Shown: piece after piece, positions 1 through 64,000 of the stretch
Layout of the letters: each line of letters starts with the position of its first letter
Numbering within the stretch: position 1 is the first letter of the stretch
Source of the DNA: Robiginitalea sp.
GTDB taxonomy: Bacteria > Bacteroidota > Bacteroidia > Flavobacteriales > Flavobacteriaceae
Length of the DNA stretch: 64,000 nucleotides
Direction of reading: 5' to 3'
Assembly: GCA_024642005.1 (NCBI GenBank)
Contig: JAHECA010000007.1
Coordinates: 1-64,000, forward strand
The notes under the pieces: model-generated
Database searches by the model: none
What the model was told of the DNA's origin: nothing
The model's input: the letters and a program-made list of their open reading frames with translations, nothing else
Made by a program: the position numbers and the translations under genes

Positions 1-3
1 AAA

Positions 4-37
4 AAAAGAGCCCTGCTATTGCTACCAGGGCCCTTTT
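4..37. terminator. Bidirectional hairpin terminator
   Basis: GCCCTG at 10-15 pairs with CAGGGC at 26-31. The stem continues with A/T pairs (4-7 with 34-37) after one mismatch. A runs on the left and T runs on the right give a T-rich 3' side on both strands. It probably ends a plus-strand gene lying before the window, and may also stop minus-strand transcription from the hydrolase that ends at 227. The stretch 41-226 holds no gene I can support. Confidence 0.6.
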
Positions 38-226
38 ACGAGAACACTATATGAAAATGAAAAAAATTAACTCCGTTGTTTTAGTAAGACGATGTAAACA
101 TACGACCCTTTGCCGTCCCGATGAATTTTTTGTTGTGAAAGCGCCCCTGGGTGTTGCGAACCAGCCAGGGGGTCGTGTTTTCTCGATAAAATGCAAGCCC
201 CGATTCGGTTAAAGGGCAGGTCGGGT

Positions 227-1564
227 TTACCGGATAGCGTCGACAAGCTTCCCCAAAAACGCATTCACATCAAAATCGGGCGATTCTGCCAGGCCCGTAC
301 GAACCACCACCAGGTCTTTGGAAGGAATTATAAACACGAACTGCCCCTGGTAGCCATTCGCCGAATACAGGTCTTTCGGCGCATCGGGGTACTTGCCGCC
401 GGCATTGAGCCAGAAATGCGCTCCGTATTGGAGATCAGCGTGGTCTGTTGGCCGGGTTACGTAATCGACCCAGGACGGGTCGAAGAGCTGCTGGCCTGCC
501 CAATTGCCCCTTCGAAGGTACAACAGGCCGAATCGGGCCCAGTCGCGCGTGGAGGCCCACCCGTAGGAAGAGCCTACGAAATTGCCCGACAGGTCGGTCT
601 CTATGAGCATGCTGCCCATCCCGATGCGGTCGATGAGTTCCCGGTAGGGGAAATTCAGGTATTCCTGATCGCTGTCAAGGGCCCTGCGCAGGAGGCCCGA
701 CAGGAAATTGCTCGTGCCCGAGGAATAATTCCAGACGGCCCCGGGAGCCGCCGCAGCCTCTTTGGCAGGTTGCACTGAGGCCATGTCCTCGCTCAAAAAA
801 AGCATTCGCGTAACATCCGAAATGCCGCCGTAATCTTCGTCCCAGGCAAGCCCGCTTTGCATGCGAAGCAGGTCGCCGTAGGTGATTGCGCTGCGCGCAT
901 CGTCTTTCCAGGCCTCCCAGGCCACAGCATCTTCCAGCTTCACCCGACCGTTGTAAACCTGTATGCCATAGAGGGTTGCCATAATACTTTTGGTCATGGA
1001 CCATCCCAAGATTCGGGTATCTGCATCGAAGCCTTCGACATAGCGTTCGGCAAGCAGGCGGTCTTTATAGAGCACGGCCACGGTTCGGGTTCGCTGTACC
1101 TCCGGGTCTCGGAAGGCCTGGTCCAGCGCCTCTCGTAGTTTGACGTAATTCACTTCCGGAAAAACCGTATCGCGGGGGGCTCCCTGCCCGATAGGATAGG
1201 GGGTTGCATCGCGAGAAAGCGTGCGTTGGGGTTTCAGGCCGGAGTAGGGGCCAGTCGCGCCGGTTTTGGGCAACAGGGCACAGCCCACCCCATCCCGACA
1301 GATGGCCCTGCGTTCCTGCATGCCCCAAACGCTGGCGTGAGCCCCAAGTTCCTCGGGCAGGTATTCCGATCGGGCCAGGGATATCAGGGGCACATCGTGG
1401 TCCTCGGAAATTACGGATTCGGGGTTTCGTCCGGCCAATATCACTGTCGAAGCCATATTCTTGGCGGCATATCCGCTGATGATAGTGAGCTTGGGATATT
1501 GAAAGGCAACGGCGATCCCCGCGGCGAGCACCAGCAACAGGCCTACCCGTTTCAGGATTCTCAT
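227..1564 (-). CDS. Serine hydrolase, class C beta-lactamase / 6-aminohexanoate-dimer hydrolase fold
   Basis: A 445-residue protein with an N-terminal hydrophobic segment (residues 7-21), a signal anchor or signal peptide, so the enzyme probably acts in the periplasm. The nucleophile motif SMTK is at 189-192 (Ser189, Lys192), inside a 'GWSMTKSI' context typical of the beta-lactamase-related family that includes NylB-type esterases and amidases. The second active-site Tyr is probably Tyr280 in 'WNYSSGTS'. The substrate cannot be read from sequence; members of this family hydrolyse esters, amides and D-amino-acid peptides. It stands alone, divergent from the cell-wall operon that begins at 1705, which would fit a peptidoglycan-related role but does not prove it. 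ATG start. Confidence 0.85.
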   Translation of the reverse strand: MRILKRVGLLLVLAAGIAVAFQYPKLTIISGYAAKNMASTVILAGRNPESVISEDHDVPLISLARSEYLPEELGAHASVWGMQERRAICRDGVGCALLPKTGATGPYSGLKPQRTLSRDATPYPIGQGAPRDTVFPEVNYVKLREALDQAFRDPEVQRTRTVAVLYKDRLLAERYVEGFDADTRILGWSMTKSIMATLYGIQVYNGRVKLEDAVAWEAWKDDARSAITYGDLLRMQSGLAWDEDYGGISDVTRMLFLSEDMASVQPAKEAAAAPGAVWNYSSGTSNFLSGLLRRALDSDQEYLNFPYRELIDRIGMGSMLIETDLSGNFVGSSYGWASTRDWARFGLLYLRRGNWAGQQLFDPSWVDYVTRPTDHADLQYGAHFWLNAGGKYPDAPKDLYSANGYQGQFVFIIPSKDLVVVRTGLAESPDFDVNAFLGKLVDAIR

Positions 1565-1704
1565 GATTTAAAATCAGTTAAAGGGTTATACAGGCTAATT
1601 TACGCATTTGCTGAAAGCCGAAAGGATGGTTGGGGATATGCTTTTTACATTGGCCCCAGGGCCCGTGCATTGGGATTTCGGCAAGAAAAAATTACATTCG
1701 TGGC

Positions 1705-2160
1705 ATGCATGCTCTGAAATCTGCTACCCGGGCAACCCTGGCCCTGCTGTTGCTGGCCTGCTCCTGCACGGGGCGCGACACGGCCGACGCCTATGAGTGG
1801 AAAGAAATGGAGGTTATGACCACAGCTTATAATTCCCTTTCCTGGCAAACAGAGGGAAACCCTGCAATAGCGGCCTGGGGAGATACGCTGCGGCCCGATC
1901 GGCCCAGCGTTGCGGTGTCGCGCGACCTGGTCAAACTCGGGCTGAAACGCAATACTCCGGTGCTCATCGAAGGGTTTACCGATACCTTCCTGGTGAAGGA
2001 TAAAATGAATGCGCGGTTTAAACGGCACATCGATATTTATATGGGGAAAGATTTATTCAAAGCGCGTGAATTTGGGCGCTGCCGGTTGAAAATTGCCTAC
2101 CGGGTTCCCAAATCAGGTGGTGCAGATAGCCTTCAAACACAAGAAAAACAGCAGCCATGA
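1705..2160 (+). CDS. 3D (Asp-Asp-Asp) domain lipoprotein
   Basis: Start chosen at the ATG at 1705 because it gives a clean lipoprotein signal (hydrophobic LALLLL then LACSC, acylated Cys near residue 19). Reading the frame further upstream adds a poor N-terminus. The 151-residue product carries a 3D / double-psi-beta-barrel domain: 'VTTAYNS' near the start of the mature part, then 'VAVSRDL', 'GTPVLIEG'-like and 'VKDKMNARFKRHIDIYMG', with the conserved Asp pair near the end. Such domains occur in MltA- and Rpf-like peptidoglycan lytic enzymes. Its stop overlaps the ATG of the amidase gene (ATGA at 2157-2160), so the two are translationally coupled. The likely role is cell-wall turnover at the membrane; catalysis is not established. 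Confidence 0.8.
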   Translation: MHALKSATRATLALLLLACSCTGRDTADAYEWKEMEVMTTAYNSLSWQTEGNPAIAAWGDTLRPDRPSVAVSRDLVKLGLKRNTPVLIEGFTDTFLVKDKMNARFKRHIDIYMGKDLFKAREFGRCRLKIAYRVPKSGGADSLQTQEKQQP

Positions 2161-2837
2161 AAAAAATATTCATAGGGCTTGCCCTGGGGGTAGTCCTGAA
2201 CCAGGCTATCGGATGCAGCGCCTCCCGCCCGGCAGTGGTGCAGCGGCCCATTACCTGGGACCAGGACCGGCTGCAACTTACCGAGGCTTACCTGGAAACC
2301 CGCTATGGCCTGCCGCAGGACAATGCCCGTATCGCCCCCCAAATGGTAGTGCTCCACTGGACGGCGATCCCCACCCTTGAGGACTCGTTCCGGGCTTTCT
2401 ACCCCTCCAAACTCCCCAATGCCCGGGCCGACATTGCCACGGCAGGCGATCTGAACGTCTCTGCCCACTTCCTGGTAGACCGCGACGGCACCATCTATCA
2501 ACTCATGCCCGATACCCTGATGGCCCGTCACACAATAGGCCTGAACCACTGTGCCATCGGCATTGAAAATGTCGGAGGAACCGAAGAAACGCCGCTCACA
2601 ACCCGGCAACGCAAGGCCGATGAATGGCTTGTGCGCCAATTGGCCGCAAAGTACCCGATACGCTATGTAATCGGGCATTACGAATACACGGCCTTCGAAG
2701 GCCACCCGCTCTGGCTCGAAAAAGACAGTGCCTACCGAACCGAAAAAACAGACCCCGGCAAGGCCTTCATGAAAAAGATAAGAAGGTCGCTCTCAGACCT
2801 GAATTTACAAACCGCACCCAAACACGCCTCTTTATGA
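2157..2837 (+). CDS. N-acetylmuramoyl-L-alanine amidase, Amidase_2 / PGRP fold
   Basis: A 226-residue probable lipoprotein (signal segment ending at Cys20). The zinc-amidase fold is visible: His67 in 'VVLHWTA', 'HFLVDRDGTIYQL' at about 104-116, His174 in 'IGHYEY' and Asp199 in 'KTDPG', which match the His-His-Asp/Cys zinc set of the family. 'IGIENVGG' is the usual Amidase_2 strand. It should cleave the bond between MurNAc and the stem-peptide L-Ala in the periplasm. It overlaps its neighbours by 4 nt on both sides (ATGA at 2157 and at 2834), making the middle gene of a three-gene cell-wall operon. Confidence 0.88.
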   Translation: MKKIFIGLALGVVLNQAIGCSASRPAVVQRPITWDQDRLQLTEAYLETRYGLPQDNARIAPQMVVLHWTAIPTLEDSFRAFYPSKLPNARADIATAGDLNVSAHFLVDRDGTIYQLMPDTLMARHTIGLNHCAIGIENVGGTEETPLTTRQRKADEWLVRQLAAKYPIRYVIGHYEYTAFEGHPLWLEKDSAYRTEKTDPGKAFMKKIRRSLSDLNLQTAPKHASL

Positions 2838-4300
2838 AAAAAGTGTTGTTGGCTTCCCTGCTGGCCTTTTGGGCCTGTCAGGTACCTGCCCAAACGGAAT
2901 CATTTACCCAACGGTTTTATGAAACCTACGACTCCTACCACGAACCATCCCTGGGCAAACGCCGCATCAAGCATAACGACCTGCAGCCCCTTATCGATGC
3001 CGTGGCGGCCAGGCCAGGTTTTGAAGTACATACCGTAGGGGCTTCCCTCCAGGGGCGCCCCCTGCGCCTGATCAGCGCGGGCCAGGGAGAAACCGATATT
3101 TTCCTTTGGTCTCAGATGCACGGAGACGAGCCCACGGCCACTCAGGCAATTTTCGATATCCTCAATTTCCTGGCGTCAGACGACTTTGCCGAAGAGAAGC
3201 AGCAATTGCTCAGCCAGGTGCGCATCCATTTCCTGCCCATGCTAAACCCGGACGGGGCCGAAGTCTTCCAAAGACGCAATACCCTGGGCATCGACATCAA
3301 CCGCGACGCCCTGAGGCTGCAATCTTCAGAAGGGCAGACCCTGAAGCGCGTCCGGGACAGCCTCAATGCGGAGTTCGGCTTCAACCTGCACGATCAGAGC
3401 CGGTACTACAACGCCATGCGTACCCCCAAACCGGCTACGATTTCCTACCTGGCCCCGGCCTATAACTACGAGAAAGAGGTCAATGAAGTGCGGGGCAATG
3501 CCATGCGGGTAATCGGCTATATGAATCGCATCTTGCAACAATACGCCCCGGGACAGGTAGGGCGGTACAACGACGATTTTGAGCCCAGGGCTTTTGGCGA
3601 CAACATCCAGAAGTGGGGTACCAGCCTGATACTGATCGAGTCGGGGGGATACCCCGAAGACCTGGAAAAGCAGGAAATTAGGAAACTGAATTACGTCTCC
3701 ATCCTCTCTGCCATATATGCCATTGGTTCAGGGAGCTATAGGGAACTTCCCCTGGAGGATTATTACACCATCCCTGAAAATGACCGGATGCTTTTCGACC
3801 TCAAGATCGAAGGAGTGAGCTATCCCTTGCTGGGCACCGAATTTGTCATGGATTTCGGGATTTTTCACCATGAGGTGGAACGGGAGGGATACCGTGAATT
3901 CTGGAACAGCAGCCGCATAGGAGATATGGGCGACCTCTCCACCTATTACGGGTACGAAACACTCGATGCCCGGGGCCATACCCTGAAAGTGGGCCAGGTA
4001 TACCCCGAGGTGCTCCCCGACATACAGGCCGTTGCCAAACTTGATTTTTGGGCCTTGCTGGACAAGGGCATTACCTATGTGCGCGTTGCCCAATTCCCTA
4101 AGGGGCTTAAGGCTTCCCCCTATCCGGTAAACCTGGTTTCGGCCACCTACAAAGGGCCTGCCAGCAAATGGGATGTGGGCGACAACCCCACCTTTGTGCT
4201 ATGGAAAGACGGAAAACCATCTTATGCGGTCATTAATGGCTTTTTACTGGATGTGGCCAACCGCCGGGGGGCCGTCCATAATGGTATGCTAATCAAGTAG
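2834..4300 (+). CDS. M14-family zinc carboxypeptidase
   Basis: Start set at the ATG at 2834, which overlaps the amidase stop and gives a signal peptide (MKKVLLASLLAFWACQVPAQ). An earlier in-frame start would lie inside the amidase gene. The product has 488 residues. Zinc ligands of peptidase family M14 are His96 and Glu99 (HGDEPT) and His186 ('FNLHDQ'); the catalytic Glu is probably Glu269 in 'LILIESGG'. 'NPDG' and 'DINRD' are also family landmarks. The C-terminal 180 residues form an extra domain that I do not recognise. With the 3D-domain protein and amidase, it probably trims peptidoglycan stem peptides in the periplasm, though general protein carboxypeptidase activity is possible. Confidence 0.85.
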   Translation: MKKVLLASLLAFWACQVPAQTESFTQRFYETYDSYHEPSLGKRRIKHNDLQPLIDAVAARPGFEVHTVGASLQGRPLRLISAGQGETDIFLWSQMHGDEPTATQAIFDILNFLASDDFAEEKQQLLSQVRIHFLPMLNPDGAEVFQRRNTLGIDINRDALRLQSSEGQTLKRVRDSLNAEFGFNLHDQSRYYNAMRTPKPATISYLAPAYNYEKEVNEVRGNAMRVIGYMNRILQQYAPGQVGRYNDDFEPRAFGDNIQKWGTSLILIESGGYPEDLEKQEIRKLNYVSILSAIYAIGSGSYRELPLEDYYTIPENDRMLFDLKIEGVSYPLLGTEFVMDFGIFHHEVEREGYREFWNSSRIGDMGDLSTYYGYETLDARGHTLKVGQVYPEVLPDIQAVAKLDFWALLDKGITYVRVAQFPKGLKASPYPVNLVSATYKGPASKWDVGDNPTFVLWKDGKPSYAVINGFLLDVANRRGAVHNGMLIK

Positions 4301-4401
4301 GGGCAAGGAATTCCATACCCGAACCGGGCACAGTTTTCGCTGCACAATAGCAGCAGGGAAACAAACATCCCGACACGGGTGCAGCCATTGGCCAGGAATA
4401 C

Positions 4402-4430
4402 AAAAAGCCCCGGGGACGGGGCTTCTGTTT
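4402..4430 (-). terminator. Hairpin terminator for the VWA gene
   Basis: AAGCCCCG (4405-4412) pairs with CGGGGCTT (4417-4424) around a 4-nt loop. On the minus strand it is followed by TTTTT, 16 nt past the stop of the VWA gene. A weaker T run on the plus side (CTGTTTT) may let it also stop the cell-wall operon. Confidence 0.75.
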
Positions 4431-4445
4431 TGGAATGCGTCAGGA

Positions 4446-5558
4446 TTACTGGCAGCCGCCCGTAAATCCGGTAGCGTTGAAACGCGTCTGAACCGCCCCC
4501 TGCTGGGCACCGCGGTTTACCTGTATCACCAGGTTGCTTTCGCCGCTGCCGTCGCGCTTTGGGCTGCAATACTCAAAGAGGTAGTAGCTGTTGGCCCGCT
4601 CGGAAACCTTTTGTGACAACTGATTGAAGGTTACTTCCAGTTCTTCCTTGTTCCCGGCAAAAACGCTGTACGTTTTCCCGATTGCCTCCAAGACGGCGCT
4701 GTCGATTTCAGAGCCCAGCCCGATAGTGAAAAAGGAGATGTTGGAATTTGCCTTGTCGACCTTTTCTAGAGCCTTGTCCTCGGTATAGCGGGAAGCCTGG
4801 TCGGTGCCGTCGGTGAAGATAACCACCGAGGCCCCGCCAATGGTATTATTCTTGGCGCTTGCCTCGATAAGGGCGGTGGCCTTGTCGGTGCTTTTAATCA
4901 CCGCTCCATAGAGATCGGTTGAGGGGTCATTGCTAATACCGGTCGTTATGGATGCAATGGCAGCCTGCAGATCTGCTTTGGAAGCAGTAAGCGGGTGCAG
5001 TTCGTGCAGTTTGTCTTCCCCGTCAAACCAGTAAATACCCATCTGGTAGGACTCCGAAGCCACCGCCGGCATCACATTGTCGATAAAACTGGCAGAGGCC
5101 GACTTCAATTCGTTGAGGCTGGTGCTCAGCACACTATTGCTCAGGTCGAGCACCAATAGGGTATGGTTCGTGAAAATCTGAGAATTGGAGGAAATACGGG
5201 CCTGCGATTCCGATGCGGAAATGGTATTGAAACAGGCGTCGTTGCGGCCCTGTTCGTAAATGGTAAACTGGTCTGCAGTCAGGCCGGCCACCGGGTTTCC
5301 CGTGGCGTCTGATACCCGGAAAAATACGGAAACCTTGCCGGGAAGGGTGGTATATTGGTCCTGTATCGATAAAATAAGGTCGTTGGAACCGAAGTTAAGG
5401 CAATTGTCGGCAGGCTTGCCCAGGCCCAGGTCTCCGTCCAGATTAAGGTTCAGCGACACATCGTCGTCGGCACTGCCACAAGAGGCCATCATCCCGAGGG
5501 CAATTCCCGCCAGGACAATTCTAAGCGTTTTCATTTTCATGGTTCTGATAATTTTCAT
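4446..5558 (-). CDS. VWA-domain lipoprotein
   Basis: The start is the ATG at 5558 (5540 and 5534 are close alternatives). All give a lipoprotein signal ending in 'GMMASC', whereas the longer frame back to 5672 does not. The product has 370 residues. An N-terminal Ig-like region containing 'VFFRVSDATGNPVAGLTADQF' is followed by a von Willebrand A domain whose MIDAS motif is DLSNS ('LLVLDLSNSVLS'), with the later Thr and Asp positions in 'DPSTDLYG' and 'FTDGTDQ'. VWA domains bind ligands through a divalent metal. The protein is probably surface- or periplasm-exposed on the outer membrane. Partner unknown; the neighbouring porin gene is 113 nt upstream on the same strand. Confidence 0.8.
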   Translation of the reverse strand: MKIIRTMKMKTLRIVLAGIALGMMASCGSADDDVSLNLNLDGDLGLGKPADNCLNFGSNDLILSIQDQYTTLPGKVSVFFRVSDATGNPVAGLTADQFTIYEQGRNDACFNTISASESQARISSNSQIFTNHTLLVLDLSNSVLSTSLNELKSASASFIDNVMPAVASESYQMGIYWFDGEDKLHELHPLTASKADLQAAIASITTGISNDPSTDLYGAVIKSTDKATALIEASAKNNTIGGASVVIFTDGTDQASRYTEDKALEKVDKANSNISFFTIGLGSEIDSAVLEAIGKTYSVFAGNKEELEVTFNQLSQKVSERANSYYLFEYCSPKRDGSGESNLVIQVNRGAQQGAVQTRFNATGFTGGCQ

Positions 5559-5671
5559 GGAAAACGGAGATTCCTGCATTCTAGTATATGGCCCCAAATA
5601 TTTTACGCAGCCATACGGCTGCAGATAGGAGGCGGTAAGGTTGGCTACATACCGTGCCCAAGAGCCGGGCA

Positions 5672-7015
5672 TTAAAAATTGTAATTGACAATCAGGCTGA
5701 TGTGAAACATGTCTACCTTGTTGAAATATATATTCGGATTGTCGGGCACCTCCCCGTTTGCCGCCTTGTAGGTGAGCAGCAGCTCCGGCCTGAATTTCGG
5801 GAGCTTTTCGAACTCGAAGAAAAAATCCAGGTTCAGGTGGGTGTAATCGGGAAAGGCGTATTTGTTGCGTTCGGCGTCAAGGGCCGGGGGCTTCCAGTGC
5901 CTGCCAAGGCTGAAGATCGACTGCATCTGTATCGTTTTGCTCAGTCCAACAGGGGTTTGATAGCTCACCACCAGGGCATGGTTGTCGGAAGAGCCCTCGC
6001 TCCGTTCGAGTTTCTGGAAACTGAAAAAATACTCCCGTCCCCATTCCCTCGGGAAAAGGAAGCGGCCCCGGGGCAGGATGCGGTCGTAAGCCAGGGAAAC
6101 CCCCGATTTGGGGGTTCCATACCTCAGAAGCACCCCCAGTACATCGGCTCCTTTCTGGTCAAAATAACGCAGGGAATCGACAGGGTTTCCTCCCGCTCCC
6201 ACGCGATCCTGGTGCAGCCATTCCAGCTCCAGGCCCCAGTTGGCGCCCAATTCGAGTTGCGGTTTAAGATACAGCGTGTTGGAGACGTTATCGGCATAAT
6301 AGTTCCACACATTCACGCGAAGGCCGGGGGTGAGCTTCAGGTTCCCGTTGGCCACCAGCACAAAGTCGGAGTGGGTGTTGCCGGGGTAAAGGCTGGTTCG
6401 CCCATCCGGGTCGCGCCCGGCCGGGTAAGCCCCAATGCTCTCGCCTATGCGCATAAAAGACCCGGTAGATCGCGGGGCTACCCTGTTTAGCAGGCCGAAC
6501 TGCATCCCCTGTGCTTCTTTCCCCTGATAGGTATACCACAACCCCTGCACCAGGGTGGGAATCATCCGGCCGTCTTCAGGGTTGATCTGGGGGGTATTGA
6601 CCTTCATACGGCCCAGCTTGAAGCCGTGTCCTGCCCGGGAGTAGGACAGGTAAAGTTCCCCGAGCAATACCACCACGTCTTTAGAAGGGTTCAGACGGTC
6701 AAAAAGCCCTTCCTCATAGCGGCTGTACCGTCCGGTAAGCGGGTCGGGGACCGTCAGGTCCTGTATGTTCAGGTTCGTCGCGTTATAGAGGGCCCCGCCT
6801 ATTTCCCATGAACTGTTAAACCGGAACAGGTATTTGAGGTGGCCTCCGGTGGCCAGGGCATGGTAATCGGTTAGTTCGCCCTTGTTCACGGTAGTCATGT
6901 AAAACGTGCGCCACTGTCCCGAAAACGCCCCGGTCATGCGGTCTTCCAGTTGCTGTGACAGGGTCAGTCCGGGAGCGAGAATCACATACAGGAGAATACG
7001 CAGCTTGAAACGCAA
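5672..7015 (-). CDS. Outer-membrane beta-barrel porin (OprD-like)
   Basis: A 447-residue protein with an N-terminal signal (RFKLRILLYVILAPGLTLSQ), many alternating amphipathic strands and a C-terminal aromatic end (NYNF) used for outer-membrane insertion. 'GAFSGQWRTFYMTT' near the N-terminus and 'GGHLKY' resemble the OprD porin family. The start must be TTG at 7015: no ATG or GTG lies between the upstream stop and the first in-frame Met, which would remove the signal peptide. The TTG lies 2 nt after the stop of the cytochrome gene, so translation is probably coupled. The solute is unknown; pairing with a TsdA-like cytochrome suggests a sulfur-compound route but is only context. Confidence 0.75.
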   Translation of the reverse strand: MRFKLRILLYVILAPGLTLSQQLEDRMTGAFSGQWRTFYMTTVNKGELTDYHALATGGHLKYLFRFNSSWEIGGALYNATNLNIQDLTVPDPLTGRYSRYEEGLFDRLNPSKDVVVLLGELYLSYSRAGHGFKLGRMKVNTPQINPEDGRMIPTLVQGLWYTYQGKEAQGMQFGLLNRVAPRSTGSFMRIGESIGAYPAGRDPDGRTSLYPGNTHSDFVLVANGNLKLTPGLRVNVWNYYADNVSNTLYLKPQLELGANWGLELEWLHQDRVGAGGNPVDSLRYFDQKGADVLGVLLRYGTPKSGVSLAYDRILPRGRFLFPREWGREYFFSFQKLERSEGSSDNHALVVSYQTPVGLSKTIQMQSIFSLGRHWKPPALDAERNKYAFPDYTHLNLDFFFEFEKLPKFRPELLLTYKAANGEVPDNPNIYFNKVDMFHISLIVNYNF

Positions 7016-7017
7016 GG

Positions 7018-8034
7018 CTATTTGTTTTTTACCAGTTGATACTTTTCTTTATAGTAAGCGATAATAGGGGGGAAGGGGCCATATTTATGGGCTTCGGCCG
7101 AAAAATCGTCTGCCCAGGGCCCGTATGGCGTGGAAACGGGTTTCAGGGTCCGGTCCGGGTAATCTGCTTCGGTGCCGGTCTTATGTGGCCGGTCGAAACT
7201 GTTGACATACCCGGCCACGTCGAAAGCCTCCTGGTCGCTCAGTTTGGGATTGTCGCGGGAGGCCAGGCCGAAGGGCATATTGCTGCGGATGAATTCGGCA
7301 GCCGTAATGACCCGGTACATGCCGGCCCCGTCATTGTAGCTGTCGGGTCCCCACAGGGGCGGATAGAGATATCCCGCGCCCGGTTTGGGTATTCCCTGCC
7401 CGTCTGCCCCGTGACATACTGTGCATTCGCGCAGGTAAACCGCTTTGCCGGCTTCCAGGTTTACGGCTGCTTCGGGTAGGGCAATTGGGGGATAACCTTC
7501 GTATTCGGCTTCCCGTTCGGCTGGCAGGTCTTCGCCCAGCCATTCCATGTAGGCAACCATGGCCCGCATCGCCTCTGAACCAGCAGGGAGCTTACGGCCG
7601 TTCATACTGCGCTCCATGCAGCCGTTTATCCGGTCTTCCAGAGTGCCGATGCGGTTCGAACGCCCGCCAAACTGTGGAAAGCGGGCACTGACCCCCACCC
7701 ACGATGCCGATCCGGCCTGGGTTCCTCCTTTCAGGTGGCAATTGGTGCACGAAAGGTTGTTGCCCGAGAAGCGCATGTCCGGGTTTTCTGCCCCCGGGCC
7801 CATCTGTGCTGCGCTTTCAGATAAGTACAGGTAGCCCTGTCTGACCAAAGGGGAGGCAGAAACCCCTGCTGCGTTAATATCGCGCGGATGCCAGGGTTTG
7901 GTTTCCGGAACCGGCGTCAGATCCTGCAAGGGGATAGCAGGTGGGCGGTAGGTTAACAACCCAAGAAACAGGAGTGCCAGCAGCCCAAACAGGACCAAAA
8001 ACAGTCCCGTGATTTTGCGAGCCAGATATCGCAT
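7018..8034 (-). CDS. tsdA: TsdA-like dihaem cytochrome c (thiosulfate dehydrogenase family)
   Basis: Start taken at the ATG at 8034; the frame extends to a TTG at 8082 with no added domain. The 338-residue product has one N-terminal transmembrane anchor (about residues 8-29), then two haem c sites: C96-T-N-C-H100 and C204-T-V-C-H208. Cys139 in 'RINGC' lies about 40 residues after the first haem His, where TsdA enzymes place the unusual Cys axial ligand, and 'MPFG' supplies a Met for the second haem. TsdA joins two thiosulfate molecules into tetrathionate, or runs the reverse reaction, in the periplasm. Direction cannot be told here. Followed directly by the porin gene. Confidence 0.8.
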   Translation of the reverse strand: MRYLARKITGLFLVLFGLLALLFLGLLTYRPPAIPLQDLTPVPETKPWHPRDINAAGVSASPLVRQGYLYLSESAAQMGPGAENPDMRFSGNNLSCTNCHLKGGTQAGSASWVGVSARFPQFGGRSNRIGTLEDRINGCMERSMNGRKLPAGSEAMRAMVAYMEWLGEDLPAEREAEYEGYPPIALPEAAVNLEAGKAVYLRECTVCHGADGQGIPKPGAGYLYPPLWGPDSYNDGAGMYRVITAAEFIRSNMPFGLASRDNPKLSDQEAFDVAGYVNSFDRPHKTGTEADYPDRTLKPVSTPYGPWADDFSAEAHKYGPFPPIIAYYKEKYQLVKNK

Positions 8035-8235
8035 GGAGTCAATTTCTGATCGCTTGTTTTTCGGAATCTTCACGAGGGTCAAATTTTCAATTGATGAAAT
8101 TTAGGAATTCCAGCCGGGCAGTCAGTAACAAGGGTAACATAACATTGCTTCCCGGTTATGTTATCGCAATGGCGGCAACCTGCAGGGCATTCTCCGAACA
8201 ATGTGTTAAAGCGTGGGGGGCTCTTTAAAATTTTG

Positions 8236-8243
8236 TATTTTTA
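8236..8243 (+). promoter_or_regulatory. Possible -7 element for moaD
   Basis: TATTTTTA, one base from the Bacteroidota consensus TAnnTTTG, about 70 nt before the moaD ATG. No good -33 TTTG is visible at the usual distance, so this is weak. Confidence 0.28.
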
Positions 8244-8311
8244 GTCCGTGTCCCTTTGCCGGCCCGGAATTGCAGCCCACTATGGATCGCATTCAAAAAT
8301 AGGGAAGTTAT

Positions 8312-8557
8312 ATGACTGTACTATTATTTGGGGTAACTCGAGATATTGTAGGCAATGGCAGCCTTTCCATTCCCTTTTCAAAGGCCGGCAACCTGGATAC
8401 GGTCGGTGAGCTAAAGGCTTACCTGAAGCAAGTTTATCCGCCCCTGGGAGAGCTCAGTTCACTGGCAGTGGCAGTTAACAAGACCTATGCCCGGGACACC
8501 GATCCGATCGACAGGATGGATGAAATTGCGCTGATTCCTCCGGTTAGCGGAGGTTAA
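8312..8557 (+). CDS. moaD: MoaD, molybdopterin synthase sulfur-carrier subunit
   Basis: An 81-residue ubiquitin-like protein ending in Gly-Gly ('IPPVSGG'), the tail that is adenylated and then thiocarboxylated to carry sulfur into molybdopterin. 'ALIPPVSGG' is the usual MoaD C-terminus. It opens a moaD-moaA-mobA-moeB run; moaA starts 10 nt after its stop. The expected partner MoaE and the enzyme MoaC are not encoded in this window. Confidence 0.9.
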   Translation: MTVLLFGVTRDIVGNGSLSIPFSKAGNLDTVGELKAYLKQVYPPLGELSSLAVAVNKTYARDTDPIDRMDEIALIPPVSGG

Positions 8558-8567
8558 ATGTTTGGGA

Positions 8568-9551
8568 ATGCTGATAGACAACCACAATAGGGTAATCAAT
8601 TATGTGCGGTTGGCCGTTACGGACCGATGTAACCTGCGCTGCAACTACTGCATGCCGGAAGAAGGCATCGCCTTTGCCCGGAAGGACCACCTTCTGAGTA
8701 TCCCGGAGTTGAAACGATTGAGCCGCCTGCTCGTCGCAAAAGGTGTCGATAAGATCCGGATTACCGGAGGTGAACCCTTTGTACGCAAAGATCTGATGAG
8801 CCTTTTGGAATATCAGGCATCCCTGGAAGGTCTCCGTGAAATTTCCATCACCACCAATGCAACACTGATCGGCCCGCATATCGGCACGCTTGAAAAGCTG
8901 GGAATCCGCTCGGTAAACCTGAGTCTGGATGCCATACGCCCAGATACTTTTGCCAGGATTACCCGCAGAGATCATTTCCATACGGTATACGGCAACCTGA
9001 TGCGGCTTATTGACTCGAAAATTGACGTGCGAATTAATTTTATCGTGCTGAAAGGCCAGAACGAGGAAGACATCTACCCCATGATCGAGTTCCAGAAGGA
9101 GTATCCGGTATCTGTCCGCTTTCTGGAGGAAATGCCCTTTAACGGGGGAAGCCGCGATTTTACCAAGCTCCATTGGGATCACCGTCGCATCCTCGAACAC
9201 ATCAGTGAACGGTATCCGGATTTTGAGAAATTACCGGCCCCGCTAACCTCTACATCCGTGAATTACAAAATTCCCGGTCACAGGGGATCTTTCGGAATAA
9301 TCCCTTCCTTCAGCCGAACCTTTTGCGGCAGTTGCAACCGCCTGCGGGTAACTGCCACCGGCGATCTGATTACCTGCCTCTATGGGAAGCCGGTTGCCAA
9401 TTTGCGTTCTCCCTTGCGTTTCGCCGGCGAAGACCGCATCGTAGAGGATATCCTCGTACAGGCGGTAGGCTCACGGGCCAGGGATGGCTTTGAGGCTCAA
9501 GACCAGTTCGGCCCCATATTTGGAAGTTCGATGACCTCTATCGGGGGGTGA
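8568..9551 (+). CDS. moaA: MoaA, GTP 3',8-cyclase (radical SAM)
   Basis: The first step of molybdenum-cofactor synthesis: with S-adenosylmethionine it turns GTP into 3',8-cyclo-7,8-dihydro-GTP in the cytoplasm. Start set at ATG 8568 (a TTG lies two codons earlier). The 327-residue product has the N-terminal radical SAM cluster C21-x3-C25-x2-C28 ('CNLRCNYC'), the 'ITGGEP' SAM motif, the second 4Fe-4S set 'FCGSCNRL...TCLYG' and the C-terminal Gly-Gly needed for activity. 'MPEEG' and 'SLDAI' are also typical. In an operon between moaD and mobA. Confidence 0.95.
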   Translation: MLIDNHNRVINYVRLAVTDRCNLRCNYCMPEEGIAFARKDHLLSIPELKRLSRLLVAKGVDKIRITGGEPFVRKDLMSLLEYQASLEGLREISITTNATLIGPHIGTLEKLGIRSVNLSLDAIRPDTFARITRRDHFHTVYGNLMRLIDSKIDVRINFIVLKGQNEEDIYPMIEFQKEYPVSVRFLEEMPFNGGSRDFTKLHWDHRRILEHISERYPDFEKLPAPLTSTSVNYKIPGHRGSFGIIPSFSRTFCGSCNRLRVTATGDLITCLYGKPVANLRSPLRFAGEDRIVEDILVQAVGSRARDGFEAQDQFGPIFGSSMTSIGG

Positions 9552-9577
9552 ACGGTGCTGCTCACCAGGTTATTTTT

Positions 9578-10174
9578 ATGAATTCACAGGCAACTGTTTT
9601 GGGTTTGGTACTGGCCGGAGGGCAGAGCCGCCGCATGGGCCAGGACAAAGGTCTGCTTGACTACCACGGAAAACCCCAGAGGGAATACCTGTACGAGCAG
9701 CTGGCACCGCTGTGTGAAAGGGTTTATATCAGCATTCGCAGCGAACAGGAGCAGGCCCTGCCCAAGGGAATGCCGTACATTTTGGATGAAAACAGGTACA
9801 GGGGCCCTTTTAATGGGCTCTTATCGGCCCACAGGCAATTTCCCAATGCTGCCTGGCTGGTGGTCGCTTGCGACCTGCCCTTGATGGATACCCGGGCTTT
9901 GCGCTTTTTGATGGAACAGCGCGACCCGGGCGCCATGGCAACCGCTTACGCTACCCGTCAATCGGGTCTTCCGGAACCCCTGGCGGCCCTTTGGGAACCG
10001 CAGGCCCTGGAGCAGGCCATTGCGTACCTGGAATCAGGCAATAGCACCTGCCCCCGTAAATTTCTGATCAACACAAGCACCCGGCTGGTTTATCCGGAAG
10101 ATGATAGTTGGCTGGCGAACGCCAATGCCCCTGAGGATTATGAAATCCTGATGGAAAAGTTACACCGCTCATGA
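9578..10174 (+). CDS. mobA: MobA, molybdenum cofactor guanylyltransferase
   Basis: Start put at ATG 9578 (198 residues). A GTG at 9548 overlapping the moaA stop (GTGA) would add ten residues and is the alternative. The nucleotide-binding signature 'LVLAGGQSRRMGQDKGL' is the GTP-type LAGG...RMG..DK form, as opposed to the AAG form seen in the second nucleotidyltransferase at 23261. 'RGPFNGLLSA' and 'VVACDLPL' are further MobA landmarks. It transfers GMP to molybdopterin to give MGD. Its stop overlaps the moeB start (ATGA at 10171-10174). Confidence 0.9.
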   Translation: MNSQATVLGLVLAGGQSRRMGQDKGLLDYHGKPQREYLYEQLAPLCERVYISIRSEQEQALPKGMPYILDENRYRGPFNGLLSAHRQFPNAAWLVVACDLPLMDTRALRFLMEQRDPGAMATAYATRQSGLPEPLAALWEPQALEQAIAYLESGNSTCPRKFLINTSTRLVYPEDDSWLANANAPEDYEILMEKLHRS

Positions 10175-11244
10175 GCAAGCACAGATACGACCGGCAGACC
10201 CGGCTTGAAGGGTTCGGGATCAAGGGTCAGGAACTTCTCGGGAACGCCCGGATCCTGGTCGTGGGCGCCGGGGGACTGGGCGTGCCGATTTGTACCTATC
10301 TCAATGCCATGGGAGTGGGCACCCTCGGAATCGTTGACGGGGACACCATCGACCAGACCAACCTGCACCGCCAGCCGGCCTACGGGCCGGAAGACGTGGG
10401 CAAGCCTAAGGTTTCCGTTCTGGCGCAGGTACTTAAAAAACAAAACCCGGCTTCTTTAATCCGGACACATCGTGAGTTCCTGGGCCCTGCCAACGCCCTG
10501 GAGCTTCTCGAGCCCTACGATCTGGTGGTAGACGCCACCGACCGGATACCCACCCGCTACCTGCTCGATGATGCCTGTGTCATTCGGAATATCCCATGGG
10601 TATACGGAGCCCTGCACGGCTTTGAAGGACAAGTAAGCGTCTTCAACTACCGGGAAGGTCCGACCTACCGCTGTCTTTTTCCGCGAATTCCGAAACAAGG
10701 CGAAATCCCTGATTGCAATCAATTGGGAACCCTGGGCATTCTTCCGGGCATCGTGGGTAGTTTGCAGGCCCTGGAAGCGGTAAAAGTCGTCTGCGGCCTG
10801 GGCACGGTGCTTTCCGGAAAGCTCTTGCTGTATAATGCCCTGGACCAGCAAACCCAGCTTATTAATTTTGGACGGGACCTTTCACAAGATGCCCGAAAAA
10901 TTCGCGACGACGCCCATTACGCCCCTGATTTGTGCGAGGCCGGGGGAGGGGTTACGTTATCTCAGTACCGGGAGAAAGCCCGGAAAGGCAGGCCGCCTCT
11001 TTTGGTCGATGTCAGGGAGCCACATGAATTTGAGACAAACCATTTGCCTGAAGCCGTAAACATTCCGCTCATTGAACTTGAGCATGCCCTGGAATCCCTG
11101 GATGTACCCCGTGAACTTTACTTCATCTGTCATACGGGCAGCCGCAGCTCGCAGGCCTTCCGTAAGCTCAACGGGCGTTTAAAAACGGCTACCATCTATT
11201 GGATACAGGGGGGCATGCGCGACATACAGGCCGGGCAGCCCTGA
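10171..11244 (+). CDS. moeB: MoeB/ThiF-type adenylyltransferase fused to rhodanese
   Basis: A 357-residue protein with two domains. Residues 1-240 form an E1-like ATP-binding domain (GAGGLG 32-37, 'RQPAYGPEDVGKPK', 'DATDRIPTRY', catalytic-type Cys182 in 'IPDCNQLG'). Residues about 262-357 form a rhodanese domain with persulfide Cys320 in 'FICHTGSRSS'. The layout is that of Uba4/MOCS3-type proteins that activate a Gly-Gly carrier and then give it sulfur, so MoaD is the likely partner. Of the four zinc cysteines of E. coli MoeB only one position (Cys168, 'YRC') is present, and the C-terminal CxxC is gone. ATGA overlap with mobA. Confidence 0.88.
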   Translation: MSKHRYDRQTRLEGFGIKGQELLGNARILVVGAGGLGVPICTYLNAMGVGTLGIVDGDTIDQTNLHRQPAYGPEDVGKPKVSVLAQVLKKQNPASLIRTHREFLGPANALELLEPYDLVVDATDRIPTRYLLDDACVIRNIPWVYGALHGFEGQVSVFNYREGPTYRCLFPRIPKQGEIPDCNQLGTLGILPGIVGSLQALEAVKVVCGLGTVLSGKLLLYNALDQQTQLINFGRDLSQDARKIRDDAHYAPDLCEAGGGVTLSQYREKARKGRPPLLVDVREPHEFETNHLPEAVNIPLIELEHALESLDVPRELYFICHTGSRSSQAFRKLNGRLKTATIYWIQGGMRDIQAGQP

Positions 11245-11266
11245 GAAATCAATCCGAAAGCAACGC

Positions 11267-11719
11267 TCAGGCAAAATCTTTTTGCCTTCCGGAACGGATA
11301 AACCGGTAGAAGTACTGGAAGTTCCCGTTATACCAAATGGCAAAGATGAAGATCGTATACAGGAGCCAATCGGGAAGGACATAGGTGGCATAATAGGTTT
11401 TCAGGAGCAGGAAAGTCATTGCAACGGCTGCAATCCCCAGCGAGATAACGGTTCTTTTTCCCCTCCGGTTTAACAAAATCATCAGCAAAATGATCGCTCC
11501 CATAACAGGTTTCGCATGCATTAACATGGGAATAAGCTGCTCGTTTTCGATATCGAAGAACATCACCACGGCGCTCATATAGGCGGTAAGGCATAACGGG
11601 CACTTCGGAATCAGGATCAACAGCAGGGTCGACAGGAAAGACATCGAGCCATTGGCCCCACCGGCAATTTGCCGCGGGCCGATTTTGGTCTTACAACATT
11701 TGGAAGTGGCAGATTCCAT
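11267..11719 (-). CDS. Four-helix membrane protein with CC and CxxC motifs
   Basis: Start set at ATG 11719, 10 nt after the moeA stop; the open frame further upstream only shadows moeA. The product has 150 residues, with a cytoplasmic-looking N-terminus containing 'SKCCKTK' and then about four hydrophobic helices (roughly 28-50, 62-82, 88-106, 114-133). 'IPKCPLCLTAYMS' sits at the end of helix 1. Paired Cys in a small membrane protein recalls metal (MerC/MerT-like) or redox transport, but I recognise no family with confidence. The position behind moeA, in an island for a Mo-Cu enzyme, makes a metal role worth testing. Confidence 0.72.
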   Translation of the reverse strand: MESATSKCCKTKIGPRQIAGGANGSMSFLSTLLLILIPKCPLCLTAYMSAVVMFFDIENEQLIPMLMHAKPVMGAIILLMILLNRRGKRTVISLGIAAVAMTFLLLKTYYATYVLPDWLLYTIFIFAIWYNGNFQYFYRFIRSGRQKDFA

Positions 11720-11729
11720 TTTTGAGCCA

Positions 11730-12944
11730 TCAAAAAGGCATCCTATAAGGTACAAAAAGATACGATTCCCCTTTCTTAAACTCCATTTTATTTTGGGGAA
11801 GTACCAGAAAACCATCGGTTTGTACCAGGTTGGCAAAATCTCCCGAGCCATTCCCCAATACCGGATCTGCCTCCAATACGCCTTCGGGGGTACTCGCAAG
11901 ACGGGCCTCCAGAAAATAGACCAGATTGGGTTCAAACCGCACATCATTCCTGAGCCTCGCATAAAGGGGCGGAGGGGTAATGCCCAGGCATTTGTTTAAC
12001 CAGTATTTCAAATAGACGGCAACGCAGACGAATGAAGAAACCGGGTTCCCTGGCAGGGCAAAAATCACGGTTCCATCAGCGCCGCTCCCGAACCAAAAGG
12101 GTTTGCCCGGTCTTTGCTGGATTTTGTGGAAGTGCTTTCTGATCCCCAGGGCAGTGAGCACCTCAGGTAGGTAATCGAACTTGCCTTTTGAGACCCCTCC
12201 CGTAAAAATAAGGAGATCGTAAGATTCCAACAGGAGGGAAATGTCACGGGTCATGGCCTCGGGGTCGTCCGGCAAATGGTGCAGGTCTGATGGCATGCCC
12301 CAGGTCTTCAGGGTGCTCTGTATGCCGTACACGTTCGAACGGCGTATCTGGTGCAGCTCGGGAGTCTGGTCTATCGCAACCAGTTCGTCGCCTGTCGAAA
12401 TAATGGCGGTGCGGGGCAGTTTCCTTATCTTCAGTGAAGACTTGCCTACAGCAGCAGCAATATTGATTTCGGCGCTGGAAAGCAGTCGTCCCTGAGGAAC
12501 GATAAGGGCTCCGCTGGCCATATCAATGGCTTGAAAATGCACATTCTGCCTGGGTTTAACGGCATCTGTGAGCAGCCTGGCCTTGTTTCCGCTTATTTCC
12601 AGATCTTCATACCGGATCACCGTATCGGTATGCTCAGGCAGAATTGCCCCGGTCATTACCTCGAGGCAATGCCGGGGGTGTTGCAGGATTTGACGCGGGC
12701 TTCCGGCGGGTGCTATCCCCTCCATGGAAAATTCGCGGGCCCCACTGGCGAATGCTTCAAAACTGATGGCAATGCCATCCATGGTAACCCGGTCGAAAGG
12801 GGGGAAATCCCGGTCGGCAATGAGGTCTTCGGCGAGACATAGGCCGATGCAGTCTTTCAGTTCCCTGGCTTCGAGCGGAAATTGGGCTGCATGAGCTCCG
12901 AGAATCGAAAGTGCCTCTTCATAGGTTACGAAAGTCTTGTCCAT
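11730..12944 (-). CDS. moeA: MoeA, molybdopterin molybdotransferase
   Basis: A 404-residue cytoplasmic enzyme that inserts molybdate into adenylylated molybdopterin. The family order is visible: 'DFPPFDRVTMDGIA' at about 45-58, 'MTGAILPEHTDTVIRYED' at about 115-132, 'STGDEL' and, in the central domain, 'FTGGVSKGKFDYL' and 'LPGNPVSSFV' (the MPT-binding GGVS and PGNPV segments). It is transcribed away from the xdhC gene and followed by the small membrane protein. The adenylylating partner MogA is not in the window. Confidence 0.93.
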   Translation of the reverse strand: MDKTFVTYEEALSILGAHAAQFPLEARELKDCIGLCLAEDLIADRDFPPFDRVTMDGIAISFEAFASGAREFSMEGIAPAGSPRQILQHPRHCLEVMTGAILPEHTDTVIRYEDLEISGNKARLLTDAVKPRQNVHFQAIDMASGALIVPQGRLLSSAEINIAAAVGKSSLKIRKLPRTAIISTGDELVAIDQTPELHQIRRSNVYGIQSTLKTWGMPSDLHHLPDDPEAMTRDISLLLESYDLLIFTGGVSKGKFDYLPEVLTALGIRKHFHKIQQRPGKPFWFGSGADGTVIFALPGNPVSSFVCVAVYLKYWLNKCLGITPPPLYARLRNDVRFEPNLVYFLEARLASTPEGVLEADPVLGNGSGDFANLVQTDGFLVLPQNKMEFKKGESYLFVPYRMPF

Positions 12945-13305
12945 GTGTATTAACTTATAGGCACCTGCCTCACTACAAGGGCGGTACCACTTACCCGGTT
13001 TGCCAGTGCCCCGATCCGATAATTGTTTAATAAATTTGTAAGGGTACGCATGCCGAACGGCCGGGAGGTCCTGACAGTGAAAATAAGGATAATTGGATAT
13101 ATTCGGAGTACTTTTTGGGAAATGAAAATGCTAAACCCTGGCACCGGGCACAAGGCCCTTCCCGAACGGAATGACCAGCCAGTCCCGGCGGTTTCCCCGG
13201 ATATCGTACAGGTCATCGGCAACTTGAACCCTTGCCACAAATACACGTTAGCCGGCTATGGCCGGGCACATTTGCCGCAGCGAATGAACTTAAGCATTAA
13301 ATGAG
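12945..13305. other. Divergent intergenic region between moeA and xdhC
   Basis: 361 nt between divergent starts. The only recognisable signal is TAAATTTG at 13031-13038 on the plus strand, an exact match to the TAnnTTTG -7 element, but 268 nt before the xdhC ATG and without a clear -33 box. Open frames on both strands here look non-coding. No molybdenum-cofactor riboswitch fold is evident by eye. Confidence 0.4.
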
Positions 13306-14412
13306 ATGAAGGAAATTAAGTCGATCCTGAAATTGTACAACACCCTGAAGGGATCTGGAGAAAGGTGCGCCATTGCACAGGTGGTGCGTGTCGAGGAGTC
13401 CTCCTACAGGCGCGAGGGGGCCCGCATGCTTGTTTTTGAATCCGGTGTTTTCGAGGGGGGTATCAGTGGCGGGTGCCTGGAAGGCGATGCGCTGCAACGC
13501 TCGCAGATCGCCATCCTCAAACAGCAGCCTTCCATTGTTACCTACGATACGTCAAGGGAAAAGGAGATCGGTGTGGGCCTTGGGTGCAACGGGATCATCG
13601 ATGTGCTGATTTCCCCCATTACCGAAGATTCCCCACTGATTCCCATGCTGGAGAAATGTGTGGCCAGAAGGGATGAACACCTGATTGCCACTGTAACCTC
13701 ATTAACCGGCAGTTCCGATTCGCTCACGCTCGGCCAAAGCTTCTACTACGATACGGGCAGCGGGGTTATCGAGCAGGCTCCGGAAGGGGCTTTCCGCGAA
13801 TTTACCCTGGGCCGGATTGCCGAGGTGCTAACGCATAAAAAATCCAGGACCTATACCTATGATGCAGCGGGCCTTCAGGCCGATGTCTTTATCGAATTGA
13901 TCCCGCCACAGATCCATCTGGCCGTGTACGGCGATAATTACGACGTGTACCCGATCATCGATATGGCCCGGGTCATGGATTGGGAGGTTAGCCTGGTGGG
14001 CAATATCCAAAAGCTCAAAAAAGACAAGCTCCATTCCGTTGCAAACCTCTACCCGAAGGATTTGGACGAAAGGCCCGAACTGGACCGTCGCACTGCGGTA
14101 TTGCTTATGGCCCACGATTTTAAGACCGATTCGGCCAATTTGCTCGCCGTGCTCAAGGGCCAGGCTCCGTATATCGCCTGCCTAGGACCCCGGAAACGCT
14201 TTGAAAAAATGCTGGGCGCGTTCGAAACGGGCGGAATCAAACTTTCCGGGCCGTACATAGAGCGGCTTTATGCCCCGTGCGGGTTGGAAATCGGCGCCAA
14301 TACCCCGGAAGAAATTGCCGCCAGCATCTTTGCGGAAATCCTGGGGGTATTTGCCGGTAAGTCGGGGGGCAGGCTCAGGGATAAAACAGGTCCGATTCAC
14401 GAAAGGGAATAG
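13306..14412 (+). CDS. xdhC: XdhC/CoxI-family molybdoenzyme maturation protein
   Basis: A 368-residue two-domain protein. The N-terminal XdhC_CoxI domain shows 'CAIAQVVRVEESSYRREGARM' split across 21-42 and 'GGISGGCLEGDA' with the conserved Cys. The C-terminal XdhC_C Rossmann domain begins near residue 205 ('HLAVYGDNYDVYP'), where the usual GxGxxA/P dinucleotide motif is degenerate. XdhC proteins bind Mo-cofactor, protect its sulfurated form and hand it to xanthine-dehydrogenase-family enzymes, working with a cysteine desulfurase. One such desulfurase is the convergent neighbour. A second XdhC homologue (22180) lies in the same island. Confidence 0.88.
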   Translation: MKEIKSILKLYNTLKGSGERCAIAQVVRVEESSYRREGARMLVFESGVFEGGISGGCLEGDALQRSQIAILKQQPSIVTYDTSREKEIGVGLGCNGIIDVLISPITEDSPLIPMLEKCVARRDEHLIATVTSLTGSSDSLTLGQSFYYDTGSGVIEQAPEGAFREFTLGRIAEVLTHKKSRTYTYDAAGLQADVFIELIPPQIHLAVYGDNYDVYPIIDMARVMDWEVSLVGNIQKLKKDKLHSVANLYPKDLDERPELDRRTAVLLMAHDFKTDSANLLAVLKGQAPYIACLGPRKRFEKMLGAFETGGIKLSGPYIERLYAPCGLEIGANTPEEIAASIFAEILGVFAGKSGGRLRDKTGPIHERE

Positions 14413-14423
14413 GCCAGCCGGGG

Positions 14424-15596
14424 TTAGCTGCGGCGTTCCCAGAGGATGTTGCTTTCCCTGAGCCGACGCACGCTCTCAGTGATTAGGGCGATTGCCTTTT
14501 CGACATCCTGAGCCGTGGTGAACCTGCCCAGGCTTAAACGCAGTGAGGCATAGGCAAGGTTGCGTTCGACCCCCATCGCCAGGAGCACGTGGGACGGTTC
14601 CACAGCAGCCGAATTGCAGGCCGAACCATTGGATACGGCCATTTTACTGTTCAGGGCCGTCAGAAGCCCGGCCCCATCCACATAGGGAAAGGACAGATGC
14701 GCCGTATTGGGCAGGCGATTACCCGCCCGGTTGTTCGAAACTGCGAGTTCGATGGCCAGGAGCCCCGCTTCAAGGCGGTCCCTTAACTCATTAATCCGCT
14801 TCTGATCTTCCTCCATGCACTCAACCGACAGGCGTATGGCACGTGCCAGGCCCACGATAAGAGGCGTATTGATGGTGCCACCCCGCTGTCTTTTCTGCTG
14901 ACCTCCCCCGTGGATCAGGGCAGGCAGTGCAGCTTTATCTGCATTGTTCCTGATGTAGGTAAGGCCGATACCCTTTGGTCCGTATACTTTGTGCCCGGAG
15001 AAACAGGCGAAATCCACGAGCCCGAGAACACCCTCCAGCGGAACCTTGCCAAGAGCCTGGGTGGTATCTGAGAACAGCAGGGTGCCGTTCGACCTGGTAA
15101 GTGCGGCTATTTGTTCCAAGGGTTGGATGACCCCGGTCTCGTTGTTTGCGTACATAACCGCTGCCAGAATGGTCTCAGGCCTTAGGGCCTGGCGGAATGC
15201 CTCCAACGAGACCAGGCCATCAGGGCCCACATCCAGATAGGTGACCTCCAGGCCATCCTCTTCCAGCGCGGCACAGGTGTCCAGAACGGCTTTGTGTTCA
15301 GCCTTCGTGGTAAGGATATGCCCCCCGGCTGAAGTCCTTTTGCGGGCAACGCCTTTCAGGATGGTATTGATGCTTTCGGTCGATCCGGAGGTAAAGACAA
15401 GGTCTTCGGGCGAAACGCCCAGCAAATTGCCAATTTCGCAGGCAGCGTCTTCCACGGCCGTGCGGGCCAGCCAGCCATGGGAATGACCGCTGGAAGGGTT
15501 GCCAAAGTGTTCCTGAAAATAAGGCAGCATGGCCTCGACCACTTCGCGGGCACAGGGAGTGGTGGCATTATAGTCTAGGTATAGCCTGGAATCCAT
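14424..15596 (-). CDS. Cysteine desulfurase (NifS/IscS type)
   Basis: A 390-residue PLP enzyme that takes sulfur from cysteine as an enzyme persulfide. PLP lysine is Lys203 in 'SGHKVYGPKG', and the persulfide Cys is Cys327 in 'NGSACNSAAVEPSHVL'. 'TSGSTESIN', 'HKAVLDTC' and 'YANNETG' complete the NifS signature. Position between xdhC and coxM suggests it feeds sulfur to the MoeB-rhodanese/MoaD relay and to the cyanolysable sulfur of the Mo-Cu site, as related desulfurases do for xanthine dehydrogenase. A housekeeping Fe-S role cannot be excluded. ATG start; divergent from the cox genes. Confidence 0.92.
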   Translation of the reverse strand: MDSRLYLDYNATTPCAREVVEAMLPYFQEHFGNPSSGHSHGWLARTAVEDAACEIGNLLGVSPEDLVFTSGSTESINTILKGVARKRTSAGGHILTTKAEHKAVLDTCAALEEDGLEVTYLDVGPDGLVSLEAFRQALRPETILAAVMYANNETGVIQPLEQIAALTRSNGTLLFSDTTQALGKVPLEGVLGLVDFACFSGHKVYGPKGIGLTYIRNNADKAALPALIHGGGQQKRQRGGTINTPLIVGLARAIRLSVECMEEDQKRINELRDRLEAGLLAIELAVSNNRAGNRLPNTAHLSFPYVDGAGLLTALNSKMAVSNGSACNSAAVEPSHVLLAMGVERNLAYASLRLSLGRFTTAQDVEKAIALITESVRRLRESNILWERRS

Positions 15597-15733
15597 CGCC
15601 GTTTTATTGGGGGGCTGCGAAATTAAAAGTACAGCTATTAGCCGTAAAGCAATCGAATTTCAGAAGTTCACCCGAGAATCCCAAGAGGTGTTCCTTAATG
15701 TATTGTTAAATCCTCAACAGACGACGCACAGTA

Positions 15734-15764
15734 TTGTCAAATCCCAATAATTACAGTATATTTA
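15734..15764 (+). promoter_or_regulatory. Probable promoter of the cox operon
   Basis: TTG at 15734-15736, 20 nt spacer, TATATTTA at 15757-15764: one base from the TAnnTTTG -7 element at normal spacing. The coxM ATG is 36 nt downstream. The upstream 140 nt back to the desulfurase gene contain no clear operator palindrome. Confidence 0.42.
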
Positions 15765-15799
15765 AAGGTAATCCTGTAACAAAATCCAATAACACAATT

Positions 15800-16669
15800 A
15801 TGATACCAGCCAATTTCACGTATCACAGGGCAAATTCCCTCAAAGAGGCGATCTCTCTCGTTGAATCGCTTGGGGAAGAGGCCAAATTTATGTCCGGAGG
15901 GCACAGCCTGCTTCCCATGATGAAGCTTCGGTTCGCCACCCCCGAACATATTGTTGACATCAGCAAAATAGAAGGACTTTCCTTCATCCGGGAGGAAGGA
16001 GATTTGTTGAAAATTGGCGGATTAACGACCCAGTCCGAAATGGAGTATTCAGAGCTGATCCGCCGGAATTACCCGATTTTTTTAGATGCGATCAAACTCA
16101 CGGCAGACCCATCGGTGCGCAATGTGGGAACCATCGGGGGCAATATCGCCCACGGAGACGCCGCAAATGATCAGCCGGCACTGATGCTGGCCATGCGTGC
16201 GACCATTATAGCGGAAGGGCCCAATGGCCGGAAATCCATCCCGATCGATGAATTTTTTCACGGATTTTACATGACGGCACTGGAGCCTGCCGACGTGCTT
16301 GTGGAGATCCATGTGCCCAAAGCAAAAAAAGGCTGCGGGGGCGCTTACTATAAAATGGAGCGCAAGGTAGGAGATTATGCCACGGCAGGTGTGGCTGTTT
16401 ATGTGCAGCTGGACGGGAACGGGACCTGCAGCGAAGCAGGTATTGGCCTTACCAATGTGAGTGCGGTTCCCATGCGGGTAGATCGGGCAGAAGACCTGTT
16501 AAGGGGCAAAAAAATTACGCCCGACCTGATAGATCAGGCAGGGGCCCTGGCCGCTGAGGATTGTGAACCCACTTCAGATCTGAGAGGCTCGGAAGCCTAC
16601 AAAAGATCGCTCGTGCATACCCTTACAAAACGAATGTTGAACAAGGCTTTGGAAAGAGCAGGGCAATAA
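15800..16669 (+). CDS. coxM: CoxM, FAD subunit of carbon monoxide dehydrogenase
   Basis: Start at ATG 15800; an upstream TTG at 15734 falls inside the promoter. The 289-residue medium subunit of the xanthine dehydrogenase family has two FAD-binding motifs visible: 'SGGHSLLPM' at about 32-40 and 'TIGGN' at 111-115. '[14 protein letters not shown]' and '[12 protein letters not shown]' are typical of the CutM/CoxM group. It passes electrons from the Fe-S subunit to a quinone or other acceptor through FAD. First gene of coxM-S-L, 11 nt before coxS. Lengths and order match the classical form I operon. Confidence 0.93.
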
Positions 16670-16680
16670 ACCAACTACCC

Positions 16681-17169
16681 ATGAAACACAATATCACCTT
16701 AAAGATCAATGGTCAATCCGTATCTGCGGAAGTGGACTCCCGGATGCTCCTGGTGCATTTCATCAGGGAGCACCTGAGCATGACCGGCACCCACATTGGC
16801 TGTGACACGAGTAACTGCGGGGCTTGCACAGTGCTCTTAAACGGTAAGTCGGTAAAATCTTGTACCTATTTGGCCGTTCGCGCCGACGGAGCGGAAATTA
16901 CCACCATCGAAGGCCTTTCGCCAGAGGGAACCAACCATCCCATACAGCAGGCCTTCCACGATCAACACGGCTTGCATTGCGGGTTCTGCACCCCGGGCAT
17001 GATACTGCGTACGGTCGATTTGCTGAAGCACAACCCCAACCCGACGGAATCAGAAATACGATGGGGAATTTCCGGAAACCTCTGTCGTTGTACCGGTTAC
17101 AACAATATAGTTAAAGCGATACAGCAGGCAGCCAAGGAAATGGCAAAAGAAAAACAACCTGCAGTCTAA
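16681..17169 (+). CDS. coxS: CoxS, [2Fe-2S] subunit of carbon monoxide dehydrogenase
   Basis: A 162-residue small subunit carrying two [2Fe-2S] clusters. The plant-ferredoxin-type cluster uses Cys41, Cys46, Cys49 and Cys61 ('CDTSNCGAC', later 'KSC'). The four-helix-bundle cluster uses Cys100, Cys103, Cys135 and Cys137 ('HCGFCTPGM', 'NLCRCTGY'). It relays electrons from the Mo-Cu site to FAD. It lies 20 nt before coxL. Confidence 0.95.
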
Positions 17170-17189
17170 CCTCAAAAAAGCAAGAAACC

Positions 17190-19547
17190 ATGTTTAAATG
17201 CAAAACATCAGCAGAGGTTGGCGGAATGGGTCACTCTGTAAAAAGGAAAGAAGACGCCCGATTCCTTCACGGGAAGGGCAAATATGTAGACGACGTAAAA
17301 CTGCCGGGCATGCTCCACATGGTCATGGTACGCAGTCCGTACGCCTATGCCAAGATAACGAGTATTAATAAGGATTCAGCCCTGGCGGTGCCGGGGGTGC
17401 TGGCCGTCATTACCGGTCAGGATCTGGCCCAGTACAACCTGCACTGGATGCCCACCCTGCTGTCCGATACCCAGATGGTGTTGCCTACAGATACCGTTAT
17501 GCACCAGAACCAGGAAGTTTGTGCAATCATCGCCACAGACCGCTATGCGGCTGCCGACGGTGCAGATGCCATTGAGATAGAATACGAGCCCATGACGGCT
17601 ATCGTGGACCCGTTCAAGGCACTGGATAAGGATGCGCCCCTGCTGCGCCCCGACAAGGAAGGCCAGAAAGACAACCATATTTATCACTGGGAAAGGGGCA
17701 ACCGGGAAAAGACCGACGCCGCTATTGCCAAGGCAGATGTGGTTGTTACAGAGCGCATCTACCTGCCCCGCATTCACGTGGCTTCCATTGAAACCTGTGG
17801 CTGCGTGGCTTCCTACGACAAAGACACCGAAAAGCTCCTGGTATACCTGACCACTCAGGCACCACACGCCATCCGCACTGTGGTAGCCCTGGTTGCCGGG
17901 CATGTAGGGCTTTCGGAAGAGAAGATCCGCATCATTTCACCTGATATCGGAGGCGGATTCGGAGGAAAGGTGCCGGTATACCCGGCCTATGTAGTCGCAA
18001 TTGCCGCGACCTTCCTGATCGGGAAACCCGTCAAGTGGATCGAAGACCGGTCGGAGAACCTGACCAACGGCTTTGCCCGCGATTACCATATGGACTGCAC
18101 CCTGGCCGCCAGCAAGGATGGCAAGATTCAGGCATTCAAGGTAAAAACGCTGGCCGATCACGGATATACCGATTCCTCCGCAAACCCCTCGAAATACCCG
18201 ACGGGGATGTTCTCCATCTGCACAGGCTCCTATGATTATGAGCACGCATTTGCCGAATTGGATGCGGTATACACCAATAAAGCACCAGGAGGAGTGGCCT
18301 ACCGCTGCTCGTTCCGTGTAACGGAAGCGGTACATGCCATTGAACGGATGGTAGACAAACTGGCCCATAAGCTCGATATGGACCCGGCCATGCTGCGTCT
18401 GAATAATTTCATCAAAAAGGATCAATTCCCCTACGCCTCACCCCTGGGGTGGAGCTACGACAGCGGGGATTATGAGGCTACCCTTAAAAAGGCCATGGAA
18501 ATGGTCGGCTATGATGATTTCAAAAAGGAACAGGCCGAAAAACGGAAGCAGGGTAAACTTATGGGCATTGGCATTTGCACCTTTACTGAAGTAGTCGGTG
18601 CGGGCCCGTCCAAGGATTTCGATATTCTGGGTATCGCCATGTTCGATAGTGCCGAAATACGGGTACACCCAACAGGAAAGGCACTGGCCCGTTTTGGAAC
18701 CAAGTCTCAGGGACAGGGACATGAAACCACCTATGCCCAGATTCTTGCTGAAGAACTCGGCATACCCTATACCGACATTGAGATCGAAGAGGGCGATACG
18801 GATACAGCGCCATACGGCCTGGGAACCTATGCCAGCCGAAGCACACCAACCGCCGGAGCTGCCGCTGCCATTGCTGCCCGTAAACTTCGTGACAAAGGCA
18901 AAAAGATAGCGGCGTACCTGTTGGAAGTAAGCGAAGAGGATATTGAATGGGAGGTTGGCAAATATTTCGTCAAGGGGGCCCCCGATAAATCGAAGACCAT
19001 TCAGGATGTGGTGTTCGCAGCCTACACGAACATCCCTCCCGGCATGGAACCGGGCTTTGAGGCCACCCACTATTACGATCCGCCTAACCTGACCTTTCCG
19101 AACGGCGCTTACATCTGCGTGGTCGAAATCGACAAGGAAACCGGGGTAATCGACGTTAAGCGCTTTGTTGCCATCGATGACTGCGGCAACATCATTAACC
19201 CCATGATCGTGGAAGGTCAGATTCACGGCGGGCTTACCCAGGGTATCGCCCCGGCCATGTACGAAGCCATTCAGTACGACGAGGAAGGGAACGTGCTCAA
19301 CGGTACCTTAATGGACTACCTCGTGCCCACCGCCGTGGAATCTCCGCATTGGGAAACCGGCCACACCATCACCCCCTCGCCCCACCACCCACTGGGGGCT
19401 AAGGGCGTTGCCGAATCGCCCACGGTTGGGGCGCCCCCGGCCATTGCCAATGCCATTATAGACGCCCTCTCGCCGCTTGGGATCCAACACCTCGACATTC
19501 CCATATCTCCTGACAAGGTCTGGGAAGCGATACAGGCGCATTCTTAA
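17190..19547 (+). CDS. coxL: CoxL, form I carbon monoxide dehydrogenase Mo-Cu subunit
   Basis: The 785-residue catalytic subunit (Oligotropha CoxL has 809). The active-site loop is AYRCSFR at residues 370-376 (18297-18317), with Cys373 in the place of the copper-bridging Cys388. This loop defines form I, true CO-oxidising enzymes; form II proteins read AYRGAGR. The Mo-pocket motif 'GGGFGGK' and the base-catalyst Glu742 in 'GVAESPTVG' (Glu763 in Oligotropha) are present. The reaction is CO + H2O to CO2 + 2 e- + 2 H+. No signal peptide is seen, as expected for a cytoplasmic, membrane-associated enzyme. It is followed by a strong hairpin, then coxG-D-E-F. Confidence 0.95.
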   Translation: MFKCKTSAEVGGMGHSVKRKEDARFLHGKGKYVDDVKLPGMLHMVMVRSPYAYAKITSINKDSALAVPGVLAVITGQDLAQYNLHWMPTLLSDTQMVLPTDTVMHQNQEVCAIIATDRYAAADGADAIEIEYEPMTAIVDPFKALDKDAPLLRPDKEGQKDNHIYHWERGNREKTDAAIAKADVVVTERIYLPRIHVASIETCGCVASYDKDTEKLLVYLTTQAPHAIRTVVALVAGHVGLSEEKIRIISPDIGGGFGGKVPVYPAYVVAIAATFLIGKPVKWIEDRSENLTNGFARDYHMDCTLAASKDGKIQAFKVKTLADHGYTDSSANPSKYPTGMFSICTGSYDYEHAFAELDAVYTNKAPGGVAYRCSFRVTEAVHAIERMVDKLAHKLDMDPAMLRLNNFIKKDQFPYASPLGWSYDSGDYEATLKKAMEMVGYDDFKKEQAEKRKQGKLMGIGICTFTEVVGAGPSKDFDILGIAMFDSAEIRVHPTGKALARFGTKSQGQGHETTYAQILAEELGIPYTDIEIEEGDTDTAPYGLGTYASRSTPTAGAAAAIAARKLRDKGKKIAAYLLEVSEEDIEWEVGKYFVKGAPDKSKTIQDVVFAAYTNIPPGMEPGFEATHYYDPPNLTFPNGAYICVVEIDKETGVIDVKRFVAIDDCGNIINPMIVEGQIHGGLTQGIAPAMYEAIQYDEEGNVLNGTLMDYLVPTAVESPHWETGHTITPSPHHPLGAKGVAESPTVGAPPAIANAIIDALSPLGIQHLDIPISPDKVWEAIQAHS

Positions 19548-19558
19548 GAATCACGAAC

Positions 19559-19592
19559 AAAAGGCTGCCCGGTTTTCGGGCAGCCTTTTAAA
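19559..19592 (+). terminator. Strong hairpin between coxL and coxG
   Basis: AAGGCTGCCCG (19561-19571) pairs perfectly with CGGGCAGCCTT (19577-19587); A/T pairs extend the stem and TTTTA follows. It lies 12 nt after the coxL stop and 16 nt before coxG starts, so it would end or attenuate transcription inside the cox gene set and protect the coxMSL message. Confidence 0.75.
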
Positions 19593-19607
19593 AGAAAGAG
19601 AAAAGCT

Positions 19608-20078
19608 ATGAAAGCACAATTGGAAAAAACATTTGAAGTACCTCAGGGAAGCGATCTGGTTTGGGAACACCTGATAGACCCAAACAAGGTAATGGACTGC
19701 GTGCCCGGGGTTTCCATCGATGAAAAGGTTGGCGAAAACCATTACAAGGGAAAAGTCGGGATGAAATTCGGGCCCATAGGTGCCAAATACGATGCCGATA
19801 TTTTTTACGATGAAATTGATGTTGCCAACAAAAAGATCATAATTACCGGTAAAGGTGTTGATGTGAAGGGGCAGGGCAGCGCCGACATGACCATGACCAT
19901 GAACATAACCGACAAAGAAGAAGGCGGTTCAAAACTGGATGCCGTTATGGATGTGACCATCAACGGTAAAATTGCCCAATTCGGGGCCCGGTTGATCACC
20001 ACAGTATCAAACCAGCTGTTCAATCAGTTTGTTACCAACTTCTCGAAAAAGCTTGCTAAGGCCGAAGTATCGGCATAG
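19608..20078 (+). CDS. coxG: CoxG, SRPBCC-fold protein of CO dehydrogenase
   Basis: A 156-residue member of the CoxG/SRPBCC ligand-binding family: 'GSDLVWEHLIDPNKVMDCVPGV', split here as 'VWEHLIDP' and 'MDCVPGVSIDE', then 'YKGKVGMKFGPI', 'DVKGQGSADMTM' and 'GKIAQFGARLI'. In Oligotropha CoxG helps attach the dehydrogenase to the membrane and the respiratory chain. No transmembrane segment is visible here. It sits between two hairpins, so its expression level may differ from that of coxL. Confidence 0.9.
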   Translation: MKAQLEKTFEVPQGSDLVWEHLIDPNKVMDCVPGVSIDEKVGENHYKGKVGMKFGPIGAKYDADIFYDEIDVANKKIIITGKGVDVKGQGSADMTMTMNITDKEEGGSKLDAVMDVTINGKIAQFGARLITTVSNQLFNQFVTNFSKKLAKAEVSA

Positions 20079-20103
20079 CCATCTTTTACGACTTCGAATT
20101 CGA

Positions 20104-20130
20104 AAAGCTATGCCCAAAGGGCATAGCTTT
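20104..20130 (+). terminator. 12-bp hairpin between coxG and coxD
   Basis: AAAGCTATGCCC (20104-20115) and GGGCATAGCTTT (20119-20130) form a perfect 12-bp stem with a 3-nt loop, 24 nt before the coxD start codon. The trailing ATAC is not a good T run, so it may be a processing or stability element rather than a full terminator. Confidence 0.55.
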
Positions 20131-20153
20131 ATACATATGCTAAGTTTACGCTT

Positions 20154-21026
20154 TTGAAAAAAGACATCGACGCCCTCGTCAAGAAGTTTTATGAACACGG
20201 CTACATCCTGGACGATGCCCTGGCCACAAGTGTTTTCCTGCTGAAAAACCTGGGAAAACCCCTCTTGCTCGAAGGCGACCCCGGGGTGGGAAAAACCTCC
20301 CTGGCCGGAACCCTGGCAGCTTCCCTCAATACCCAAATGATACGCTTGCAGTGCTATGAGGGGCTTGATGTCGGAACCACGATTTATGAATGGAATTACC
20401 AGAAACAATTGCTTCACATCAAGCTTTTTGAACAGGAAAAGGACAAGAAAACCCTGGGGGAGGAGATCTTCGGGATGGAGTATCTGCTCGAACGACCGCT
20501 GTTGAGGGCCATCAAGTCTGAAGTCCCGGTGGTATTGCTGATCGATGAAATCGACCGGGCCGACGAGGAGTTTGAGGCCTACCTCCTGGAATTGCTCTCA
20601 GATTTCCAGATCAGCATTCCAGAATTGGGGACCATCCGCGCAAAAACAAAACCCCTGGTAATTCTGACCTCGAACCGGACGAGAGAATTGAGTGATGCCC
20701 TTCGCAGGCGCTGCCTCTACCACTGGATTGATTTCCCGACCAAAACCCGTGAAATAGATATCATTGCCAGGAAACTACCCGAGATAGACGAAGTGCTGGC
20801 TGCCCAGGTAGTCACCTTCATTCATAACCTCCGGAAATCTAGCCTGCACAAGCCTCCCGGCATTGCAGAGACCCTGGATTGGGCCAAAACCCTGCTTGTC
20901 CTCAATGCCGGAAATATCACGGATGAACTGGTGCAAAATACCATCGGATGCGTGCTCAAGCACAAAGACGATGTTGATTTCGTCAGGAACCGGACCGTGG
21001 AAGAGTTCCTAATGCCCGTTAGCTAA
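20154..21026 (+). CDS. coxD: CoxD, MoxR-type AAA+ ATPase
   Basis: A 290-residue AAA+ ATPase: Walker A GDPGVGKT at 41-48, Walker B LLIDEIDR at 128-135, then sensor 1 'ILTSNRTRELSDALRRRC'. In Oligotropha CoxD works with the VWA protein CoxE in the post-translational sulfuration and copper loading of the Mo site. The start must be TTG at 20154, since the next Met lies after Walker A. coxE follows 24 nt downstream. Confidence 0.93.
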   Translation: MKKDIDALVKKFYEHGYILDDALATSVFLLKNLGKPLLLEGDPGVGKTSLAGTLAASLNTQMIRLQCYEGLDVGTTIYEWNYQKQLLHIKLFEQEKDKKTLGEEIFGMEYLLERPLLRAIKSEVPVVLLIDEIDRADEEFEAYLLELLSDFQISIPELGTIRAKTKPLVILTSNRTRELSDALRRRCLYHWIDFPTKTREIDIIARKLPEIDEVLAAQVVTFIHNLRKSSLHKPPGIAETLDWAKTLLVLNAGNITDELVQNTIGCVLKHKDDVDFVRNRTVEEFLMPVS

Positions 21027-21050
21027 AAACCTGTAAGAACATTAGTTGCG

Positions 21051-22187
21051 GTGGTTGAAATAGATAAGACATTTAAAGAAAAGCTGATCGACTTTACCTT
21101 TTATTGTAGGGAGCGACAATTCATCCTTGGTCCGCAAGACACGCGGGAGGCATTCGAAATCGCCTCGCGGGGCTACGGGCTAGACCGCAAAGTATTCCAA
21201 TACAGCCTGAAGGCTATATTCTGCAGGCGCAAAGAACATTTTGACAGGTTCGACGAGATGTTTGACCGCTTCTGGAGCCGCTATTACGAGGAAAATCTCG
21301 AGGAGCGGAAAAAGGTGATAAAGCAGCTGCGAAAGGAATCCGAAACGGACACCTTGATTTTTATGGGCGCCAAGTTCAACAAGCCCAGAAAGGAAAAGGA
21401 AGAGCAGGAGGCCAGGCAGACCAGGGGCGCCAATGAGAGCCTGAGGTTGCGCTTTACCGATTTCTCGAAGGTCGATGTGGTAGACAGGGAACGCCTCGAA
21501 GAATTGGCCGAAGAACTCTTTCACCAAATGAGCATGCGTTTCAAAAGACGGCTGGAAAGCGCGAACCGGGGTACTATTGATGTCCGCAAAACCATCCGGC
21601 ATAGCCTATCGACCGGGGGCCTGATGCTCGACCTGGCCCATAAAAAGAAAAAAAAGGAAAAACGTAAGGTGGTTTTTCTGCTCGATGTAAGCGGTTCTAT
21701 GGATACCTACAGCTATTACCTTTTGAGATATGTGATGGTGCTGAGAAAGTATTTCAAAACATTGGAATTCTTCACATTCAGCACCCACCTGACCCATGTT
21801 ACACCTATGTTGCGCGCGCATAACGAACAGGAGGTACTCAGGCAGGTGGGCCGAAACGTGCAGTCCTGGTCAAGCGGCACCAAAATCGGGGAATGCCTTG
21901 TGGAATTCCTGAATACCTACGGCAATAAATTTCTGAGTCAAAAGCACATTGTCGTAATTTTAAGCGATGGCCTGGAAACCGGTAACGTAACCCAGCTCAA
22001 AGAAGCGGTAGGCACCATAAGGCGAAAATGCAAAACCCTGATCTGGCTGAATCCGCTCAAGGGCATGAAAGATTACCAGCCCATTCAGAAAGGCATTGTA
22101 AATGTTATGCCCCATCTGGATGCCTTTGAATCGGCCCATAACCTGGACAGTTTACTGAAATTGGAAAAATTACTGATGAATGTTTAA
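21051..22187 (+). CDS. coxE: CoxE, VWA-domain maturation factor
   Basis: A 378-residue cytoplasmic protein of the CoxE family. An N-terminal helical region (1-200, charged, with a Lys-rich stretch at about 198-206) precedes a VWA domain whose MIDAS is DVSGSM at 212-217 and 'LSDGLETG' later. CoxE is the partner of the MoxR ATPase CoxD in building the Mo-S-Cu site. Start is GTG at 21051. The last 8 nt overlap the coxF start (22180-22187), indicating coupled translation. Confidence 0.92.
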   Translation: MVEIDKTFKEKLIDFTFYCRERQFILGPQDTREAFEIASRGYGLDRKVFQYSLKAIFCRRKEHFDRFDEMFDRFWSRYYEENLEERKKVIKQLRKESETDTLIFMGAKFNKPRKEKEEQEARQTRGANESLRLRFTDFSKVDVVDRERLEELAEELFHQMSMRFKRRLESANRGTIDVRKTIRHSLSTGGLMLDLAHKKKKKEKRKVVFLLDVSGSMDTYSYYLLRYVMVLRKYFKTLEFFTFSTHLTHVTPMLRAHNEQEVLRQVGRNVQSWSSGTKIGECLVEFLNTYGNKFLSQKHIVVILSDGLETGNVTQLKEAVGTIRRKCKTLIWLNPLKGMKDYQPIQKGIVNVMPHLDAFESAHNLDSLLKLEKLLMNV

Positions 22188-23187
22188 CGAACTGGTATTA
22201 AATATAGAAAAGCATTTGGCCCGGGGCTCAAACTTCGCTATTGCGCAGGTTGTCGACCGTATTGCGCCGAGCTCGGGCAAAGTGGGCGACAAGGCCATTA
22301 TTCTGGAAACCGGAGAGATGATTGGTTGGGTAGGGGGCGGATGCGTGCGCGGCATTGTAATCAAGGAGGCCCTGGAAGTCATCCGGACCAAGCGCTACCG
22401 CAGGGTACGCATTTCTCCAGGGGGAGGATCGCGCGAAACTGAGCATTTTAAAGAGTATGTTATGGCATGTCAAAGCAAGGGGACCGTGGAGCTCCTCATT
22501 GAACCGGTAATTCCGCATCCGGAGATCATAATCGTGGGGAAATCGAATATTGGCAGAAAACTCTCGGTCCTGGCTGCAGCATCTGATTTCCGGGTAAGCG
22601 TAATGGCTACCGATGCCGACCCACACCTGTTCCCAACGGCACACCGAGTACTCGACCAAGTTGATTTTTCCGCATTCGACAACTTGTCTAATGCCTACAT
22701 CATTGTTGCCACCCAGGGGGAGGAAGATGACCTATGCGTAAAAAAATCGCTGCAGACCGAGGCCAGGTACGTCGGATTTGTCGCAAGCGCTAAAAAAGCC
22801 GTGGATATACAGGAGTACCTGCGCAGGGAGGGTGTTTCCGGAGAACGGACCGCGCAACTCAAAAGCCCGGTTGGGCTCGACATCAATGCCAAGCTGGCCG
22901 GGGAGGTGGCCATCAGTATCCTTGCCGAAATCATTGATCATTTCAGAAACGGAAGGGGCTCCGAGATGCTGGGTCGGACCGGGGAGACATCGGAAACCAA
23001 TGCCACCCCCGCGCCGGCAGCGGGTGTGGCCTTCGAAGAAGAGTACTACATAAATCCGGTTTGCCAGGTTCCCGTTTCAAAGAAGAACCCAAAACACGTT
23101 ATTGAGTATAAGGGGCAAACGGTTTATTTTTGCTGCGATGGCTGTAAATTGGCATTTGAAAACAACCCCCAGCAATACATAAAGTAA
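22180..23187 (+). CDS. coxF: CoxF-like XdhC protein fused to a C-terminal YHS metal-binding domain
   Basis: A 335-residue protein. Residues about 1-95 are an XdhC_CoxI domain ('NFAIAQVVDRIAPSSGKVGDK' region, 'GWVGGGCVRG'). Residues about 108-265 are an XdhC_C Rossmann domain ('EIIIVGKSNIGRKLSVLA'), followed by a Pro/Ala/Thr linker. Residues about 288-335 form a YHS domain with Cys295 ('NPVCQVPV') and Cys318, Cys319, Cys322 ('FCCDGCKLAF'). XdhC domains bind Mo-cofactor; YHS domains bind copper or other soft metals. Since the CO dehydrogenase site is Mo-S-Cu, the fusion may deliver or seat both metals. That is inference. Starts inside coxE. Confidence 0.9.
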   Translation: MFNELVLNIEKHLARGSNFAIAQVVDRIAPSSGKVGDKAIILETGEMIGWVGGGCVRGIVIKEALEVIRTKRYRRVRISPGGGSRETEHFKEYVMACQSKGTVELLIEPVIPHPEIIIVGKSNIGRKLSVLAAASDFRVSVMATDADPHLFPTAHRVLDQVDFSAFDNLSNAYIIVATQGEEDDLCVKKSLQTEARYVGFVASAKKAVDIQEYLRREGVSGERTAQLKSPVGLDINAKLAGEVAISILAEIIDHFRNGRGSEMLGRTGETSETNATPAPAAGVAFEEEYYINPVCQVPVSKKNPKHVIEYKGQTVYFCCDGCKLAFENNPQQYIK

Positions 23188-23260
23188 CCATGCATCAAAG
23201 TGGTTTCATGCCCAGGCTTTCCAGTTTGTCCTTCAGAGCATTACGAAGAGAAAATTGCAC

Positions 23261-23878
23261 ATGGTGAGTGAGGATGTTGTGGTACTGATCCTGGCCGCAG
23301 GGGCCTCAAGCCGGATGGGCCGCACCAAAGCCCTGCTGCCCTGGAATGGTAAAACCGTGCTGGAGCACCTGGTCGGGCAGGCCGAACAGGCAGATCTCAA
23401 CCAGGTGGTGGTGGTCACCGGCGCAAGCCATGCTGAAATTTGTGAAAAGACAGCCTTTAAGCCCGATTTATTTGTTGAAAATCCGCAATGGGCATCGGGC
23501 ATGGGAACGAGCATCCGAACCGGGCTCAACCAGGTTCTGAACCGTTTTCCCACATGCCGGGGCGTGCTTATCCTGCTGGCAGACCAACCCCTGGTCGATG
23601 CGGCCTATCTGAATGCACTATGCCGGCAATTTACGGGGAAACCCGATTGCCTGGTCGCAACCCGGTATGGTAAAGCCTGCGGGGTTCCCGCTCTGTTCGG
23701 GAGCTCCTATTTCGATGCCCTGAAAGGACTTCCCCCCGAAAAAGGAGCAAAGGCCCTGCTTGATTCGGCGTCAGATCGGGTTATTTGCCTGGATCCAGGT
23801 CCTAAAGGCAGCGATATGGACACCCCCGAGGCCTATGAAGCGTTAAAAATCCAAAATGATCCCTTCCTCCGGAATTGA
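23261..23878 (+). CDS. mocA: MocA-type molybdenum cofactor cytidylyltransferase
   Basis: Start at ATG 23261 (TTG two codons earlier is unlikely). The 205-residue nucleotidyltransferase has the N-terminal signature 'ILAAGASSRMGRTKALLPW', the AAG..SRMG..K.LLPW form of CTP-using MocA proteins rather than the LAGG form of MobA. 'LLADQPLV' holds the metal-binding Asp, and 'GSDMDTPEAY' ends the core. It would make molybdopterin cytosine dinucleotide, the cofactor form known for Oligotropha CO dehydrogenase. Last gene of the cox cluster, 8 nt before the next signal-peptide gene. Confidence 0.88.
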   Translation: MVSEDVVVLILAAGASSRMGRTKALLPWNGKTVLEHLVGQAEQADLNQVVVVTGASHAEICEKTAFKPDLFVENPQWASGMGTSIRTGLNQVLNRFPTCRGVLILLADQPLVDAAYLNALCRQFTGKPDCLVATRYGKACGVPALFGSSYFDALKGLPPEKGAKALLDSASDRVICLDPGPKGSDMDTPEAYEALKIQNDPFLRN

Positions 23879-23885
23879 TACAGTC

Positions 23886-24968
23886 ATGAGAAAAACCAGC
23901 CTGCTGCTTATATGTATTGCCCTCACCGCAAACCTGTTCGGTCAGGAACTCAGCTTTGAAGCGTACAATCCTGCCCCGACCCTGGTGGTTCCGGGGCAAC
24001 CGGTTTACAGGGCGCGCTACCCCTTCGTAGACATCCACAACCACCAATTCCGGATGCCCACCCAAGACCTGGGCGAGCTAATCGTAGCCATGGATACCCT
24101 GAACATGGCCGTAATGGTGAATCTGAGCGGCGGGTCGGGAGAACACCTCAAAGGGGCCACAGACAATGTAAAAGCACATTATCCGAACCGTTTTGTGGTT
24201 TTCGCAAATGTCGATTTCAGCGGCGTTGGCAGCGAAGGGTGGGGGAGGCAGGCCGCCGCCCAACTGGAAGCGGATGTGCACAACGGGGCAATGGGATTGA
24301 AAATTTACAAAAGCCTGGGGCTTCGCGATAAAGATAGTGAGGGTAACCGAATTGCCGTAGACGATCCGCGCCTCGACCCGGTCTGGGCCAAATGCGCAGC
24401 GCTCCGGATCCCGGTGCTGATACACTCGGCCGACCCGCGCTCGTTCTGGGACCCCATGGATTCCCTGAACGAACGTTGGCTCGAACTCAAATTGCGCCCC
24501 AACCGCAAGCGGGGCGATACCGACCCGGCTCCCTGGCAACAGATCATAGACGAACAGCACCGCCTGTTCCGCCGCCACCCGCAAACTACCTTTATCAATG
24601 CGCACATGGGCTGGTATCCGAACGATCTGGATAAACTCGGCCGGCTCCTGGACGAAATGCCCAATATGTATGTGGAAATTGGCGCCATAATTGCTGAACT
24701 CGGCCGTCAGCCGCGCAGGGCGCATGCCTTTTTTGTAAGGTATCAGGACCGGATCCTATTCGGGAAAGACAGCTGGCAACCTGCCGAATACGCTACCTAT
24801 TTCAGGGTGCTGGAATCAGCCGACGAATACTTTCCCTATCACAAAAAATACCATGCCTTCTGGGCCATGTACGGCATGGACCTTCCCGATGGCGTTTTGA
24901 GGAAGGTTTACTACCTCAATGCACTGAAGCTTTTGCCCGGCATTGACCGTTCCCTTTTTCCAGAGTAG
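23886..24968 (+). CDS. Secreted amidohydrolase (Amidohydrolase_2 family)
   Basis: Start at ATG 23886, giving a signal peptide (RKTSLLLICIALTANLFGQ). The 360-residue TIM-barrel metal hydrolase has 'DIHNHQF' with His51 and His53, 'GLKIYKSLGL', 'PVLIHSADPRSFWDP', 'FINAHMGWYPNDL' and, late, 'LFGKDSW', which match the metal and catalytic positions of amidohydrolase family 2. The substrate is unknown; relatives are decarboxylases or lactonases of aromatic or sugar acids. It follows mocA closely but has no evident part in CO oxidation. Confidence 0.82.
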   Translation: MRKTSLLLICIALTANLFGQELSFEAYNPAPTLVVPGQPVYRARYPFVDIHNHQFRMPTQDLGELIVAMDTLNMAVMVNLSGGSGEHLKGATDNVKAHYPNRFVVFANVDFSGVGSEGWGRQAAAQLEADVHNGAMGLKIYKSLGLRDKDSEGNRIAVDDPRLDPVWAKCAALRIPVLIHSADPRSFWDPMDSLNERWLELKLRPNRKRGDTDPAPWQQIIDEQHRLFRRHPQTTFINAHMGWYPNDLDKLGRLLDEMPNMYVEIGAIIAELGRQPRRAHAFFVRYQDRILFGKDSWQPAEYATYFRVLESADEYFPYHKKYHAFWAMYGMDLPDGVLRKVYYLNALKLLPGIDRSLFPE

Positions 24969-25072
24969 TGCGTTTGATCGAAAAATCGGCCTGAAACCCG
25001 CGATTCGATAAACGGTTGCACTAAATGGTCTCATCCCGCGTTAAGTAGGAGTAAAACCTATTTAGCTAAAGG

Positions 25073-25873
25073 ATGAAAAAGATCGAAATTATGCGAGCGC
25101 TGCTTCTGTTTGCCCTGGGAACCCTGATTCTCGGCCTGCAGGGGTGCAGCACCGATGCAGATGAGCAAGTGATCCCTCAGGATGCCAAACTTACCCAGAC
25201 AGAGTTTCAGGCCGTTATGGGAGCCGATGAATGGACCGGCGCGGTCGATGCCACCCTGGCCGAGATCTATCAGGCAGGGATCGGCATGTCGGGCAAAACA
25301 GCCTTAGACGGATGTTATGACGTTATTTACGGCGATACAGGCTTTTCGGCCACCTTCAAAAATTGTGTACTCAACGGCACAGACAATGTAAACGGCACCC
25401 TGGTAGTGGTTTACAATATTGCCGCCGAAACTACCAGTTTTACAGCTACCTTTGAAGGGTTTTACGTAGGTGACATCGAGCTGAACGGCACCCGTACCTT
25501 TACCCTGGGATCCGGCTCGACCCAAAATGCAATAGCCTTCGAAGTGAGCAGCGAAATGAGTGCCCTGATGGGCGACGGCACACTGATTACCGAAGCTGGG
25601 ATCAAAACCGTGGAGGTAACCCTCGGCGCCTCCCTTACAGCAAGCACATTCACCATACAAGGCTCCTGGAATCTGACCATTGGCGAAAACGCCTATTCCG
25701 CAATCGTGACCAGTGCGCTGTCTGGCACTTTCGACTGCACCCATCTGGTGAGCGGTATCATGGAGCTGAGCAAGAACGGGCTGGAAATTGAAGTTGATTT
25801 TGGCGACGGTTCCTGCGACAACAAGGTAATTATCACCTATCCGAACGGTGCCAAAGAAGAGCTGTTGCTCTGA
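25073..25873 (+). CDS. Uncharacterised lipoprotein
   Basis: A 266-residue protein with lipobox 'LGLQGC' (Cys about residue 25). The rest is beta-rich with alternating Thr/Gly stretches ('GTRTFTLGSGS', 'FTIQGSWNLT'), resembling a small beta-sandwich or half-barrel. It contains four Cys after the lipobox (around 'DGCYDV', 'FKNCVL', 'TFDCTH', 'GSCDNK') that could make two disulfides. I do not recognise a family. Monocistronic, followed by a good terminator. Confidence 0.75.
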   Translation: MKKIEIMRALLLFALGTLILGLQGCSTDADEQVIPQDAKLTQTEFQAVMGADEWTGAVDATLAEIYQAGIGMSGKTALDGCYDVIYGDTGFSATFKNCVLNGTDNVNGTLVVVYNIAAETTSFTATFEGFYVGDIELNGTRTFTLGSGSTQNAIAFEVSSEMSALMGDGTLITEAGIKTVEVTLGASLTASTFTIQGSWNLTIGENAYSAIVTSALSGTFDCTHLVSGIMELSKNGLEIEVDFGDGSCDNKVIITYPNGAKEELLL

Positions 25874-25895
25874 ACGGCAGCACTGCGATAAAAAA

Positions 25896-25924
25896 AGAAG
25901 GGCCCGCTGATCGCGGGCCTTTTC
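25896..25924. terminator. Bidirectional terminator between the lipoprotein and the microprotein genes
   Basis: GGCCCGC (25901-25907) pairs with GCGGGCC (25913-25919); the stem extends with G-T and two A-T pairs, and TTT follows on the plus strand. On the minus strand the stem is followed by a CTTCTTTTTT run, so it also ends the microprotein transcript, whose last stop is at 25957. Confidence 0.8.
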
Positions 25925-25956
25925 TGTTCCGGGAAGGCAGGATCAGACCTGTCTTT

Positions 25957-26070
25957 TTAGTGTACGTAGTGCCGTGATTCGGTCCATCGGACGCGTTTGC
26001 ACTCCTTGAAGTTGGAGAAGACGGCAAACCTTCTGGATTCGGTCGGGGTGTGGTTGCTGAAGAGTTTCAT
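25957..26070 (-). CDS. Microprotein B of a tandem pair (37 residues, unknown family)
   Basis: ATG at 26070, stop TAA at 25957-25959. The product is basic and has no membrane segment. It is collinear without gaps with the product of the adjacent 37-codon gene: 21 of 37 residues are identical, clustered in PTESxRF, FSxFK and KRVRWxExRxYV (x differs). At about 12 of the 20 conserved non-Met positions the codons differ synonymously, the mark of selection on the protein. It is preceded by the same 18-nt leader as its twin and followed by a terminator. Contains one Cys (residue 24). Not recognised; function unknown. Confidence 0.72.
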   Translation of the reverse strand: MKLFSNHTPTESRRFAVFSNFKECKRVRWTESRHYVH

Positions 26071-26088
26071 GACTGTTGTTTTTTGATG
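26071..26088 (-). repeat. Conserved leader before microprotein B
   Basis: On the minus strand CATCAAAAAACAACAGTC directly precedes the ATG. The same 18 nt precede the ATG of microprotein A (26242-26259). The A-rich leader may be the translation-initiation region, since Bacteroidota often use A-rich, non-Shine-Dalgarno leaders. Confidence 0.6.
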
Positions 26089-26127
26089 ATACTTGCTTTT
26101 TGATTGATAGATTGATGCGTTACTGCC

Positions 26128-26241
26128 TTAATACACGTAGTTTCTCGCTTCGGACCAACGCACCCGCTTGCTGCTCTTGAAGGTTGAGAAGTAACTGAAG
26201 CGTTTGGACTCAGTGGGCAGGTTGTTTGCTGTTTTGATCAT
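26128..26241 (-). CDS. Microprotein A of a tandem pair (37 residues, unknown family)
   Basis: ATG at 26241, stop TAA at 26128-26130, 57 nt upstream of the twin gene. The N-terminal eight residues are variable; residues 9-36 carry the shared core PTESxRF / FSxFK / KRVRWxExRxYV. The strongly basic KRVRW block with a Trp and several Phe/Tyr suggests binding to nucleic acid, membrane surface or a larger protein, but nothing in the sequence decides. Equal length, shared leader and a terminator after the second gene support real translation. Far below usual gene-caller length limits. Confidence 0.72.
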   Translation of the reverse strand: MIKTANNLPTESKRFSYFSTFKSSKRVRWSEARNYVY

Positions 26242-26259
26242 GACTGTTGTTTTTTGATG
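26242..26259 (-). repeat. Conserved leader before microprotein A
   Basis: Identical 18-nt copy of the leader at 26071-26088 (minus strand CATCAAAAAACAACAGTC). Identity of this non-coding stretch contrasts with the many silent differences in the coding parts, so the leader itself may be under selection. Confidence 0.6.
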
Positions 26260-26519
26260 TTGTTTTCTGATTGTGTTTCTTCTTGTATCTCGCCTTGAAA
26301 TTTGGCCTCACTCGTTCCTATTCTTACCAGGCCGCTTTTGGGTGATTAGCCCGGCGCTTTCGAGGCGATTACAACTATAAGACGAAGCTGTATTTAAAAT
26401 GTTACAGTACTATGTATAATAAGGTACTATCTTTAACATTTTTTAAGATTTTCATAAGCGGTACTCTAGCCTGAGTAGGAGGGGATGGGCCCCCGGCCTA
26501 TTTATTTACAACGTTTTTC
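26260..26519. other. AT-rich divergent intergenic region
   Basis: It should hold the minus-strand promoter of the microproteins and the plus-strand promoter of the dipeptidase. Plus-strand TATCTTTA at 26428-26435 is a near match to the -7 element. A minus-strand TATAGTTG (plus 26372-26379) is a one-mismatch candidate. GTACTAT is repeated directly at 26407 and 26424, 17 bp apart. No gene is seen. Confidence 0.4.
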
Positions 26520-28013
26520 ATGTTCGATCCCGTCGAATTGCGTAATTTCTTGGCAGCTTTTCAGGATATGGTATTCAGGAACGACTACCTAGATTTACAC
26601 TGTCACCCGGCGCTAAAGCCCTACGGGCGCAGTTTTGACAAGACCCCGGGGGGCAGGCAGAGCCTGAACCAGGCGCACCGAAGCAGCCTGTGGAAGTACG
26701 ATCGACCATCTGTTACAGACAAATTGCTGAACTTTATCGGCGGGCTGACCAAGTTCTCCCAGGCCGATGCCGGCAGCCTGGCCCGTGGCGGGGTTAATGT
26801 CGTATGCGCTTCCCTGTATCCGCTGGAGCGCCCCTTTGTCCGCAATGCTATTCCTACCGGTTTCCTGCGCGACCTGCTTTCCAACCTTGCCCTCGGGATC
26901 GGTAAAAAAAGGATAGATCACCTGCAGGCCCTTACCAACTATTTTGCTGATTTGCAGGCCGAGTACGATTTCTACCGTCAGGGAGACGGCGTTGTGCAAC
27001 GGCTCCCTGGGGGGCGCTTTCGCTATAAGCTGGTCAGGAATTACGCAGAAATACAAGCGCTAAAGGCGACGGGAGATGCCGTCGAAACCATCTGTATCAT
27101 TCCCACCATCGAAGGGCTGCACGTGCTGAATGCTGACCTGGATGCCCCGCCCACCCAGGCTGGGTTTCTGTCGTGCCTGAAAACGCTCAAACAATGGGAG
27201 CACCCACCTTTTTTCATTACGGTGGCCCACCATTTCTGGAACCACCTCTGCGGGCACTCCCCAAGCCTTACCAAAACCGTGTCGGGGCATATCGATCAGT
27301 CTGAGGGCCTGGGCAGGGGCATCACGAGCCTAGGAAGAACCGTTTTGCGGCAAATGCTTTCGCAAAATAACGGCCCACGGATTCTGCCCGACCTGAAGCA
27401 TATGAGCCCGCTGGCCCGCCAGGAATTCTATGAACTGCGCCGCGGGGGAAAGCTTGGCAGCACCGATTTCCCCCTCTTGTTCAGCCATGCCGCCTGCAAT
27501 GGCTTAAAATCTTTTGAAGAGCAGGTACCGGGCGACCTGCAAACCGCTGCCGTACTGAATCCTGTTCCCATCAACCTGTACGACGAGGAAATTATAGCGG
27601 TAGCCCGCAGCGGCGGTCTTATCGGCCTGCAGCTCGACGAGCGCCGTATTGTCTCGGCAGAAGCCCGCAAGAGGGTAAAACATTCCCTGTTGCGCCACAA
27701 AATCATGCATTACCGCTCGGAATTGCTCTGGAACCAGGTACGCCACATTGCCGAAACCCTAGACCGGGCCGGGCTGTTTGCCTGGGACTGTATGGCGATC
27801 GGCTCCGATTTCGATGGTATTATCGATTCGCTGAATGGGTTCTGGACCGCCGAACAACTGCCTTTCCTGGCAGATTTCCTGGAACGCCATGCACATAACT
27901 ACATGCAGCAGCCGAATTTAACTCAGGCCAAAAACCACCTGGCTCCTGACGAAATCATCGGCCGGCTCTTTTCAGGGAACGGCCACCGCTTTTTGGCGCA
28001 ACATTTCGTCTGA
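26520..28013 (+). CDS. Membrane-dipeptidase family peptidase (M19)
   Basis: A 497-residue protein of the renal-dipeptidase fold. 'DLHCHPA' gives His27 and His29; later 'TVAHHFWNH', 'LLFSHAAC' and 'IGSDFDGI' match the metal- and substrate-binding segments of M19. Longer than typical members (about 350-420), with an extended N-terminal half. No signal peptide is seen, so a cytoplasmic role on dipeptides or related substrates is possible. Alone in its transcription unit; ATG at 26520 after an 85-nt leader from the candidate -7 box. Confidence 0.78.
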   Translation: MFDPVELRNFLAAFQDMVFRNDYLDLHCHPALKPYGRSFDKTPGGRQSLNQAHRSSLWKYDRPSVTDKLLNFIGGLTKFSQADAGSLARGGVNVVCASLYPLERPFVRNAIPTGFLRDLLSNLALGIGKKRIDHLQALTNYFADLQAEYDFYRQGDGVVQRLPGGRFRYKLVRNYAEIQALKATGDAVETICIIPTIEGLHVLNADLDAPPTQAGFLSCLKTLKQWEHPPFFITVAHHFWNHLCGHSPSLTKTVSGHIDQSEGLGRGITSLGRTVLRQMLSQNNGPRILPDLKHMSPLARQEFYELRRGGKLGSTDFPLLFSHAACNGLKSFEEQVPGDLQTAAVLNPVPINLYDEEIIAVARSGGLIGLQLDERRIVSAEARKRVKHSLLRHKIMHYRSELLWNQVRHIAETLDRAGLFAWDCMAIGSDFDGIIDSLNGFWTAEQLPFLADFLERHAHNYMQQPNLTQAKNHLAPDEIIGRLFSGNGHRFLAQHFV

Positions 28014-28062
28014 GCTTGGTAATCTTGAGACAACACCCTACTTTCCCCTTAAAATTTGACGT

Positions 28063-28815
28063 ATGGATCTTAAAGGCATGCATATTCTGGTAACCGGGGC
28101 CTCCCAGGGCATAGGGGCAGCGATCGCCAGCCAGCTCATGGCCGGTGGCGCCCGAGTGGCAGTACATTACAACAGCAACAGGGCCAGGGCCGAGGCCCTC
28201 CTCGCCGCGAACAACACCTCGGCATCGGTGGCCCTGGGTGCCAATCTGGAAGACCCCGGTGCGGTCGAGGGCCTTTTCAGGCAAAGCCTCGATGCCCTGG
28301 GGCACCTTGATGCCCTGGTGTTGAATGCCGGTATTTTTACACCGCACCCGGTAAGTGAGCCCCTTGATTCGTGGTGGCGCACCTGGAGGCAGATCCAGGC
28401 GGTAAACCTGGATGCGCCCGGCCTGTTGACCCGTCTGGCAATCGAACACTTTCGCCAGCGAGCCGGAGGACGGTTAGTCTATATCGGCAGCAGGGCGGCG
28501 TTCAGAGGTGAAACCGCAGACAACCTGGGCTATGCCGCCTCGAAAGGGGGATTAACATCCCTGGCACGTTCGGTGGCCCGGTCTTATGGGAAAGAGGGCA
28601 TCAAGGCTTTTACCATCGCCCCGGGCTTCACCCATACTGCGATGGCCGAGCAGGCAATTGCCGAAATGGGGCAGGCCCTGCTCGAGGAGACTGCCTTAAA
28701 GGAGCTTACCAGGCCCGAACATATAGCCCCGCTGGTAGCTTTTATCTGCAGTGGCCAACTTGACCATGCCACCGGCACGGTAATCGACATCAACGCCGGG
28801 AGCTACATGCACTGA
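28063..28815 (+). CDS. Short-chain dehydrogenase/reductase (SDR)
   Basis: A 250-residue classical SDR: cofactor loop TGASQGIG at 11-18, NAG at 88-90, catalytic Ser143, Tyr157 and Lys161 ('YAASK'), 'PGFTHTAM' after the active site. The basic residue after the second strand ('HYNSNRARAE') suggests NADP(H). Substrate unknown. It starts 49 nt after the dipeptidase stop and could be co-transcribed. Confidence 0.9.
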   Translation: MDLKGMHILVTGASQGIGAAIASQLMAGGARVAVHYNSNRARAEALLAANNTSASVALGANLEDPGAVEGLFRQSLDALGHLDALVLNAGIFTPHPVSEPLDSWWRTWRQIQAVNLDAPGLLTRLAIEHFRQRAGGRLVYIGSRAAFRGETADNLGYAASKGGLTSLARSVARSYGKEGIKAFTIAPGFTHTAMAEQAIAEMGQALLEETALKELTRPEHIAPLVAFICSGQLDHATGTVIDINAGSYMH

Positions 28816-29002
28816 AGGGTTGGAGGCACCGCGAAACAATGGGCTGCAACTCGCGCCATTGTTCGCTTAAACTTTTGTTAATTCCTTAAGGGAAAATCCA
28901 GGGAATATGTATTTTGGAATCGTGAGTCCTTCCGTGACCGGTAGCGCGTAGCGATGGAAGAAGGGCTGCATCTAATTCGGTATACAGTATTATTTGAAAC
29001 CT

Positions 29003-29227
29003 ATGGATTTATTACAAAAAGCTATCGAATTCGAAGGCCGGAAGTGGTCTGGAATCACTACCAGCGATCGCATTCAGGCCTCCCGGGACCTCAAGAAACT
29101 GATCCTGGACATCAACGAAGTGTATAAAAAGTCGCGCGACCAGCATCTGATGGACGTAATGAAGCGTTTGACTGCCATAAAACGCAAGGTGGAAAAACGC
29201 CTGATAAAAGGAACCGTCGATGTCTGA
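29003..29227 (+). CDS. Small helical protein of unknown function
   Basis: ATG at 29003 (a TTG three codons upstream is the alternative). 74 residues, mostly helix, Lys-rich: 'LLQKAIEFEGRKWSG' then 'RDLKKLILDINEVYKKS' and 'MDVMKRLTAIKRKVEKRLIKG'. The profile suggests a small coiled or nucleic-acid-interacting protein, but I recognise no family. It is followed by a very good terminator, which supports a real unit. Confidence 0.65.
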   Translation: MDLLQKAIEFEGRKWSGITTSDRIQASRDLKKLILDINEVYKKSRDQHLMDVMKRLTAIKRKVEKRLIKGTVDV

Positions 29228-29250
29228 TTGAAAGGACTGACAACAAATAG

Positions 29251-29282
29251 GAAAACCGCCCTGAACAGGGCGGTTTTTTATT
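29251..29282. terminator. Strong terminator after the small helical gene
   Basis: AAAACCGCCCTG pairs with CAGGGCGGTTTT around two A residues; TTTTTT follows on the plus strand and a shorter T run on the minus strand. The next 240 nt (29283-29523) hold no gene I can support. Confidence 0.85.
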
Positions 29283-29523
29283 GCTGTTGGGCCAGAATCC
29301 CCCGCTGGTTTCCAAGAAGTTACCTACCGGCCACCTCGAACCGGCGCCCCACTTTCCAACCGGCATCCCGGTCGTAGGAAAGCAGCCTGGTGTCGCGATT
29401 CATATTGAGTGATTCCATGTGTTATGCCTTTATTTAACAGACGACATGGCTGCCGAATTGTTACGGCAGGGCCCGGAGCATGCCCATCACTTGAAGCCAT
29501 GGCGTTTATTTTGCAGGCCGGTC

Positions 29524-29554
29524 TTTAATAGGAATGATTCAAGGGTTATCTTTG
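29524..29554 (+). promoter_or_regulatory. Promoter of the OsmC gene
   Basis: TTTA at 29524-29527, 19-nt spacer, then an exact TATCTTTG at 29547-29554. The OsmC ATG is 50 nt downstream. Confidence 0.5.
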
Positions 29555-29603
29555 TAAAGGAGGCCTGCAATTTGGCTTCTCGAAACGTTTTAACTGCAAT
29601 CTT

Positions 29604-30020
29604 ATGAAATTCACCCGTAAAGCAAGCGCCCTCTGGAAAGGATCAGGGAAGGAAGGCAACGGTACCCTTACCACCGCCAGCGGGGTCCTGGAAAAGACCC
29701 CCTATTCGTTTAACACCCGTTTTACCGATGAGAAAGGCACCAACCCCGAAGAACTGGTCGGAGCAGCCCATGCGGGCTGTTTTGCCATGAAATTGAGCTT
29801 TTTGATTGGTGAGGCAGGCTTTACGCCTGAAAGCCTTGACGTCAAGGCCACGGTAACCTTCGAAGACGGCGCCGTTACCAAGATCCATCTCGACCTGGTC
29901 GGAAAGGTGCCGGGCATGGAAGCCGGCGACTTCAAACGAGCCGCCGAGACTGCCAAGCAAACCTGTCCGATTTCCAATTTGCTGAAAGCCGAAATAAGCC
30001 TGGCGGCCGCTTTGGCGTGA
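29604..30020 (+). CDS. OsmC-family peroxiredoxin
   Basis: A 138-residue OsmC/Ohr-fold thiol peroxidase. Redox Cys59 ('HAGCFAM') and Cys121 ('QTCPISNLL') with Glu49 and the 'NPEELVGAAHAGC' segment match OsmC rather than Ohr. It reduces organic and inorganic hydroperoxides in the cytoplasm. Own promoter, no operon partner. Confidence 0.93.
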   Translation: MKFTRKASALWKGSGKEGNGTLTTASGVLEKTPYSFNTRFTDEKGTNPEELVGAAHAGCFAMKLSFLIGEAGFTPESLDVKATVTFEDGAVTKIHLDLVGKVPGMEAGDFKRAAETAKQTCPISNLLKAEISLAAALA

Positions 30021-30144
30021 GTTTCACCGCACTCCCGATCAGCCGGCTTTGTGAGACAGGGGTTGTTGAAAAAGAATTCCGATGCACTTTCTGTTCTGCG
30101 TCGGAAACACTTAATATTGCGCTTTAAACTCAGCCTCCCGGCCC

Positions 30145-31071
30145 ATGGAATCGCGTAAGCAACTACCCCTGATCATAGCCGCTTTTGTGGCCATTTATGT
30201 GATTTGGGGCTCTACCTATATGCTCAACAAGGTAGCGGTAAACGAGCTGCCCCCGTTCATGCTGGCGGCCATACGCTTTGTTATTGCCGGCGGCCTGATC
30301 TTCGGTATGGCGGCCCTGATGGGCAAAAGCCTGCGTATTACGCGAAAGCAATTGTGGAATTCCCTGGTGCTGGGGTTCCTGTTTTTGAGTTTTGGCAACG
30401 GAATAGTGGTCTGGGCCCTGAAGTTTGTCGACAGCAATTTCGCTGCACTGATCATTTCGGCCCAGCCCCTGGTGGTCATGCTGTTGATGTGGCTCTTACA
30501 GGGACAACAACTGCGGCCCATGTCGCTGCTCGGGGTGCTTTTGGGCGTAGTCGGCATTTATTTGCTGGTTAGCCAGGACAACCTGCTGCAGGACGAGCAT
30601 GCCTGGCTGGGGGTAGCCATGATTTTTGCCGCCCTGGTCGCATGGGGGTACGGCAGTGTTTTTGTCGGCAATGCCGACCTGCCCAAGAATTACTTTGTAA
30701 GTACCGGTTACCAAATGCTTACCGGAGGGCTCATGCTTGCGCTAATGAGCCTGGCTTTCAGGGAACCCTGGAGCAGCCCGCTCGAATGGCGAACCGACAC
30801 CCTCTGGTGCATGGTACTGCTCGTCATTTTTGGAAGCATCGTGGCTTTTACTGCCTTCAATTTCCTGCTCAAGACGGTCTCTCCCGAGAAAGTATCGACC
30901 AACACCTATGTTAATCCCATAGTAGCCATGCTGCTCGGCCATTACTTTCTCGGCGAGCCCGTAAGCCTGCAATCCATCATCGCCGCGGTGATCTTGCTTA
31001 CCGGAGTCTACTTCATCAGCACCAACAAAACCTGGCGTCAGTTTGTGCGTTTCAGGCGCAAGGGCATCTGA
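30145..31071 (+). CDS. EamA-family drug/metabolite transporter
   Basis: A 308-residue inner-membrane protein with about ten hydrophobic helices arranged as two EamA repeats. 'IWGSTYMLNKVAV' opens the first repeat, 'GLIFGMAALMG' and 'FGNGIVVWALKFVDSNFAALI' (read in parts) are characteristic, and 'NPIVAMLLGHYFLGEPVS' marks the second. Members export amino acids, nucleosides or other metabolites; the substrate cannot be predicted. It ends 3 nt before the convergent DUF5916 gene. Confidence 0.9.
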   Translation: MESRKQLPLIIAAFVAIYVIWGSTYMLNKVAVNELPPFMLAAIRFVIAGGLIFGMAALMGKSLRITRKQLWNSLVLGFLFLSFGNGIVVWALKFVDSNFAALIISAQPLVVMLLMWLLQGQQLRPMSLLGVLLGVVGIYLLVSQDNLLQDEHAWLGVAMIFAALVAWGYGSVFVGNADLPKNYFVSTGYQMLTGGLMLALMSLAFREPWSSPLEWRTDTLWCMVLLVIFGSIVAFTAFNFLLKTVSPEKVSTNTYVNPIVAMLLGHYFLGEPVSLQSIIAAVILLTGVYFISTNKTWRQFVRFRRKGI

Positions 31072-31074
31072 GGC

Positions 31075-33300
31075 CTAGCGCAACAGGTCGAAGCGGTGGG
31101 TGTACTTGATGGTGAGCACCTGGTTGTTGAGGGCGTCCGTAAAATCATCGTCCTTCACTACATTGAACACAACAAACAGGCCGGTATTGGCATTCTGCAG
31201 CCAGCCAAAGCGCGCGTTTACCGAGGTAATATTCGACACGTTGTTGCGCTGGAGCAGGCTTTGCACAAAAATCCGGGGGGTGAAGGAGTAGGAGAGGCGC
31301 AACCCGCCCACGAAGGCCGACAGGTCTCCATCTTGCAGGGAGATGTCGCTGTGGCTGAACGTCAGGGAGGTGTTGAATCGGTCGCCGATCCGGTAGTTGG
31401 CTGTACCCGTATTCGTGATGCGCTTGCCGTCGAAATACCCCCCTATAAAGGTGCGGGTACTTAAGTTAAAGGCATTGTTTGGGTTGGTAATGATAACTAG
31501 CTGTAATTCTTCGTTTTTATAAAAGCCAACAGGCACAGTAATATCTGAAATCGTAAAGGGCTCCAGCACGCGTTCGGTGGTAAAATTGACGCCGGTATGC
31601 ACCTCCAGGCCGCTGGGGAACACCCAGTGGTTGTCTACGTGCAGAAAGCCGGTCACCAGCTGGTCGTCGAAGTTCCAGAAGCCCCGATATGAAGCGTGTG
31701 GGCGTATTTCCATAAGCAGCCCGTCATTTTTGAAACGGTGTGCCTTAAGCAGCAAGAATTCAGGTTTCCTGAAGGCTGTTCGCTGCAAAAAGCCCACTTC
31801 CGGATTGAAATTTTCGGCTACCTCGGTATATCCGGCACTGATGTCCCACCCATTCCAGTTGTAGTTAGACAAAAGCTTGAACGCATGATCCTGCCCGCTC
31901 AGGCCGGGGGTATTGCTTTTGGCCATGAAGCCCGTTATGGTGGCCTTGTTCCCGATGCCCCATTTCCCGTCCATGGCATACACCCGGTTGTAATCGTCCC
32001 CGCTGCCGTCGAGCCCGGACCGACTGATGTAAATGCCGCCCAGTGAAGAGCGGGTACCCCGGAAATCGTGGTTTACCCGGGCCACCGAATAATTATTTTC
32101 AATGATACCGGCTTCTTCAACAGCGTCGGTAAACATGCTGAGCAGGCCCACATTGGTCTGGCCCACCTTTCCCGAGAGGCGGGCACCCCCGATAATGGGC
32201 ACCACGCTCCCGTCTTCGCCTATCCCGATACGCCGGCTGAAGAAAAGATCGACTTCCCCGGGGCTTCCCACGCTGAACTGCCCTGCGTTCTCGAGGAAAA
32301 AGGCCCTTTTTTCAGGAAAAAAGAGGTTAAACCTGTCGAGGTTAATCTGCTGGTCGTCTACCTCTACCTGGGCAAAGTCGGTATTGTACGTCAGATCTAA
32401 GGTGAGGCTCGGGGTAACACTGTATTTTACATCAGCCCCGGCTTCGAAATCGGTTTCGGTTTCGGCAGGGTCAACCGCACGGTTGTTGACTCCGCGCCCG
32501 AGCACGTAAGGAATCAGGGTAAGGTTGCCGGGCGATTCCAGGTTTAGCCCGGTGAGTTTCCCGGCCTGAGACACCCGTTTCATATCGAAGCGGAGCGGGA
32601 GGGAAGCCCAGTAGGCGGTTTCGGTGCGTTTGCTGATGTTGCGCTGAAAGTTCAGCCCCCAGGTTTTATTCTGCCCCGCGGAAAACCGGATGGATCGCAT
32701 GGGGATGGCGAATTCGGCACTCCAGCCGTACTCCTTGACCTCGGTCCGTACGGTCCAGGAAGCATCCCAGTTCAGGTTGGTGCCCCCAATTACGCCTCCC
32801 TGCTGCCGGTTGGCGTTCATGGTGCCCACCCCTTCGTTGTTTATCTGGGCATCATATTCCATGCCCTGTGCATTGGTACCGAAAAGAAAGCCGTTCTGCC
32901 GGTCGTTGTAGGTGTCTATAATGAAGAGAAAGCTGTCTTCGTCGTTCAGGTCGGCATCGCGGCGTGAGTCGGAAATAACGATTTTGTCGGGCTCGGAATC
33001 GTAGCATACCACGGCCACGTAAAAGGTGGTTTTCGTGTAACCCACGCGAATCAGTGTCTTCTCTGAGGCGGGCTTGCCGTAGTTGGGCTGGAATTGCACC
33101 AACTTATCGATGGCTGGCACCACCTGCCAGACGGCATCGCCCAGGACATCCCCGTCTACAACCGGGTCTGCCTCAAGCCATACCGCCTGGTAATGAGGCC
33201 GGCCGGCAACAGTATCTGATTGGGAGGATTGCTGGGAATGCAGCGAAATGGCCATTAGCATCCCAAAGAAAACCATCAGGGGGGTGGCTCCTAGTTTCAT
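31075..33300 (-). CDS. DUF5916 outer-membrane protein with CBM9-like N-terminal domain
   Basis: Start at ATG 33300 (an upstream TTG is unlikely). The 741-residue product has a signal peptide ('VFFGMLMAISLHSQ'). Residues about 40-225 form a carbohydrate-binding family 9-like beta-sandwich ('PVVDGDVLGDAVW', 'VGYTKTTFYVAVVCYD', 'DDSFLFIIDTYND'-type strands). From about 230 to the end lies a DUF5916 beta barrel ('NPEVGFLQR', 'SYSFTPRIFVQSLLQRN', ending 'HRFDLLR'). Common in Bacteroidota and presumed to sit in the outer membrane; function unknown. Confidence 0.85.
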   Translation of the reverse strand: MKLGATPLMVFFGMLMAISLHSQQSSQSDTVAGRPHYQAVWLEADPVVDGDVLGDAVWQVVPAIDKLVQFQPNYGKPASEKTLIRVGYTKTTFYVAVVCYDSEPDKIVISDSRRDADLNDEDSFLFIIDTYNDRQNGFLFGTNAQGMEYDAQINNEGVGTMNANRQQGGVIGGTNLNWDASWTVRTEVKEYGWSAEFAIPMRSIRFSAGQNKTWGLNFQRNISKRTETAYWASLPLRFDMKRVSQAGKLTGLNLESPGNLTLIPYVLGRGVNNRAVDPAETETDFEAGADVKYSVTPSLTLDLTYNTDFAQVEVDDQQINLDRFNLFFPEKRAFFLENAGQFSVGSPGEVDLFFSRRIGIGEDGSVVPIIGGARLSGKVGQTNVGLLSMFTDAVEEAGIIENNYSVARVNHDFRGTRSSLGGIYISRSGLDGSGDDYNRVYAMDGKWGIGNKATITGFMAKSNTPGLSGQDHAFKLLSNYNWNGWDISAGYTEVAENFNPEVGFLQRTAFRKPEFLLLKAHRFKNDGLLMEIRPHASYRGFWNFDDQLVTGFLHVDNHWVFPSGLEVHTGVNFTTERVLEPFTISDITVPVGFYKNEELQLVIITNPNNAFNLSTRTFIGGYFDGKRITNTGTANYRIGDRFNTSLTFSHSDISLQDGDLSAFVGGLRLSYSFTPRIFVQSLLQRNNVSNITSVNARFGWLQNANTGLFVVFNVVKDDDFTDALNNQVLTIKYTHRFDLLR

Positions 33301-33468
33301 GCAGCACGTTGGTTTGGTCGGACGCAATATACTGTTTAAATGGATATTTGGGCAGGCAAAGCGCCACCGGGGATATGGCCTTTAAAAATTATTTAATTTA
33401 AGCAACGTGCCAGGCGTAATTGCCTTGTGTTTCTGTATTTTTAACGACCATACCTTAAACCCTCCGAA

Positions 33469-34665
33469 ATGACACTGAAAACATCCCTTACTCAGGCACT
33501 GGCCCTTGCAGTCTTCCTCCTCATGCTATCCTCATGCAAGCAAAGTGCCACGGCCGAACCCGAACCCGAGTTAATCCAATATGAAGAAGCGGCCAGCCTG
33601 TTGCCCGTCGACCGCCTGAATCTGCCCCCCGGGTTCCGCATCGAGGTCTTTGCAGACAGCGTGGAAGGTGCCCGCTCCATGGCACTGGGAGACAATGGCA
33701 CTCTGTTCGTAAGTACCCGAAATAAAAAAACGGTTTATGCGATCCAGGACCTGGACAAAGATTTCAGAGCCGACCATATTACTGTTCTCGATTCCACTCT
33801 GGAGGTACCCAACGGGGTGGCCTTTCGCAAAGGTTCGCTCTATGTGGCCCAGGTAGGGCGGCTGCTGCGGTACGACAGTATCGAAACGAAGCTTGACAAC
33901 CCCCCGGCCCCGGTGGTGGTGTATGACGACTACCCGACCGAGTTCCACCACGGTTGGAAGTATATCGCCTTCGGGCCCGACGATAAATTGTACGTCCCGG
34001 TCGGAGCCCCTTGCAATATTTGCGATTCGGCCGCAGTAGACGAGCGCTACGCCTCCATTACCCGTATGGATCCCGACGGCAGCAACCGCGAAATTGTGGC
34101 GCGTGGGGTACGGAATTCAGTGGGCTTTACCTGGCACCCCCAGACTGGGGAATTATGGTTCACCGACAACGGACGCGATCTGATGGGCGACGACATCCCC
34201 CCCTGCGAGCTGAACCGGGTGAGCGAAGCCGGGCAGCATTTTGGCTATCCGTTCTGCCATGGCGGCATCATCAAGGACCCCGAATACGGCGAGCAGCATT
34301 CCTGCGACGAATTTGTGCCCCCCGTACAGGCCCTCGGGGCCCATGTCGCACCTTTGGGGGTGCGCTTTCCCACCGGAGCTATGTTTCCGGAAGAATACCG
34401 GGGCGATGCCCTGCTGGCCGAGCACGGTTCCTGGAACCGTGCCAAAAAGTCGGGTTACCGGATAGCCCGGGTAGAGCTCGACGGAAACAACTCGGTGGGC
34501 TATGGCCCTTTTATAGAGGGTTGGCTCGACGAAGAAACCCAGGAGGCCTTTGGCCGCCCGGTAGACCTGCTGTTTCTTAGCGACGGCTCCCTGTTGATTT
34601 CAGACGATGTGGCCCATGCGATCTACCGGGTTACCTATGCGCCACCCGGTACCCCCGGGGCGTAA
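33469..34665 (+). CDS. PQQ-type soluble sugar dehydrogenase-like lipoprotein
   Basis: A 398-residue protein with lipobox 'LMLSSC' and a six-bladed beta-propeller of the glucose/sorbosone dehydrogenase family: 'LPPGFRIEVFAD', 'RSMALGDNGTLFVST', 'HHGWKYIAFGPDDKLYVPVGAPCNIC', 'GVRNSVGFTWHPQTGELWFTDNGRD' (read in segments), 'HGSWNR' and 'GRPVDLLFLSDGSLLISDD'. His and Arg residues in these segments bind PQQ and sugar in relatives. Several Cys ('CNIC', 'PPCE', 'FCHGG', 'HSCDE') may form disulfides or hold haem-free metal. Periplasmic oxidation of aldoses is likely; no cytochrome domain is fused. Confidence 0.83.
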   Translation: MTLKTSLTQALALAVFLLMLSSCKQSATAEPEPELIQYEEAASLLPVDRLNLPPGFRIEVFADSVEGARSMALGDNGTLFVSTRNKKTVYAIQDLDKDFRADHITVLDSTLEVPNGVAFRKGSLYVAQVGRLLRYDSIETKLDNPPAPVVVYDDYPTEFHHGWKYIAFGPDDKLYVPVGAPCNICDSAAVDERYASITRMDPDGSNREIVARGVRNSVGFTWHPQTGELWFTDNGRDLMGDDIPPCELNRVSEAGQHFGYPFCHGGIIKDPEYGEQHSCDEFVPPVQALGAHVAPLGVRFPTGAMFPEEYRGDALLAEHGSWNRAKKSGYRIARVELDGNNSVGYGPFIEGWLDEETQEAFGRPVDLLFLSDGSLLISDDVAHAIYRVTYAPPGTPGA

Positions 34666-34699
34666 GGATTTGCCCGAAAGCCACAGGCCGTTTGGACTG

Positions 34700-34725
34700 A
34701 ACATGGTAAAATATCATGTTTTTGG
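34700..34725 (+). promoter_or_regulatory. Inverted repeat before the EF-G paralogue (operator or terminator)
   Basis: Arms AACATGGTA (34700-34708) and TATCATGTT (34712-34720) around AAA, one mismatch, followed by TTTTGG. It lies 35 nt after the sugar-dehydrogenase stop and 20 nt before a TAAATTTA (34740-34747) that could be the -7 box of the next gene. It could serve as terminator, operator or both. Confidence 0.4.
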
Positions 34726-34796
34726 AGCATGGGGACGGTTAAATTTACCTCCAGCATATACGTTTTTCATTTCCATAACCTAGACCAGCACAGATC

Positions 34797-36899
34797 ATGA
34801 AAGTATACGACGAGAAACACATTAAAAATATCGTATTAGTCGGCGCCCACGAAAGCGGCAAGACCACTCTTGCCGAAACCATGCTTTTTGAGGCAGGCCT
34901 TATCAACCGGCGTGGAACCATAGAAGGCAAAAACACCGTTTCCGATTACCACGAGTTGGAGCAGGAGCGGAGTACCTCTGTTTTTGCCACCCCGCTGCAT
35001 ACGGAATGGCGCAACTACAAAATCAACATCATTGACACCCCCGGCCTTGACGATTTTATCGGGGAGATCCTCTCGTCGATTCGCGTGGCCGACACCATCG
35101 TAACGGTGCTGAACGCACGAAACGGGGTGGAGGTGGGCACCGAAATTATCTGGAACTATATTGACAAGTACAACAAACCCACGCTGTTTGTGGTTAACCA
35201 GATAGACCACCCCAGTGCGCGTTTCGACGAAACGTTCCGGGAAATCAAGGGACTGGTGGGCAACAATGCCGTGAAAGTGCAATACCCGATAAAGATAAAA
35301 GGGGCACAGGGTATCGTCGATGTGCTGAAGATGAAACTCTATAAATTCCCGCCCGAAGGAGGGAAACCTGAAAAGCTCCCCATCCCGGATGACCAGAAAG
35401 AACTGGCCGAGAAGCTCCACAACGAGCTGGTCGAGAAAGCTGCCGAGAACGACGAAGCCCTCATGGAACTCTATTTTGATAAAGGCACCCTTTCAGAGGA
35501 CGAAATGCGGCGCGGCATCAAGGCCGGCATGCTGCACCACGAGTTGTTCCCGGTCTTTTGCGTTTCTGCCCTGCAAGACATGGGCAGCGGCCGGCTCATG
35601 GGCTTTATCGACAATGTAGCCCCGGCGGCAGGCGACCTGAAACCCGAGCAAAGCGTGGAAGGCACCCTGATCGAGCCCACCCCGGAGGCCCCTACAACGT
35701 TGTTCGTATTCAAGACCCTGCACCAGCCAAATGTGGGCCAGATTACCTTTTTTAAGGTAAAATCTGGCGTGGTCAGGGCCAATGACAAACTGGTCAATTC
35801 CCGCACCGGTGAGCTGGAAAGCCTGCATCAGCTCTTTATCATGGACGGCAAAAACCGAACCCCGGTAAACCAACTGGTAGTGGGCGATATAGGGGCCACC
35901 CTGAAGCTGAAGCACACCGAAACCAACGACACCCTGAGGGCCGAGAACCACGAGGTTACCATCAGGCCGATCGCTTTTCCCGAGCCCCGTACCAAAAAGG
36001 CGGTTTCTGCCGAGCAGCAGAACGAGGAGGAAAAACTCAGCGAAGCCCTGCGGAAACTGCACAGCCAGGACCCCACGGTGGTGGTGAACTTTTCCAACGA
36101 ACTGAAGCAACAGATTTTAGGCTGCCAGGGCGAACTGCATTTGGCCACGATTGACTGGATGCTGGAACGCGTATACGGCATCAAGGCCAAATTCGAGCAG
36201 CCCCGCATTGCCTATAGGGAGACTATAAACCGCTCGTCTACTGCCAATTACAGGCACAAGAAACAATCGGGCGGTGCCGGGCAGTTTGCCGAGGTGCACC
36301 TGAAAATTGAACCCTGGTATGAAGGTATACCGGAACCGGAGGGCTTCAGCCTGAGGGGAAAGGATGAAATCGACCTGGCCTGGGGCGGCAAACTGGTATT
36401 CTACAATTGTATTGTAGGGGGCGTAATCGATTTGCGCTTTTTGCCATCCATCAAGAAGGGTATCCTGGAAGTGATGGAGTCGGGCCCGCTCACCGGATCG
36501 TATATACGCGACGTACGGGTTATGGTTTACGATGGGAAGATGCACACGGTAGACTCCAACGACATTTCCTTTAAGATTGCCGGGGCACAGGCCTTCAGGG
36601 CCGCCTTCCTAAATGCGGGCCCGCGTCTGCTGGAGCCCATCAGGGAGCTCACCGTGAAGGTACCCGAAGACATGGTGGGCAACGTGATGACCGACCTGCA
36701 GTCGCGCCGGTCCATCATTCTGGGCATCAACAGCATGGACAACTACCAGGTGTTGAAATGTGCCACCCCTGAAGCTGAATTGTATGGGTATTCGACCAAC
36801 CTGCGGTCGCTTACGCAGGGCAAGTCAACCTTCCAGTCGACTTTTTCGTCTTACGAGGTAGTCCCCGACAACATACAGCAGCGCCTGGTGCAGAAATAA
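34797..36899 (+). CDS. Elongation factor G paralogue (EF-G2-like)
   Basis: A 700-residue protein with the full EF-G domain order (G domain, domain II near 290, domains III-V to the end). G-domain motifs depart from translational GTPases: P-loop GAHESGKT at 16-23, switch I 'ERSTSV' in place of RGITI, G3 DTPGL at 80-84 so the catalytic His of DTPGH is Leu84, and G4 NQID at 134-137 instead of NKxD. These changes suggest weak or absent GTP hydrolysis. A Bacteroides EF-G paralogue has been reported to promote translocation without GTPase activity, and this may be its counterpart. Housekeeping EF-G must lie elsewhere. Confidence 0.9.
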   Translation: MKVYDEKHIKNIVLVGAHESGKTTLAETMLFEAGLINRRGTIEGKNTVSDYHELEQERSTSVFATPLHTEWRNYKINIIDTPGLDDFIGEILSSIRVADTIVTVLNARNGVEVGTEIIWNYIDKYNKPTLFVVNQIDHPSARFDETFREIKGLVGNNAVKVQYPIKIKGAQGIVDVLKMKLYKFPPEGGKPEKLPIPDDQKELAEKLHNELVEKAAENDEALMELYFDKGTLSEDEMRRGIKAGMLHHELFPVFCVSALQDMGSGRLMGFIDNVAPAAGDLKPEQSVEGTLIEPTPEAPTTLFVFKTLHQPNVGQITFFKVKSGVVRANDKLVNSRTGELESLHQLFIMDGKNRTPVNQLVVGDIGATLKLKHTETNDTLRAENHEVTIRPIAFPEPRTKKAVSAEQQNEEEKLSEALRKLHSQDPTVVVNFSNELKQQILGCQGELHLATIDWMLERVYGIKAKFEQPRIAYRETINRSSTANYRHKKQSGGAGQFAEVHLKIEPWYEGIPEPEGFSLRGKDEIDLAWGGKLVFYNCIVGGVIDLRFLPSIKKGILEVMESGPLTGSYIRDVRVMVYDGKMHTVDSNDISFKIAGAQAFRAAFLNAGPRLLEPIRELTVKVPEDMVGNVMTDLQSRRSIILGINSMDNYQVLKCATPEAELYGYSTNLRSLTQGKSTFQSTFSSYEVVPDNIQQRLVQK

Positions 36900-36940
36900 A
36901 GCGCTGTAACCGGCTATTTTCGGTTTGAAGTATCTTTCCC

Positions 36941-36978
36941 GGCCCTGTAGCTCAAAAGGCTAACAGGGCCTTTTTTTT
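36941..36978 (+). terminator. Terminator of the EF-G paralogue
   Basis: GGCCCTGT (36941-36948) pairs with ACAGGGCC (36963-36970), loop 14 nt, followed by eight T. 42 nt after the stop codon. Confidence 0.85.
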
Positions 36979-37048
36979 GAAGCCGGGCAAACCGCTGTGA
37001 TTCTGGTCGTTTTGCGTACCTTGGAATCGCAACACCAAACCAACCGAC

Positions 37049-38326
37049 ATGACCCACCGCAGAGAATTCCTCCGAAACAGCTCGCTGGCCGCTCTGGCCA
37101 TGCCCATGATGGCGTTTGACAAAAAAAAGGACTGGTCGCTGGACCACCTGAAAGCAAGCGCGCCGCAAGGGGAGGAGTACTGGCGCCTGGTGCGAAAACA
37201 ATTCCCCCTCAGGGCCGGCCAGACCTATTTCAACAACGGCACCATGGGGCCAACCCCAGGCTATGTGCTCGACAAGATGGTCGATCACATGATGCACTGG
37301 AATACCGAGGCTGCTGCGATTGATTATAAGGACGGCTCGGGCCCCGAGTTGCTCAGCGGCTATTTCCCCTATGCGGAATTGCGTGAGAAACTGGGCCAGA
37401 TCATCAATGCCGACTACCGGGAAATATCGCTCGTCCAGAATGCCACCTTCGGGATGAACATGGTTGGGATGGGGCTCGAACTTCAGGCCGGAGACGAGCT
37501 GCTGAACACCAACCAGGAACACGGCGGCGGGTTTGGCGCATGGCAGGTGCTTGCCAAGCGGAAAGGTTGTGTGTACAAACAGGCCACCATGCCCGAACCG
37601 GCCAACGACCCCCAGGAAATTGTTGCTGCTATTTTCAGGGAGGTTACCCCCAAAACCCGGGTAATTGCCGTGCCTCATATCATTTCGGGCTTCGGCACGG
37701 TAATGCCGGTGAAGGAGATCTGCGCCGAGGCTCGCAAGCGTGGAATTTTCACCGTACTCGACGGGGCACAATGCGTGGGCCAGGTCAAGGTCGACGTAAA
37801 GGAAATTGGTTGCGACGCCTATTACTCCAGCCTGCACAAATGGCTGCTGGCGCCCCCGGGAAGCGGCCTGCTTTATGTGAACAAAAATGTGGTAAGTGAG
37901 ATCTGGACCACCCTGGCCAGCTACCAGTGGGATAACCAGGAAGACCCCGGTTTTCGGCTGATGCAATACGGCACCGGCAACCCGGCCCTGATGACCGGCT
38001 ATGAGGCCGCGGTAGATTTTTTCAATACGATAGGCCATGACGCCTGGATCGGCCGTATCAAGGAACTGGGGATGTACCTTCGCAACGGCCTGAAAGCACT
38101 GCCAAACGTCACCATTCTTTCTTCAACCAACGAAGCGCTGGCCGCAGGCATAACAACCTATGCTGTGGCGGGAATTTCGGGGCCAGAGCTGCAGCTCACC
38201 ATGTGGGAAAGGGAGCGGCTCCAGCCTCGTTCGGTGGGCCCTGACGCAATCAGGCATTCGGTGCATATCTACAATTCCAGAGATGAGATAGACAAGGCAT
38301 TAACTGTGATAGAAAGCCTCGGATGA
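37049..38326 (+). CDS. Class V aminotransferase with Tat-type signal
   Basis: A 425-residue PLP enzyme of the NifS/isopenicillin-N-epimerase-like group. The N-terminus 'HRREFLRNSSLAALAMP' is a twin-arginine export signal, so the folded, PLP-loaded enzyme is probably exported. PLP lysine is in 'SSLHKWLLAPPGSG'; 'YFNNGTMGPTPGYV', 'LLNTNQEHGGG' and 'IFTVLDGAQCVGQ' are family landmarks. It lacks the cysteine-desulfurase Cys loop, so desulfuration is not expected. Substrate unknown; relatives act on amino acids or as epimerases. Confidence 0.87.
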   Translation: MTHRREFLRNSSLAALAMPMMAFDKKKDWSLDHLKASAPQGEEYWRLVRKQFPLRAGQTYFNNGTMGPTPGYVLDKMVDHMMHWNTEAAAIDYKDGSGPELLSGYFPYAELREKLGQIINADYREISLVQNATFGMNMVGMGLELQAGDELLNTNQEHGGGFGAWQVLAKRKGCVYKQATMPEPANDPQEIVAAIFREVTPKTRVIAVPHIISGFGTVMPVKEICAEARKRGIFTVLDGAQCVGQVKVDVKEIGCDAYYSSLHKWLLAPPGSGLLYVNKNVVSEIWTTLASYQWDNQEDPGFRLMQYGTGNPALMTGYEAAVDFFNTIGHDAWIGRIKELGMYLRNGLKALPNVTILSSTNEALAAGITTYAVAGISGPELQLTMWERERLQPRSVGPDAIRHSVHIYNSRDEIDKALTVIESLG

Positions 38327-38470
38327 CGGCTGCATTCGATTGCGGATAGCGCGATTTCATCGAAAAATCCCTGTCAATTATATGAAGTCAGGTAACTGCG
38401 CGTTCCGGTAAGACGAAGACGTGTTCGCATCAGGCCCGGATCTGGTCTCGGAAGGGAAAAAATGACCTTT

Positions 38471-38493
38471 TAAACAGAAAACTGCACTGTTTA
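38471..38493 (+). promoter_or_regulatory. Inverted repeat upstream of the ArsR regulator
   Basis: TAAACAG (38471-38477) and CTGTTTA (38487-38493) form a perfect 7-9-7 inverted repeat 35-57 nt before the TAAATTTA box of the regulator. Candidate autoregulatory operator. Confidence 0.4.
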
Positions 38494-38527
38494 TCCAAAA
38501 ATGCATGCGCAAACACCTGGCTTCGCA

Positions 38528-38535
38528 TAAATTTA
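38528..38535 (+). promoter_or_regulatory. Possible -7 box that decides the ArsR start
   Basis: TAAATTTA directly abuts the ATG at 38536. If it is the -7 element, transcription begins after that ATG and the ATG at 38554 must be used. Confidence 0.35.
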
Positions 38536-38553
38536 ATGTCCCATTACAAGCGT

Positions 38554-38883
38554 ATGGAGCTTAGAAGAGATGTTTTTCAGGCCATTGCCGACCCGACCCG
38601 CAGGGATATCCTTGCCCTTGTAGCCGGCAGGGCCATGACCCCCGGGGCGTTAGCCGTTCACTTCAACGCCACCCGCCAGACCGTTTCCCGCCATATCCAA
38701 ATTTTGGTCGACTGCGAGCTGTTGCAGCAGAAAAAAAGCGGCAGGCAGATTTTTTACCGCCTGAATCCTGAAAAATTCCGGGAAATCTCAGATTTCATTC
38801 AGCCGTTCCGCAAATTGTTTGACGAGAAGCTCAGCACCCTGGAAGAGCTCATGAAGTATTACGATACGGAGAGTGGGTGGTAG
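38554..38883 (+). CDS. ArsR-family transcriptional regulator
   Basis: Start chosen at ATG 38554 (MELRRDVFQ), the usual N-terminus of this subgroup; ATG 38536 would add six residues but abuts the promoter-like box. 109 residues, winged helix: 'AIADPTRRDILALV', then recognition segment 'ALAVHFNATRQTVSRHIQIL' (read in two parts) and wing 'KKSGRQIFYRLNP'. It has none of the Cys pairs of metal-sensing ArsR proteins; it resembles those paired with SRPBCC (AHSA1) genes, but no such gene follows here. An inverted repeat upstream suggests autoregulation. Confidence 0.88.
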   Translation: MELRRDVFQAIADPTRRDILALVAGRAMTPGALAVHFNATRQTVSRHIQILVDCELLQQKKSGRQIFYRLNPEKFREISDFIQPFRKLFDEKLSTLEELMKYYDTESGW

Positions 38884-38998
38884 GTCCATGTGGACCCCCT
38901 AACTGTTTGTTCAAAAAAGATCCGCAGCGGCCGGCAAGTCTTTTTTCAGGGATAATGCTTATCTTTTTGTCTGGGAGGTAAAGCTCAATATCCTGGGA

Positions 38999-39544
38999 AT
39001 GAAAGAAGCGATCGCCTTGTTAATAAGCCATGCCGTTCCCCGGCAATTTGAGAAAAAGGAATTTCTAATTCAGCAAGGGGAGCGATCGGAAAGGGTTTAC
39101 TTAATTAAAAAAGGCGTTGTACGGCATTATGTAATTACCCCGGAAGGACTTGAAAAGACCATCCGTCTCTCAAAGGAAAACGACTTTTTCTACAGTTCCA
39201 TAGTGAGCTATTTCAGTAACGAGCCCAGCTACATTTATTGTCAGTGCCTCACAGCCTGTGAGCTACTTTGCTGGGAGAGGCAAGGATTGGAAGCTTTGTT
39301 CACAGAATATCCGGCATTGGCCGCCTTCAGCAACCAGCAGCATATTCGATTCATCCTGGAAAAACACCGGAAGGAAATCGCTCTGTTGACCAAAAATGCC
39401 GAAGACAGGCTTCGGGAGTTTTGCCTGGACCGACTGGAATTGTTCAATCGGATTCCCCATCACATCATCGCCTCATTCCTGGATGTAACCCCTGAGACAT
39501 TATCGCGGTTAAGGCGAAAAATCCTTGATCTGGATCAACGTTAA
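38999..39544 (+). CDS. Crp/Fnr-family regulator
   Basis: 181 residues. An N-terminal cyclic-nucleotide-binding-like beta roll ('FLIQQGERSERVYLIKKGVVRHYVI', read in parts) is followed by a dimer helix and a short HTH ('IASFLDVTPETLSRLRRK'). It lacks the N-terminal Cys of Fnr and the classical cAMP-phosphate loop, as usual for flavobacterial members; the ligand is unknown. A TATCTTTT box at 38960-38967 may be its promoter. It precedes a DUF2807 lipoprotein by 52 nt and could control it. Confidence 0.87.
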   Translation: MKEAIALLISHAVPRQFEKKEFLIQQGERSERVYLIKKGVVRHYVITPEGLEKTIRLSKENDFFYSSIVSYFSNEPSYIYCQCLTACELLCWERQGLEALFTEYPALAAFSNQQHIRFILEKHRKEIALLTKNAEDRLREFCLDRLELFNRIPHHIIASFLDVTPETLSRLRRKILDLDQR

Positions 39545-39595
39545 AATGATTCCCGTGCCTTAAAATTGTAGTATCAATCAAAATCAATTTTAGGC

Positions 39596-40249
39596 ATGAA
39601 AACAACTCTTTATTTTTTCGGTATTCTGGCCATGACCACATTTTGGTCGTGCACCAAGGAAACAATTTCAGGATCGGGGGAAATCACCACTGAACTGAGG
39701 CAGGTAAGCGCTTTCAACAAAGTGCGGAGCGAGGGGGTATTTATGGTTACCATCACCCAGGGCGAAGTACAATCTGTTGAAATCACTGGAGACAACAACA
39801 TCCTCGGAAAAGTGAGGACGCAAGTAACCGGTGGCGAGTTGCGCTTATATCTCGACAATGACTACAACTATGGGGAGATGCATCTGCAGGCAAAAATCAC
39901 CGTAACCCGGTTAAATGGCCTGAAAAACTATGGAACAGGCGAAATCCATGTCTTTGGCGTAGCTGAGCCGGGCAAATTCGATCTGCGCAACTCCGGATCG
40001 GGACCTGTATCGGTGGAGGGAAGTGCCAGTTCCCTGGAGGTATTCAATGAGGGTTCCGGCGATATAAACGCGTTTGGCTTCAAGGTGCTTCAATGCAATG
40101 CCACCATGATAGGCTCCGGCAATCTGGAAATTGAGTGCTCCGATACACTCCGGGTGTCCATTGAAGGCAGCGGAAATGTCTATTACCTGGGCAATCCGGT
40201 TGTAGACGCTACCATAAAGGGATCGGGTCGTTTAGTCAATGGCAACTAA
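39596..40249 (+). CDS. DUF2807 (GIN-domain) lipoprotein
   Basis: 217 residues with lipobox 'TTFWSC'. The body is a right-handed beta-helix-like 'auto-transporter adhesin head GIN' domain: 'VRSEGVFMVTITQGE', 'VEITGDNNIL', 'YGTGEIHV', 'NSGSGPVSVEGSAS', 'NEGSGDINAF', 'GSGNLEIE', 'EGSGNVYYLG', 'KGSGRLVNG', with a Gly-Ser-Gly turn at each rung. Widespread in Bacteroidota and probably on the cell envelope; function unknown. Confidence 0.9.
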   Translation: MKTTLYFFGILAMTTFWSCTKETISGSGEITTELRQVSAFNKVRSEGVFMVTITQGEVQSVEITGDNNILGKVRTQVTGGELRLYLDNDYNYGEMHLQAKITVTRLNGLKNYGTGEIHVFGVAEPGKFDLRNSGSGPVSVEGSASSLEVFNEGSGDINAFGFKVLQCNATMIGSGNLEIECSDTLRVSIEGSGNVYYLGNPVVDATIKGSGRLVNGN

Positions 40250-40291
40250 TTCGCGCTCTGGTGCCCAATTGATAACCGCTTCCTTTTTTGG

Positions 40292-40332
40292 AACTAAATG
40301 CGAATAGCGCCTCCGGGCGCTATTTTAGTTTC
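40292..40332 (+). terminator. Terminator after the DUF2807 gene
   Basis: AATAGCGCC and GGCGCTATT form a 9-bp stem with a 4-nt loop; outer ACTAAA / TTTAGT pairs extend it and TTTAGTTT follows. Confidence 0.7.
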
Positions 40333-40392
40333 TCTGCAGGCCATGTAAGCTGCAATCAAGAAAAAATTCAAGGAAAGCTATCCATTAGGGTT

Positions 40393-40428
40393 GACTAAAT
40401 ACTTAGTCTTCTATGTAGTTATCTACAT
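40393..40428 (+). promoter_or_regulatory. Two perfect palindromes 20 bp apart: MarR operator
   Basis: GACTAA-ATAC-TTAGTC at 40393-40408 and ATGTAG-TTAT-CTACAT at 40413-40428 are perfect 6-4-6 palindromes whose centres lie exactly 20 bp apart (two helical turns). They sit just upstream of a TATATTGG box (40438-40445) and 34 nt before the MarR ATG. The arrangement is what one expects for two MarR dimers bound to one DNA face, repressing their own operon. Confidence 0.6.
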
Positions 40429-40461
40429 TTATTTTCTTATATTGGAGTGAAAATTTAAAAT

Positions 40462-40947
40462 ATGGAAAGGGACTTTATCGCAGAGCAGGGTTATAAGGCA
40501 CTGGACAACCGATTAAAGAGGATAAGCGACAGAATGTCGCATGACACCCGTAAATTTTTCAAGTTACTTGACCTGGATGTGGAGCCCAGCTGGCATTTGG
40601 TTTTTAAGCTCTTAAAAGAAAATGAAACACTTACTATGGTGGAAATTTCCGATAGGTTAGGCTATACGCATCCTTCCATGGTGGCCATGCTTAAAAAAAT
40701 GACGGCCAAAGGCTATATAAGTTCACAACGCGACCCACACGATAAAAGAAAACAGAACATTCTCCTTACCGAGAAATCCCATCGGCTTCTTCCTGACCTG
40801 GAGCACATCTGGGACGCCTGCGAAAAAGCCATTTTAAAGCTAATGGGCCATGACCTCGCCATTATGAAACACCTGGATGCTATTGAAGCTTCACTTCAAG
40901 AAACACCTCTTAATAAAAGGTTTTACAATGAATACCGTCATGAATAG
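40462..40947 (+). CDS. MarR-family transcriptional regulator
   Basis: 161 residues with the MarR winged-helix layout: 'SWHLVFKLLKENETLTMVEISDRLGYTHPSMVAMLKKM' region (about 46-84) as HTH, then wing 'SSQRDPHDKRKQNILLTEKS'. Opens an operon with the cupin-like and RidA genes (37 and 34 nt spacings). Two palindromes upstream are likely operator sites. The ligand may relate to the substrate of the downstream enzymes. Confidence 0.9.
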   Translation: MERDFIAEQGYKALDNRLKRISDRMSHDTRKFFKLLDLDVEPSWHLVFKLLKENETLTMVEISDRLGYTHPSMVAMLKKMTAKGYISSQRDPHDKRKQNILLTEKSHRLLPDLEHIWDACEKAILKLMGHDLAIMKHLDAIEASLQETPLNKRFYNEYRHE

Positions 40948-40984
40948 CCATATGATAAAACGTGTATGGCCGACTTGAAAACCT

Positions 40985-41713
40985 ATGGAGCTGCCAACAA
41001 ACCCATCGGGGAGCCGATCCCGGAGAAGGATTATCAAAACACTCGGGCTGGGGCTGACCCTGGCCAACCTGCCGGCCTTTGTGTCGGCCGGGATGACCGA
41101 AATTGACCAGGACACTCTGGATCATGGAGAACGGCTAATACCGGTAACCGAAAAGGACCTGAATGCTATTGAGCAGTTCATTGAAGATTGCTTGGCGGCC
41201 AACCGGGAATCCGATCCACAGCAAGCGGTACAGGAAGTTTTGGCGCGCGGAGTCTCAGATCACAAAGCCATGCTCAAAGCGGTCGGCGACCCCATTGAGG
41301 CCGGCCTGAAGGTGTTCCTGCGCTCCAAAGACCTGACGATCTTCGCCGCTTCGTGGACCCCGCAAATGAATCTCATGCCGCACAACCACAAGATGTGGGC
41401 TAACATTGGCATTTACACCGGTCGGGAAGACAATATCCTTTGGGAGCGTCGAAAGGGCAGCCTTGAAGCCAAAGAAGCCAGGTGCCTGTTTCCTGGCGAT
41501 GTGGCGGCCCTGCATACAAATGCGATCCATTCCGTAACCAATCCGCTCCCGAAATTCACCGGGGGCATACACATCTACGGGGGCGATTTCTTTGCCACCG
41601 AGCGCAGTCAATGGGATCCGGAGACACTCCTCGAGGAGCCTTCCAACGGGGACCGGATTCGCGAAATGTTCGAAAAAGCCAACCGGCAATGGCACAAGCT
41701 CAACAACGGTTAA
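40985..41713 (+). CDS. Exported cupin / cysteine-dioxygenase-like metal enzyme
   Basis: 242 residues. 'SRSRRRIIKTLGLGLTLANLP' (first 30 residues, read in part) is a Tat-like signal. The second half is a double-stranded beta-helix resembling cysteine-dioxygenase-type proteins: 'LMPHNHKMWANIGIYTGRE' gives two His, 'CLFPGDVAALHTNAIHSVTNP' gives a third His. A mononuclear iron or other metal site is likely. No family-specific substrate can be read. Middle gene of the MarR operon. Confidence 0.72.
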   Translation: MELPTNPSGSRSRRRIIKTLGLGLTLANLPAFVSAGMTEIDQDTLDHGERLIPVTEKDLNAIEQFIEDCLAANRESDPQQAVQEVLARGVSDHKAMLKAVGDPIEAGLKVFLRSKDLTIFAASWTPQMNLMPHNHKMWANIGIYTGREDNILWERRKGSLEAKEARCLFPGDVAALHTNAIHSVTNPLPKFTGGIHIYGGDFFATERSQWDPETLLEEPSNGDRIREMFEKANRQWHKLNNG

Positions 41714-41747
41714 GCCTGGGGCCAGGCCCTCAAAACCCTTATAAAAG

Positions 41748-42146
41748 ATGAAACGGGAACTGATTTCAGGAGGGAGTCCCTATGAAGACCTAGTCGGATT
41801 CAGCCGCGCCGTGCGCGTCGGGCCGTATATCTCAGTGGGCGGAACCGCACCCCTGGATCCCAATGGCACGACAGCGGGCATCGGGAACATCGAAACGCAA
41901 ACCAGGCAGTGTTTTGAAATTATCCGGAAAGCCCTGGAAAAGGCCGGGGCTGGCTTACAGGACGTCGTGAGAACCCGGATGATGTTGACCGATATCAATA
42001 ACTGGAAAAAGGCCGCCGAAGTACGGGCTTACTATTTTAAGGACATTAAACCGGTTGACACAATTGTCGAGGTATCCCGTTTTATCAATCCGGAATGGCT
42101 TATTGAAATTGAAGTGGACGCGATTGTGTCCACAAGAATTTCCTGA
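41748..42146 (+). CDS. RidA/YjgF-family protein
   Basis: 132 residues. The RidA core is visible: 'YISVGGTAPLDPNG', 'QTRQCFEIIRKALEKAGA', 'VVRTRMMLTDINNW', 'IEIEVDAIVS'. The active-site Arg ('VRTRMM') and the C-terminal Glu are kept, so imine/enamine deaminase activity is plausible. Third gene of the MarR operon; it may act on a reactive imine or enamine made by the cupin enzyme, which is inference from context. Confidence 0.9.
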   Translation: MKRELISGGSPYEDLVGFSRAVRVGPYISVGGTAPLDPNGTTAGIGNIETQTRQCFEIIRKALEKAGAGLQDVVRTRMMLTDINNWKKAAEVRAYYFKDIKPVDTIVEVSRFINPEWLIEIEVDAIVSTRIS

Positions 42147-42342
42147 CCTACACAAGAATGCTGAAACCCCAATGTTTCAGGGGCGTAAAACCTGCCGATA
42201 TACGGCGGGCAACCTGTATCTGGTTTTATGTGCAAATGGCGCCATGCGCGCTATTCCGAAAAATCCCTGATTGTTCTATAATTTATATTATGTCAAATAG
42301 AAAATATGGACAACGCAAGAATTCTCCCCTGCCCAGCTTACC

Positions 42343-42879
42343 TTATAGCGCCGCGACAGTGCCCTCGTAACGTATGGCCTGGCGCTGTGGGCTTCTTAAG
42401 ATTAGGGTTGCCCGTTTATCGGGCATGATGACCAATCGCACGTGGAAACGCTCCGTAAGGCGTCGTACGTCGAATTCCAGGGCAATAACCTTATTATCGG
42501 CCGAACGCCCATACGTGATATTCTCAATGGTCTTATTGTCGATTAGTATTCCCGGTTTCTCATAAACATCACGAAACAGGTCGCGCTGGCCATAATAAGG
42601 AAGATCGGCCTTTACCGAATTGCCGGATAAAATCAAATAATAGCCATCCCCGTTCATGTTTTTTCCGCTATCCCACGGTTGCCAGTAGCCGGCCCGGCCG
42701 GCGGTTATGGATCCCTGTTGCGGCAACGATTCGGCGAATTGCGGCTGGAAGTTGATTTTCAGCGGATAACTCTTGGCAGCTGCGTCCTGATTAGTCGAAT
42801 TTACGGCCACCTGGGTTGCCTGGCAGGAATAAAGCCCTATCAGTGCGCATGCCAATAACAGGAAGTATACAGGCTTCAT
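42343..42879 (-). CDS. DUF4251 lipoprotein (copy 1)
   Basis: Start at ATG 42879, which gives lipobox 'IGLYSC'; the longer frame only adds an unlikely N-terminus. 178 residues. DUF4251 landmarks are 'GYYLILSGNSVKADLPYYG' and 'LTERFHVRLVIMPDKRATLILRS', split in two parts, ending 'IRYEG'. A second member lies directly upstream, and the two look like an old tandem duplication. Envelope protein of unknown function. The gap 42147-42342 before it shows nothing clear. Confidence 0.82.
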   Translation of the reverse strand: MKPVYFLLLACALIGLYSCQATQVAVNSTNQDAAAKSYPLKINFQPQFAESLPQQGSITAGRAGYWQPWDSGKNMNGDGYYLILSGNSVKADLPYYGQRDLFRDVYEKPGILIDNKTIENITYGRSADNKVIALEFDVRRLTERFHVRLVIMPDKRATLILRSPQRQAIRYEGTVAAL

Positions 42880-42961
42880 AAGGCTGCTTGTTTTAATAAA
42901 AATACAAAAAACAAACTTAAACACCTAAACCTCAATTAAATGCGAGAACCATGGCATGCAA

Positions 42962-43534
42962 CTATTCGTTCGGGACACTTCTTCCTTCGAAACGAATGGC
43001 GTCACGCTGCCCGCTGTATACCGCCAGGTTGGCCTTGCCATTAGCCAGTAGTTCAAGGTTTAGCTGAAATCGCTCCGTTTTGCGGCGGGCATAAAAGGTC
43101 AGCTGGTAGGCGCCAGATTTTTTCTGGCTGATTTTAAGGTCTTCGATTTCGGTATCCAGATCGATGCCGTCGGGGCGGCCGGGCTCCGAGAAATTATCGC
43201 GCACGCCGTAATACGGCAGGTAGCTCGCTACCGAATCACCGCTTATTTTCAGGTAATACCCCTCCCCCTGCAGGCTGATCCTGCTCAGGGTATTGCCACC
43301 TGCCCTTGCCACCGTGGCATTGGCAGCGCTCATGTAGGCTTTGGAGGTCTGCGGATTGGCATATTCTGCTTCAAAAGTAAAATTGCGGCCCTCAGCAAGG
43401 GATTGCAATTGAGCCTGCTGCTCCGGGCTAATCGGTTCCTGGGTTGCTTTACAACCCCCAAGCAGCAGAATCACCAAAGTTATCCAGCTGCCGTAAACGA
43501 TCAGCCAGAGCCACTTGCGATTACGTTTCAACAT
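42962..43534 (-). CDS. DUF4251 lipoprotein (copy 2)
   Basis: Start at ATG 43534, just before a hydrophobic signal ending 'VILLLGGC'. 190 residues. It shares with copy 1 'GYYLKISGDSVASYLPYYG', 'RRKTERFQLNLEL', 'GQRDAIRFEG'. 82 nt separate it from copy 1, so the two may be co-transcribed but diverged long ago. Function unknown. Confidence 0.82.
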   Translation of the reverse strand: MLKRNRKWLWLIVYGSWITLVILLLGGCKATQEPISPEQQAQLQSLAEGRNFTFEAEYANPQTSKAYMSAANATVARAGGNTLSRISLQGEGYYLKISGDSVASYLPYYGVRDNFSEPGRPDGIDLDTEIEDLKISQKKSGAYQLTFYARRKTERFQLNLELLANGKANLAVYSGQRDAIRFEGRSVPNE

Positions 43535-43613
43535 AACTTCCTCACTTTCGGAAGAATACCTCAAAGATTGCGCCAAATAGACCATTACAATGCAAAATTA
43601 TTGTGAAAACAGA

Positions 43614-43937
43614 TTACAGATTGCCCTGCAGGGAGTCGGCCGGCGGCTGAGCCGATAAACGGTATTTTTCCAGCCATTGCGCCTCCCTTCCCCGATACAG
43701 GTCGCGCATAATGCGATACCGTTTTGATTCCGGGATGTCCAGGGTATCTACCTGTGCCTTGAGCCATTCAAGCCGGTTGCGGCGTTTTGCTTCCTGGTCC
43801 TGGAAATGGGGTGCGTACGACGGCAATGCGGGAGGCGGGTTCTGCTGTGCCGCCACCAGAGCGTCGAGCTGCGGGGTTTCCTGGCTCCAGGCCGACAGGC
43901 CGATACAACACAAACCTACAAATAAGATTCGTTTCAT
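43614..43937 (-). CDS. Small secreted protein of unknown family
   Basis: Start at ATG 43937, which gives a clean signal peptide (KRILFVGLCCIGLSAWSQ). The open frame upstream overlaps a divergent gene and is not used. 107 residues; the mature part is Pro-rich at first ('NPPPALPSYAP'), then helical and charged ('KRRNRLEWLKAQVDTLDI', 'KRYRIMRDLYRGREAQWLEKY'). Possibly a small periplasmic or outer-membrane-attached protein. Not recognised. Confidence 0.65.
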   Translation of the reverse strand: MKRILFVGLCCIGLSAWSQETPQLDALVAAQQNPPPALPSYAPHFQDQEAKRRNRLEWLKAQVDTLDIPESKRYRIMRDLYRGREAQWLEKYRLSAQPPADSLQGNL

Positions 43938-44122
43938 GTTCAAATAAATGCACTCGCCCGAAATGTACGGGTTCCGGAAAAGATGCCAAATGATTCCCGG
44001 ATGAACATCCGATATTACCGACTTAGTGTGTTCGGGTGCTTTAAGGCAAGGCAACCCTGCCGGGTAAGCCTGGCATTTGAAAAAGGAATAATCGTATCTT
44101 CCGGCCGCATTCCAACCCGTCG

Positions 44123-45028
44123 ATGAAAGGATACCTGACCGCCCTGTTTTTGCTGGCAACCCCGATGGCCCATTCCCAGGACTATCTCGACCTGCTGACC
44201 CTGATCTATGGCCGGACTCCTTCTGCCGGGTACGATTCGGGTGTTGGCTCCACGCAACTTTCTACATTGGAAATGAATTTGTTACTCCCTGTTCCTTTAA
44301 GTGATAATGTAGCTATATTGACTGGGCTGACGGGCTTAATCAACCGACTGGAACCAGCCCCTCAGTCGGAGCAGATCGGGCTGTACACTTACGCCCTTCA
44401 GGCCGGTGTCAGCTTTGACTACGGAAATGGCTGGAGCTCGACCCATGTGCTCTTTCCCCGGGTGTCTTCTGCCTTTAAGCAAGACCGCAGGGCTTTCCAG
44501 ATCGGCACGGCCCAATTAATCCAGTACAAGGCCAGCCCCACCCGCAGCTGGGGTTTCGGGGTTTACCTCAACACCGAAGAACAGGGGCCGCTCTTGGTAC
44601 CCGTGTTTTCGTATTTCTACCGTTCGCCCGACGGAAAATGGGAATTGAATGCCCTGTTGCCCTCCCGGGCCGACCTCAATATCCGATTCCACCACAAATT
44701 AAGCGGGGGCCTGGCGTTTGACGGGCTCGGCAATTCATTTGCTATGGATATGGCGCCTTACGGGAAGTCGTATGTGCAGCGGGCTTCCAACGACCTCAGC
44801 ATTTACCTGCAATACCCGCTTACCCCTTCCCTGCTCTTTGCGGTACGGGGCGGTTATTCTTTTTTCCGCAGCTTCCGCATCTACGACGCCGAAGACACGG
44901 TTCATTTTTCATTCATGAATATCTTCTTCAACGACCCGAGAACACCCCTGAACGAATCCGTGAAGGACGGGACATTTTTCAGTTTTCGCCTGGTGTACCG
45001 CTATTCCCTGCCCGGGGCGGCGAACTAG
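44123..45028 (+). CDS. Outer-membrane beta-barrel protein (DUF6268-like)
   Basis: 301 residues with a signal peptide (KGYLTALFLLATPMAHSQ) and regular amphipathic strands: 'TLEMNLLLPVPLSDNVAILTG', split at 20, 'YTYALQAGVSFDYGNGW', 'WELNALLPSRADLNIRF', 'DLSIYLQYPLTPSLLFAVR', 'FFSFRLVYRYSL'. The 'LLPSRADLNIR' segment is typical of the DUF6268 family. Probably an outer-membrane protein of unknown function; divergent from the small secreted protein. Confidence 0.75.
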   Translation: MKGYLTALFLLATPMAHSQDYLDLLTLIYGRTPSAGYDSGVGSTQLSTLEMNLLLPVPLSDNVAILTGLTGLINRLEPAPQSEQIGLYTYALQAGVSFDYGNGWSSTHVLFPRVSSAFKQDRRAFQIGTAQLIQYKASPTRSWGFGVYLNTEEQGPLLVPVFSYFYRSPDGKWELNALLPSRADLNIRFHHKLSGGLAFDGLGNSFAMDMAPYGKSYVQRASNDLSIYLQYPLTPSLLFAVRGGYSFFRSFRIYDAEDTVHFSFMNIFFNDPRTPLNESVKDGTFFSFRLVYRYSLPGAAN

Positions 45029-45060
45029 CGCCCTGCGCATAATCCAAATAGTAAGTGCTG

Positions 45061-45432
45061 CTATTTTTTCCCCATGCTGGGGTGCGGATACTGGTCTTGC
45101 TGGTTGGCGGGGTCTCGGTCGAGACAGATAAAATCCTTTTCGACCAACAACTGAAGGGCTTGGCCTCCTTGCAGTGGCAGGCTGCCTTCAAAACCCACCC
45201 GCGATTCTTCGGGCCAGGCTGCTCCCCAGGCATTGGGCAGGCTTACCGTAATCCCGTGCGGGCCGTGCCAGGCGGTCATGCCTGCCTGGCCGGGAAGTAA
45301 TTGCAAACGGTACCGGAACGTGCCTTCGGGAAAAAGCGTGGTTTCTTCTACATAACCATCTGCAGCCAGCTGTTCAACCTCCGATTTGCGCAGGCGCAGT
45401 CGTATGGTATTCCCTTCGATTCGAATTTTCAT
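45061..45432 (-). CDS. Conserved hypothetical protein (DUF7009-like)
   Basis: 123 residues, no signal. 'MKIRIEGNTIRLRLRKSEVEQL' region (first 22 residues) followed by 'YVEETTLFPEGTFRYRLQL' resembles a small flavobacterial family I associate with DUF7009, but I am not certain. It ends in a hydrophilic tail. Function unknown; adjacent convergent and divergent genes give no hint. Confidence 0.6.
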   Translation of the reverse strand: MKIRIEGNTIRLRLRKSEVEQLAADGYVEETTLFPEGTFRYRLQLLPGQAGMTAWHGPHGITVSLPNAWGAAWPEESRVGFEGSLPLQGGQALQLLVEKDFICLDRDPANQQDQYPHPSMGKK

Positions 45433-45563
45433 GGCGCGAGAACTTTTCAGGAAAGATACGACAATGCCCTACATTATCGGGCATCAGGCCCTGGAAGTGA
45501 AGCTTGCAAGCCTTGGCGCGATCTGACCTAATTTTCGCGTATCTTTCGGTAAAACACTACAGT

Positions 45564-45701
45564 ATGAAAAACCTGGTCCGCGCCTTAATAGCCGGCCTTG
45601 GCGCCAAAAAGATCGGCGGTGGGAAATGCGGGTGCATTGGCACTATTGTCGTATTTATCATCCTCTATTGGCTTCTGGGCTACGTATTTAACGCATTTTA
45701 A
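45564..45701 (+). CDS. 45-residue membrane microprotein
   Basis: Start at ATG 45564, 19 nt after a TATCTTTC box (45538-45545). Basic N-terminus 'MKNLVRALIAGLGAKKIGGG', then 'KCGCIG' and one transmembrane helix 'TIVVFIILYWLLGYVF'. The CGC pair at the membrane boundary and the Gly run are striking in so short a protein. Stand-alone gene; function unknown. Confidence 0.62.
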   Translation: MKNLVRALIAGLGAKKIGGGKCGCIGTIVVFIILYWLLGYVFNAF

Positions 45702-45759
45702 GCAGGCGTGAACCCTGTATTTCATGCCCCCCGACAACAGGGGCTTTCTCAGAATCCGC

Positions 45760-45767
45760 TACTTTTG
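45760..45767 (+). promoter_or_regulatory. -7 box that suggests a GTG start for the MFS gene
   Basis: Exact TACTTTTG (TAnnTTTG), 4 nt before GTG 45772. If real, the ATG at 45724 lies upstream of transcription. Confidence 0.4.
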
Positions 45768-45771
45768 GAAG

Positions 45772-46983
45772 GTGAACCAAAAACCCCAGAGCCACACCGA
45801 ATTTATTGCCCTGATGGCGGCCCTGATGTCGATCGTGGCCCTGTCGCTCGATGCTCTTTTGCCCGCCCTGGAGGTTATAGGTGTGGCCATGGGCAACCGG
45901 AACCCCGAAACGAACCAGCTGCTGATTATTTCGTTCTTTCTGGGCATGGGGACGGGGCCCCTCCTGTTTGGGCCGATTTCGGACAGTGTGGGCCGCAAAC
46001 CCATTGTGTATATCGGTTTCGGGCTGTTTATAGCCGCCAGCGCCATTTGTGTCCTGGCCAGCAACATGGAGTGGATGCTGATCGGGCGCTTGCTGCAGGG
46101 AGCATCCCTTTCGGCCCCAAGGACTATTAGTGTGGCCATGATACGAGACCGGTTCAGCGGCGATTACATGGCCCGCGTCATGTCTTTTGTTACCGTGGTA
46201 TTCATTCTGGTACCCGTAGTGGCCCCGGCAATCGGAAAACTCATTCTCGATATCTGGGGTTGGAAAGCCATTTTTTACGGACAGGTGGTTTTCGGCCTCC
46301 TGGTCTGTTACTGGTTCTGGAAACGACAACCGGAAACCCTGCCCCAGGAGCGGCGCAGTGGTTTTAAGGCGCTCATGATAATCCATGGCTTCAAAGAAGT
46401 GGTCGGATACAAACGCGCCATGGTTTTCACCTTTATCTGGGGCCTGATTAACGGGTCTTTCCTCGTTTACCTGAGCACTTCCCAGCAGATCTTTGATTTG
46501 CAGTACGGCCTTACCGAAGCTTTCCCTTATTTGTTCTCTGGCCTGGCCATAACCATTGGTACAGCTACCTTCCTCAATGGAAGCCTGGTGCTGAAGTACG
46601 GGATGAAACGACTCATCAGCTGGGCCCTGGTTGCCTTCACGCTGAATTCAATGCTTTACGTGGGGCTTTTCAGCAATGGGCAGAATCCGCCGGTGGGCGT
46701 GCTCATGGTATTCCTGGGGCTGCAGTTCTTTGCCGTGGGTTTCCTCTTTGGAAACCTGCGTTCCATGGCCATGGAACCTCTGGGGCATATTGCAGGCCTT
46801 GGGGCCGCCATAACCCTTTTTATAGCCACGGTTATGTCGGTGCCGCTGAGCACCTGGATCGGCCATTATGTAACCGATTCTGCCCTGCCCCTTTTTATTG
46901 GCTTTCTGTGCTGCGGACTTGTTTCACTGGCGCTGTTGGCTTATAGCCAGTACCGGCTGCGCAAGCGAAACTTTAGAGTCTGA
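45772..46983 (+). CDS. MFS drug-resistance transporter (Bcr/CflA type)
   Basis: A 403-residue inner-membrane protein with twelve predicted helices. 'LMSIVALSLDALLPAL' in helix 1 (Asp of the Bcr/CflA motif), 'GPISDSVGRKPIVYIG' as loop 2-3 motif A, and 'RLLQGASLSAPRTISVAMIRD' (split) in helix 4 mark the DHA1 Bcr/CflA group of proton-driven exporters. I prefer GTG 45772, where the natural N-terminus 'NQKPQSHTEFIALMAAL' begins and a -7 box abuts. ATG 45724 would add 16 residues. Substrate unknown. Confidence 0.87.
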   Translation: MNQKPQSHTEFIALMAALMSIVALSLDALLPALEVIGVAMGNRNPETNQLLIISFFLGMGTGPLLFGPISDSVGRKPIVYIGFGLFIAASAICVLASNMEWMLIGRLLQGASLSAPRTISVAMIRDRFSGDYMARVMSFVTVVFILVPVVAPAIGKLILDIWGWKAIFYGQVVFGLLVCYWFWKRQPETLPQERRSGFKALMIIHGFKEVVGYKRAMVFTFIWGLINGSFLVYLSTSQQIFDLQYGLTEAFPYLFSGLAITIGTATFLNGSLVLKYGMKRLISWALVAFTLNSMLYVGLFSNGQNPPVGVLMVFLGLQFFAVGFLFGNLRSMAMEPLGHIAGLGAAITLFIATVMSVPLSTWIGHYVTDSALPLFIGFLCCGLVSLALLAYSQYRLRKRNFRV

Positions 46984-47060
46984 CGTCATGAATTATATAC
47001 GAACCTGGCTTTTTGAAAAAACCCTGCTCAAGTTCTAACCAAGCGAATGACTCGTATGCT

Positions 47061-47068
47061 TATATTTG
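47061..47068 (+). promoter_or_regulatory. -7 box of the TerC gene
   Basis: Exact TATATTTG 15 nt before the TerC ATG. No convincing -33 TTTG is seen at 19-20 nt. Confidence 0.42.
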
Positions 47069-47082
47069 CTCCAAATTAGGAA

Positions 47083-48060
47083 ATGCCCATGTGGATTTGG
47101 GTTGTATTTATTGCTATCATAATCGTATTCCTGGCTCTCGACCTGGGCGTATTTCATAAACACGACCATGTAATCCGCTCCAAGGAAGCGGCCACCTGGA
47201 CCGCAGTATGGGTCACGGTGGCCCTGAGTTTTAGCGGCATTATCTATTGGTTGTTCGCCTCGGGGCTCACCGAAAACCCGACCGGCCTCACCCCCGGCAA
47301 TGCCACCCTGAAGTATATAACGGGCTACCTTATCGAGCTTTCCCTCAGCATCGACAACGTTTTTGTAATTGCCGTGGTTTTCTCGGCCTTTGCCATTCCA
47401 CCCCTTTACCAGCACCGGGTCTTGTTCTGGGGCATATTGGGGGCCATCATTTTCCGGGGGCTGATGATCCTTTTCGGGGTGGCGCTCATAAACCAGTTCG
47501 ACTGGATTATCTACGTTTTCGGGGCATTTTTGCTCTATACGGCCTACCGTATGTCGCGTTCGGATGAGCATTTATTCAACCCGCACAAATCCTGGGTTTT
47601 CAGGCAACTAAAAAAAATATTCCCCCTTACCAGCTATACCGAGGGCCATGCCTTTTTTGTCAGGCGGTTGGGGGTGAATATGGCCACCCCACTGTTTGTC
47701 GCCCTGATCGTGATCGAACTCACCGACATCCTCTTTGCACTCGACAGCATCCCGGCCATTCTCGCGATCACAGCAGACCCTTTTATCGTCTTCAGCTCCA
47801 ACATCCTGGCCATTCTGGGCCTCCGTTCCATGTATTTTCTGATTTCCAGGATGCTGCAAAAATTCCGCTACATCAATTACAGCCTGGTCATTATCCTGGC
47901 TTTTGTAGGCTTGAAGATGCTGTTTTCTCATAAAGTGCCCGTCGAGGAATGGATTTCCCTGACGGTAATTGTAGTGTCTCTGGCAGGGGGAATAATCGCT
48001 TCTCTCCTGCTGCCTGAAAAAGTTGATGGCGGCCCGGAAGACACGGATGCGCAGGCTTAA
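47083..48060 (+). CDS. TerC-family membrane protein
   Basis: 325 residues with about eight to nine helices. The acidic intramembrane motifs of TerC are present: 'FLALDLGVFHK', 'ELSLSIDNVFVIAVVFS', 'IELTDILFALDSIPAILAIT'. Members are linked to tellurite resistance and to manganese export during membrane-protein metalation. A Mn or other divalent-metal role is likely. Its stop abuts that of the convergent gene at 48061. Confidence 0.93.
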   Translation: MPMWIWVVFIAIIIVFLALDLGVFHKHDHVIRSKEAATWTAVWVTVALSFSGIIYWLFASGLTENPTGLTPGNATLKYITGYLIELSLSIDNVFVIAVVFSAFAIPPLYQHRVLFWGILGAIIFRGLMILFGVALINQFDWIIYVFGAFLLYTAYRMSRSDEHLFNPHKSWVFRQLKKIFPLTSYTEGHAFFVRRLGVNMATPLFVALIVIELTDILFALDSIPAILAITADPFIVFSSNILAILGLRSMYFLISRMLQKFRYINYSLVIILAFVGLKMLFSHKVPVEEWISLTVIVVSLAGGIIASLLLPEKVDGGPEDTDAQA

Positions 48061-48390
48061 TTAACTCCGCACCTCCTTGAGGTACTTCCAGGTGTCCCCT
48101 TCCAGCCGGTTGTATTCGGAATACAATTCCTGGGCCTTGGAGCCAGCCAGCCCGGCTAATTCACTTTCCCTGGATGACTTCCCCAATACCTGCCTGCATC
48201 GCCCTTCAAGGGAGTTGAGGCGCTCCCAAAGGGTCTCACGCAGGTTAAAAAAACGCTCGGTAGTGGGTTCATATCGGTACGAGATCAGCATTCTGCGCAG
48301 ATTGTCTGTCTCGCTGAGCAGGCGCTTAAGCCGTTCGATGGCCACAACCCGGCCCCGCCTGGAGGTGTTTTCGTGAAACATGGCAGTCAT
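48061..48390 (-). CDS. Small helical hypothetical protein
   Basis: 109 residues, strongly helical and charged: 'RLKRLLSETDNLRRMLISYRY', read in part, 'FFNLRETLWERLNSLEGRC', 'ELAGLAGSKAQELYSEYNRL'. I prefer this strand: the overlapping plus-strand frame (48077-48376) is rich in Ser/Arg and lacks a protein-like pattern. Convergent with TerC, directly abutting. No family recognised. Confidence 0.58.
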   Translation of the reverse strand: MTAMFHENTSRRGRVVAIERLKRLLSETDNLRRMLISYRYEPTTERFFNLRETLWERLNSLEGRCRQVLGKSSRESELAGLAGSKAQELYSEYNRLEGDTWKYLKEVRS

Positions 48391-48544
48391 GATGCGGCAA
48401 TTTACAGTGGATCTGTAAGTAATTTACGACTATTACGGGGATTACGGATGCCTTAACCCGCGGATTTCCAAATTATAAGCTTTTATTAACTTTTGGGCCC
48501 ACCCTGCGGCAGCTCAGGGCAGACCCAATGGTGCCCCCGGTTTA

Positions 48545-48576
48545 TTTGGAATTTGACTGCACCCGGCGTATCTTTA
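48545..48576 (+). promoter_or_regulatory. Promoter of the hibernation-factor gene
   Basis: TTTG at 48545-48548, 20-nt spacer, TATCTTTA at 48569-48576. The ATG is 16 nt downstream. Confidence 0.5.
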
Positions 48577-48592
48577 AGAAAAAGAACTTACC

Positions 48593-48898
48593 ATGGATAT
48601 CCATTTTGACTACGACCAGGTAAAGGCCAGTGAGCGCCTGGAATCCTTAGCCGTCCAGAAACTCAATAAAATTGCCGATAAATATGATTTCATTATCAGG
48701 GCTGAGGTCCTTTTCAAAAAGGAAAATACCTCCAGCCCCGAAACCGGTATGATATGCAACATTCGCCTGAGCGTGCCCGGGCCGCTGCTCTTTTCAGAGG
48801 CCAGCCATGGAGGGTTCGAGGCTTCCATCGCGGAAGCCTGCGAAGATCTGGAACGCCAGCTGCGCAAACGCAAAGACAAACTAAAAAACCGCACCTGA
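48593..48898 (+). CDS. hpf: HPF/RaiA-family ribosome hibernation factor
   Basis: 101 residues, the short form: 'MDIHFDYDQVKASERLE', 'LAVQKLNKIADKYDFIIRAEV', split, 'CNIRLSVPGPLLFSEASHGGF', split, and the basic end 'EDLERQLRKRKDKLKN'. It binds the 30S decoding and P/A sites and silences or dimerises ribosomes in starvation. Own promoter and terminator. Confidence 0.92.
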   Translation: MDIHFDYDQVKASERLESLAVQKLNKIADKYDFIIRAEVLFKKENTSSPETGMICNIRLSVPGPLLFSEASHGGFEASIAEACEDLERQLRKRKDKLKNRT

Positions 48899-48922
48899 TT
48901 CAAGGATGCAAGCTCCCGCAAT

Positions 48923-48953
48923 AAAAAATCCCGGCAAAGCCCGGGATTTTTAG
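48923..48953. terminator. Bidirectional terminator between hpf and the E1 gene
   Basis: AAAATCCCGG (48925-48934) pairs with CCGGGATTTT (48941-48950), loop 6 nt. T-rich on both strands, so it serves the two convergent genes. Confidence 0.85.
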
Positions 48954-49041
48954 TTTCAACGGGCTGGCAGATTGCCCAATTCCCGCCTTTTGCCGGGCCG
49001 TATTAAAGGTCTTTTTCTTGTATTCCCGCAGGCCCTTCGAC

Positions 49042-51033
49042 TTAATACCGCATCAGTTCCTGCAAGGCCTCCAGCAGCCTTTTCTGGGGCAGGTAACCAG
49101 CTTCCAGGTTACGCGCAAAAGGCACCGGGGTTTCGAGGGCAGCCACACGTCGTACCGGGGCATCCAGCGACTCGAAACAGTGTTCGGCAATCTGAGCCGC
49201 AAGATCGGCGCAGACCCCCCCGAACAGGGTGTCTTCCTGCAACAGAAGCACCTTGCCGGTCTTGCGCACCGAGGCGAAAACCGCCTCCCAGTCGAGCGGG
49301 CTCAGGGTGCGCAGGTCGAGCAAGTCAACGTCGGTCATCCCCAGTTTGTCGAGGGCTTCCAGCGCCCAGTGCACCCCGGCCCCGAAGGTGATCAGGCTCA
49401 TGGCGTTGCCTTCGCGCAGGCGGGCTGCCTTTCCGAACGGCAGGGTAAAGTAATCTTCTGGCACCGCCCCGTAGACGGAACGGTAAAGGGCCTTGTGCTC
49501 AAAGAAAAGCACGGGGTTCGGATCATTGATCGCCGTGGCCAGCAAGCCTTTGGCATCGGCCGGAAAGGCAGGGTAAGCCACCTTCAGGCCGGGTACTTTG
49601 GTAAACCAGGCCTCGTTGGTCTGGGAGTGGAAAGGCCCGGCCCCCACCCCTGCCCCGCAAGGCATGCGCACCACCACATCGGCTTCCTGTCCCCATCGGT
49701 AATACACTTTGGCCAGGTAATTTACCACCGGGTTAAAGCCTGAACTGACGAAATCTGCAAATTGCATTTCCACCACGGCCTTCATACCGTTGATGGACAG
49801 GCCCATGGCTGCAGAAACCACGGCAGATTCGCAAATGGGGGTATTGCGCACACGCTCCCCGCCAAACTTCTCGGTAAAGCCTTCGGTTACCTTGAATACG
49901 CCCCCGTAGTCGGCAATGTCCTGCCCCAGAATTACCAGGTTCCCGTGTCGCTCCATAGATTGGGAAAGACCCTGAGAAATGGCGTCTACGAGTCGAATTT
50001 CTGATGATTTATCAGAAGGTATAACATCTTGATATACAAATTCTTTGTAAACACTATTTAATTCTTTGATTTCATCAAATGAAACCGGCTCCTCGGCAAA
50101 GGCTGTGTCGAGTGCAGCGCTAATCTGACCGATTAGTTCTTTCTTGTATGCTACTTCGCGCACCTCGCTAAGCTGCCCGCTTTCGCGCAAAAAGGCGGCG
50201 TAATTTTCAACCGGGTCGCGCAGGGCCCAATACTCCATAAGTTCAGAAGGCACATACTTGGTGCCGCTGGCCTCTTCGTGCCCGCGCATCCGGAAAGTCT
50301 TGAACTCGACCAGAACCGGCCTGGGGTTGCGTCGCATGCTGTCGCACAATTCGCTGACGCGGGTATAGACTTCCATTACATTGTTTCCGTCAATTATATG
50401 CGCCTCCATGCCGTAGCCGATACCTTTGTCGGCCAGGTTTTCGCATCGGAATTGTTCGGAAACGGGCGTCGACAGGCCGTAGCCGTTATTCTCAATACAG
50501 AATAGCACCGGCAGGTCCCATACGGCGGCAATATTGAGGGCCTCGTGGAAATCGCCTTCACTGGTAGCCCCTTCTCCGGTAAACACTGCTGTTACTTTTT
50601 TACGGCCCTGAAGCTGATCGCCCAGGGCGATCCCGTCTGCCACCCCCAATTGGGGGCCAAGGTGGGAGATCATGCCCACGATGCGGTGCTCCTGCGTCCC
50701 GAAATGGAAGCTGCGGTCGCGGCCGTGGGTATACCCGCTCTCCTTGCCCTGCCACTGCGCAAACAACCGGTGCAGCGGCACTTCACGGGTAGTAAAGACC
50801 CCCAGGTTGCGGTGCATGGGTAAAATGTACTCATCCGGTTTCAGGGCAGAAGTCACCCCAACCGAGATGGCTTCCTGTCCGATGCCGCTGAACCATTTGG
50901 AAATTTTGCCCTGGCGAAGCAAGATCAGCATTTTCTCTTCAATGAGCCGGGGCAGCATCATGCGCTTGTAGAGCATCAGTGATTCCTGCAAGGGCAGCTT
51001 GTAGCTTTCAAAATCAAGAACAGGTTCTGACAT
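49042..51033 (-). CDS. 2-oxoacid dehydrogenase E1, alpha and beta fused
   Basis: 663 residues. Residues 1 to about 315 are the alpha half with the thiamine-diphosphate motif 'TGEGATSEGDFHEALNIAA', 'CIENNGYG' and 'FRMRGHEEA'. Residues about 345-663 are the beta half ('ISQGLSQSM', 'GQDIADYGGVF', 'TPICESAVVSAAMGLS', 'FHSQTNEAWFTKVPGL'). The first position of the motif is GEG, not GDG. The fused layout is common in Bacteroidota for the branched-chain (2-oxoisovalerate) dehydrogenase. The linker region 50021-50080 is only about 20% GC, unlike the flanks. E2 and E3 are not in the window. Confidence 0.93.
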   Translation of the reverse strand: MSEPVLDFESYKLPLQESLMLYKRMMLPRLIEEKMLILLRQGKISKWFSGIGQEAISVGVTSALKPDEYILPMHRNLGVFTTREVPLHRLFAQWQGKESGYTHGRDRSFHFGTQEHRIVGMISHLGPQLGVADGIALGDQLQGRKKVTAVFTGEGATSEGDFHEALNIAAVWDLPVLFCIENNGYGLSTPVSEQFRCENLADKGIGYGMEAHIIDGNNVMEVYTRVSELCDSMRRNPRPVLVEFKTFRMRGHEEASGTKYVPSELMEYWALRDPVENYAAFLRESGQLSEVREVAYKKELIGQISAALDTAFAEEPVSFDEIKELNSVYKEFVYQDVIPSDKSSEIRLVDAISQGLSQSMERHGNLVILGQDIADYGGVFKVTEGFTEKFGGERVRNTPICESAVVSAAMGLSINGMKAVVEMQFADFVSSGFNPVVNYLAKVYYRWGQEADVVVRMPCGAGVGAGPFHSQTNEAWFTKVPGLKVAYPAFPADAKGLLATAINDPNPVLFFEHKALYRSVYGAVPEDYFTLPFGKAARLREGNAMSLITFGAGVHWALEALDKLGMTDVDLLDLRTLSPLDWEAVFASVRKTGKVLLLQEDTLFGGVCADLAAQIAEHCFESLDAPVRRVAALETPVPFARNLEAGYLPQKRLLEALQELMRY

Positions 51034-51100
51034 AGGGGATAACGGCTTGCGTTTTGTGGCACAAATCTACATATAAGCGGCCAAGGTGGCCAATAATTTT

Positions 51101-51108
51101 TAACTTTG
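51101..51108 (+). promoter_or_regulatory. -7 box of the 2OG-Fe oxygenase operon
   Basis: Exact TAACTTTG 24 nt before the oxygenase ATG at 51132. It lies between divergent genes. Confidence 0.4.
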
Positions 51109-51131
51109 AAGCCTTCACAAAATTTCAACTT

Positions 51132-52082
51132 ATGAGCCAAATTCCCAGTGTAGACCTGCGCGACTTCCTTTCCGGCGATCCGCAACGGAAAGCCCGGTTT
51201 GTATCGCAGCTTGGAGGGGCCTTCGAAGCTATCGGCTTTGTAGCCCTGCGCGGGCATTTCCTGTCTGATTCCCTGGTAGCGTCGTTATATGCCCAGGTGA
51301 AGCAATTCTTTGATTTGCCGCTTGAAGTTAAGGAGCAATACCAGATTGCCGGGATTGGCGGGCAACGGGGTTATACCTCCTTCGGCAAAGAGCACGCCAA
51401 GGGCCGGAAAGCCGGAGACCTCAAAGAGTTCTGGCATTTTGGCCAGTACGTGGAAAACGACCCTGCCCTCGCCCGGGAATACCCTGAAAACGTTATGGTC
51501 TCTGAGCTCCCTGATTTTAATGAAGTGGGCAGGGAAACCTATAAGATGCTGGAAAAAACAGCCCTGTACGTCTTGCGGGCCCTCGCCCTGCGCCTCGAAT
51601 TGCCCGAAACCTATTTCGACGGCTATATCAGGAACGGCAACTCCATCTTAAGGCCGATTCACTACCCACCCATTTTGGAAGAGCCCAAAGACGCGGTTCG
51701 GGCAGCCGCACACGGCGATATTAACCTGATAACCTTGCTCATGGGGGCCCACGGTCGCGGCCTGCAGGTGCAGAATCACGAAGGCGATTGGATCGATGCC
51801 ATAGCTGCTCCCGACCAATTGATGATCAATGTGGGAGACATGCTGTCGCGCCTGACGAACAACCGGCTCAAATCGACCATCCACAGGGTTGTGAATCCGC
51901 CCCGGGAACTCTGGGGTTCGTCCCGCTATTCCGTCCCCTTCTTCATGCACCCGATCAGCTCTATGCCCCTGAACTGCCTGGAGCACTGCGTGGACGAAAA
52001 GCATCCCAGGCTTTACGACGACATTACCGCCGGTGAATTCCTTCACGAAAGGCTTATTGAGCTCGGGCTGGTAAAAAAATAA
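51132..52082 (+). CDS. 2-oxoglutarate/Fe(II) oxygenase, isopenicillin-N-synthase family
   Basis: Start at ATG 51132, after the promoter box; earlier frame is untranslated. 316 residues. Iron ligands are His194, Asp196 ('AAHGDINLITLL') and His251 ('STIHRVVNP'); the 2OG-binding Arg-x-Ser is Arg265-Ser267 ('SSRYSVPFF'). 'IPSVDLRDF' and 'GAFEAIGFVALRGH' form the DIOX_N part. Substrate unknown in bacteria. It is followed at 7 nt by a SUI1-like gene. Confidence 0.9.
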   Translation: MSQIPSVDLRDFLSGDPQRKARFVSQLGGAFEAIGFVALRGHFLSDSLVASLYAQVKQFFDLPLEVKEQYQIAGIGGQRGYTSFGKEHAKGRKAGDLKEFWHFGQYVENDPALAREYPENVMVSELPDFNEVGRETYKMLEKTALYVLRALALRLELPETYFDGYIRNGNSILRPIHYPPILEEPKDAVRAAAHGDINLITLLMGAHGRGLQVQNHEGDWIDAIAAPDQLMINVGDMLSRLTNNRLKSTIHRVVNPPRELWGSSRYSVPFFMHPISSMPLNCLEHCVDEKHPRLYDDITAGEFLHERLIELGLVKK

Positions 52083-52088
52083 TCGCAT

Positions 52089-52415
52089 ATGGACCTGCAA
52101 GACCAACTCAAAAACCTCTTTCCCGATTATGTCCCCGAAGACCCGGGACCTGAAAATCCGGAGCCGGAAGTCTGGATGCAGGACGCCCCCATCCTTTGCA
52201 GGTACGAAAAACGCCGGGGCAAGCCCGTGACCATCCTGGAAGGATATACCGGGGCAGACGCCGATTTTGCCAAGCTGAGCCGTAAGATCAAAAAAGAACT
52301 GGGGGTGGGCGGCAGCTTCAAGAAGGAACAAGTTATCATTCAGGGCGATTATCGCGACCGAATTATGCATTTGCTTAAGGAAATGGGGTTTACGGTTAAG
52401 CGTGTGGGCGGTTAA
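52089..52415 (+). CDS. SUI1/eIF1-like translation factor
   Basis: 108 residues. A variable acidic N-terminus is followed by a SUI1 domain: 'RYEKRRGKPVTILEGYTG', 'DADFAKLSRKIKKELGVGGS', 'QVIIQGDYRDRIMHLLKEMGF'. Bacterial YciH-like members are thought to tune initiation accuracy; the role in Bacteroidota is not settled. Likely co-transcribed with the oxygenase. Confidence 0.92.
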   Translation: MDLQDQLKNLFPDYVPEDPGPENPEPEVWMQDAPILCRYEKRRGKPVTILEGYTGADADFAKLSRKIKKELGVGGSFKKEQVIIQGDYRDRIMHLLKEMGFTVKRVGG

Positions 52416-52444
52416 CATGATCCTGGCGCTCCAGGCACCCTAAT

Positions 52445-52452
52445 TATTTTTG
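52445..52452 (+). promoter_or_regulatory. -7 box of the DUF1835 gene
   Basis: Exact TATTTTTG 57 nt before the ATG at 52509; no clear -33 box. Confidence 0.38.
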
Positions 52453-52508
52453 GTAATATATCGGTGAAATGTTACCTTAGGAGGTCCAAACCCAAACGAC
52501 TAAGCCCA

Positions 52509-53441
52509 ATGAGTTCCCAGCTGCATATCACAAATGGGGATGCGTTTACCCAACGACTCCAAACACTGAAGTACAAGGGAGATATCATTACCTGGCGCGA
52601 AATGCTGTGTGAAGGGAAGACCGAAACGAACGTGGGCAGCGAGTCTTTCTGGAAGACCCGATTCGAATTCCTCCATAAAAACTATAATGTAAGCAAATCG
52701 TGGTTTATCGAGAAGACGCTGAAGGAGTACCGTTCCCTCTGCAACCACAAACAACAAGACGAGATCGTGCTCTGGTTTGAGTACGATCTTTTTTGTCAGA
52801 TCAATATGCTGGCGGTTATCAGCTGGCTTAAGACCCACCGCCGCCATGCGCAGATTACCCTGGCCTGCAGTGGAGACCAGTCCGGGGACGGTCTTTATCA
52901 CAGTCTCGGAGACCTTACCGACCAACAACTAAACGACCTGTACCGCAACCGCATTCAACTAAGCCAGGACGATATTGAATTTGCAGACTATGTCTGGCAG
53001 CTGTATTGCAGCGACAACCCGATACGTCTCGAGAACCTTTCAGATTTCAAAAATTATCAGTTCCGGTACCTGGAACCTTCCATAAAGGCCCACCTGAAGC
53101 GATTCCCGACAATCAAAAACGGGCTGAATGCCGTGGAAAACCGGGTGCTGCAAATTGCCGCCGAAGAAAAACCTGCTTCCAAGAAAGCATTGATGCAGGC
53201 GCTAATCGACAACCAGGGCTGGTATGGCTTCGGCGATTCGCAATATCAGCGGATCCTGACCTCGCTCAGGCCGCTGTTCAGCTCCTACAGCCCCACGCGG
53301 CTCAACAAGAAGGGCCAGGAAATCCTGAAAAACGAAACCAGTTACTATTCCACCCTGCGCGACAGCGAAGCCTACCTGGGCGGAGCCCTGAAATACAACT
53401 TCCTCTACAACACGGAAGCAGGTCGGATCCTAAAGCTCTGA
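52509..53441 (+). CDS. DUF1835 protein
   Basis: Start at ATG 52509 (MSSQLHITNGDAF), the usual N-terminus of the family; the frame further upstream begins before the leader ends. 310 residues. 'HITNGDAFTQRLQ', 'GDIITWREMLCEG', 'DEIVLWFEYDLFCQINMLA' and 'LACSGDQS' are DUF1835 landmarks. No signal or membrane helix. Function unknown. The gene for a nucleoside phosphorylase starts 1 nt after its stop, implying one transcript. Confidence 0.88.
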   Translation: MSSQLHITNGDAFTQRLQTLKYKGDIITWREMLCEGKTETNVGSESFWKTRFEFLHKNYNVSKSWFIEKTLKEYRSLCNHKQQDEIVLWFEYDLFCQINMLAVISWLKTHRRHAQITLACSGDQSGDGLYHSLGDLTDQQLNDLYRNRIQLSQDDIEFADYVWQLYCSDNPIRLENLSDFKNYQFRYLEPSIKAHLKRFPTIKNGLNAVENRVLQIAAEEKPASKKALMQALIDNQGWYGFGDSQYQRILTSLRPLFSSYSPTRLNKKGQEILKNETSYYSTLRDSEAYLGGALKYNFLYNTEAGRILKL

Positions 53442-53442
53442 C

Positions 53443-54315
53443 ATGTCTTTTGAACCCTCCGAACTCATCCTGAACAAGGACGGTTCCATTTACCACCTCA
53501 ATATTAAACCGGAAGACCTGGCCCCGACCGTCTTGCTTGTCGGCGACCCGGGACGCGTGCCGATGGTTTCCAGGCACTTCGATACCCTGGAGGTCGCCAA
53601 ATCGAAACGGGAATTCATTACCCATACGGGAACCCTGGAAGGCAAGCGAATTAGCGTAATCTCGACGGGGATCGGCACCGACAACATCGACATCGTCCTC
53701 AACGAACTGGATGCATTGGTGAGCGTAGACCTGGAAAACCGCCAGTTTCTGGCACATCCCGGGAAACTCGAACTCATCAGGCTCGGCACCTCTGGTTCCC
53801 TTCAGCCCGAAGTCGCTGTCGACAGCCTGGTTTTAAGCGATTACGCTATAGGCCTGGACGGTTTGCTGCATTATTACGAAAGCGAGTGGGTGCAACGCGC
53901 CGATATCCAGTTGGCCTTTCTGGACCAGACACACTGGTCGGTAATGAAGGCAGTACCTTATGTAGTGGCTGCCGACATGCAGCTGAATGAGCGCCTTGAT
54001 TCTGAGCAGGTGGTTCGCGGGTTTACAGCCACCAATCCGGGATTTTATGCCCCTCAAGGCCGCCGGTTGCGTATTGCCCCTGAAGACCCCCAACTGTTGA
54101 ACCGGCTTACCGCTTTTCGCTTTGAAGACATGCGCATCACCAATATGGAAATGGAAACCGCTGGTATTTTCGGCCTGGCTTCTCTGATGGGCCATGCCGC
54201 GGCTTCCCTGAATTGCATTATTGCCAACCGTGCCCAGGGCGCTTTTTCCAAACACCCTACCCAAACCATCGACCGGATGATCAGCTATGCACTGGAGCGT
54301 CTGGTCGGTTCATAA
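53443..54315 (+). CDS. Nucleoside phosphorylase (uridine-phosphorylase-like)
   Basis: 290 residues of the NP-1 fold: 'TVLLVGDPGRVPMVSRHFD' for phosphate binding, 'STGIGTDNIDIVLNEL', 'LIRLGTSGSLQPEV', 'ITNMEMETAGIFGLASLM' with the ribose-binding Glu, and an Asp/Asn base region near 'IIANRAQG'. It splits a (deoxy)nucleoside with phosphate in the cytoplasm. Base preference cannot be read with certainty. It starts 1 nt after the DUF1835 stop. Confidence 0.9.
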   Translation: MSFEPSELILNKDGSIYHLNIKPEDLAPTVLLVGDPGRVPMVSRHFDTLEVAKSKREFITHTGTLEGKRISVISTGIGTDNIDIVLNELDALVSVDLENRQFLAHPGKLELIRLGTSGSLQPEVAVDSLVLSDYAIGLDGLLHYYESEWVQRADIQLAFLDQTHWSVMKAVPYVVAADMQLNERLDSEQVVRGFTATNPGFYAPQGRRLRIAPEDPQLLNRLTAFRFEDMRITNMEMETAGIFGLASLMGHAAASLNCIIANRAQGAFSKHPTQTIDRMISYALERLVGS

Positions 54316-54329
54316 AACCCATTGGAAAT

Positions 54330-55181
54330 ATGCCTGTAACCGTACGCATATGCGGAGTGCCAGAGCACTTCAATTTTCCCTGGCTGATGGCACTTGAAGA
54401 AGGTGCCTTTGACGATCGGGGCATAGACTTGCAATGGGCCGATGTACCGGAAGGTACCGGCAAAATGTGCGAGTTGCTCAGGCAGGGCAAGGCCGATCTG
54501 GCGGTAATCCTCACAGAGGGGGTTGTGAAAGCCATTGCGGAAGGCCTGCCGGCCGGCATTGTGCAGGGTTTTATTGCCACTCCCCTGCTGTGGGGCGTGC
54601 ACGTGGCAGCAAAAAGTAATTTTCAAAACCCGGAAGACCTGGCGGGGCGCACCGCGGCCATAAGCAGGTATGGGAGCGGCAGCCACCTGATGGCCTATGT
54701 GCACGGCAGAAACCGAAACTGGGACCTGTCGGCCCTGCGCTTTCATGGCGTGGGGACGATTGACGGAGCAGTGAAGGCCTTGGAGGATGGCTCGGCCGAT
54801 TACTTCCTGTGGGAGCGCTTTACCACCCAGCCCCTGGTAGACAGCGGTACTTTCAGGAGGCTGGAAATATGCCCGACCCCATGGCCCTGTTTCGTGATAG
54901 CCTGCCGAAGCGACTTTTACCAGGAGCATACCAGGCTGGTGGGCCATGTTCTGCAAATCATCAACCAGTTCACGGCCGAATTCCGGGAGATTCCCAGTAT
55001 TGACCGCACCCTTGCCAATCGTTATGGACAGCAGCTCCAGGCCGTACGGGAATGGCTGGAGGTCACCCGATGGAGCCAAACACAGATTAAAACAAAAGAC
55101 ATTGATAAAGTGTCTGATACACTACTGGAGTTAAAGCTTTTAAACAAGAGGGTAAGGGCCACAGACGCCTGTCTCCCCTGA
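54330..55181 (+). CDS. Substrate-binding-protein-like protein without signal peptide
   Basis: Start at ATG 54330, 14 nt after the phosphorylase stop. 283 residues with the two-lobe NMT1/THI5/SsuA-like fold: 'ICGVPEHFNFPWLMALEEG', 'GIDLQWADVPEGTGKMCELL', 'GKADLAVILTEGVVKAI', 'ISRYGSGSHLMAYVHG', 'DGAVKALEDGSADYFLWE'. It lacks an export signal or lipobox, and no permease or ATPase gene is near. It is therefore probably a cytoplasmic ligand-binding or biosynthetic protein rather than a transporter subunit. Ligand unknown. Confidence 0.8.
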   Translation: MPVTVRICGVPEHFNFPWLMALEEGAFDDRGIDLQWADVPEGTGKMCELLRQGKADLAVILTEGVVKAIAEGLPAGIVQGFIATPLLWGVHVAAKSNFQNPEDLAGRTAAISRYGSGSHLMAYVHGRNRNWDLSALRFHGVGTIDGAVKALEDGSADYFLWERFTTQPLVDSGTFRRLEICPTPWPCFVIACRSDFYQEHTRLVGHVLQIINQFTAEFREIPSIDRTLANRYGQQLQAVREWLEVTRWSQTQIKTKDIDKVSDTLLELKLLNKRVRATDACLP

Positions 55182-55184
55182 TTG

Positions 55185-55850
55185 TTACCAGCGAATAGGT
55201 TGCTTGCCCTGTCCCTCCAGGATGTGGTTGGCCTGGCTGAAATGCCGGTTACCGAACCAAAGGCCCCGGTTGGCGCTCAGGGGCGAGGGGTGACCCGATT
55301 GCAGTATATGATGGCGACCCTTGTGAATCAACCCGGCTTTGCGTTTGGCAAAGCCTCCCCAAAGCAAAAAAACCAACCCACTCCGGGTTTCGCTTAAACG
55401 GCTGATTACGGCATCTGTGAAGGTTTCCCACCCTTTGTTCTGGTGACTCCCCGCCTCACTGGCACGCACCGTGAGGGTGGCATTGAGCAAAAGTACCCCC
55501 TGTTTTGCCCAACGCTCCAGGTTCCCGCTTTCGGGATAAGCAGACCCCGTATCTGCTTCTATTTCCTTGAAAATATTGATCAGGGAAGGCGGGTGCGCAA
55601 GGCCATCCCGAACTGAAAAACACAGGCCATGGGCCTGGCCCGGTCCGTGATACGGATCTTGCCCGATCAGCACTGCTTTGAGCTCCCGGGGGCTGCAGTG
55701 GGAAAATGCTGCAAAAATTTCTGAACCCTTGGGATAACAGGGGTTCCGGACATATTCTCCCCGCACAAATTCGGCGAGCTGCCCGAAATAGGGCTTGTCA
55801 AATTCTTCCTGAAGCAAGTGTTTCCAGGATGGGTCGATCCGGACTTCCAT
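55185..55850 (-). CDS. ung: Uracil-DNA glycosylase
   Basis: 221 residues, family 1 UDG. Water-activating motif 'GQDPYHGPGQAHGLCFSV' with Asp65, 'LLLNATLTVRASEAGSHQNKGW' (split), and the DNA-loop 'GHPSPLSANRG' with the catalytic His. Removes uracil from DNA. ATG start; 17 nt after the stop of the next gene on the same strand, so the two may be co-transcribed. Confidence 0.96.
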   Translation of the reverse strand: MEVRIDPSWKHLLQEEFDKPYFGQLAEFVRGEYVRNPCYPKGSEIFAAFSHCSPRELKAVLIGQDPYHGPGQAHGLCFSVRDGLAHPPSLINIFKEIEADTGSAYPESGNLERWAKQGVLLLNATLTVRASEAGSHQNKGWETFTDAVISRLSETRSGLVFLLWGGFAKRKAGLIHKGRHHILQSGHPSPLSANRGLWFGNRHFSQANHILEGQGKQPIRW

Positions 55851-55867
55851 GATGCTGTCTGTCCCTT

Positions 55868-56398
55868 TCAGGATTTGCTGTCAAATTCTATCAGGGCGGC
55901 CTCCAGGCGCTTGATATGGGCTTTCTCCTGTTCGCTGATCCTGGTGCCTCCTATGCCCAAAAAATCGCCTTCTTTGGCGGCACCTGCAACCCGTTCCGCA
56001 ATCTGGACAAGCCAGGTCTTATAATCGGTAATGGTATGCCCGGCTTCTCGTTTTGCGATAACGGGAAACACTTCCTCGATACAGTCCAGGATGCGCTCCC
56101 AAAGGATAGCAGAGGATTTGATCCCGGAGCCGGCGAGGAATTCCAGGGCTGCATCGTGCTTTTGCAAGACTGCAGACATAGCCTTCTCATCTTCCTGGTC
56201 AGGTACAATGGCGTACACCAACGGATTTCCGGGAAATGTTGTTCGGGCTTCCAGAATGCTGTGCAGGGTAGCATTGCGTTCGCGAACCGAGCCTGCCAGA
56301 CCACTGCGGCCCGCCCCTTCCATGCCAATGGCGACCATAAATGGCAGCCGGCAAATTTTACCCCAGATTTCAGGGGCGTATTTCTCGCTAATTTCCAT
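55868..56398 (-). CDS. Conserved hypothetical protein
   Basis: Start at ATG 56398 (MEISEKYAPEIWGKI); an upstream TTG is unlikely. 176 residues, no signal or membrane segment. 'KICRLPFMVAIGMEGAGRSG', 'ERNATLHSILEA', 'AVLQKHDAALEFLAGSGIK', 'YKTWLVQIAERVAGAAKEG', 'GIGGTRISEQEKAHIKRLEAAL' in order. It reads as a real, mostly helical, folded protein of a family I cannot name. Upstream of ung on the same strand and divergent from mutS2. Confidence 0.72.
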   Translation of the reverse strand: MEISEKYAPEIWGKICRLPFMVAIGMEGAGRSGLAGSVRERNATLHSILEARTTFPGNPLVYAIVPDQEDEKAMSAVLQKHDAALEFLAGSGIKSSAILWERILDCIEEVFPVIAKREAGHTITDYKTWLVQIAERVAGAAKEGDFLGIGGTRISEQEKAHIKRLEAALIEFDSKS

Positions 56399-56522
56399 AG
56401 GATAGCAGATATCCGGGAGCACATATGGCCCCTTGTACAAGTTACGAATTTTGCTCGATACGCGCCTCTATTATCCCAACAGATGAAATAACGGCCTGTA
56501 TCCTGAAATCGGACACATTGCG

Positions 56523-56530
56523 TACCTTTG
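56523..56530 (+). promoter_or_regulatory. -7 box of mutS2
   Basis: Exact TACCTTTG, 10 nt before TTG 56541 and 16 nt before GTG 56547, so transcription must start only a few nucleotides before translation. Confidence 0.45.
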
Positions 56531-56540
56531 CCCGGTTGCT

Positions 56541-58721
56541 TTGGCCGTGAGAAAATTAAGCCCGAAAACACTGGAAGATTTAGAGTTCCCGGAAGTCCTC
56601 CGGCAACTGAGTGGTTATGGCCTCACCGAGCCCGGAAAAGAGGCGGCTCTCGAAATTGTCCCGTTCCGCAGTGAAGCCACCCTGATGGCTTCTTTGGGCA
56701 GGACCCGGGAATACCTGGGGTCACTCGAACAGGACAACCGTATTCCGAACCACGTGTTCGAACCGGTAACCGAAACGCTGAGCCTGCTGCGCATCGAGAA
56801 CAGCATTTTGCCCCTTGAAGCTTTCCGCGACCTTTCAGCCCTGGCCCAGCGCATTGGGGAACAACAGCAGTACTTCACCAAATACAAAGAGTACTTCCCG
56901 AACCTGGAGGCCTGGGTGCAGCAGGCCATTTATCACGAAGCAATTCCGACCCTCATCGGGGCCGTAATCGACCGCTTCGGTGCGATGCGCGACGATGCCT
57001 CCAACAACCTGCTCAGCATACGCAGAGCCATGCAAAAAGTGCGCGGCGCCATTACCCAGAGCTTCAACGCGTCCCTGGCTTCATGCCAAAAGGCCGATTA
57101 CCTCGATGAGATCAGGGAATCTGTGGTTGAAAACCGGCGGGTACTAGCCGTAAAGGCCATGTACAGGCGCAGGGTTAAAGGGAGTGTGATGGGAACCTCC
57201 AAAACCGGAAGCATCGTCTTCATCGAACCGGAAGCTGCCCTGCAGCACAGTCGCGAGCTCCAGCTGCTGGAACTGGAAGAACAGGAAGAAATCCGCAAAA
57301 TATTGCGAACCCTGGGCAACAACCTAAGGCCTTATATAGGTGACTTTGAGACTTATCAATCCGTCCTGACCGAAATGGACCTGACGGCCGCCAAAGCGCG
57401 GTATGGAAAAGACATGGGGGCTGTTTTGCCCGAAATCAATCAGCAGCGACGGCTCTATCTCCGGGAGGCGTACCACCCGCTGCTGTTGCTCAGCAACCGG
57501 GCCCGGTCTCAAAAAACCTGGCCTCAAACCATTGAGCTCAGCCCGGAGCACCGCATCATTGTTATTTCAGGGCCCAACGCAGGGGGAAAAAGCATTACCC
57601 TGAAAACCATCGGCCTGCTGCAGGTTATGCTGCAAAGCGGCATGCTCATCCCGGTGCACGAGCGAAGCAGTTGTTGTTTGTTTGACCAGATTCTTACCGA
57701 TATTGGCGACAACCAGTCAATTGAAAACCATTTGAGCACGTACTCCTACCGGTTGCAGAATATGAACCGGTTCCTGCGCAAATGCGGCCCCGGCACTTTA
57801 TTCCTTATAGACGAGTTTGGCACCGGTAGCGATCCGGAATTGGGCGGGGCCCTGGCCGAGACGTTCTTGGAGACCTTTTATGAACGGAAATCGTTCGGTG
57901 TGGTAACTACCCATTACGCCAACCTGAAGGCCCTGGCAGACGAATTGCCCTCTGCCACCAATGCCAACATGTTATTCAATTCGCAGACCCTGGAACCGAC
58001 CTTTCAACTCGAAATCGGACAGCCGGGAAGTTCGTTCACCTTTGAGGTGGCTCAGAAAAACGGGATTCCTTTTAATCTGATCAACCGGGCAAAGAAGAAG
58101 GTGGCCCGCGCCAAGATTCGTTTCGATGAAAGCATTGCCAAGCTCCAGAAGCAGCGGCGGCAAATGGCCGAAACGGGCAACCGCCTGCAGGAAGAAGAGG
58201 GCAAGGCCCGGGAAGAGGCCCAGCGACTGGAGGTACTCAATGAAAAAATGCGCAATAAACTGAGCGGTTATCAGGAACTCTACGACTACCACCAGCGCAT
58301 GATTCACCTGGGCACCAAAATAGACCAGGTGGCCGAGCAGTACTTCCGCGACAAGAAGAAACGCCCCCTCATCTCAGAGCTTATCCGCATCGTGGAAACC
58401 GAGAACAGCAAGCGCAAGCAGCAGGCTCCCATAAAGGTGCAGGAGGAGAAAACCCGAAAGGCCGCCATTGCGAAGGAACTGCAGCAGGAAGTTAATGTGG
58501 TCCGCAAACAGAAGGCTGCTGCCAGGAAGAAGGAAACCGTCAAAGAAAAGAAAAAACCAAAACCGGTTTTGCGGGTGGGCGACCGGGTGCGCCTGTCCGA
58601 AGGAAAGGCTGTAGGCACCATCGACAGCCTGGAAAAAAACAGGGCCGTTGTAAATTACGGCATTTTCACAACCCAGGTTAGCGTAGACCAGCTGGAGCTG
58701 GTAGAAGCCGCAAAAGGGTAA
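56541..58721 (+). CDS. mutS2: MutS2-type ATPase without Smr domain
   Basis: 726 residues. N-terminal and core helices ('LSPKTLEDLEFPEVLRQLSG'), then the MutS ATPase: Walker A 'GPNAGGKSITLKTIG', 'DIGDNQSIENHLSTYSYRL', Walker B 'LFLIDEFGTGSDPELGGALAE', 'VVTTHYANLKALA'. Next come a long charged coiled coil and a short 'VGDRVRLSEGKAVGTIDSL' KOW-like end. The C-terminal Smr nuclease domain of classic MutS2 is absent, so it may act on recombination intermediates or stalled ribosomes without cutting. Start is TTG 56541 or GTG 56547; no ATG fits. Confidence 0.92.
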   Translation: MAVRKLSPKTLEDLEFPEVLRQLSGYGLTEPGKEAALEIVPFRSEATLMASLGRTREYLGSLEQDNRIPNHVFEPVTETLSLLRIENSILPLEAFRDLSALAQRIGEQQQYFTKYKEYFPNLEAWVQQAIYHEAIPTLIGAVIDRFGAMRDDASNNLLSIRRAMQKVRGAITQSFNASLASCQKADYLDEIRESVVENRRVLAVKAMYRRRVKGSVMGTSKTGSIVFIEPEAALQHSRELQLLELEEQEEIRKILRTLGNNLRPYIGDFETYQSVLTEMDLTAAKARYGKDMGAVLPEINQQRRLYLREAYHPLLLLSNRARSQKTWPQTIELSPEHRIIVISGPNAGGKSITLKTIGLLQVMLQSGMLIPVHERSSCCLFDQILTDIGDNQSIENHLSTYSYRLQNMNRFLRKCGPGTLFLIDEFGTGSDPELGGALAETFLETFYERKSFGVVTTHYANLKALADELPSATNANMLFNSQTLEPTFQLEIGQPGSSFTFEVAQKNGIPFNLINRAKKKVARAKIRFDESIAKLQKQRRQMAETGNRLQEEEGKAREEAQRLEVLNEKMRNKLSGYQELYDYHQRMIHLGTKIDQVAEQYFRDKKKRPLISELIRIVETENSKRKQQAPIKVQEEKTRKAAIAKELQQEVNVVRKQKAAARKKETVKEKKKPKPVLRVGDRVRLSEGKAVGTIDSLEKNRAVVNYGIFTTQVSVDQLELVEAAKG

Positions 58722-58794
58722 CACAAGGCATCAGCCCCCGGAGTATTTGGAGCAAACTGGGTTTCGCCGTTGCGAAAGTTCGCCGATTCAGCGC

Positions 58795-58802
58795 TATCTT
58801 TG
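58795..58802 (+). promoter_or_regulatory. -7 box of the DCC-family gene
   Basis: Exact TATCTTTG ending 5 nt before the ATG at 58808, with TTG at 58770-58772 as a possible -33. A nearly leaderless message is implied. Confidence 0.5.
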
Positions 58803-58807
58803 CCGCC

Positions 58808-59218
58808 ATGGACCTGGAACCGGGCAAAAAAATCATCCTCTTCGATGGGGTTTGCAACCTCTGCAACGGAGCCGTACAATTCGTAATACGGCGCGACCGG
58901 CGCGACCGATTCCGATTTGTGGCCCTCCAGAGCGATTTAGGGCAGCATCTTTGCCGGGAGCGGCACATCGATACCAACCAGGTCGATTCCATCGTCCTGA
59001 TCGACCCAGGCAAGGCCTACTACATTAAATCAGACGCGGCCCTGGAGATCGCCCGAAACCTGAACGGATACGGTTGGCTTACCGTGTTATTCGGGTGGGT
59101 ACCGCGCGGATTGCGCGATGCGCTTTACGACCTGGTAGCCCGAAACCGGTACCGTTGGTTCGGCAAAAAAGACCAGTGTATGGTGCCTACCCCCGAGATC
59201 GGGAAAAAATTTCTCTAG
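58808..59218 (+). CDS. DCC-family thiol-disulfide oxidoreductase (DUF393)
   Basis: 136 residues. The name-giving motif is 'ILFDGVCNLCNGAVQFVIRRD' (split here), with Cys16 and Cys19 after the DxxCxxC aspartate, then 'FRFVALQSDLG', 'DSIVLIDPGKAYYIKSDAAL', 'YDLVARNRYRWFG'. A thioredoxin-like redox role is presumed. The stop TAG shares CTAG with the stop of the convergent symporter gene. Confidence 0.92.
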   Translation: MDLEPGKKIILFDGVCNLCNGAVQFVIRRDRRDRFRFVALQSDLGQHLCRERHIDTNQVDSIVLIDPGKAYYIKSDAALEIARNLNGYGWLTVLFGWVPRGLRDALYDLVARNRYRWFGKKDQCMVPTPEIGKKFL

Positions 59219-60552
59219 TCCTTCGCACCCTTAACTTCGTCCAGGTGATCATCCCAATGCCTAGGGTGGGGTTTGCCCAGCTTACCTACCGATTTGGCAA
59301 CCAACATCGAGACTGTGGCATCGCCGGTAACATTCACAACGGTACGGCACATGTCAAGCGGGCGGTCGACAGCAAAGATTAGCGCCAGGCCGATGGCCAG
59401 TTTGTCGGGGGGAAAGCCAATCGATTCCAGCACAATTACCAGCATCACCATGCCGGCGCCCGGTACCGCCGCCGAGCCGATAGATGCCAGCAGGGCTGTA
59501 AGGATTATCGTGAGTTGGTCGCCAAAAGTCAATTCGAAGCCAAGTGCCTGCGAAATAAAAACGGCTGCGACCCCCTGATACAGGCTGGTCCCGTCCATAT
59601 TGATGGTGGCACCCACCGGCAACACGAAGCTCGATACTTCCTTATCTACCCCAATGTGCTCCTCTACCCGCTCCATGGTAACCGGCAGCGTGGCTGCACT
59701 CGAGCTGGTCGAGAAGGCCAGCAGTTGAGCAGGGCTGATGCGGCTGAGGAATGAAAAAGGATTATAACGGGTAAAGGTATATACCACCACACTGTAAAAA
59801 ACGATCATGAGCAACAGGCCGAGCACCACCACCCCGGCATATTTGAGCAATGCCAGAAGGAGGTCGGGGTCTCCGGAAGAGACAACCACGTTGGCCAGCA
59901 ACGCAAAAACGGCTATGGGGGCGGTAAGCATAATCAGGTCTACCATTTTGAGGACGACATCATTCAGGGCATCAAAAAAGTCCTTGAGCGGTTTGGCGTA
60001 TTGCTCCCCAATGAGCAGCATGGAGATTCCGAAAAAGATGGTGAAAAAGATCACCTGCAGCATGAGGCCATTGTCACTTACGGCCCTGAAAGCGTTGTCG
60101 GGAACCATGTCTACCAGAAACTGGAGCCGGCCACTTTGAGTCTGGCGCCCTGCCTCTTCTATTTTGGACGTAACCCCCGCGTCGGAAGCATATGTGGAGG
60201 TAAGCTCTGCGATGGTTTCCTGGGAAATGCCCACACCCGGCTTCAGGATGTTTACCAGCAACAGGCCGATACTGATGGCAATAATGGTGGTAATGATATA
60301 GATGGCAATGGTGCGCAAACCGATTTTGCGGAACTTACTGATATCTTTCAGGTCTGATATTCCTTTGATCAACGACGCCAGGATAAGCGGGATGGCAATC
60401 AGTTTAAGGAGTTTCACGAAGATGGTCCCGAAGGGGTTAATCCATTCCTGGACGAATCCGGACCCCCAGGACGGGTAGGTCATCACAAAGCCGAAAACGA
60501 TGCCCAGCAACATGCCGATGAGGATTTGCCAGTGCAATTCGATTTTCTTCAT
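59215..60552 (-). CDS. Dicarboxylate/amino acid:cation symporter (DAACS family)
   Basis: 445 residues, eight helices and two hairpins as in GltP/DctA/GltPh. 'FSTSSSAATLPVTM' is the Ser-rich HP1 loop, 'LPVGATINMDGTSLYQG' is helix 7 with the NMDGT sodium motif, 'SIGSAAVPGAGMVML' is HP2, and 'DRPLDMCRTVVNVTGDA' is helix 8 with the substrate-binding Asp and Arg. The Arg in helix 8 favours acidic substrates (glutamate, aspartate, C4-dicarboxylates). Cytoplasmic-membrane Na+ or H+ symport. Confidence 0.93.
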   Translation of the reverse strand: MKKIELHWQILIGMLLGIVFGFVMTYPSWGSGFVQEWINPFGTIFVKLLKLIAIPLILASLIKGISDLKDISKFRKIGLRTIAIYIITTIIAISIGLLLVNILKPGVGISQETIAELTSTYASDAGVTSKIEEAGRQTQSGRLQFLVDMVPDNAFRAVSDNGLMLQVIFFTIFFGISMLLIGEQYAKPLKDFFDALNDVVLKMVDLIMLTAPIAVFALLANVVVSSGDPDLLLALLKYAGVVVLGLLLMIVFYSVVVYTFTRYNPFSFLSRISPAQLLAFSTSSSAATLPVTMERVEEHIGVDKEVSSFVLPVGATINMDGTSLYQGVAAVFISQALGFELTFGDQLTIILTALLASIGSAAVPGAGMVMLVIVLESIGFPPDKLAIGLALIFAVDRPLDMCRTVVNVTGDATVSMLVAKSVGKLGKPHPRHWDDHLDEVKGAKD

Positions 60553-60612
60553 AAGGAATGGTTTTAAGGGGGAAGATACTATTTTGGCCTTAAAACCCCC
60601 AAGCCGGGCTGT

Positions 60613-61677
60613 CTATAATTTGGAAAGCCGGGCCAGCAGGGCCAGATCTGCCAATGTCAGGGCAGCCATGGCTTCCACGATCGGGACGGCCCGCGGCACC
60701 ACACAGGGGTCGTGCCTGCCTTTTCCCTGCACCTGAACGGGGTTGCCCGCTTTGTCGATTGACTCATAGGCCTGCAGCAAAGTAGCCACGGGTTTGAAGG
60801 CAACCCTGAAATAGACGTCCATGCCATTACTGATGCCCCCCTGTACACCTCCGCTGTGATTCGTTTTGGTGGTGCCGTCGGCATTATAGGCATCGTTATG
60901 CTCGCTTCCCTTCATACAAACGCCGTCAAAGCCGCTGCCGTACTCGAAGCCCTTTACGGCGTTAATCGACAGCATAGCCTGCCCCAGGCGGGCGTGCAGC
61001 TTGTCAAATACGGGTTCGCCCAGCCCGACCGGGACATTTCGTATCACGCAGCTCACCACCCCACCGATGGTGTCGCCCTCCTTGCGCACCTGCCTGATAT
61101 AGGCCTCCATGCGGGCAGCCATCTCAGGGTCGGGGCAACGCACGTCGTTTGTTTCGGTCAGGGATAAGTCGAGCTCGGAGTGCGGTTTTTCAAGCCGCAA
61201 ATTCCCGACCTGGGAAACATAGGCCTGAAAAGTAACCCCGGGCAGGAGTTGTCGGGCAATGCTCCCCCCTACTACCCGGCTTACGGTTTCGCGGGCCGAG
61301 CTTCGGCCCCCGCCCCGATAATCGCGAAAGCCGTATTTCTGATCATAGACATAATCGGCGTGCGATGGGCGGTAGGAATCTGCGATATGTGAGTAGTCGT
61401 GTGACTTCTGGTCCTGGTTACTTACCAGGAAACCGATGGGCGTTCCGGTGGTTACCCCTTCGAACAGGCCGGAGAAGAACTCCACCTGGTCGGCTTCCTT
61501 GCGCTGGGTTACTATGGCCGACTGCCCCGGTCGCCGCCTGTCCAGTTGGTGCTGAATGGCTTCCAAATCGAGCCGAAGACCCGCCGGGCAGCCGTCGAGC
61601 ACCCCTCCAAGCCCCTTCCCATGCGATTCCCCGAAGGTGGTCAATCTGAGTACTGTCCCAAACGTATTTCCCGCCAT
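60613..61677 (-). CDS. aroC: Chorismate synthase
   Basis: 354 residues. FMN-dependent enzyme closing the shikimate pathway (EPSP to chorismate). '[20 protein letters not shown]', '[17 protein letters not shown]', '[33 protein letters not shown]' region, '[11 protein letters not shown]' and '[21 protein letters not shown]' match AroC throughout. Upstream 60 nt separate it from the symporter gene, so both may share a transcript. Confidence 0.97.
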
Positions 61678-61840
61678 GACACGTGGATTAAAGTGATTGC
61701 CTGATATTTTTCAGAAAATCAAAGGTACCCCGAATCGCTTTCCAAAGCAAGGCTCCCCAGGCTAATAATGGCTTAACAAACCGGAAGGTTGCTTAATCCC
61801 TGCTTAACCCAAGCATAGCCAAATGTTAAACACGCTGGCA

Positions 61841-61870
61841 TTTGCATGCTACCGCTTGGTATTAATTTTG
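61841..61870 (+). promoter_or_regulatory. Promoter of the LpxH-like gene; decides a TTG start
   Basis: TTTG at 61841-61844, 18-nt spacer, exact TAATTTTG at 61863-61870. This is the best -33/-7 pair in the window. It lies downstream of the ATG at 61846, so translation must begin later, at TTG 61891. Confidence 0.6.
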
Positions 61871-61890
61871 TCGCAGCTTATTCCCCTACT

Positions 61891-62733
61891 TTGAAAAAAC
61901 GGAAGATAGACATTGCTGTAATATCTGATGTGCACCTGGGAACAACCGGTTGCCACGCCGAGGAACTCCTTGCCTATCTGAGCAGCATTAATCCAGCTAC
62001 CCTGGTGCTCAACGGCGATATCATCGACCTGTGGCATCTCAAAAAAAGTCACTTTCCAACAGCCCATACCAGGGTGCTCAAAAAAATCCTGGGCATGGCT
62101 GCCACCGGTACCCAGGTCTATTATATTACCGGCAATCACGACGAAAAGCTCCGCCGATTTAAGGGCACCAACCTCGGGAATTTCCAGGTAGTCAATAAGC
62201 TGCTCCTGCAGCTAGACGGGAAACAAGCCTGGATTTTTCACGGAGATGTGTTTGACCACGCTACCCGACCCGCAAAGTGGCTTACCCGCCTGGGTGGTTT
62301 CGGATATGGCTTGCTGCTCAGGGGCAACCGGCTTATCAATGGGTTACTGACCCTGCTAGGCCGCCCCAGATTCTCCAGAGCCGGACAGATTAAAAACCTG
62401 AAATTCCCAGGCGATCGGCAGGTGCGCAGCTTTGAAAAAACGGCAGCCGACCTGGCTATCGAAAATCGTTACGAATACGTGATTTGCGGCCATATCCACC
62501 ATCCCAAGAAGGAATGGGTGGAAACCTCGAAGGGACGGGTACTCTATATGAATTCAGGTGACTGGCTGGAACACCTTACGGCCCTGGAATACGCCTTCAA
62601 GCGCTGGAAGCTCTACCGATACAGCGAAGACAAGCTTTCTCCCTTCTTTGCCGACGAGGAGCTCAAGGAAATGAACATCGAGGAGCTAATTGCATCGATA
62701 GCAAACCGGCAAACCTCCAACCCTCCTTCTTAA
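61891..62733 (+). CDS. LpxH-like metallophosphatase (UDP-2,3-diacylglucosamine diphosphatase family)
   Basis: Start set at TTG 61891 (KKRKIDIAVISDVHLG), 21 nt after the promoter; the ATG at 61846 overlaps the promoter. 280 residues. Calcineurin-type dimetal motifs: 'SDVHLG', 'LNGDIIDLW', 'YITGNHDE', 'IFHGDVFD', 'CGHIHHPKKE'. Members cleave UDP-diacylglucosamine to lipid X and UMP in lipid A synthesis; flavobacterial homologues are often called UDP-2,3-diacylglucosamine diphosphatase but may act on other substrates. The stop shares TTAA with the convergent gene. Confidence 0.85.
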   Translation: MKKRKIDIAVISDVHLGTTGCHAEELLAYLSSINPATLVLNGDIIDLWHLKKSHFPTAHTRVLKKILGMAATGTQVYYITGNHDEKLRRFKGTNLGNFQVVNKLLLQLDGKQAWIFHGDVFDHATRPAKWLTRLGGFGYGLLLRGNRLINGLLTLLGRPRFSRAGQIKNLKFPGDRQVRSFEKTAADLAIENRYEYVICGHIHHPKKEWVETSKGRVLYMNSGDWLEHLTALEYAFKRWKLYRYSEDKLSPFFADEELKEMNIEELIASIANRQTSNPPS

Positions 62734-64000
62734 TCCCTTCCAGGACTCAAGGGGAGCAGCGCCTCCCGCAGTATGCTCACCGGATGGCGCGCCTGCCTTC
62801 CGGTTCCGTCCTGGATCTGGTGCCGGCAACTGGTGCCATTGGCCGCCAGTAGCATTGCCGGGTCACTCTTGGCAATGGCAGGGAACAACTTTAGGCCACC
62901 CACCTGCATACTCACCTCATAATGCTCCCGCTCATATCCAAAAGAACCGGCCATGCCACAGCATCCGGATGGGATAATGGTCACCTGGTAATTCTCGGGC
63001 AGGTTCAGCACATCAAAGGTTACCTTCTGGTCGGAAAGGGCTTTTTGGTAGCAATGGTTGTGAATTTTAACCTCCCGCCTTTCACGGGTAAACTGCTCGG
63101 GGCGTATGCGGCCTGCAGACGCCTCTCGTGCCAGGAATTCTTCGATCAAAAAGGCGTTGTCTGCTATGGCTTCAGACTGAGATTCGGGAAGGCCGAATCG
63201 GCGGTATTCATCCCGGAAGGTCAGTACTGCCGAAGGTTCCAGCCCAAGGAGCGGCACGCCTTCCCGGGCAAGGGCCTCCAGGGAAGGAGCATTTTCAAGC
63301 GCCAGGGCCCTTGCCTGCTCCAGAAACCCTTTTGAAATAAAGGTCCGGCCACTTTCGGCATAGTGCAGGCGCACCGTGTAACCGAGCCCGTGAAGGAGTT
63401 CCATGGCATCCTGGGCCTGCTGTATGTCGAGGTAGCGTGTAAACTCATCGATGTAGAGGGCCACAGCCGGCCCCGCAACCTTGTTTCCCACCTGCAATTC
63501 TTTCAAATGCCGGTCGAAATCGAACCGGTGCACCCTGGGCATGCGGCGCCGGGGTGCCACGCCAATCAGCCGTTTAACCAGGCTGCCCGTAGGTGGAAAC
63601 GCCTGGAAACCATTGGCCAGCCAGGCTATTTTACTGGTCAGGGCATTAATTCGCGTATTGTATGCAAACAACTTGTTTCTGAGTGCGAATCCGTGTACTT
63701 TTTGATACTGGTAGCTGAATTCTGCTTTGAGGGTGGCCACATCTACATTGCTCGGGCATTCCCGCGCACAGGCCTTGCAGCTCAGACAAAGATCGAAGAC
63801 CTGTTTCAGCTCGGGCTGATCAAAAGCATTTGCGCCTTTCGGATTGGTTAACATTTCCCTGAGGGTATTGGCTCGCCCCCGGGTGGTGTCCTTTTCGTTA
63901 CGCGTGGCCTGGTAGCTCGGGCACATGGCACCGGGCATGGCATGCGATTTGCGGCAATCACCACTGCCGTTGCACTTTTCCGCCGCCCTCAGAATGCCCT
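62730..64000 (-). CDS. FAD-linked oxidase with Fe-S domains, C-terminal part (cut by window end)
   Basis: The frame is open to base 64000, so the gene starts outside. The visible 423 residues begin '...GILRAAEKCNGSGDCRK' (first Fe-S Cys cluster), then 'GAMCPSYQATRNE', the second cluster 'CLSCKACARECPSNVD', and CCG-type redox segments 'HNHCYQKAL' and 'PSGCCGMAGSFGYER'. This is the layout of large FAD + [4Fe-4S] proteins (about 970-1000 residues; D-lactate/glycolate/2-hydroxyacid dehydrogenases such as YdiJ types), whose FAD domain would precede. Convergent with the LpxH-like gene. Confidence 0.88.
   Translation of the reverse strand, partial: GILRAAEKCNGSGDCRKSHAMPGAMCPSYQATRNEKDTTRGRANTLREMLTNPKGANAFDQPELKQVFDLCLSCKACARECPSNVDVATLKAEFSYQYQKVHGFALRNKLFAYNTRINALTSKIAWLANGFQAFPPTGSLVKRLIGVAPRRRMPRVHRFDFDRHLKELQVGNKVAGPAVALYIDEFTRYLDIQQAQDAMELLHGLGYTVRLHYAESGRTFISKGFLEQARALALENAPSLEALAREGVPLLGLEPSAVLTFRDEYRRFGLPESQSEAIADNAFLIEEFLAREASAGRIRPEQFTRERREVKIHNHCYQKALSDQKVTFDVLNLPENYQVTIIPSGCCGMAGSFGYEREHYEVSMQVGGLKLFPAIAKSDPAMLLAANGTSCRHQIQDGTGRQARHPVSILREALLPLSPGRD

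Follow-up and report, generated by a model that had tools for sequence, protein, structure and literature searches.

A 64,000-nucleotide stretch of Robiginitalea DNA (the window) contains two paralogous genes for basic microproteins of 37 amino acids, which are predicted to form a stand-alone operon of ca. 480 nucleotides, running from near position 26375 to a terminator at position 25901 (both ends are predictions). Sequence comparisons support the coding status of the genes, the selection acting on them, their promoter, the operon form, and the existence of a wider system of short peptides. From these we infer the identity of the sigma factor, the stress, and the binding partner. Our overall interpretation, that a sigma factor drives an operon of two basic microproteins that act as polyanion-binding stress effectors, is evenly balanced between right and wrong. 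The preliminary description of the pair recognized an undescribed family of basic microproteins. That much stands, given the many homologues, purifying selection, basic charge, and lack of any significant match in Pfam, NCBIfam, PADLOC, or the PDB, but the reading was too narrow, because a wider, promoter-defined microprotein system was found. On sequence comparison, the window pair looks like the genus-level form of that system. The preliminary description also suggested that the peptide may be structural, regulatory, or nucleic acid binding.

The tandem gene pair in the window

Copy 1 (MIKTANNLPTESKRFSYFSTFKSSKRVRWSEARNYVY; positions 26128 to 26241) and copy 2 (MKLFSNHTPTESRRFAVFSNFKECKRVRWTESRHYVH; positions 25957 to 26070) are both on the minus strand and were assigned with a hidden Markov model family of 139 copies and with pN/pS. 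The earlier observations on the pair were reproduced. The two open reading frames (ORFs) have an equal length of 37 codons, are separated by 57 nucleotides, and encode gap-free homologues that are identical at 21 of 37 residues, with different codons at 12 of those 21 positions. The same A-rich, 18-nucleotide leader (CATCAAAAAACAACAGTC), which has no Shine-Dalgarno-like run, precedes both ATGs on the minus strand (positions 26242 to 26259 for copy 1 and 26071 to 26088 for copy 2), and a 36-nucleotide repeat around the leaders is 83% identical. Copy 2 is followed by an intrinsic minus-strand terminator with a seven-pair, all-GC stem (positions 25919 to 25901). The terminator scan of the whole window gave 2 terminator-like sites with 2.7 expected, and with a total so near expectation it is the strength of this terminator, not its presence, that counts.

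The array stands alone, flanked on both sides by opposite-strand genes, a feature absent from the preliminary description. The downstream neighbor (positions 25073 to 25873) is on the strand opposite to the array. Farther away, positions 19608 to 23878 hold CoxG-, MoxR ATPase-, VWA-, XdhC/YHS-domain-, and MobA-like transferase-like genes, presumably for molybdenum hydroxylase maturation. The window genome (3.44 Mb in 78 contigs, 99.97% complete) has only the two copies, and further matches at E values of 1.2 and 2.3 were taken as noise.

Homologues, selection, and array form

The possibility that the pair has no homologues in related genomes, raised in the preliminary description, was not borne out, and homologues were found across many relatives. 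Within the genus, 8 of 9 further genomes had matches to a two-row profile at E < 1e-14 (the exception is 74% complete), as expected for a pair that did not arise by chance. Three of 27 further family genomes in a 60-genome set had matches at E < 1e-9. With a 36-row profile the 37-residue family was found in 27 of 199 sampled Flavobacteriaceae genomes (E ≤ 0.01), 22 of which had E values below 1e-6. A phylum-wide sample of 395 genomes had matches in four, every one a member of the Flavobacteriaceae. Named matches were in Robiginitalea, Eudoraea, Muriicola, Poritiphilus, Saonia, and Pricia, together with MAGs and unnamed relatives (26 loci). The collected set comprises 139 distinct copies and 65 arrays of one to four copies each; four of the copies have no ATG near the expected start. 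Net charge ranged from +3 to +9, with a median pI of 11.0 (135 copies).

Selection was evaluated with 535 pairs of 37-residue copies that had at least 72% nucleotide identity. Pooled pN/pS was 0.22 in the annotated frame, well away from the ratio near 1 that had also been raised as a possible outcome, and 1.34, 1.71, 1.44, 0.34, and 2.39 in the other five frames. We take the value of 0.34, which is from an antisense frame, to reflect constraint on the sense frame. In all 1,390 pairs with a pN below 0.25, pS exceeded pN, and in the closest 25 pairs omega was mostly below 0.1, with a highest value of 0.26. In eight Eudoraea-kind genomes the three copies are positional orthologues, with a mean identity of 89% at the same position between genomes (84 pairs) and 63% between positions within one genome (24 pairs). 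Elsewhere tandem copies are near-identical (11 pairs with at least 94% identity). Thus, old, distinct paralogues and recent copies both exist. On these comparisons the window ORFs look like real genes. Gene finders easily pass over ORFs this short.

The gap between copies had a median of 44 nucleotides (74 gaps), and a terminator-like stem followed within 160 nucleotides of 45 of the 65 arrays, a count that together with the scan underlies the terminator assignment in the window. In rough ORF calls, most of the main arrays in Robiginitalea and Eudoraea likewise had opposite-strand genes on both sides. Neighboring genes, again from rough calls, were common to the clade of the Robiginitalea genus and Eudoraea but not beyond it, and the commonest neighbor cluster was present at 18 of 63 loci. 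One locus (L048:7842-8200) has three tandem short forms of the MRTTIFKNSKRIRWSEHRNYAIKS type that consist of the C-terminal core alone, 24 residues from the ATG. Another has near-identical single copies 8 kb apart (L043:4819 and L043:13119); upstream of both is a long stretch of similar sequence, distinct from the ECF promoter described below, that contains TAGATTTG.

Over 135 copies the family leader had A at positions −13 to −10 in 80 to 96% of cases and a purine at position −3 in 97%, base frequencies that entered into the assignment of the leader in the window. According to the available text of PMC6847099, F. johnsoniae does not have Shine-Dalgarno sequences, and A at certain leader positions favors initiation there. 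The array leaders resemble these initiation determinants at −13 to −10 and at −3. The mRNA would carry, before each copy, an A-rich initiation context of the type favoring translation in F. johnsoniae.

The conserved leader also bears on the possibility that the transcript is a regulatory RNA whose ORFs are incidental or merely stabilizing. Such loci can be filed as small RNAs, as the available text of PMC9723704 illustrates with F. psychrophilum Rfp11, which is under a CGT-box promoter class. However, selection acts at the protein level in the annotated frame, the initiation context is conserved before each copy, and there was no Rfam match at the gathering score in 9 sources. We consider a regulatory RNA highly improbable and reject it in favor of microprotein genes. 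The "small RNA" calls of Bacteroidota transcriptomes are a suggested place to look for microprotein operons.

The shared promoter and the wider peptide system

A putative ECF-sigma-type promoter, which was absent from the preliminary description, is located on the minus strand at positions 26381 to 26410. It comprises GTACTGTAAC on the −35 side (positions 26401 to 26410), a 16-nucleotide spacer, and CGTC on the −10 side (positions 26381 to 26384), and its assignment draws on promoter counts at arrays and across the family and on the presence of its core at sigma genes. The core, TGTAAC-N16-CGTC, was found upstream of the first copy in 42 of the 65 arrays, that of the window included, and with an N17 spacer in one more (43 of 65). 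The longer GTACTGTAAC was present at 41 of the 42 N16 sites. At least one promoter-bearing array was found in 39 of 43 genomes, with loci assigned to genomes by the analyst. The four array genomes without an exact promoter were G107 and G208, in which none was recognizable, G145, in which it is degenerate, and G112, which has one-base variants at 2 of its 3 arrays. Among the 22 arrays without an exact promoter, 16 are extra loci in genomes that have the promoter elsewhere. A TAnnTTTG box within 150 nucleotides was found at 4 of these 22 arrays, compared with 1 of the 43 that have the ECF promoter.

Upstream of the array promoters are TGTTAAA-like boxes and an element, CATAGTAC. The corresponding conserved region in the window is on the minus strand at positions 26411 to 26448 and consists of TCTTAAA (positions 26442 to 26448), TGTTAAA (positions 26432 to 26438), and then ATAGTACC...CATA, which leads into GTACTGTAAC. 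It is a candidate activator site by GTTAA counts: two or more GTTAA were found in 62 of 126 array-type promoter rows (duplicates included), compared with 0 of 26 sigma-gene promoters, and the window itself has one exact GTTAA only. The array promoters add to the core a GTAC extension and upstream repeats, which may bind a further activator.

The full pattern, GTACTGTAAC-N16-CGTC, was found at 93 sites in 82 of 199 family genomes, compared with 2 sites for a reversed control pattern. Of these sites, 78 were examined, the other 15 being promoters of 37-residue arrays that had already been collected. An ORF of fewer than 60 amino acids ending in W-x3-[K/R]-x-[Y/F] was found downstream of 67 of the 78 sites, compared with 0 of 79 on the opposite strand (one site entered twice) and 90 of 2,000 random windows, which were drawn from loci that themselves contain arrays. 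Because 5 of the 78 sites are 37-residue arrays, 62 of 73 concern other peptides. These are mainly of 28 residues (MRTLNNNQLTGTLNGTKSNxWNSKRRYR type) and of 43 to 44 residues (ending W-x-G-x-KRYAH). The ending W-x3-[K/R]-x-[Y/F] is also found in 124 of the 139 members of the 37-residue family.

A profile of the 28-residue family had matches in 68 of the 199 family genomes at E ≤ 1e-4 and in 3 of the 395 genomes of the phylum-wide sample, all Flavobacteriaceae. Either the 28- or the 37-residue family was present in 88 of the 199 genomes, in a patchy distribution, and a gene universal in Flavobacteriaceae was rejected as an explanation on this count. The two families occurred together (37-residue matches below 1e-6) only in G034 and G140 (Fisher P = 0.008 for avoidance). 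In an hhalign comparison the 37- and 28-residue profiles aligned end to end, W on W, with an E value of 0.0002 and a probability of 46.6%. This alignment along the length of the profiles suggests common descent of these two families, and for the 37-, 28-, and 44-residue families together the sequence evidence for common descent is suggestive, not proof. In the large genus of G159, taken to be Flavobacterium, the 28-residue family was found in 0 of 41 genomes and the long promoter in 0 of 61, although G159 has the sigma factor discussed below.

Eleven of the 78 examined sites lacked the strict peptide motif, and three of these have near-motif peptides (L181, L183, and L184). Some of the eleven drive secreted-looking acidic repeat proteins. 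At L174, L194, L201, and L229 the sequence GTACTGTAAC-N16-CGTC is located before secreted-looking acidic repeat proteins (repeats like DLDWSTIELIEIEEEVELGFDTSKYLPKNFNALKGK) and no microproteins; the L194 site is one of the L174 sites. In addition, secreted-looking proteins of 115 (L152) and 113 (L165) amino acids follow the promoter core. They are weakly similar (25.7% over 70 residues; E = 5e-5) and are a possible second conserved target of the core.

Within the wider system (L161 to L238), 24 of 77 sites have an exbD-like ORF on the same strand within 1,200 nucleotides downstream, hinting at an ancestral location or at cotranscription. Short ORFs, then a terminator, and in this subset exbD next on the same strand, are also what might be expected of attenuation, with leader peptides controlling the gene that follows. 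However, the window array and the main arrays of Robiginitalea and Eudoraea have an opposite-strand gene as their next downstream neighbor, the peptides have no run of a single amino acid, and the copies are multiple. Attenuation was rejected as the least probable of the explanations that we weighed.

It is possible to extend this interpretation to much of the Flavobacteriaceae. A widely conserved ECF sigma factor would then have, as its leading and best-conserved output, an undescribed operon for basic microproteins of ca. 24 to 45 residues that end in W-x3-[K/R]-x-[Y/F]. The promoter would be conserved almost to the letter, with one peptide family (37, 28, or 44 amino acids) replaced by another from lineage to lineage, and the peptides would be stress effectors of a kind not seen before, with RNA or the ribosome as their target. 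This extension is tentative, and we judge the balance to tilt slightly against it.

Candidate regulator, predicted action, and known systems

The core alone is weakly specific: TGTAAC-N16-CGTC had 19 sites in the window genome, compared with 10 control matches. One of the 19 immediately precedes an operon that encodes an ECF sigma factor together with a putative anti-sigma factor, and the other 18 had no clear theme beyond the sigma operon. The sigma factor matches NCBIfam model NF058625, the GFO_1088 / PG0214 family (235.7 bits; cutoff, 130), to which the proposed regulator in the window genome thus belongs. The second gene of the operon had no NCBIfam match, so the anti-sigma role is a guess from its position. 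Orthologues of the NF058625 sigma factor were found in 39 of 60 genomes, and in 26 of the best 30 of these 39 the core was present ca. 70 to 100 nucleotides before the start of the family match. Because the core is common to the array promoters and the sigma gene, the GFO_1088-family sigma factor is the likely regulator. Transcription of the window operon would most likely be by this factor, whose own gene has the TGTAAC-N16-CGTC core.

The sigma factor was found in 173 of the 199 sampled genomes. It was present in 81 of 82 promoter-positive genomes, compared with 92 of 117 promoter-negative genomes (Fisher P = 8e-6), and the one promoter-positive genome without it (G111) is 81% complete. However, most genomes that lack the sigma factor are small (22 of 26 are no larger than 2.2 Mb), which confounds the association. 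As sequence evidence for the sigma factor, the shared promoter core is stronger than this co-occurrence. A literature search found no paper for GFO_1088 and no account of microprotein arrays as targets of the NF058625 family. The arrays would give a concrete, testable output to an ECF sigma factor whose regulon that search did not find described.

Searches of Pfam and NCBIfam with the 37-, 28-, and 44-residue peptides, and of PADLOC and the PDB with the 37- and 28-residue peptides, gave no significant match. The best Pfam values among 36 members of the 37-residue family were E values of 0.084 and 0.096, for one member each, and one 44-residue peptide had a bPH_1 match (E = 0.073) below the cutoff. 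One copy had a weak PHROGs match (E = 0.0048) to a PHROG of unknown function. Several other identities were considered and rejected. Phage or plasmid cargo was rejected since one copy was unmatched in 50,697 phage and 72,556 plasmid records and none was confirmed in viral contigs. Anti-phage defense was rejected for lack of a PADLOC match. A ribosomal protein was rejected because the peptides are patchy and multicopy, with no PDB match.

Mean net charge was +5.7 to +6.1 in the 37-, 28-, and 44-residue classes, and in all three Trp is invariant and Arg is invariant or near-invariant. The window products share their positive charge and the C-terminal W-x3-[K/R]-x-[Y/F] with the 28- and 44-residue peptides under the same promoter. 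They are probably cytoplasmic, made under envelope or nutrient stress, and may bind RNA, the ribosome, or another polyanion. As far as we infer an action, binding of a polyanion such as RNA or the ribosome is the likeliest, and binding of a protein is its main rival.

In the protein-binding alternative, the microproteins would be sigma-induced feedback regulators that bind one protein, such as the anti-sigma factor, a sensor kinase, RNA polymerase, or an envelope machine, rather than nucleic acid. Conserved W and Y/F beside basic residues would suit a protein interface, there is a parallel in the small, Arg-rich DUF1127 proteins, which bind the kinase PhoR (available text of PMC12501420), and the exbD-like ORF in the wider system might point to a partner of this kind. 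However, the high basic charge in all three classes better suits polyanions, and no neighbor cluster exceeded the share of loci given above for arrays of the 37-residue family. We consider protein binding possible but rather unlikely.

Less probable again, to the point of being doubtful, is that the peptides are exported as cationic antimicrobial or signaling peptides released under stress. They are short, basic, tandem, and present as diversified copies, and different peptide families are under the same promoter in different genera, all of which could be expected of such peptides. However, inspection of the sequences by eye revealed no signal peptide, hydrophobic stretch, or cysteine framework, and no neighboring gene is constant beside the arrays, so there is no constant exporter or immunity gene there. 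Cytoplasmic binding of a polyanion remains the preferred interpretation.

The microprotein ORFs are under clear selection, and the promoter is near letter-identical across many genera. The three peptide families are available for learning what basic microproteins do. In the literature search these peptides and this promoter sequence were not named in the texts available, and the CGT-box class of PMC9723704, as far as its available text goes, may be related. That class, SM6 of F. psychrophilum, comprises an ECF/anti-sigma operon and the putative regulatory RNA Rfp11 and is induced by low nutrients (available text of PMC9723704). It is like the system described here in having an ECF-type CGT-box promoter, with its own ECF/anti-sigma operon and a short independent transcript as targets, in the same portion of that text. 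Rfp11 might be an array of the present kind. In the genus of G159, taken to be Flavobacterium, the 28-residue peptides and the long promoter were not found in the genomes counted above.

DUF1127 small proteins are linked to stress sigma factors. In the available text of PMC12501420, DUF1127 proteins (YjiS, CcaF1, and the Agrobacterium SDPs) are likewise very short and Arg-rich, there are three in A. tumefaciens, and among the members CcaF1 binds RNA and others, as noted above, bind a kinase. Pfam DUF1127 had no match at E ≤ 0.1 among 36 members of the 37-residue family, and four representative peptides from the 28-, 44-, and 37-residue classes likewise did not match it. Unlike DUF1127 proteins, the array peptides were found in one bacterial family only and end in W-x3-[K/R]-x-[Y/F]. 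By analogy, DUF1127 is the nearest working model for the microproteins, one that at most may work like them.
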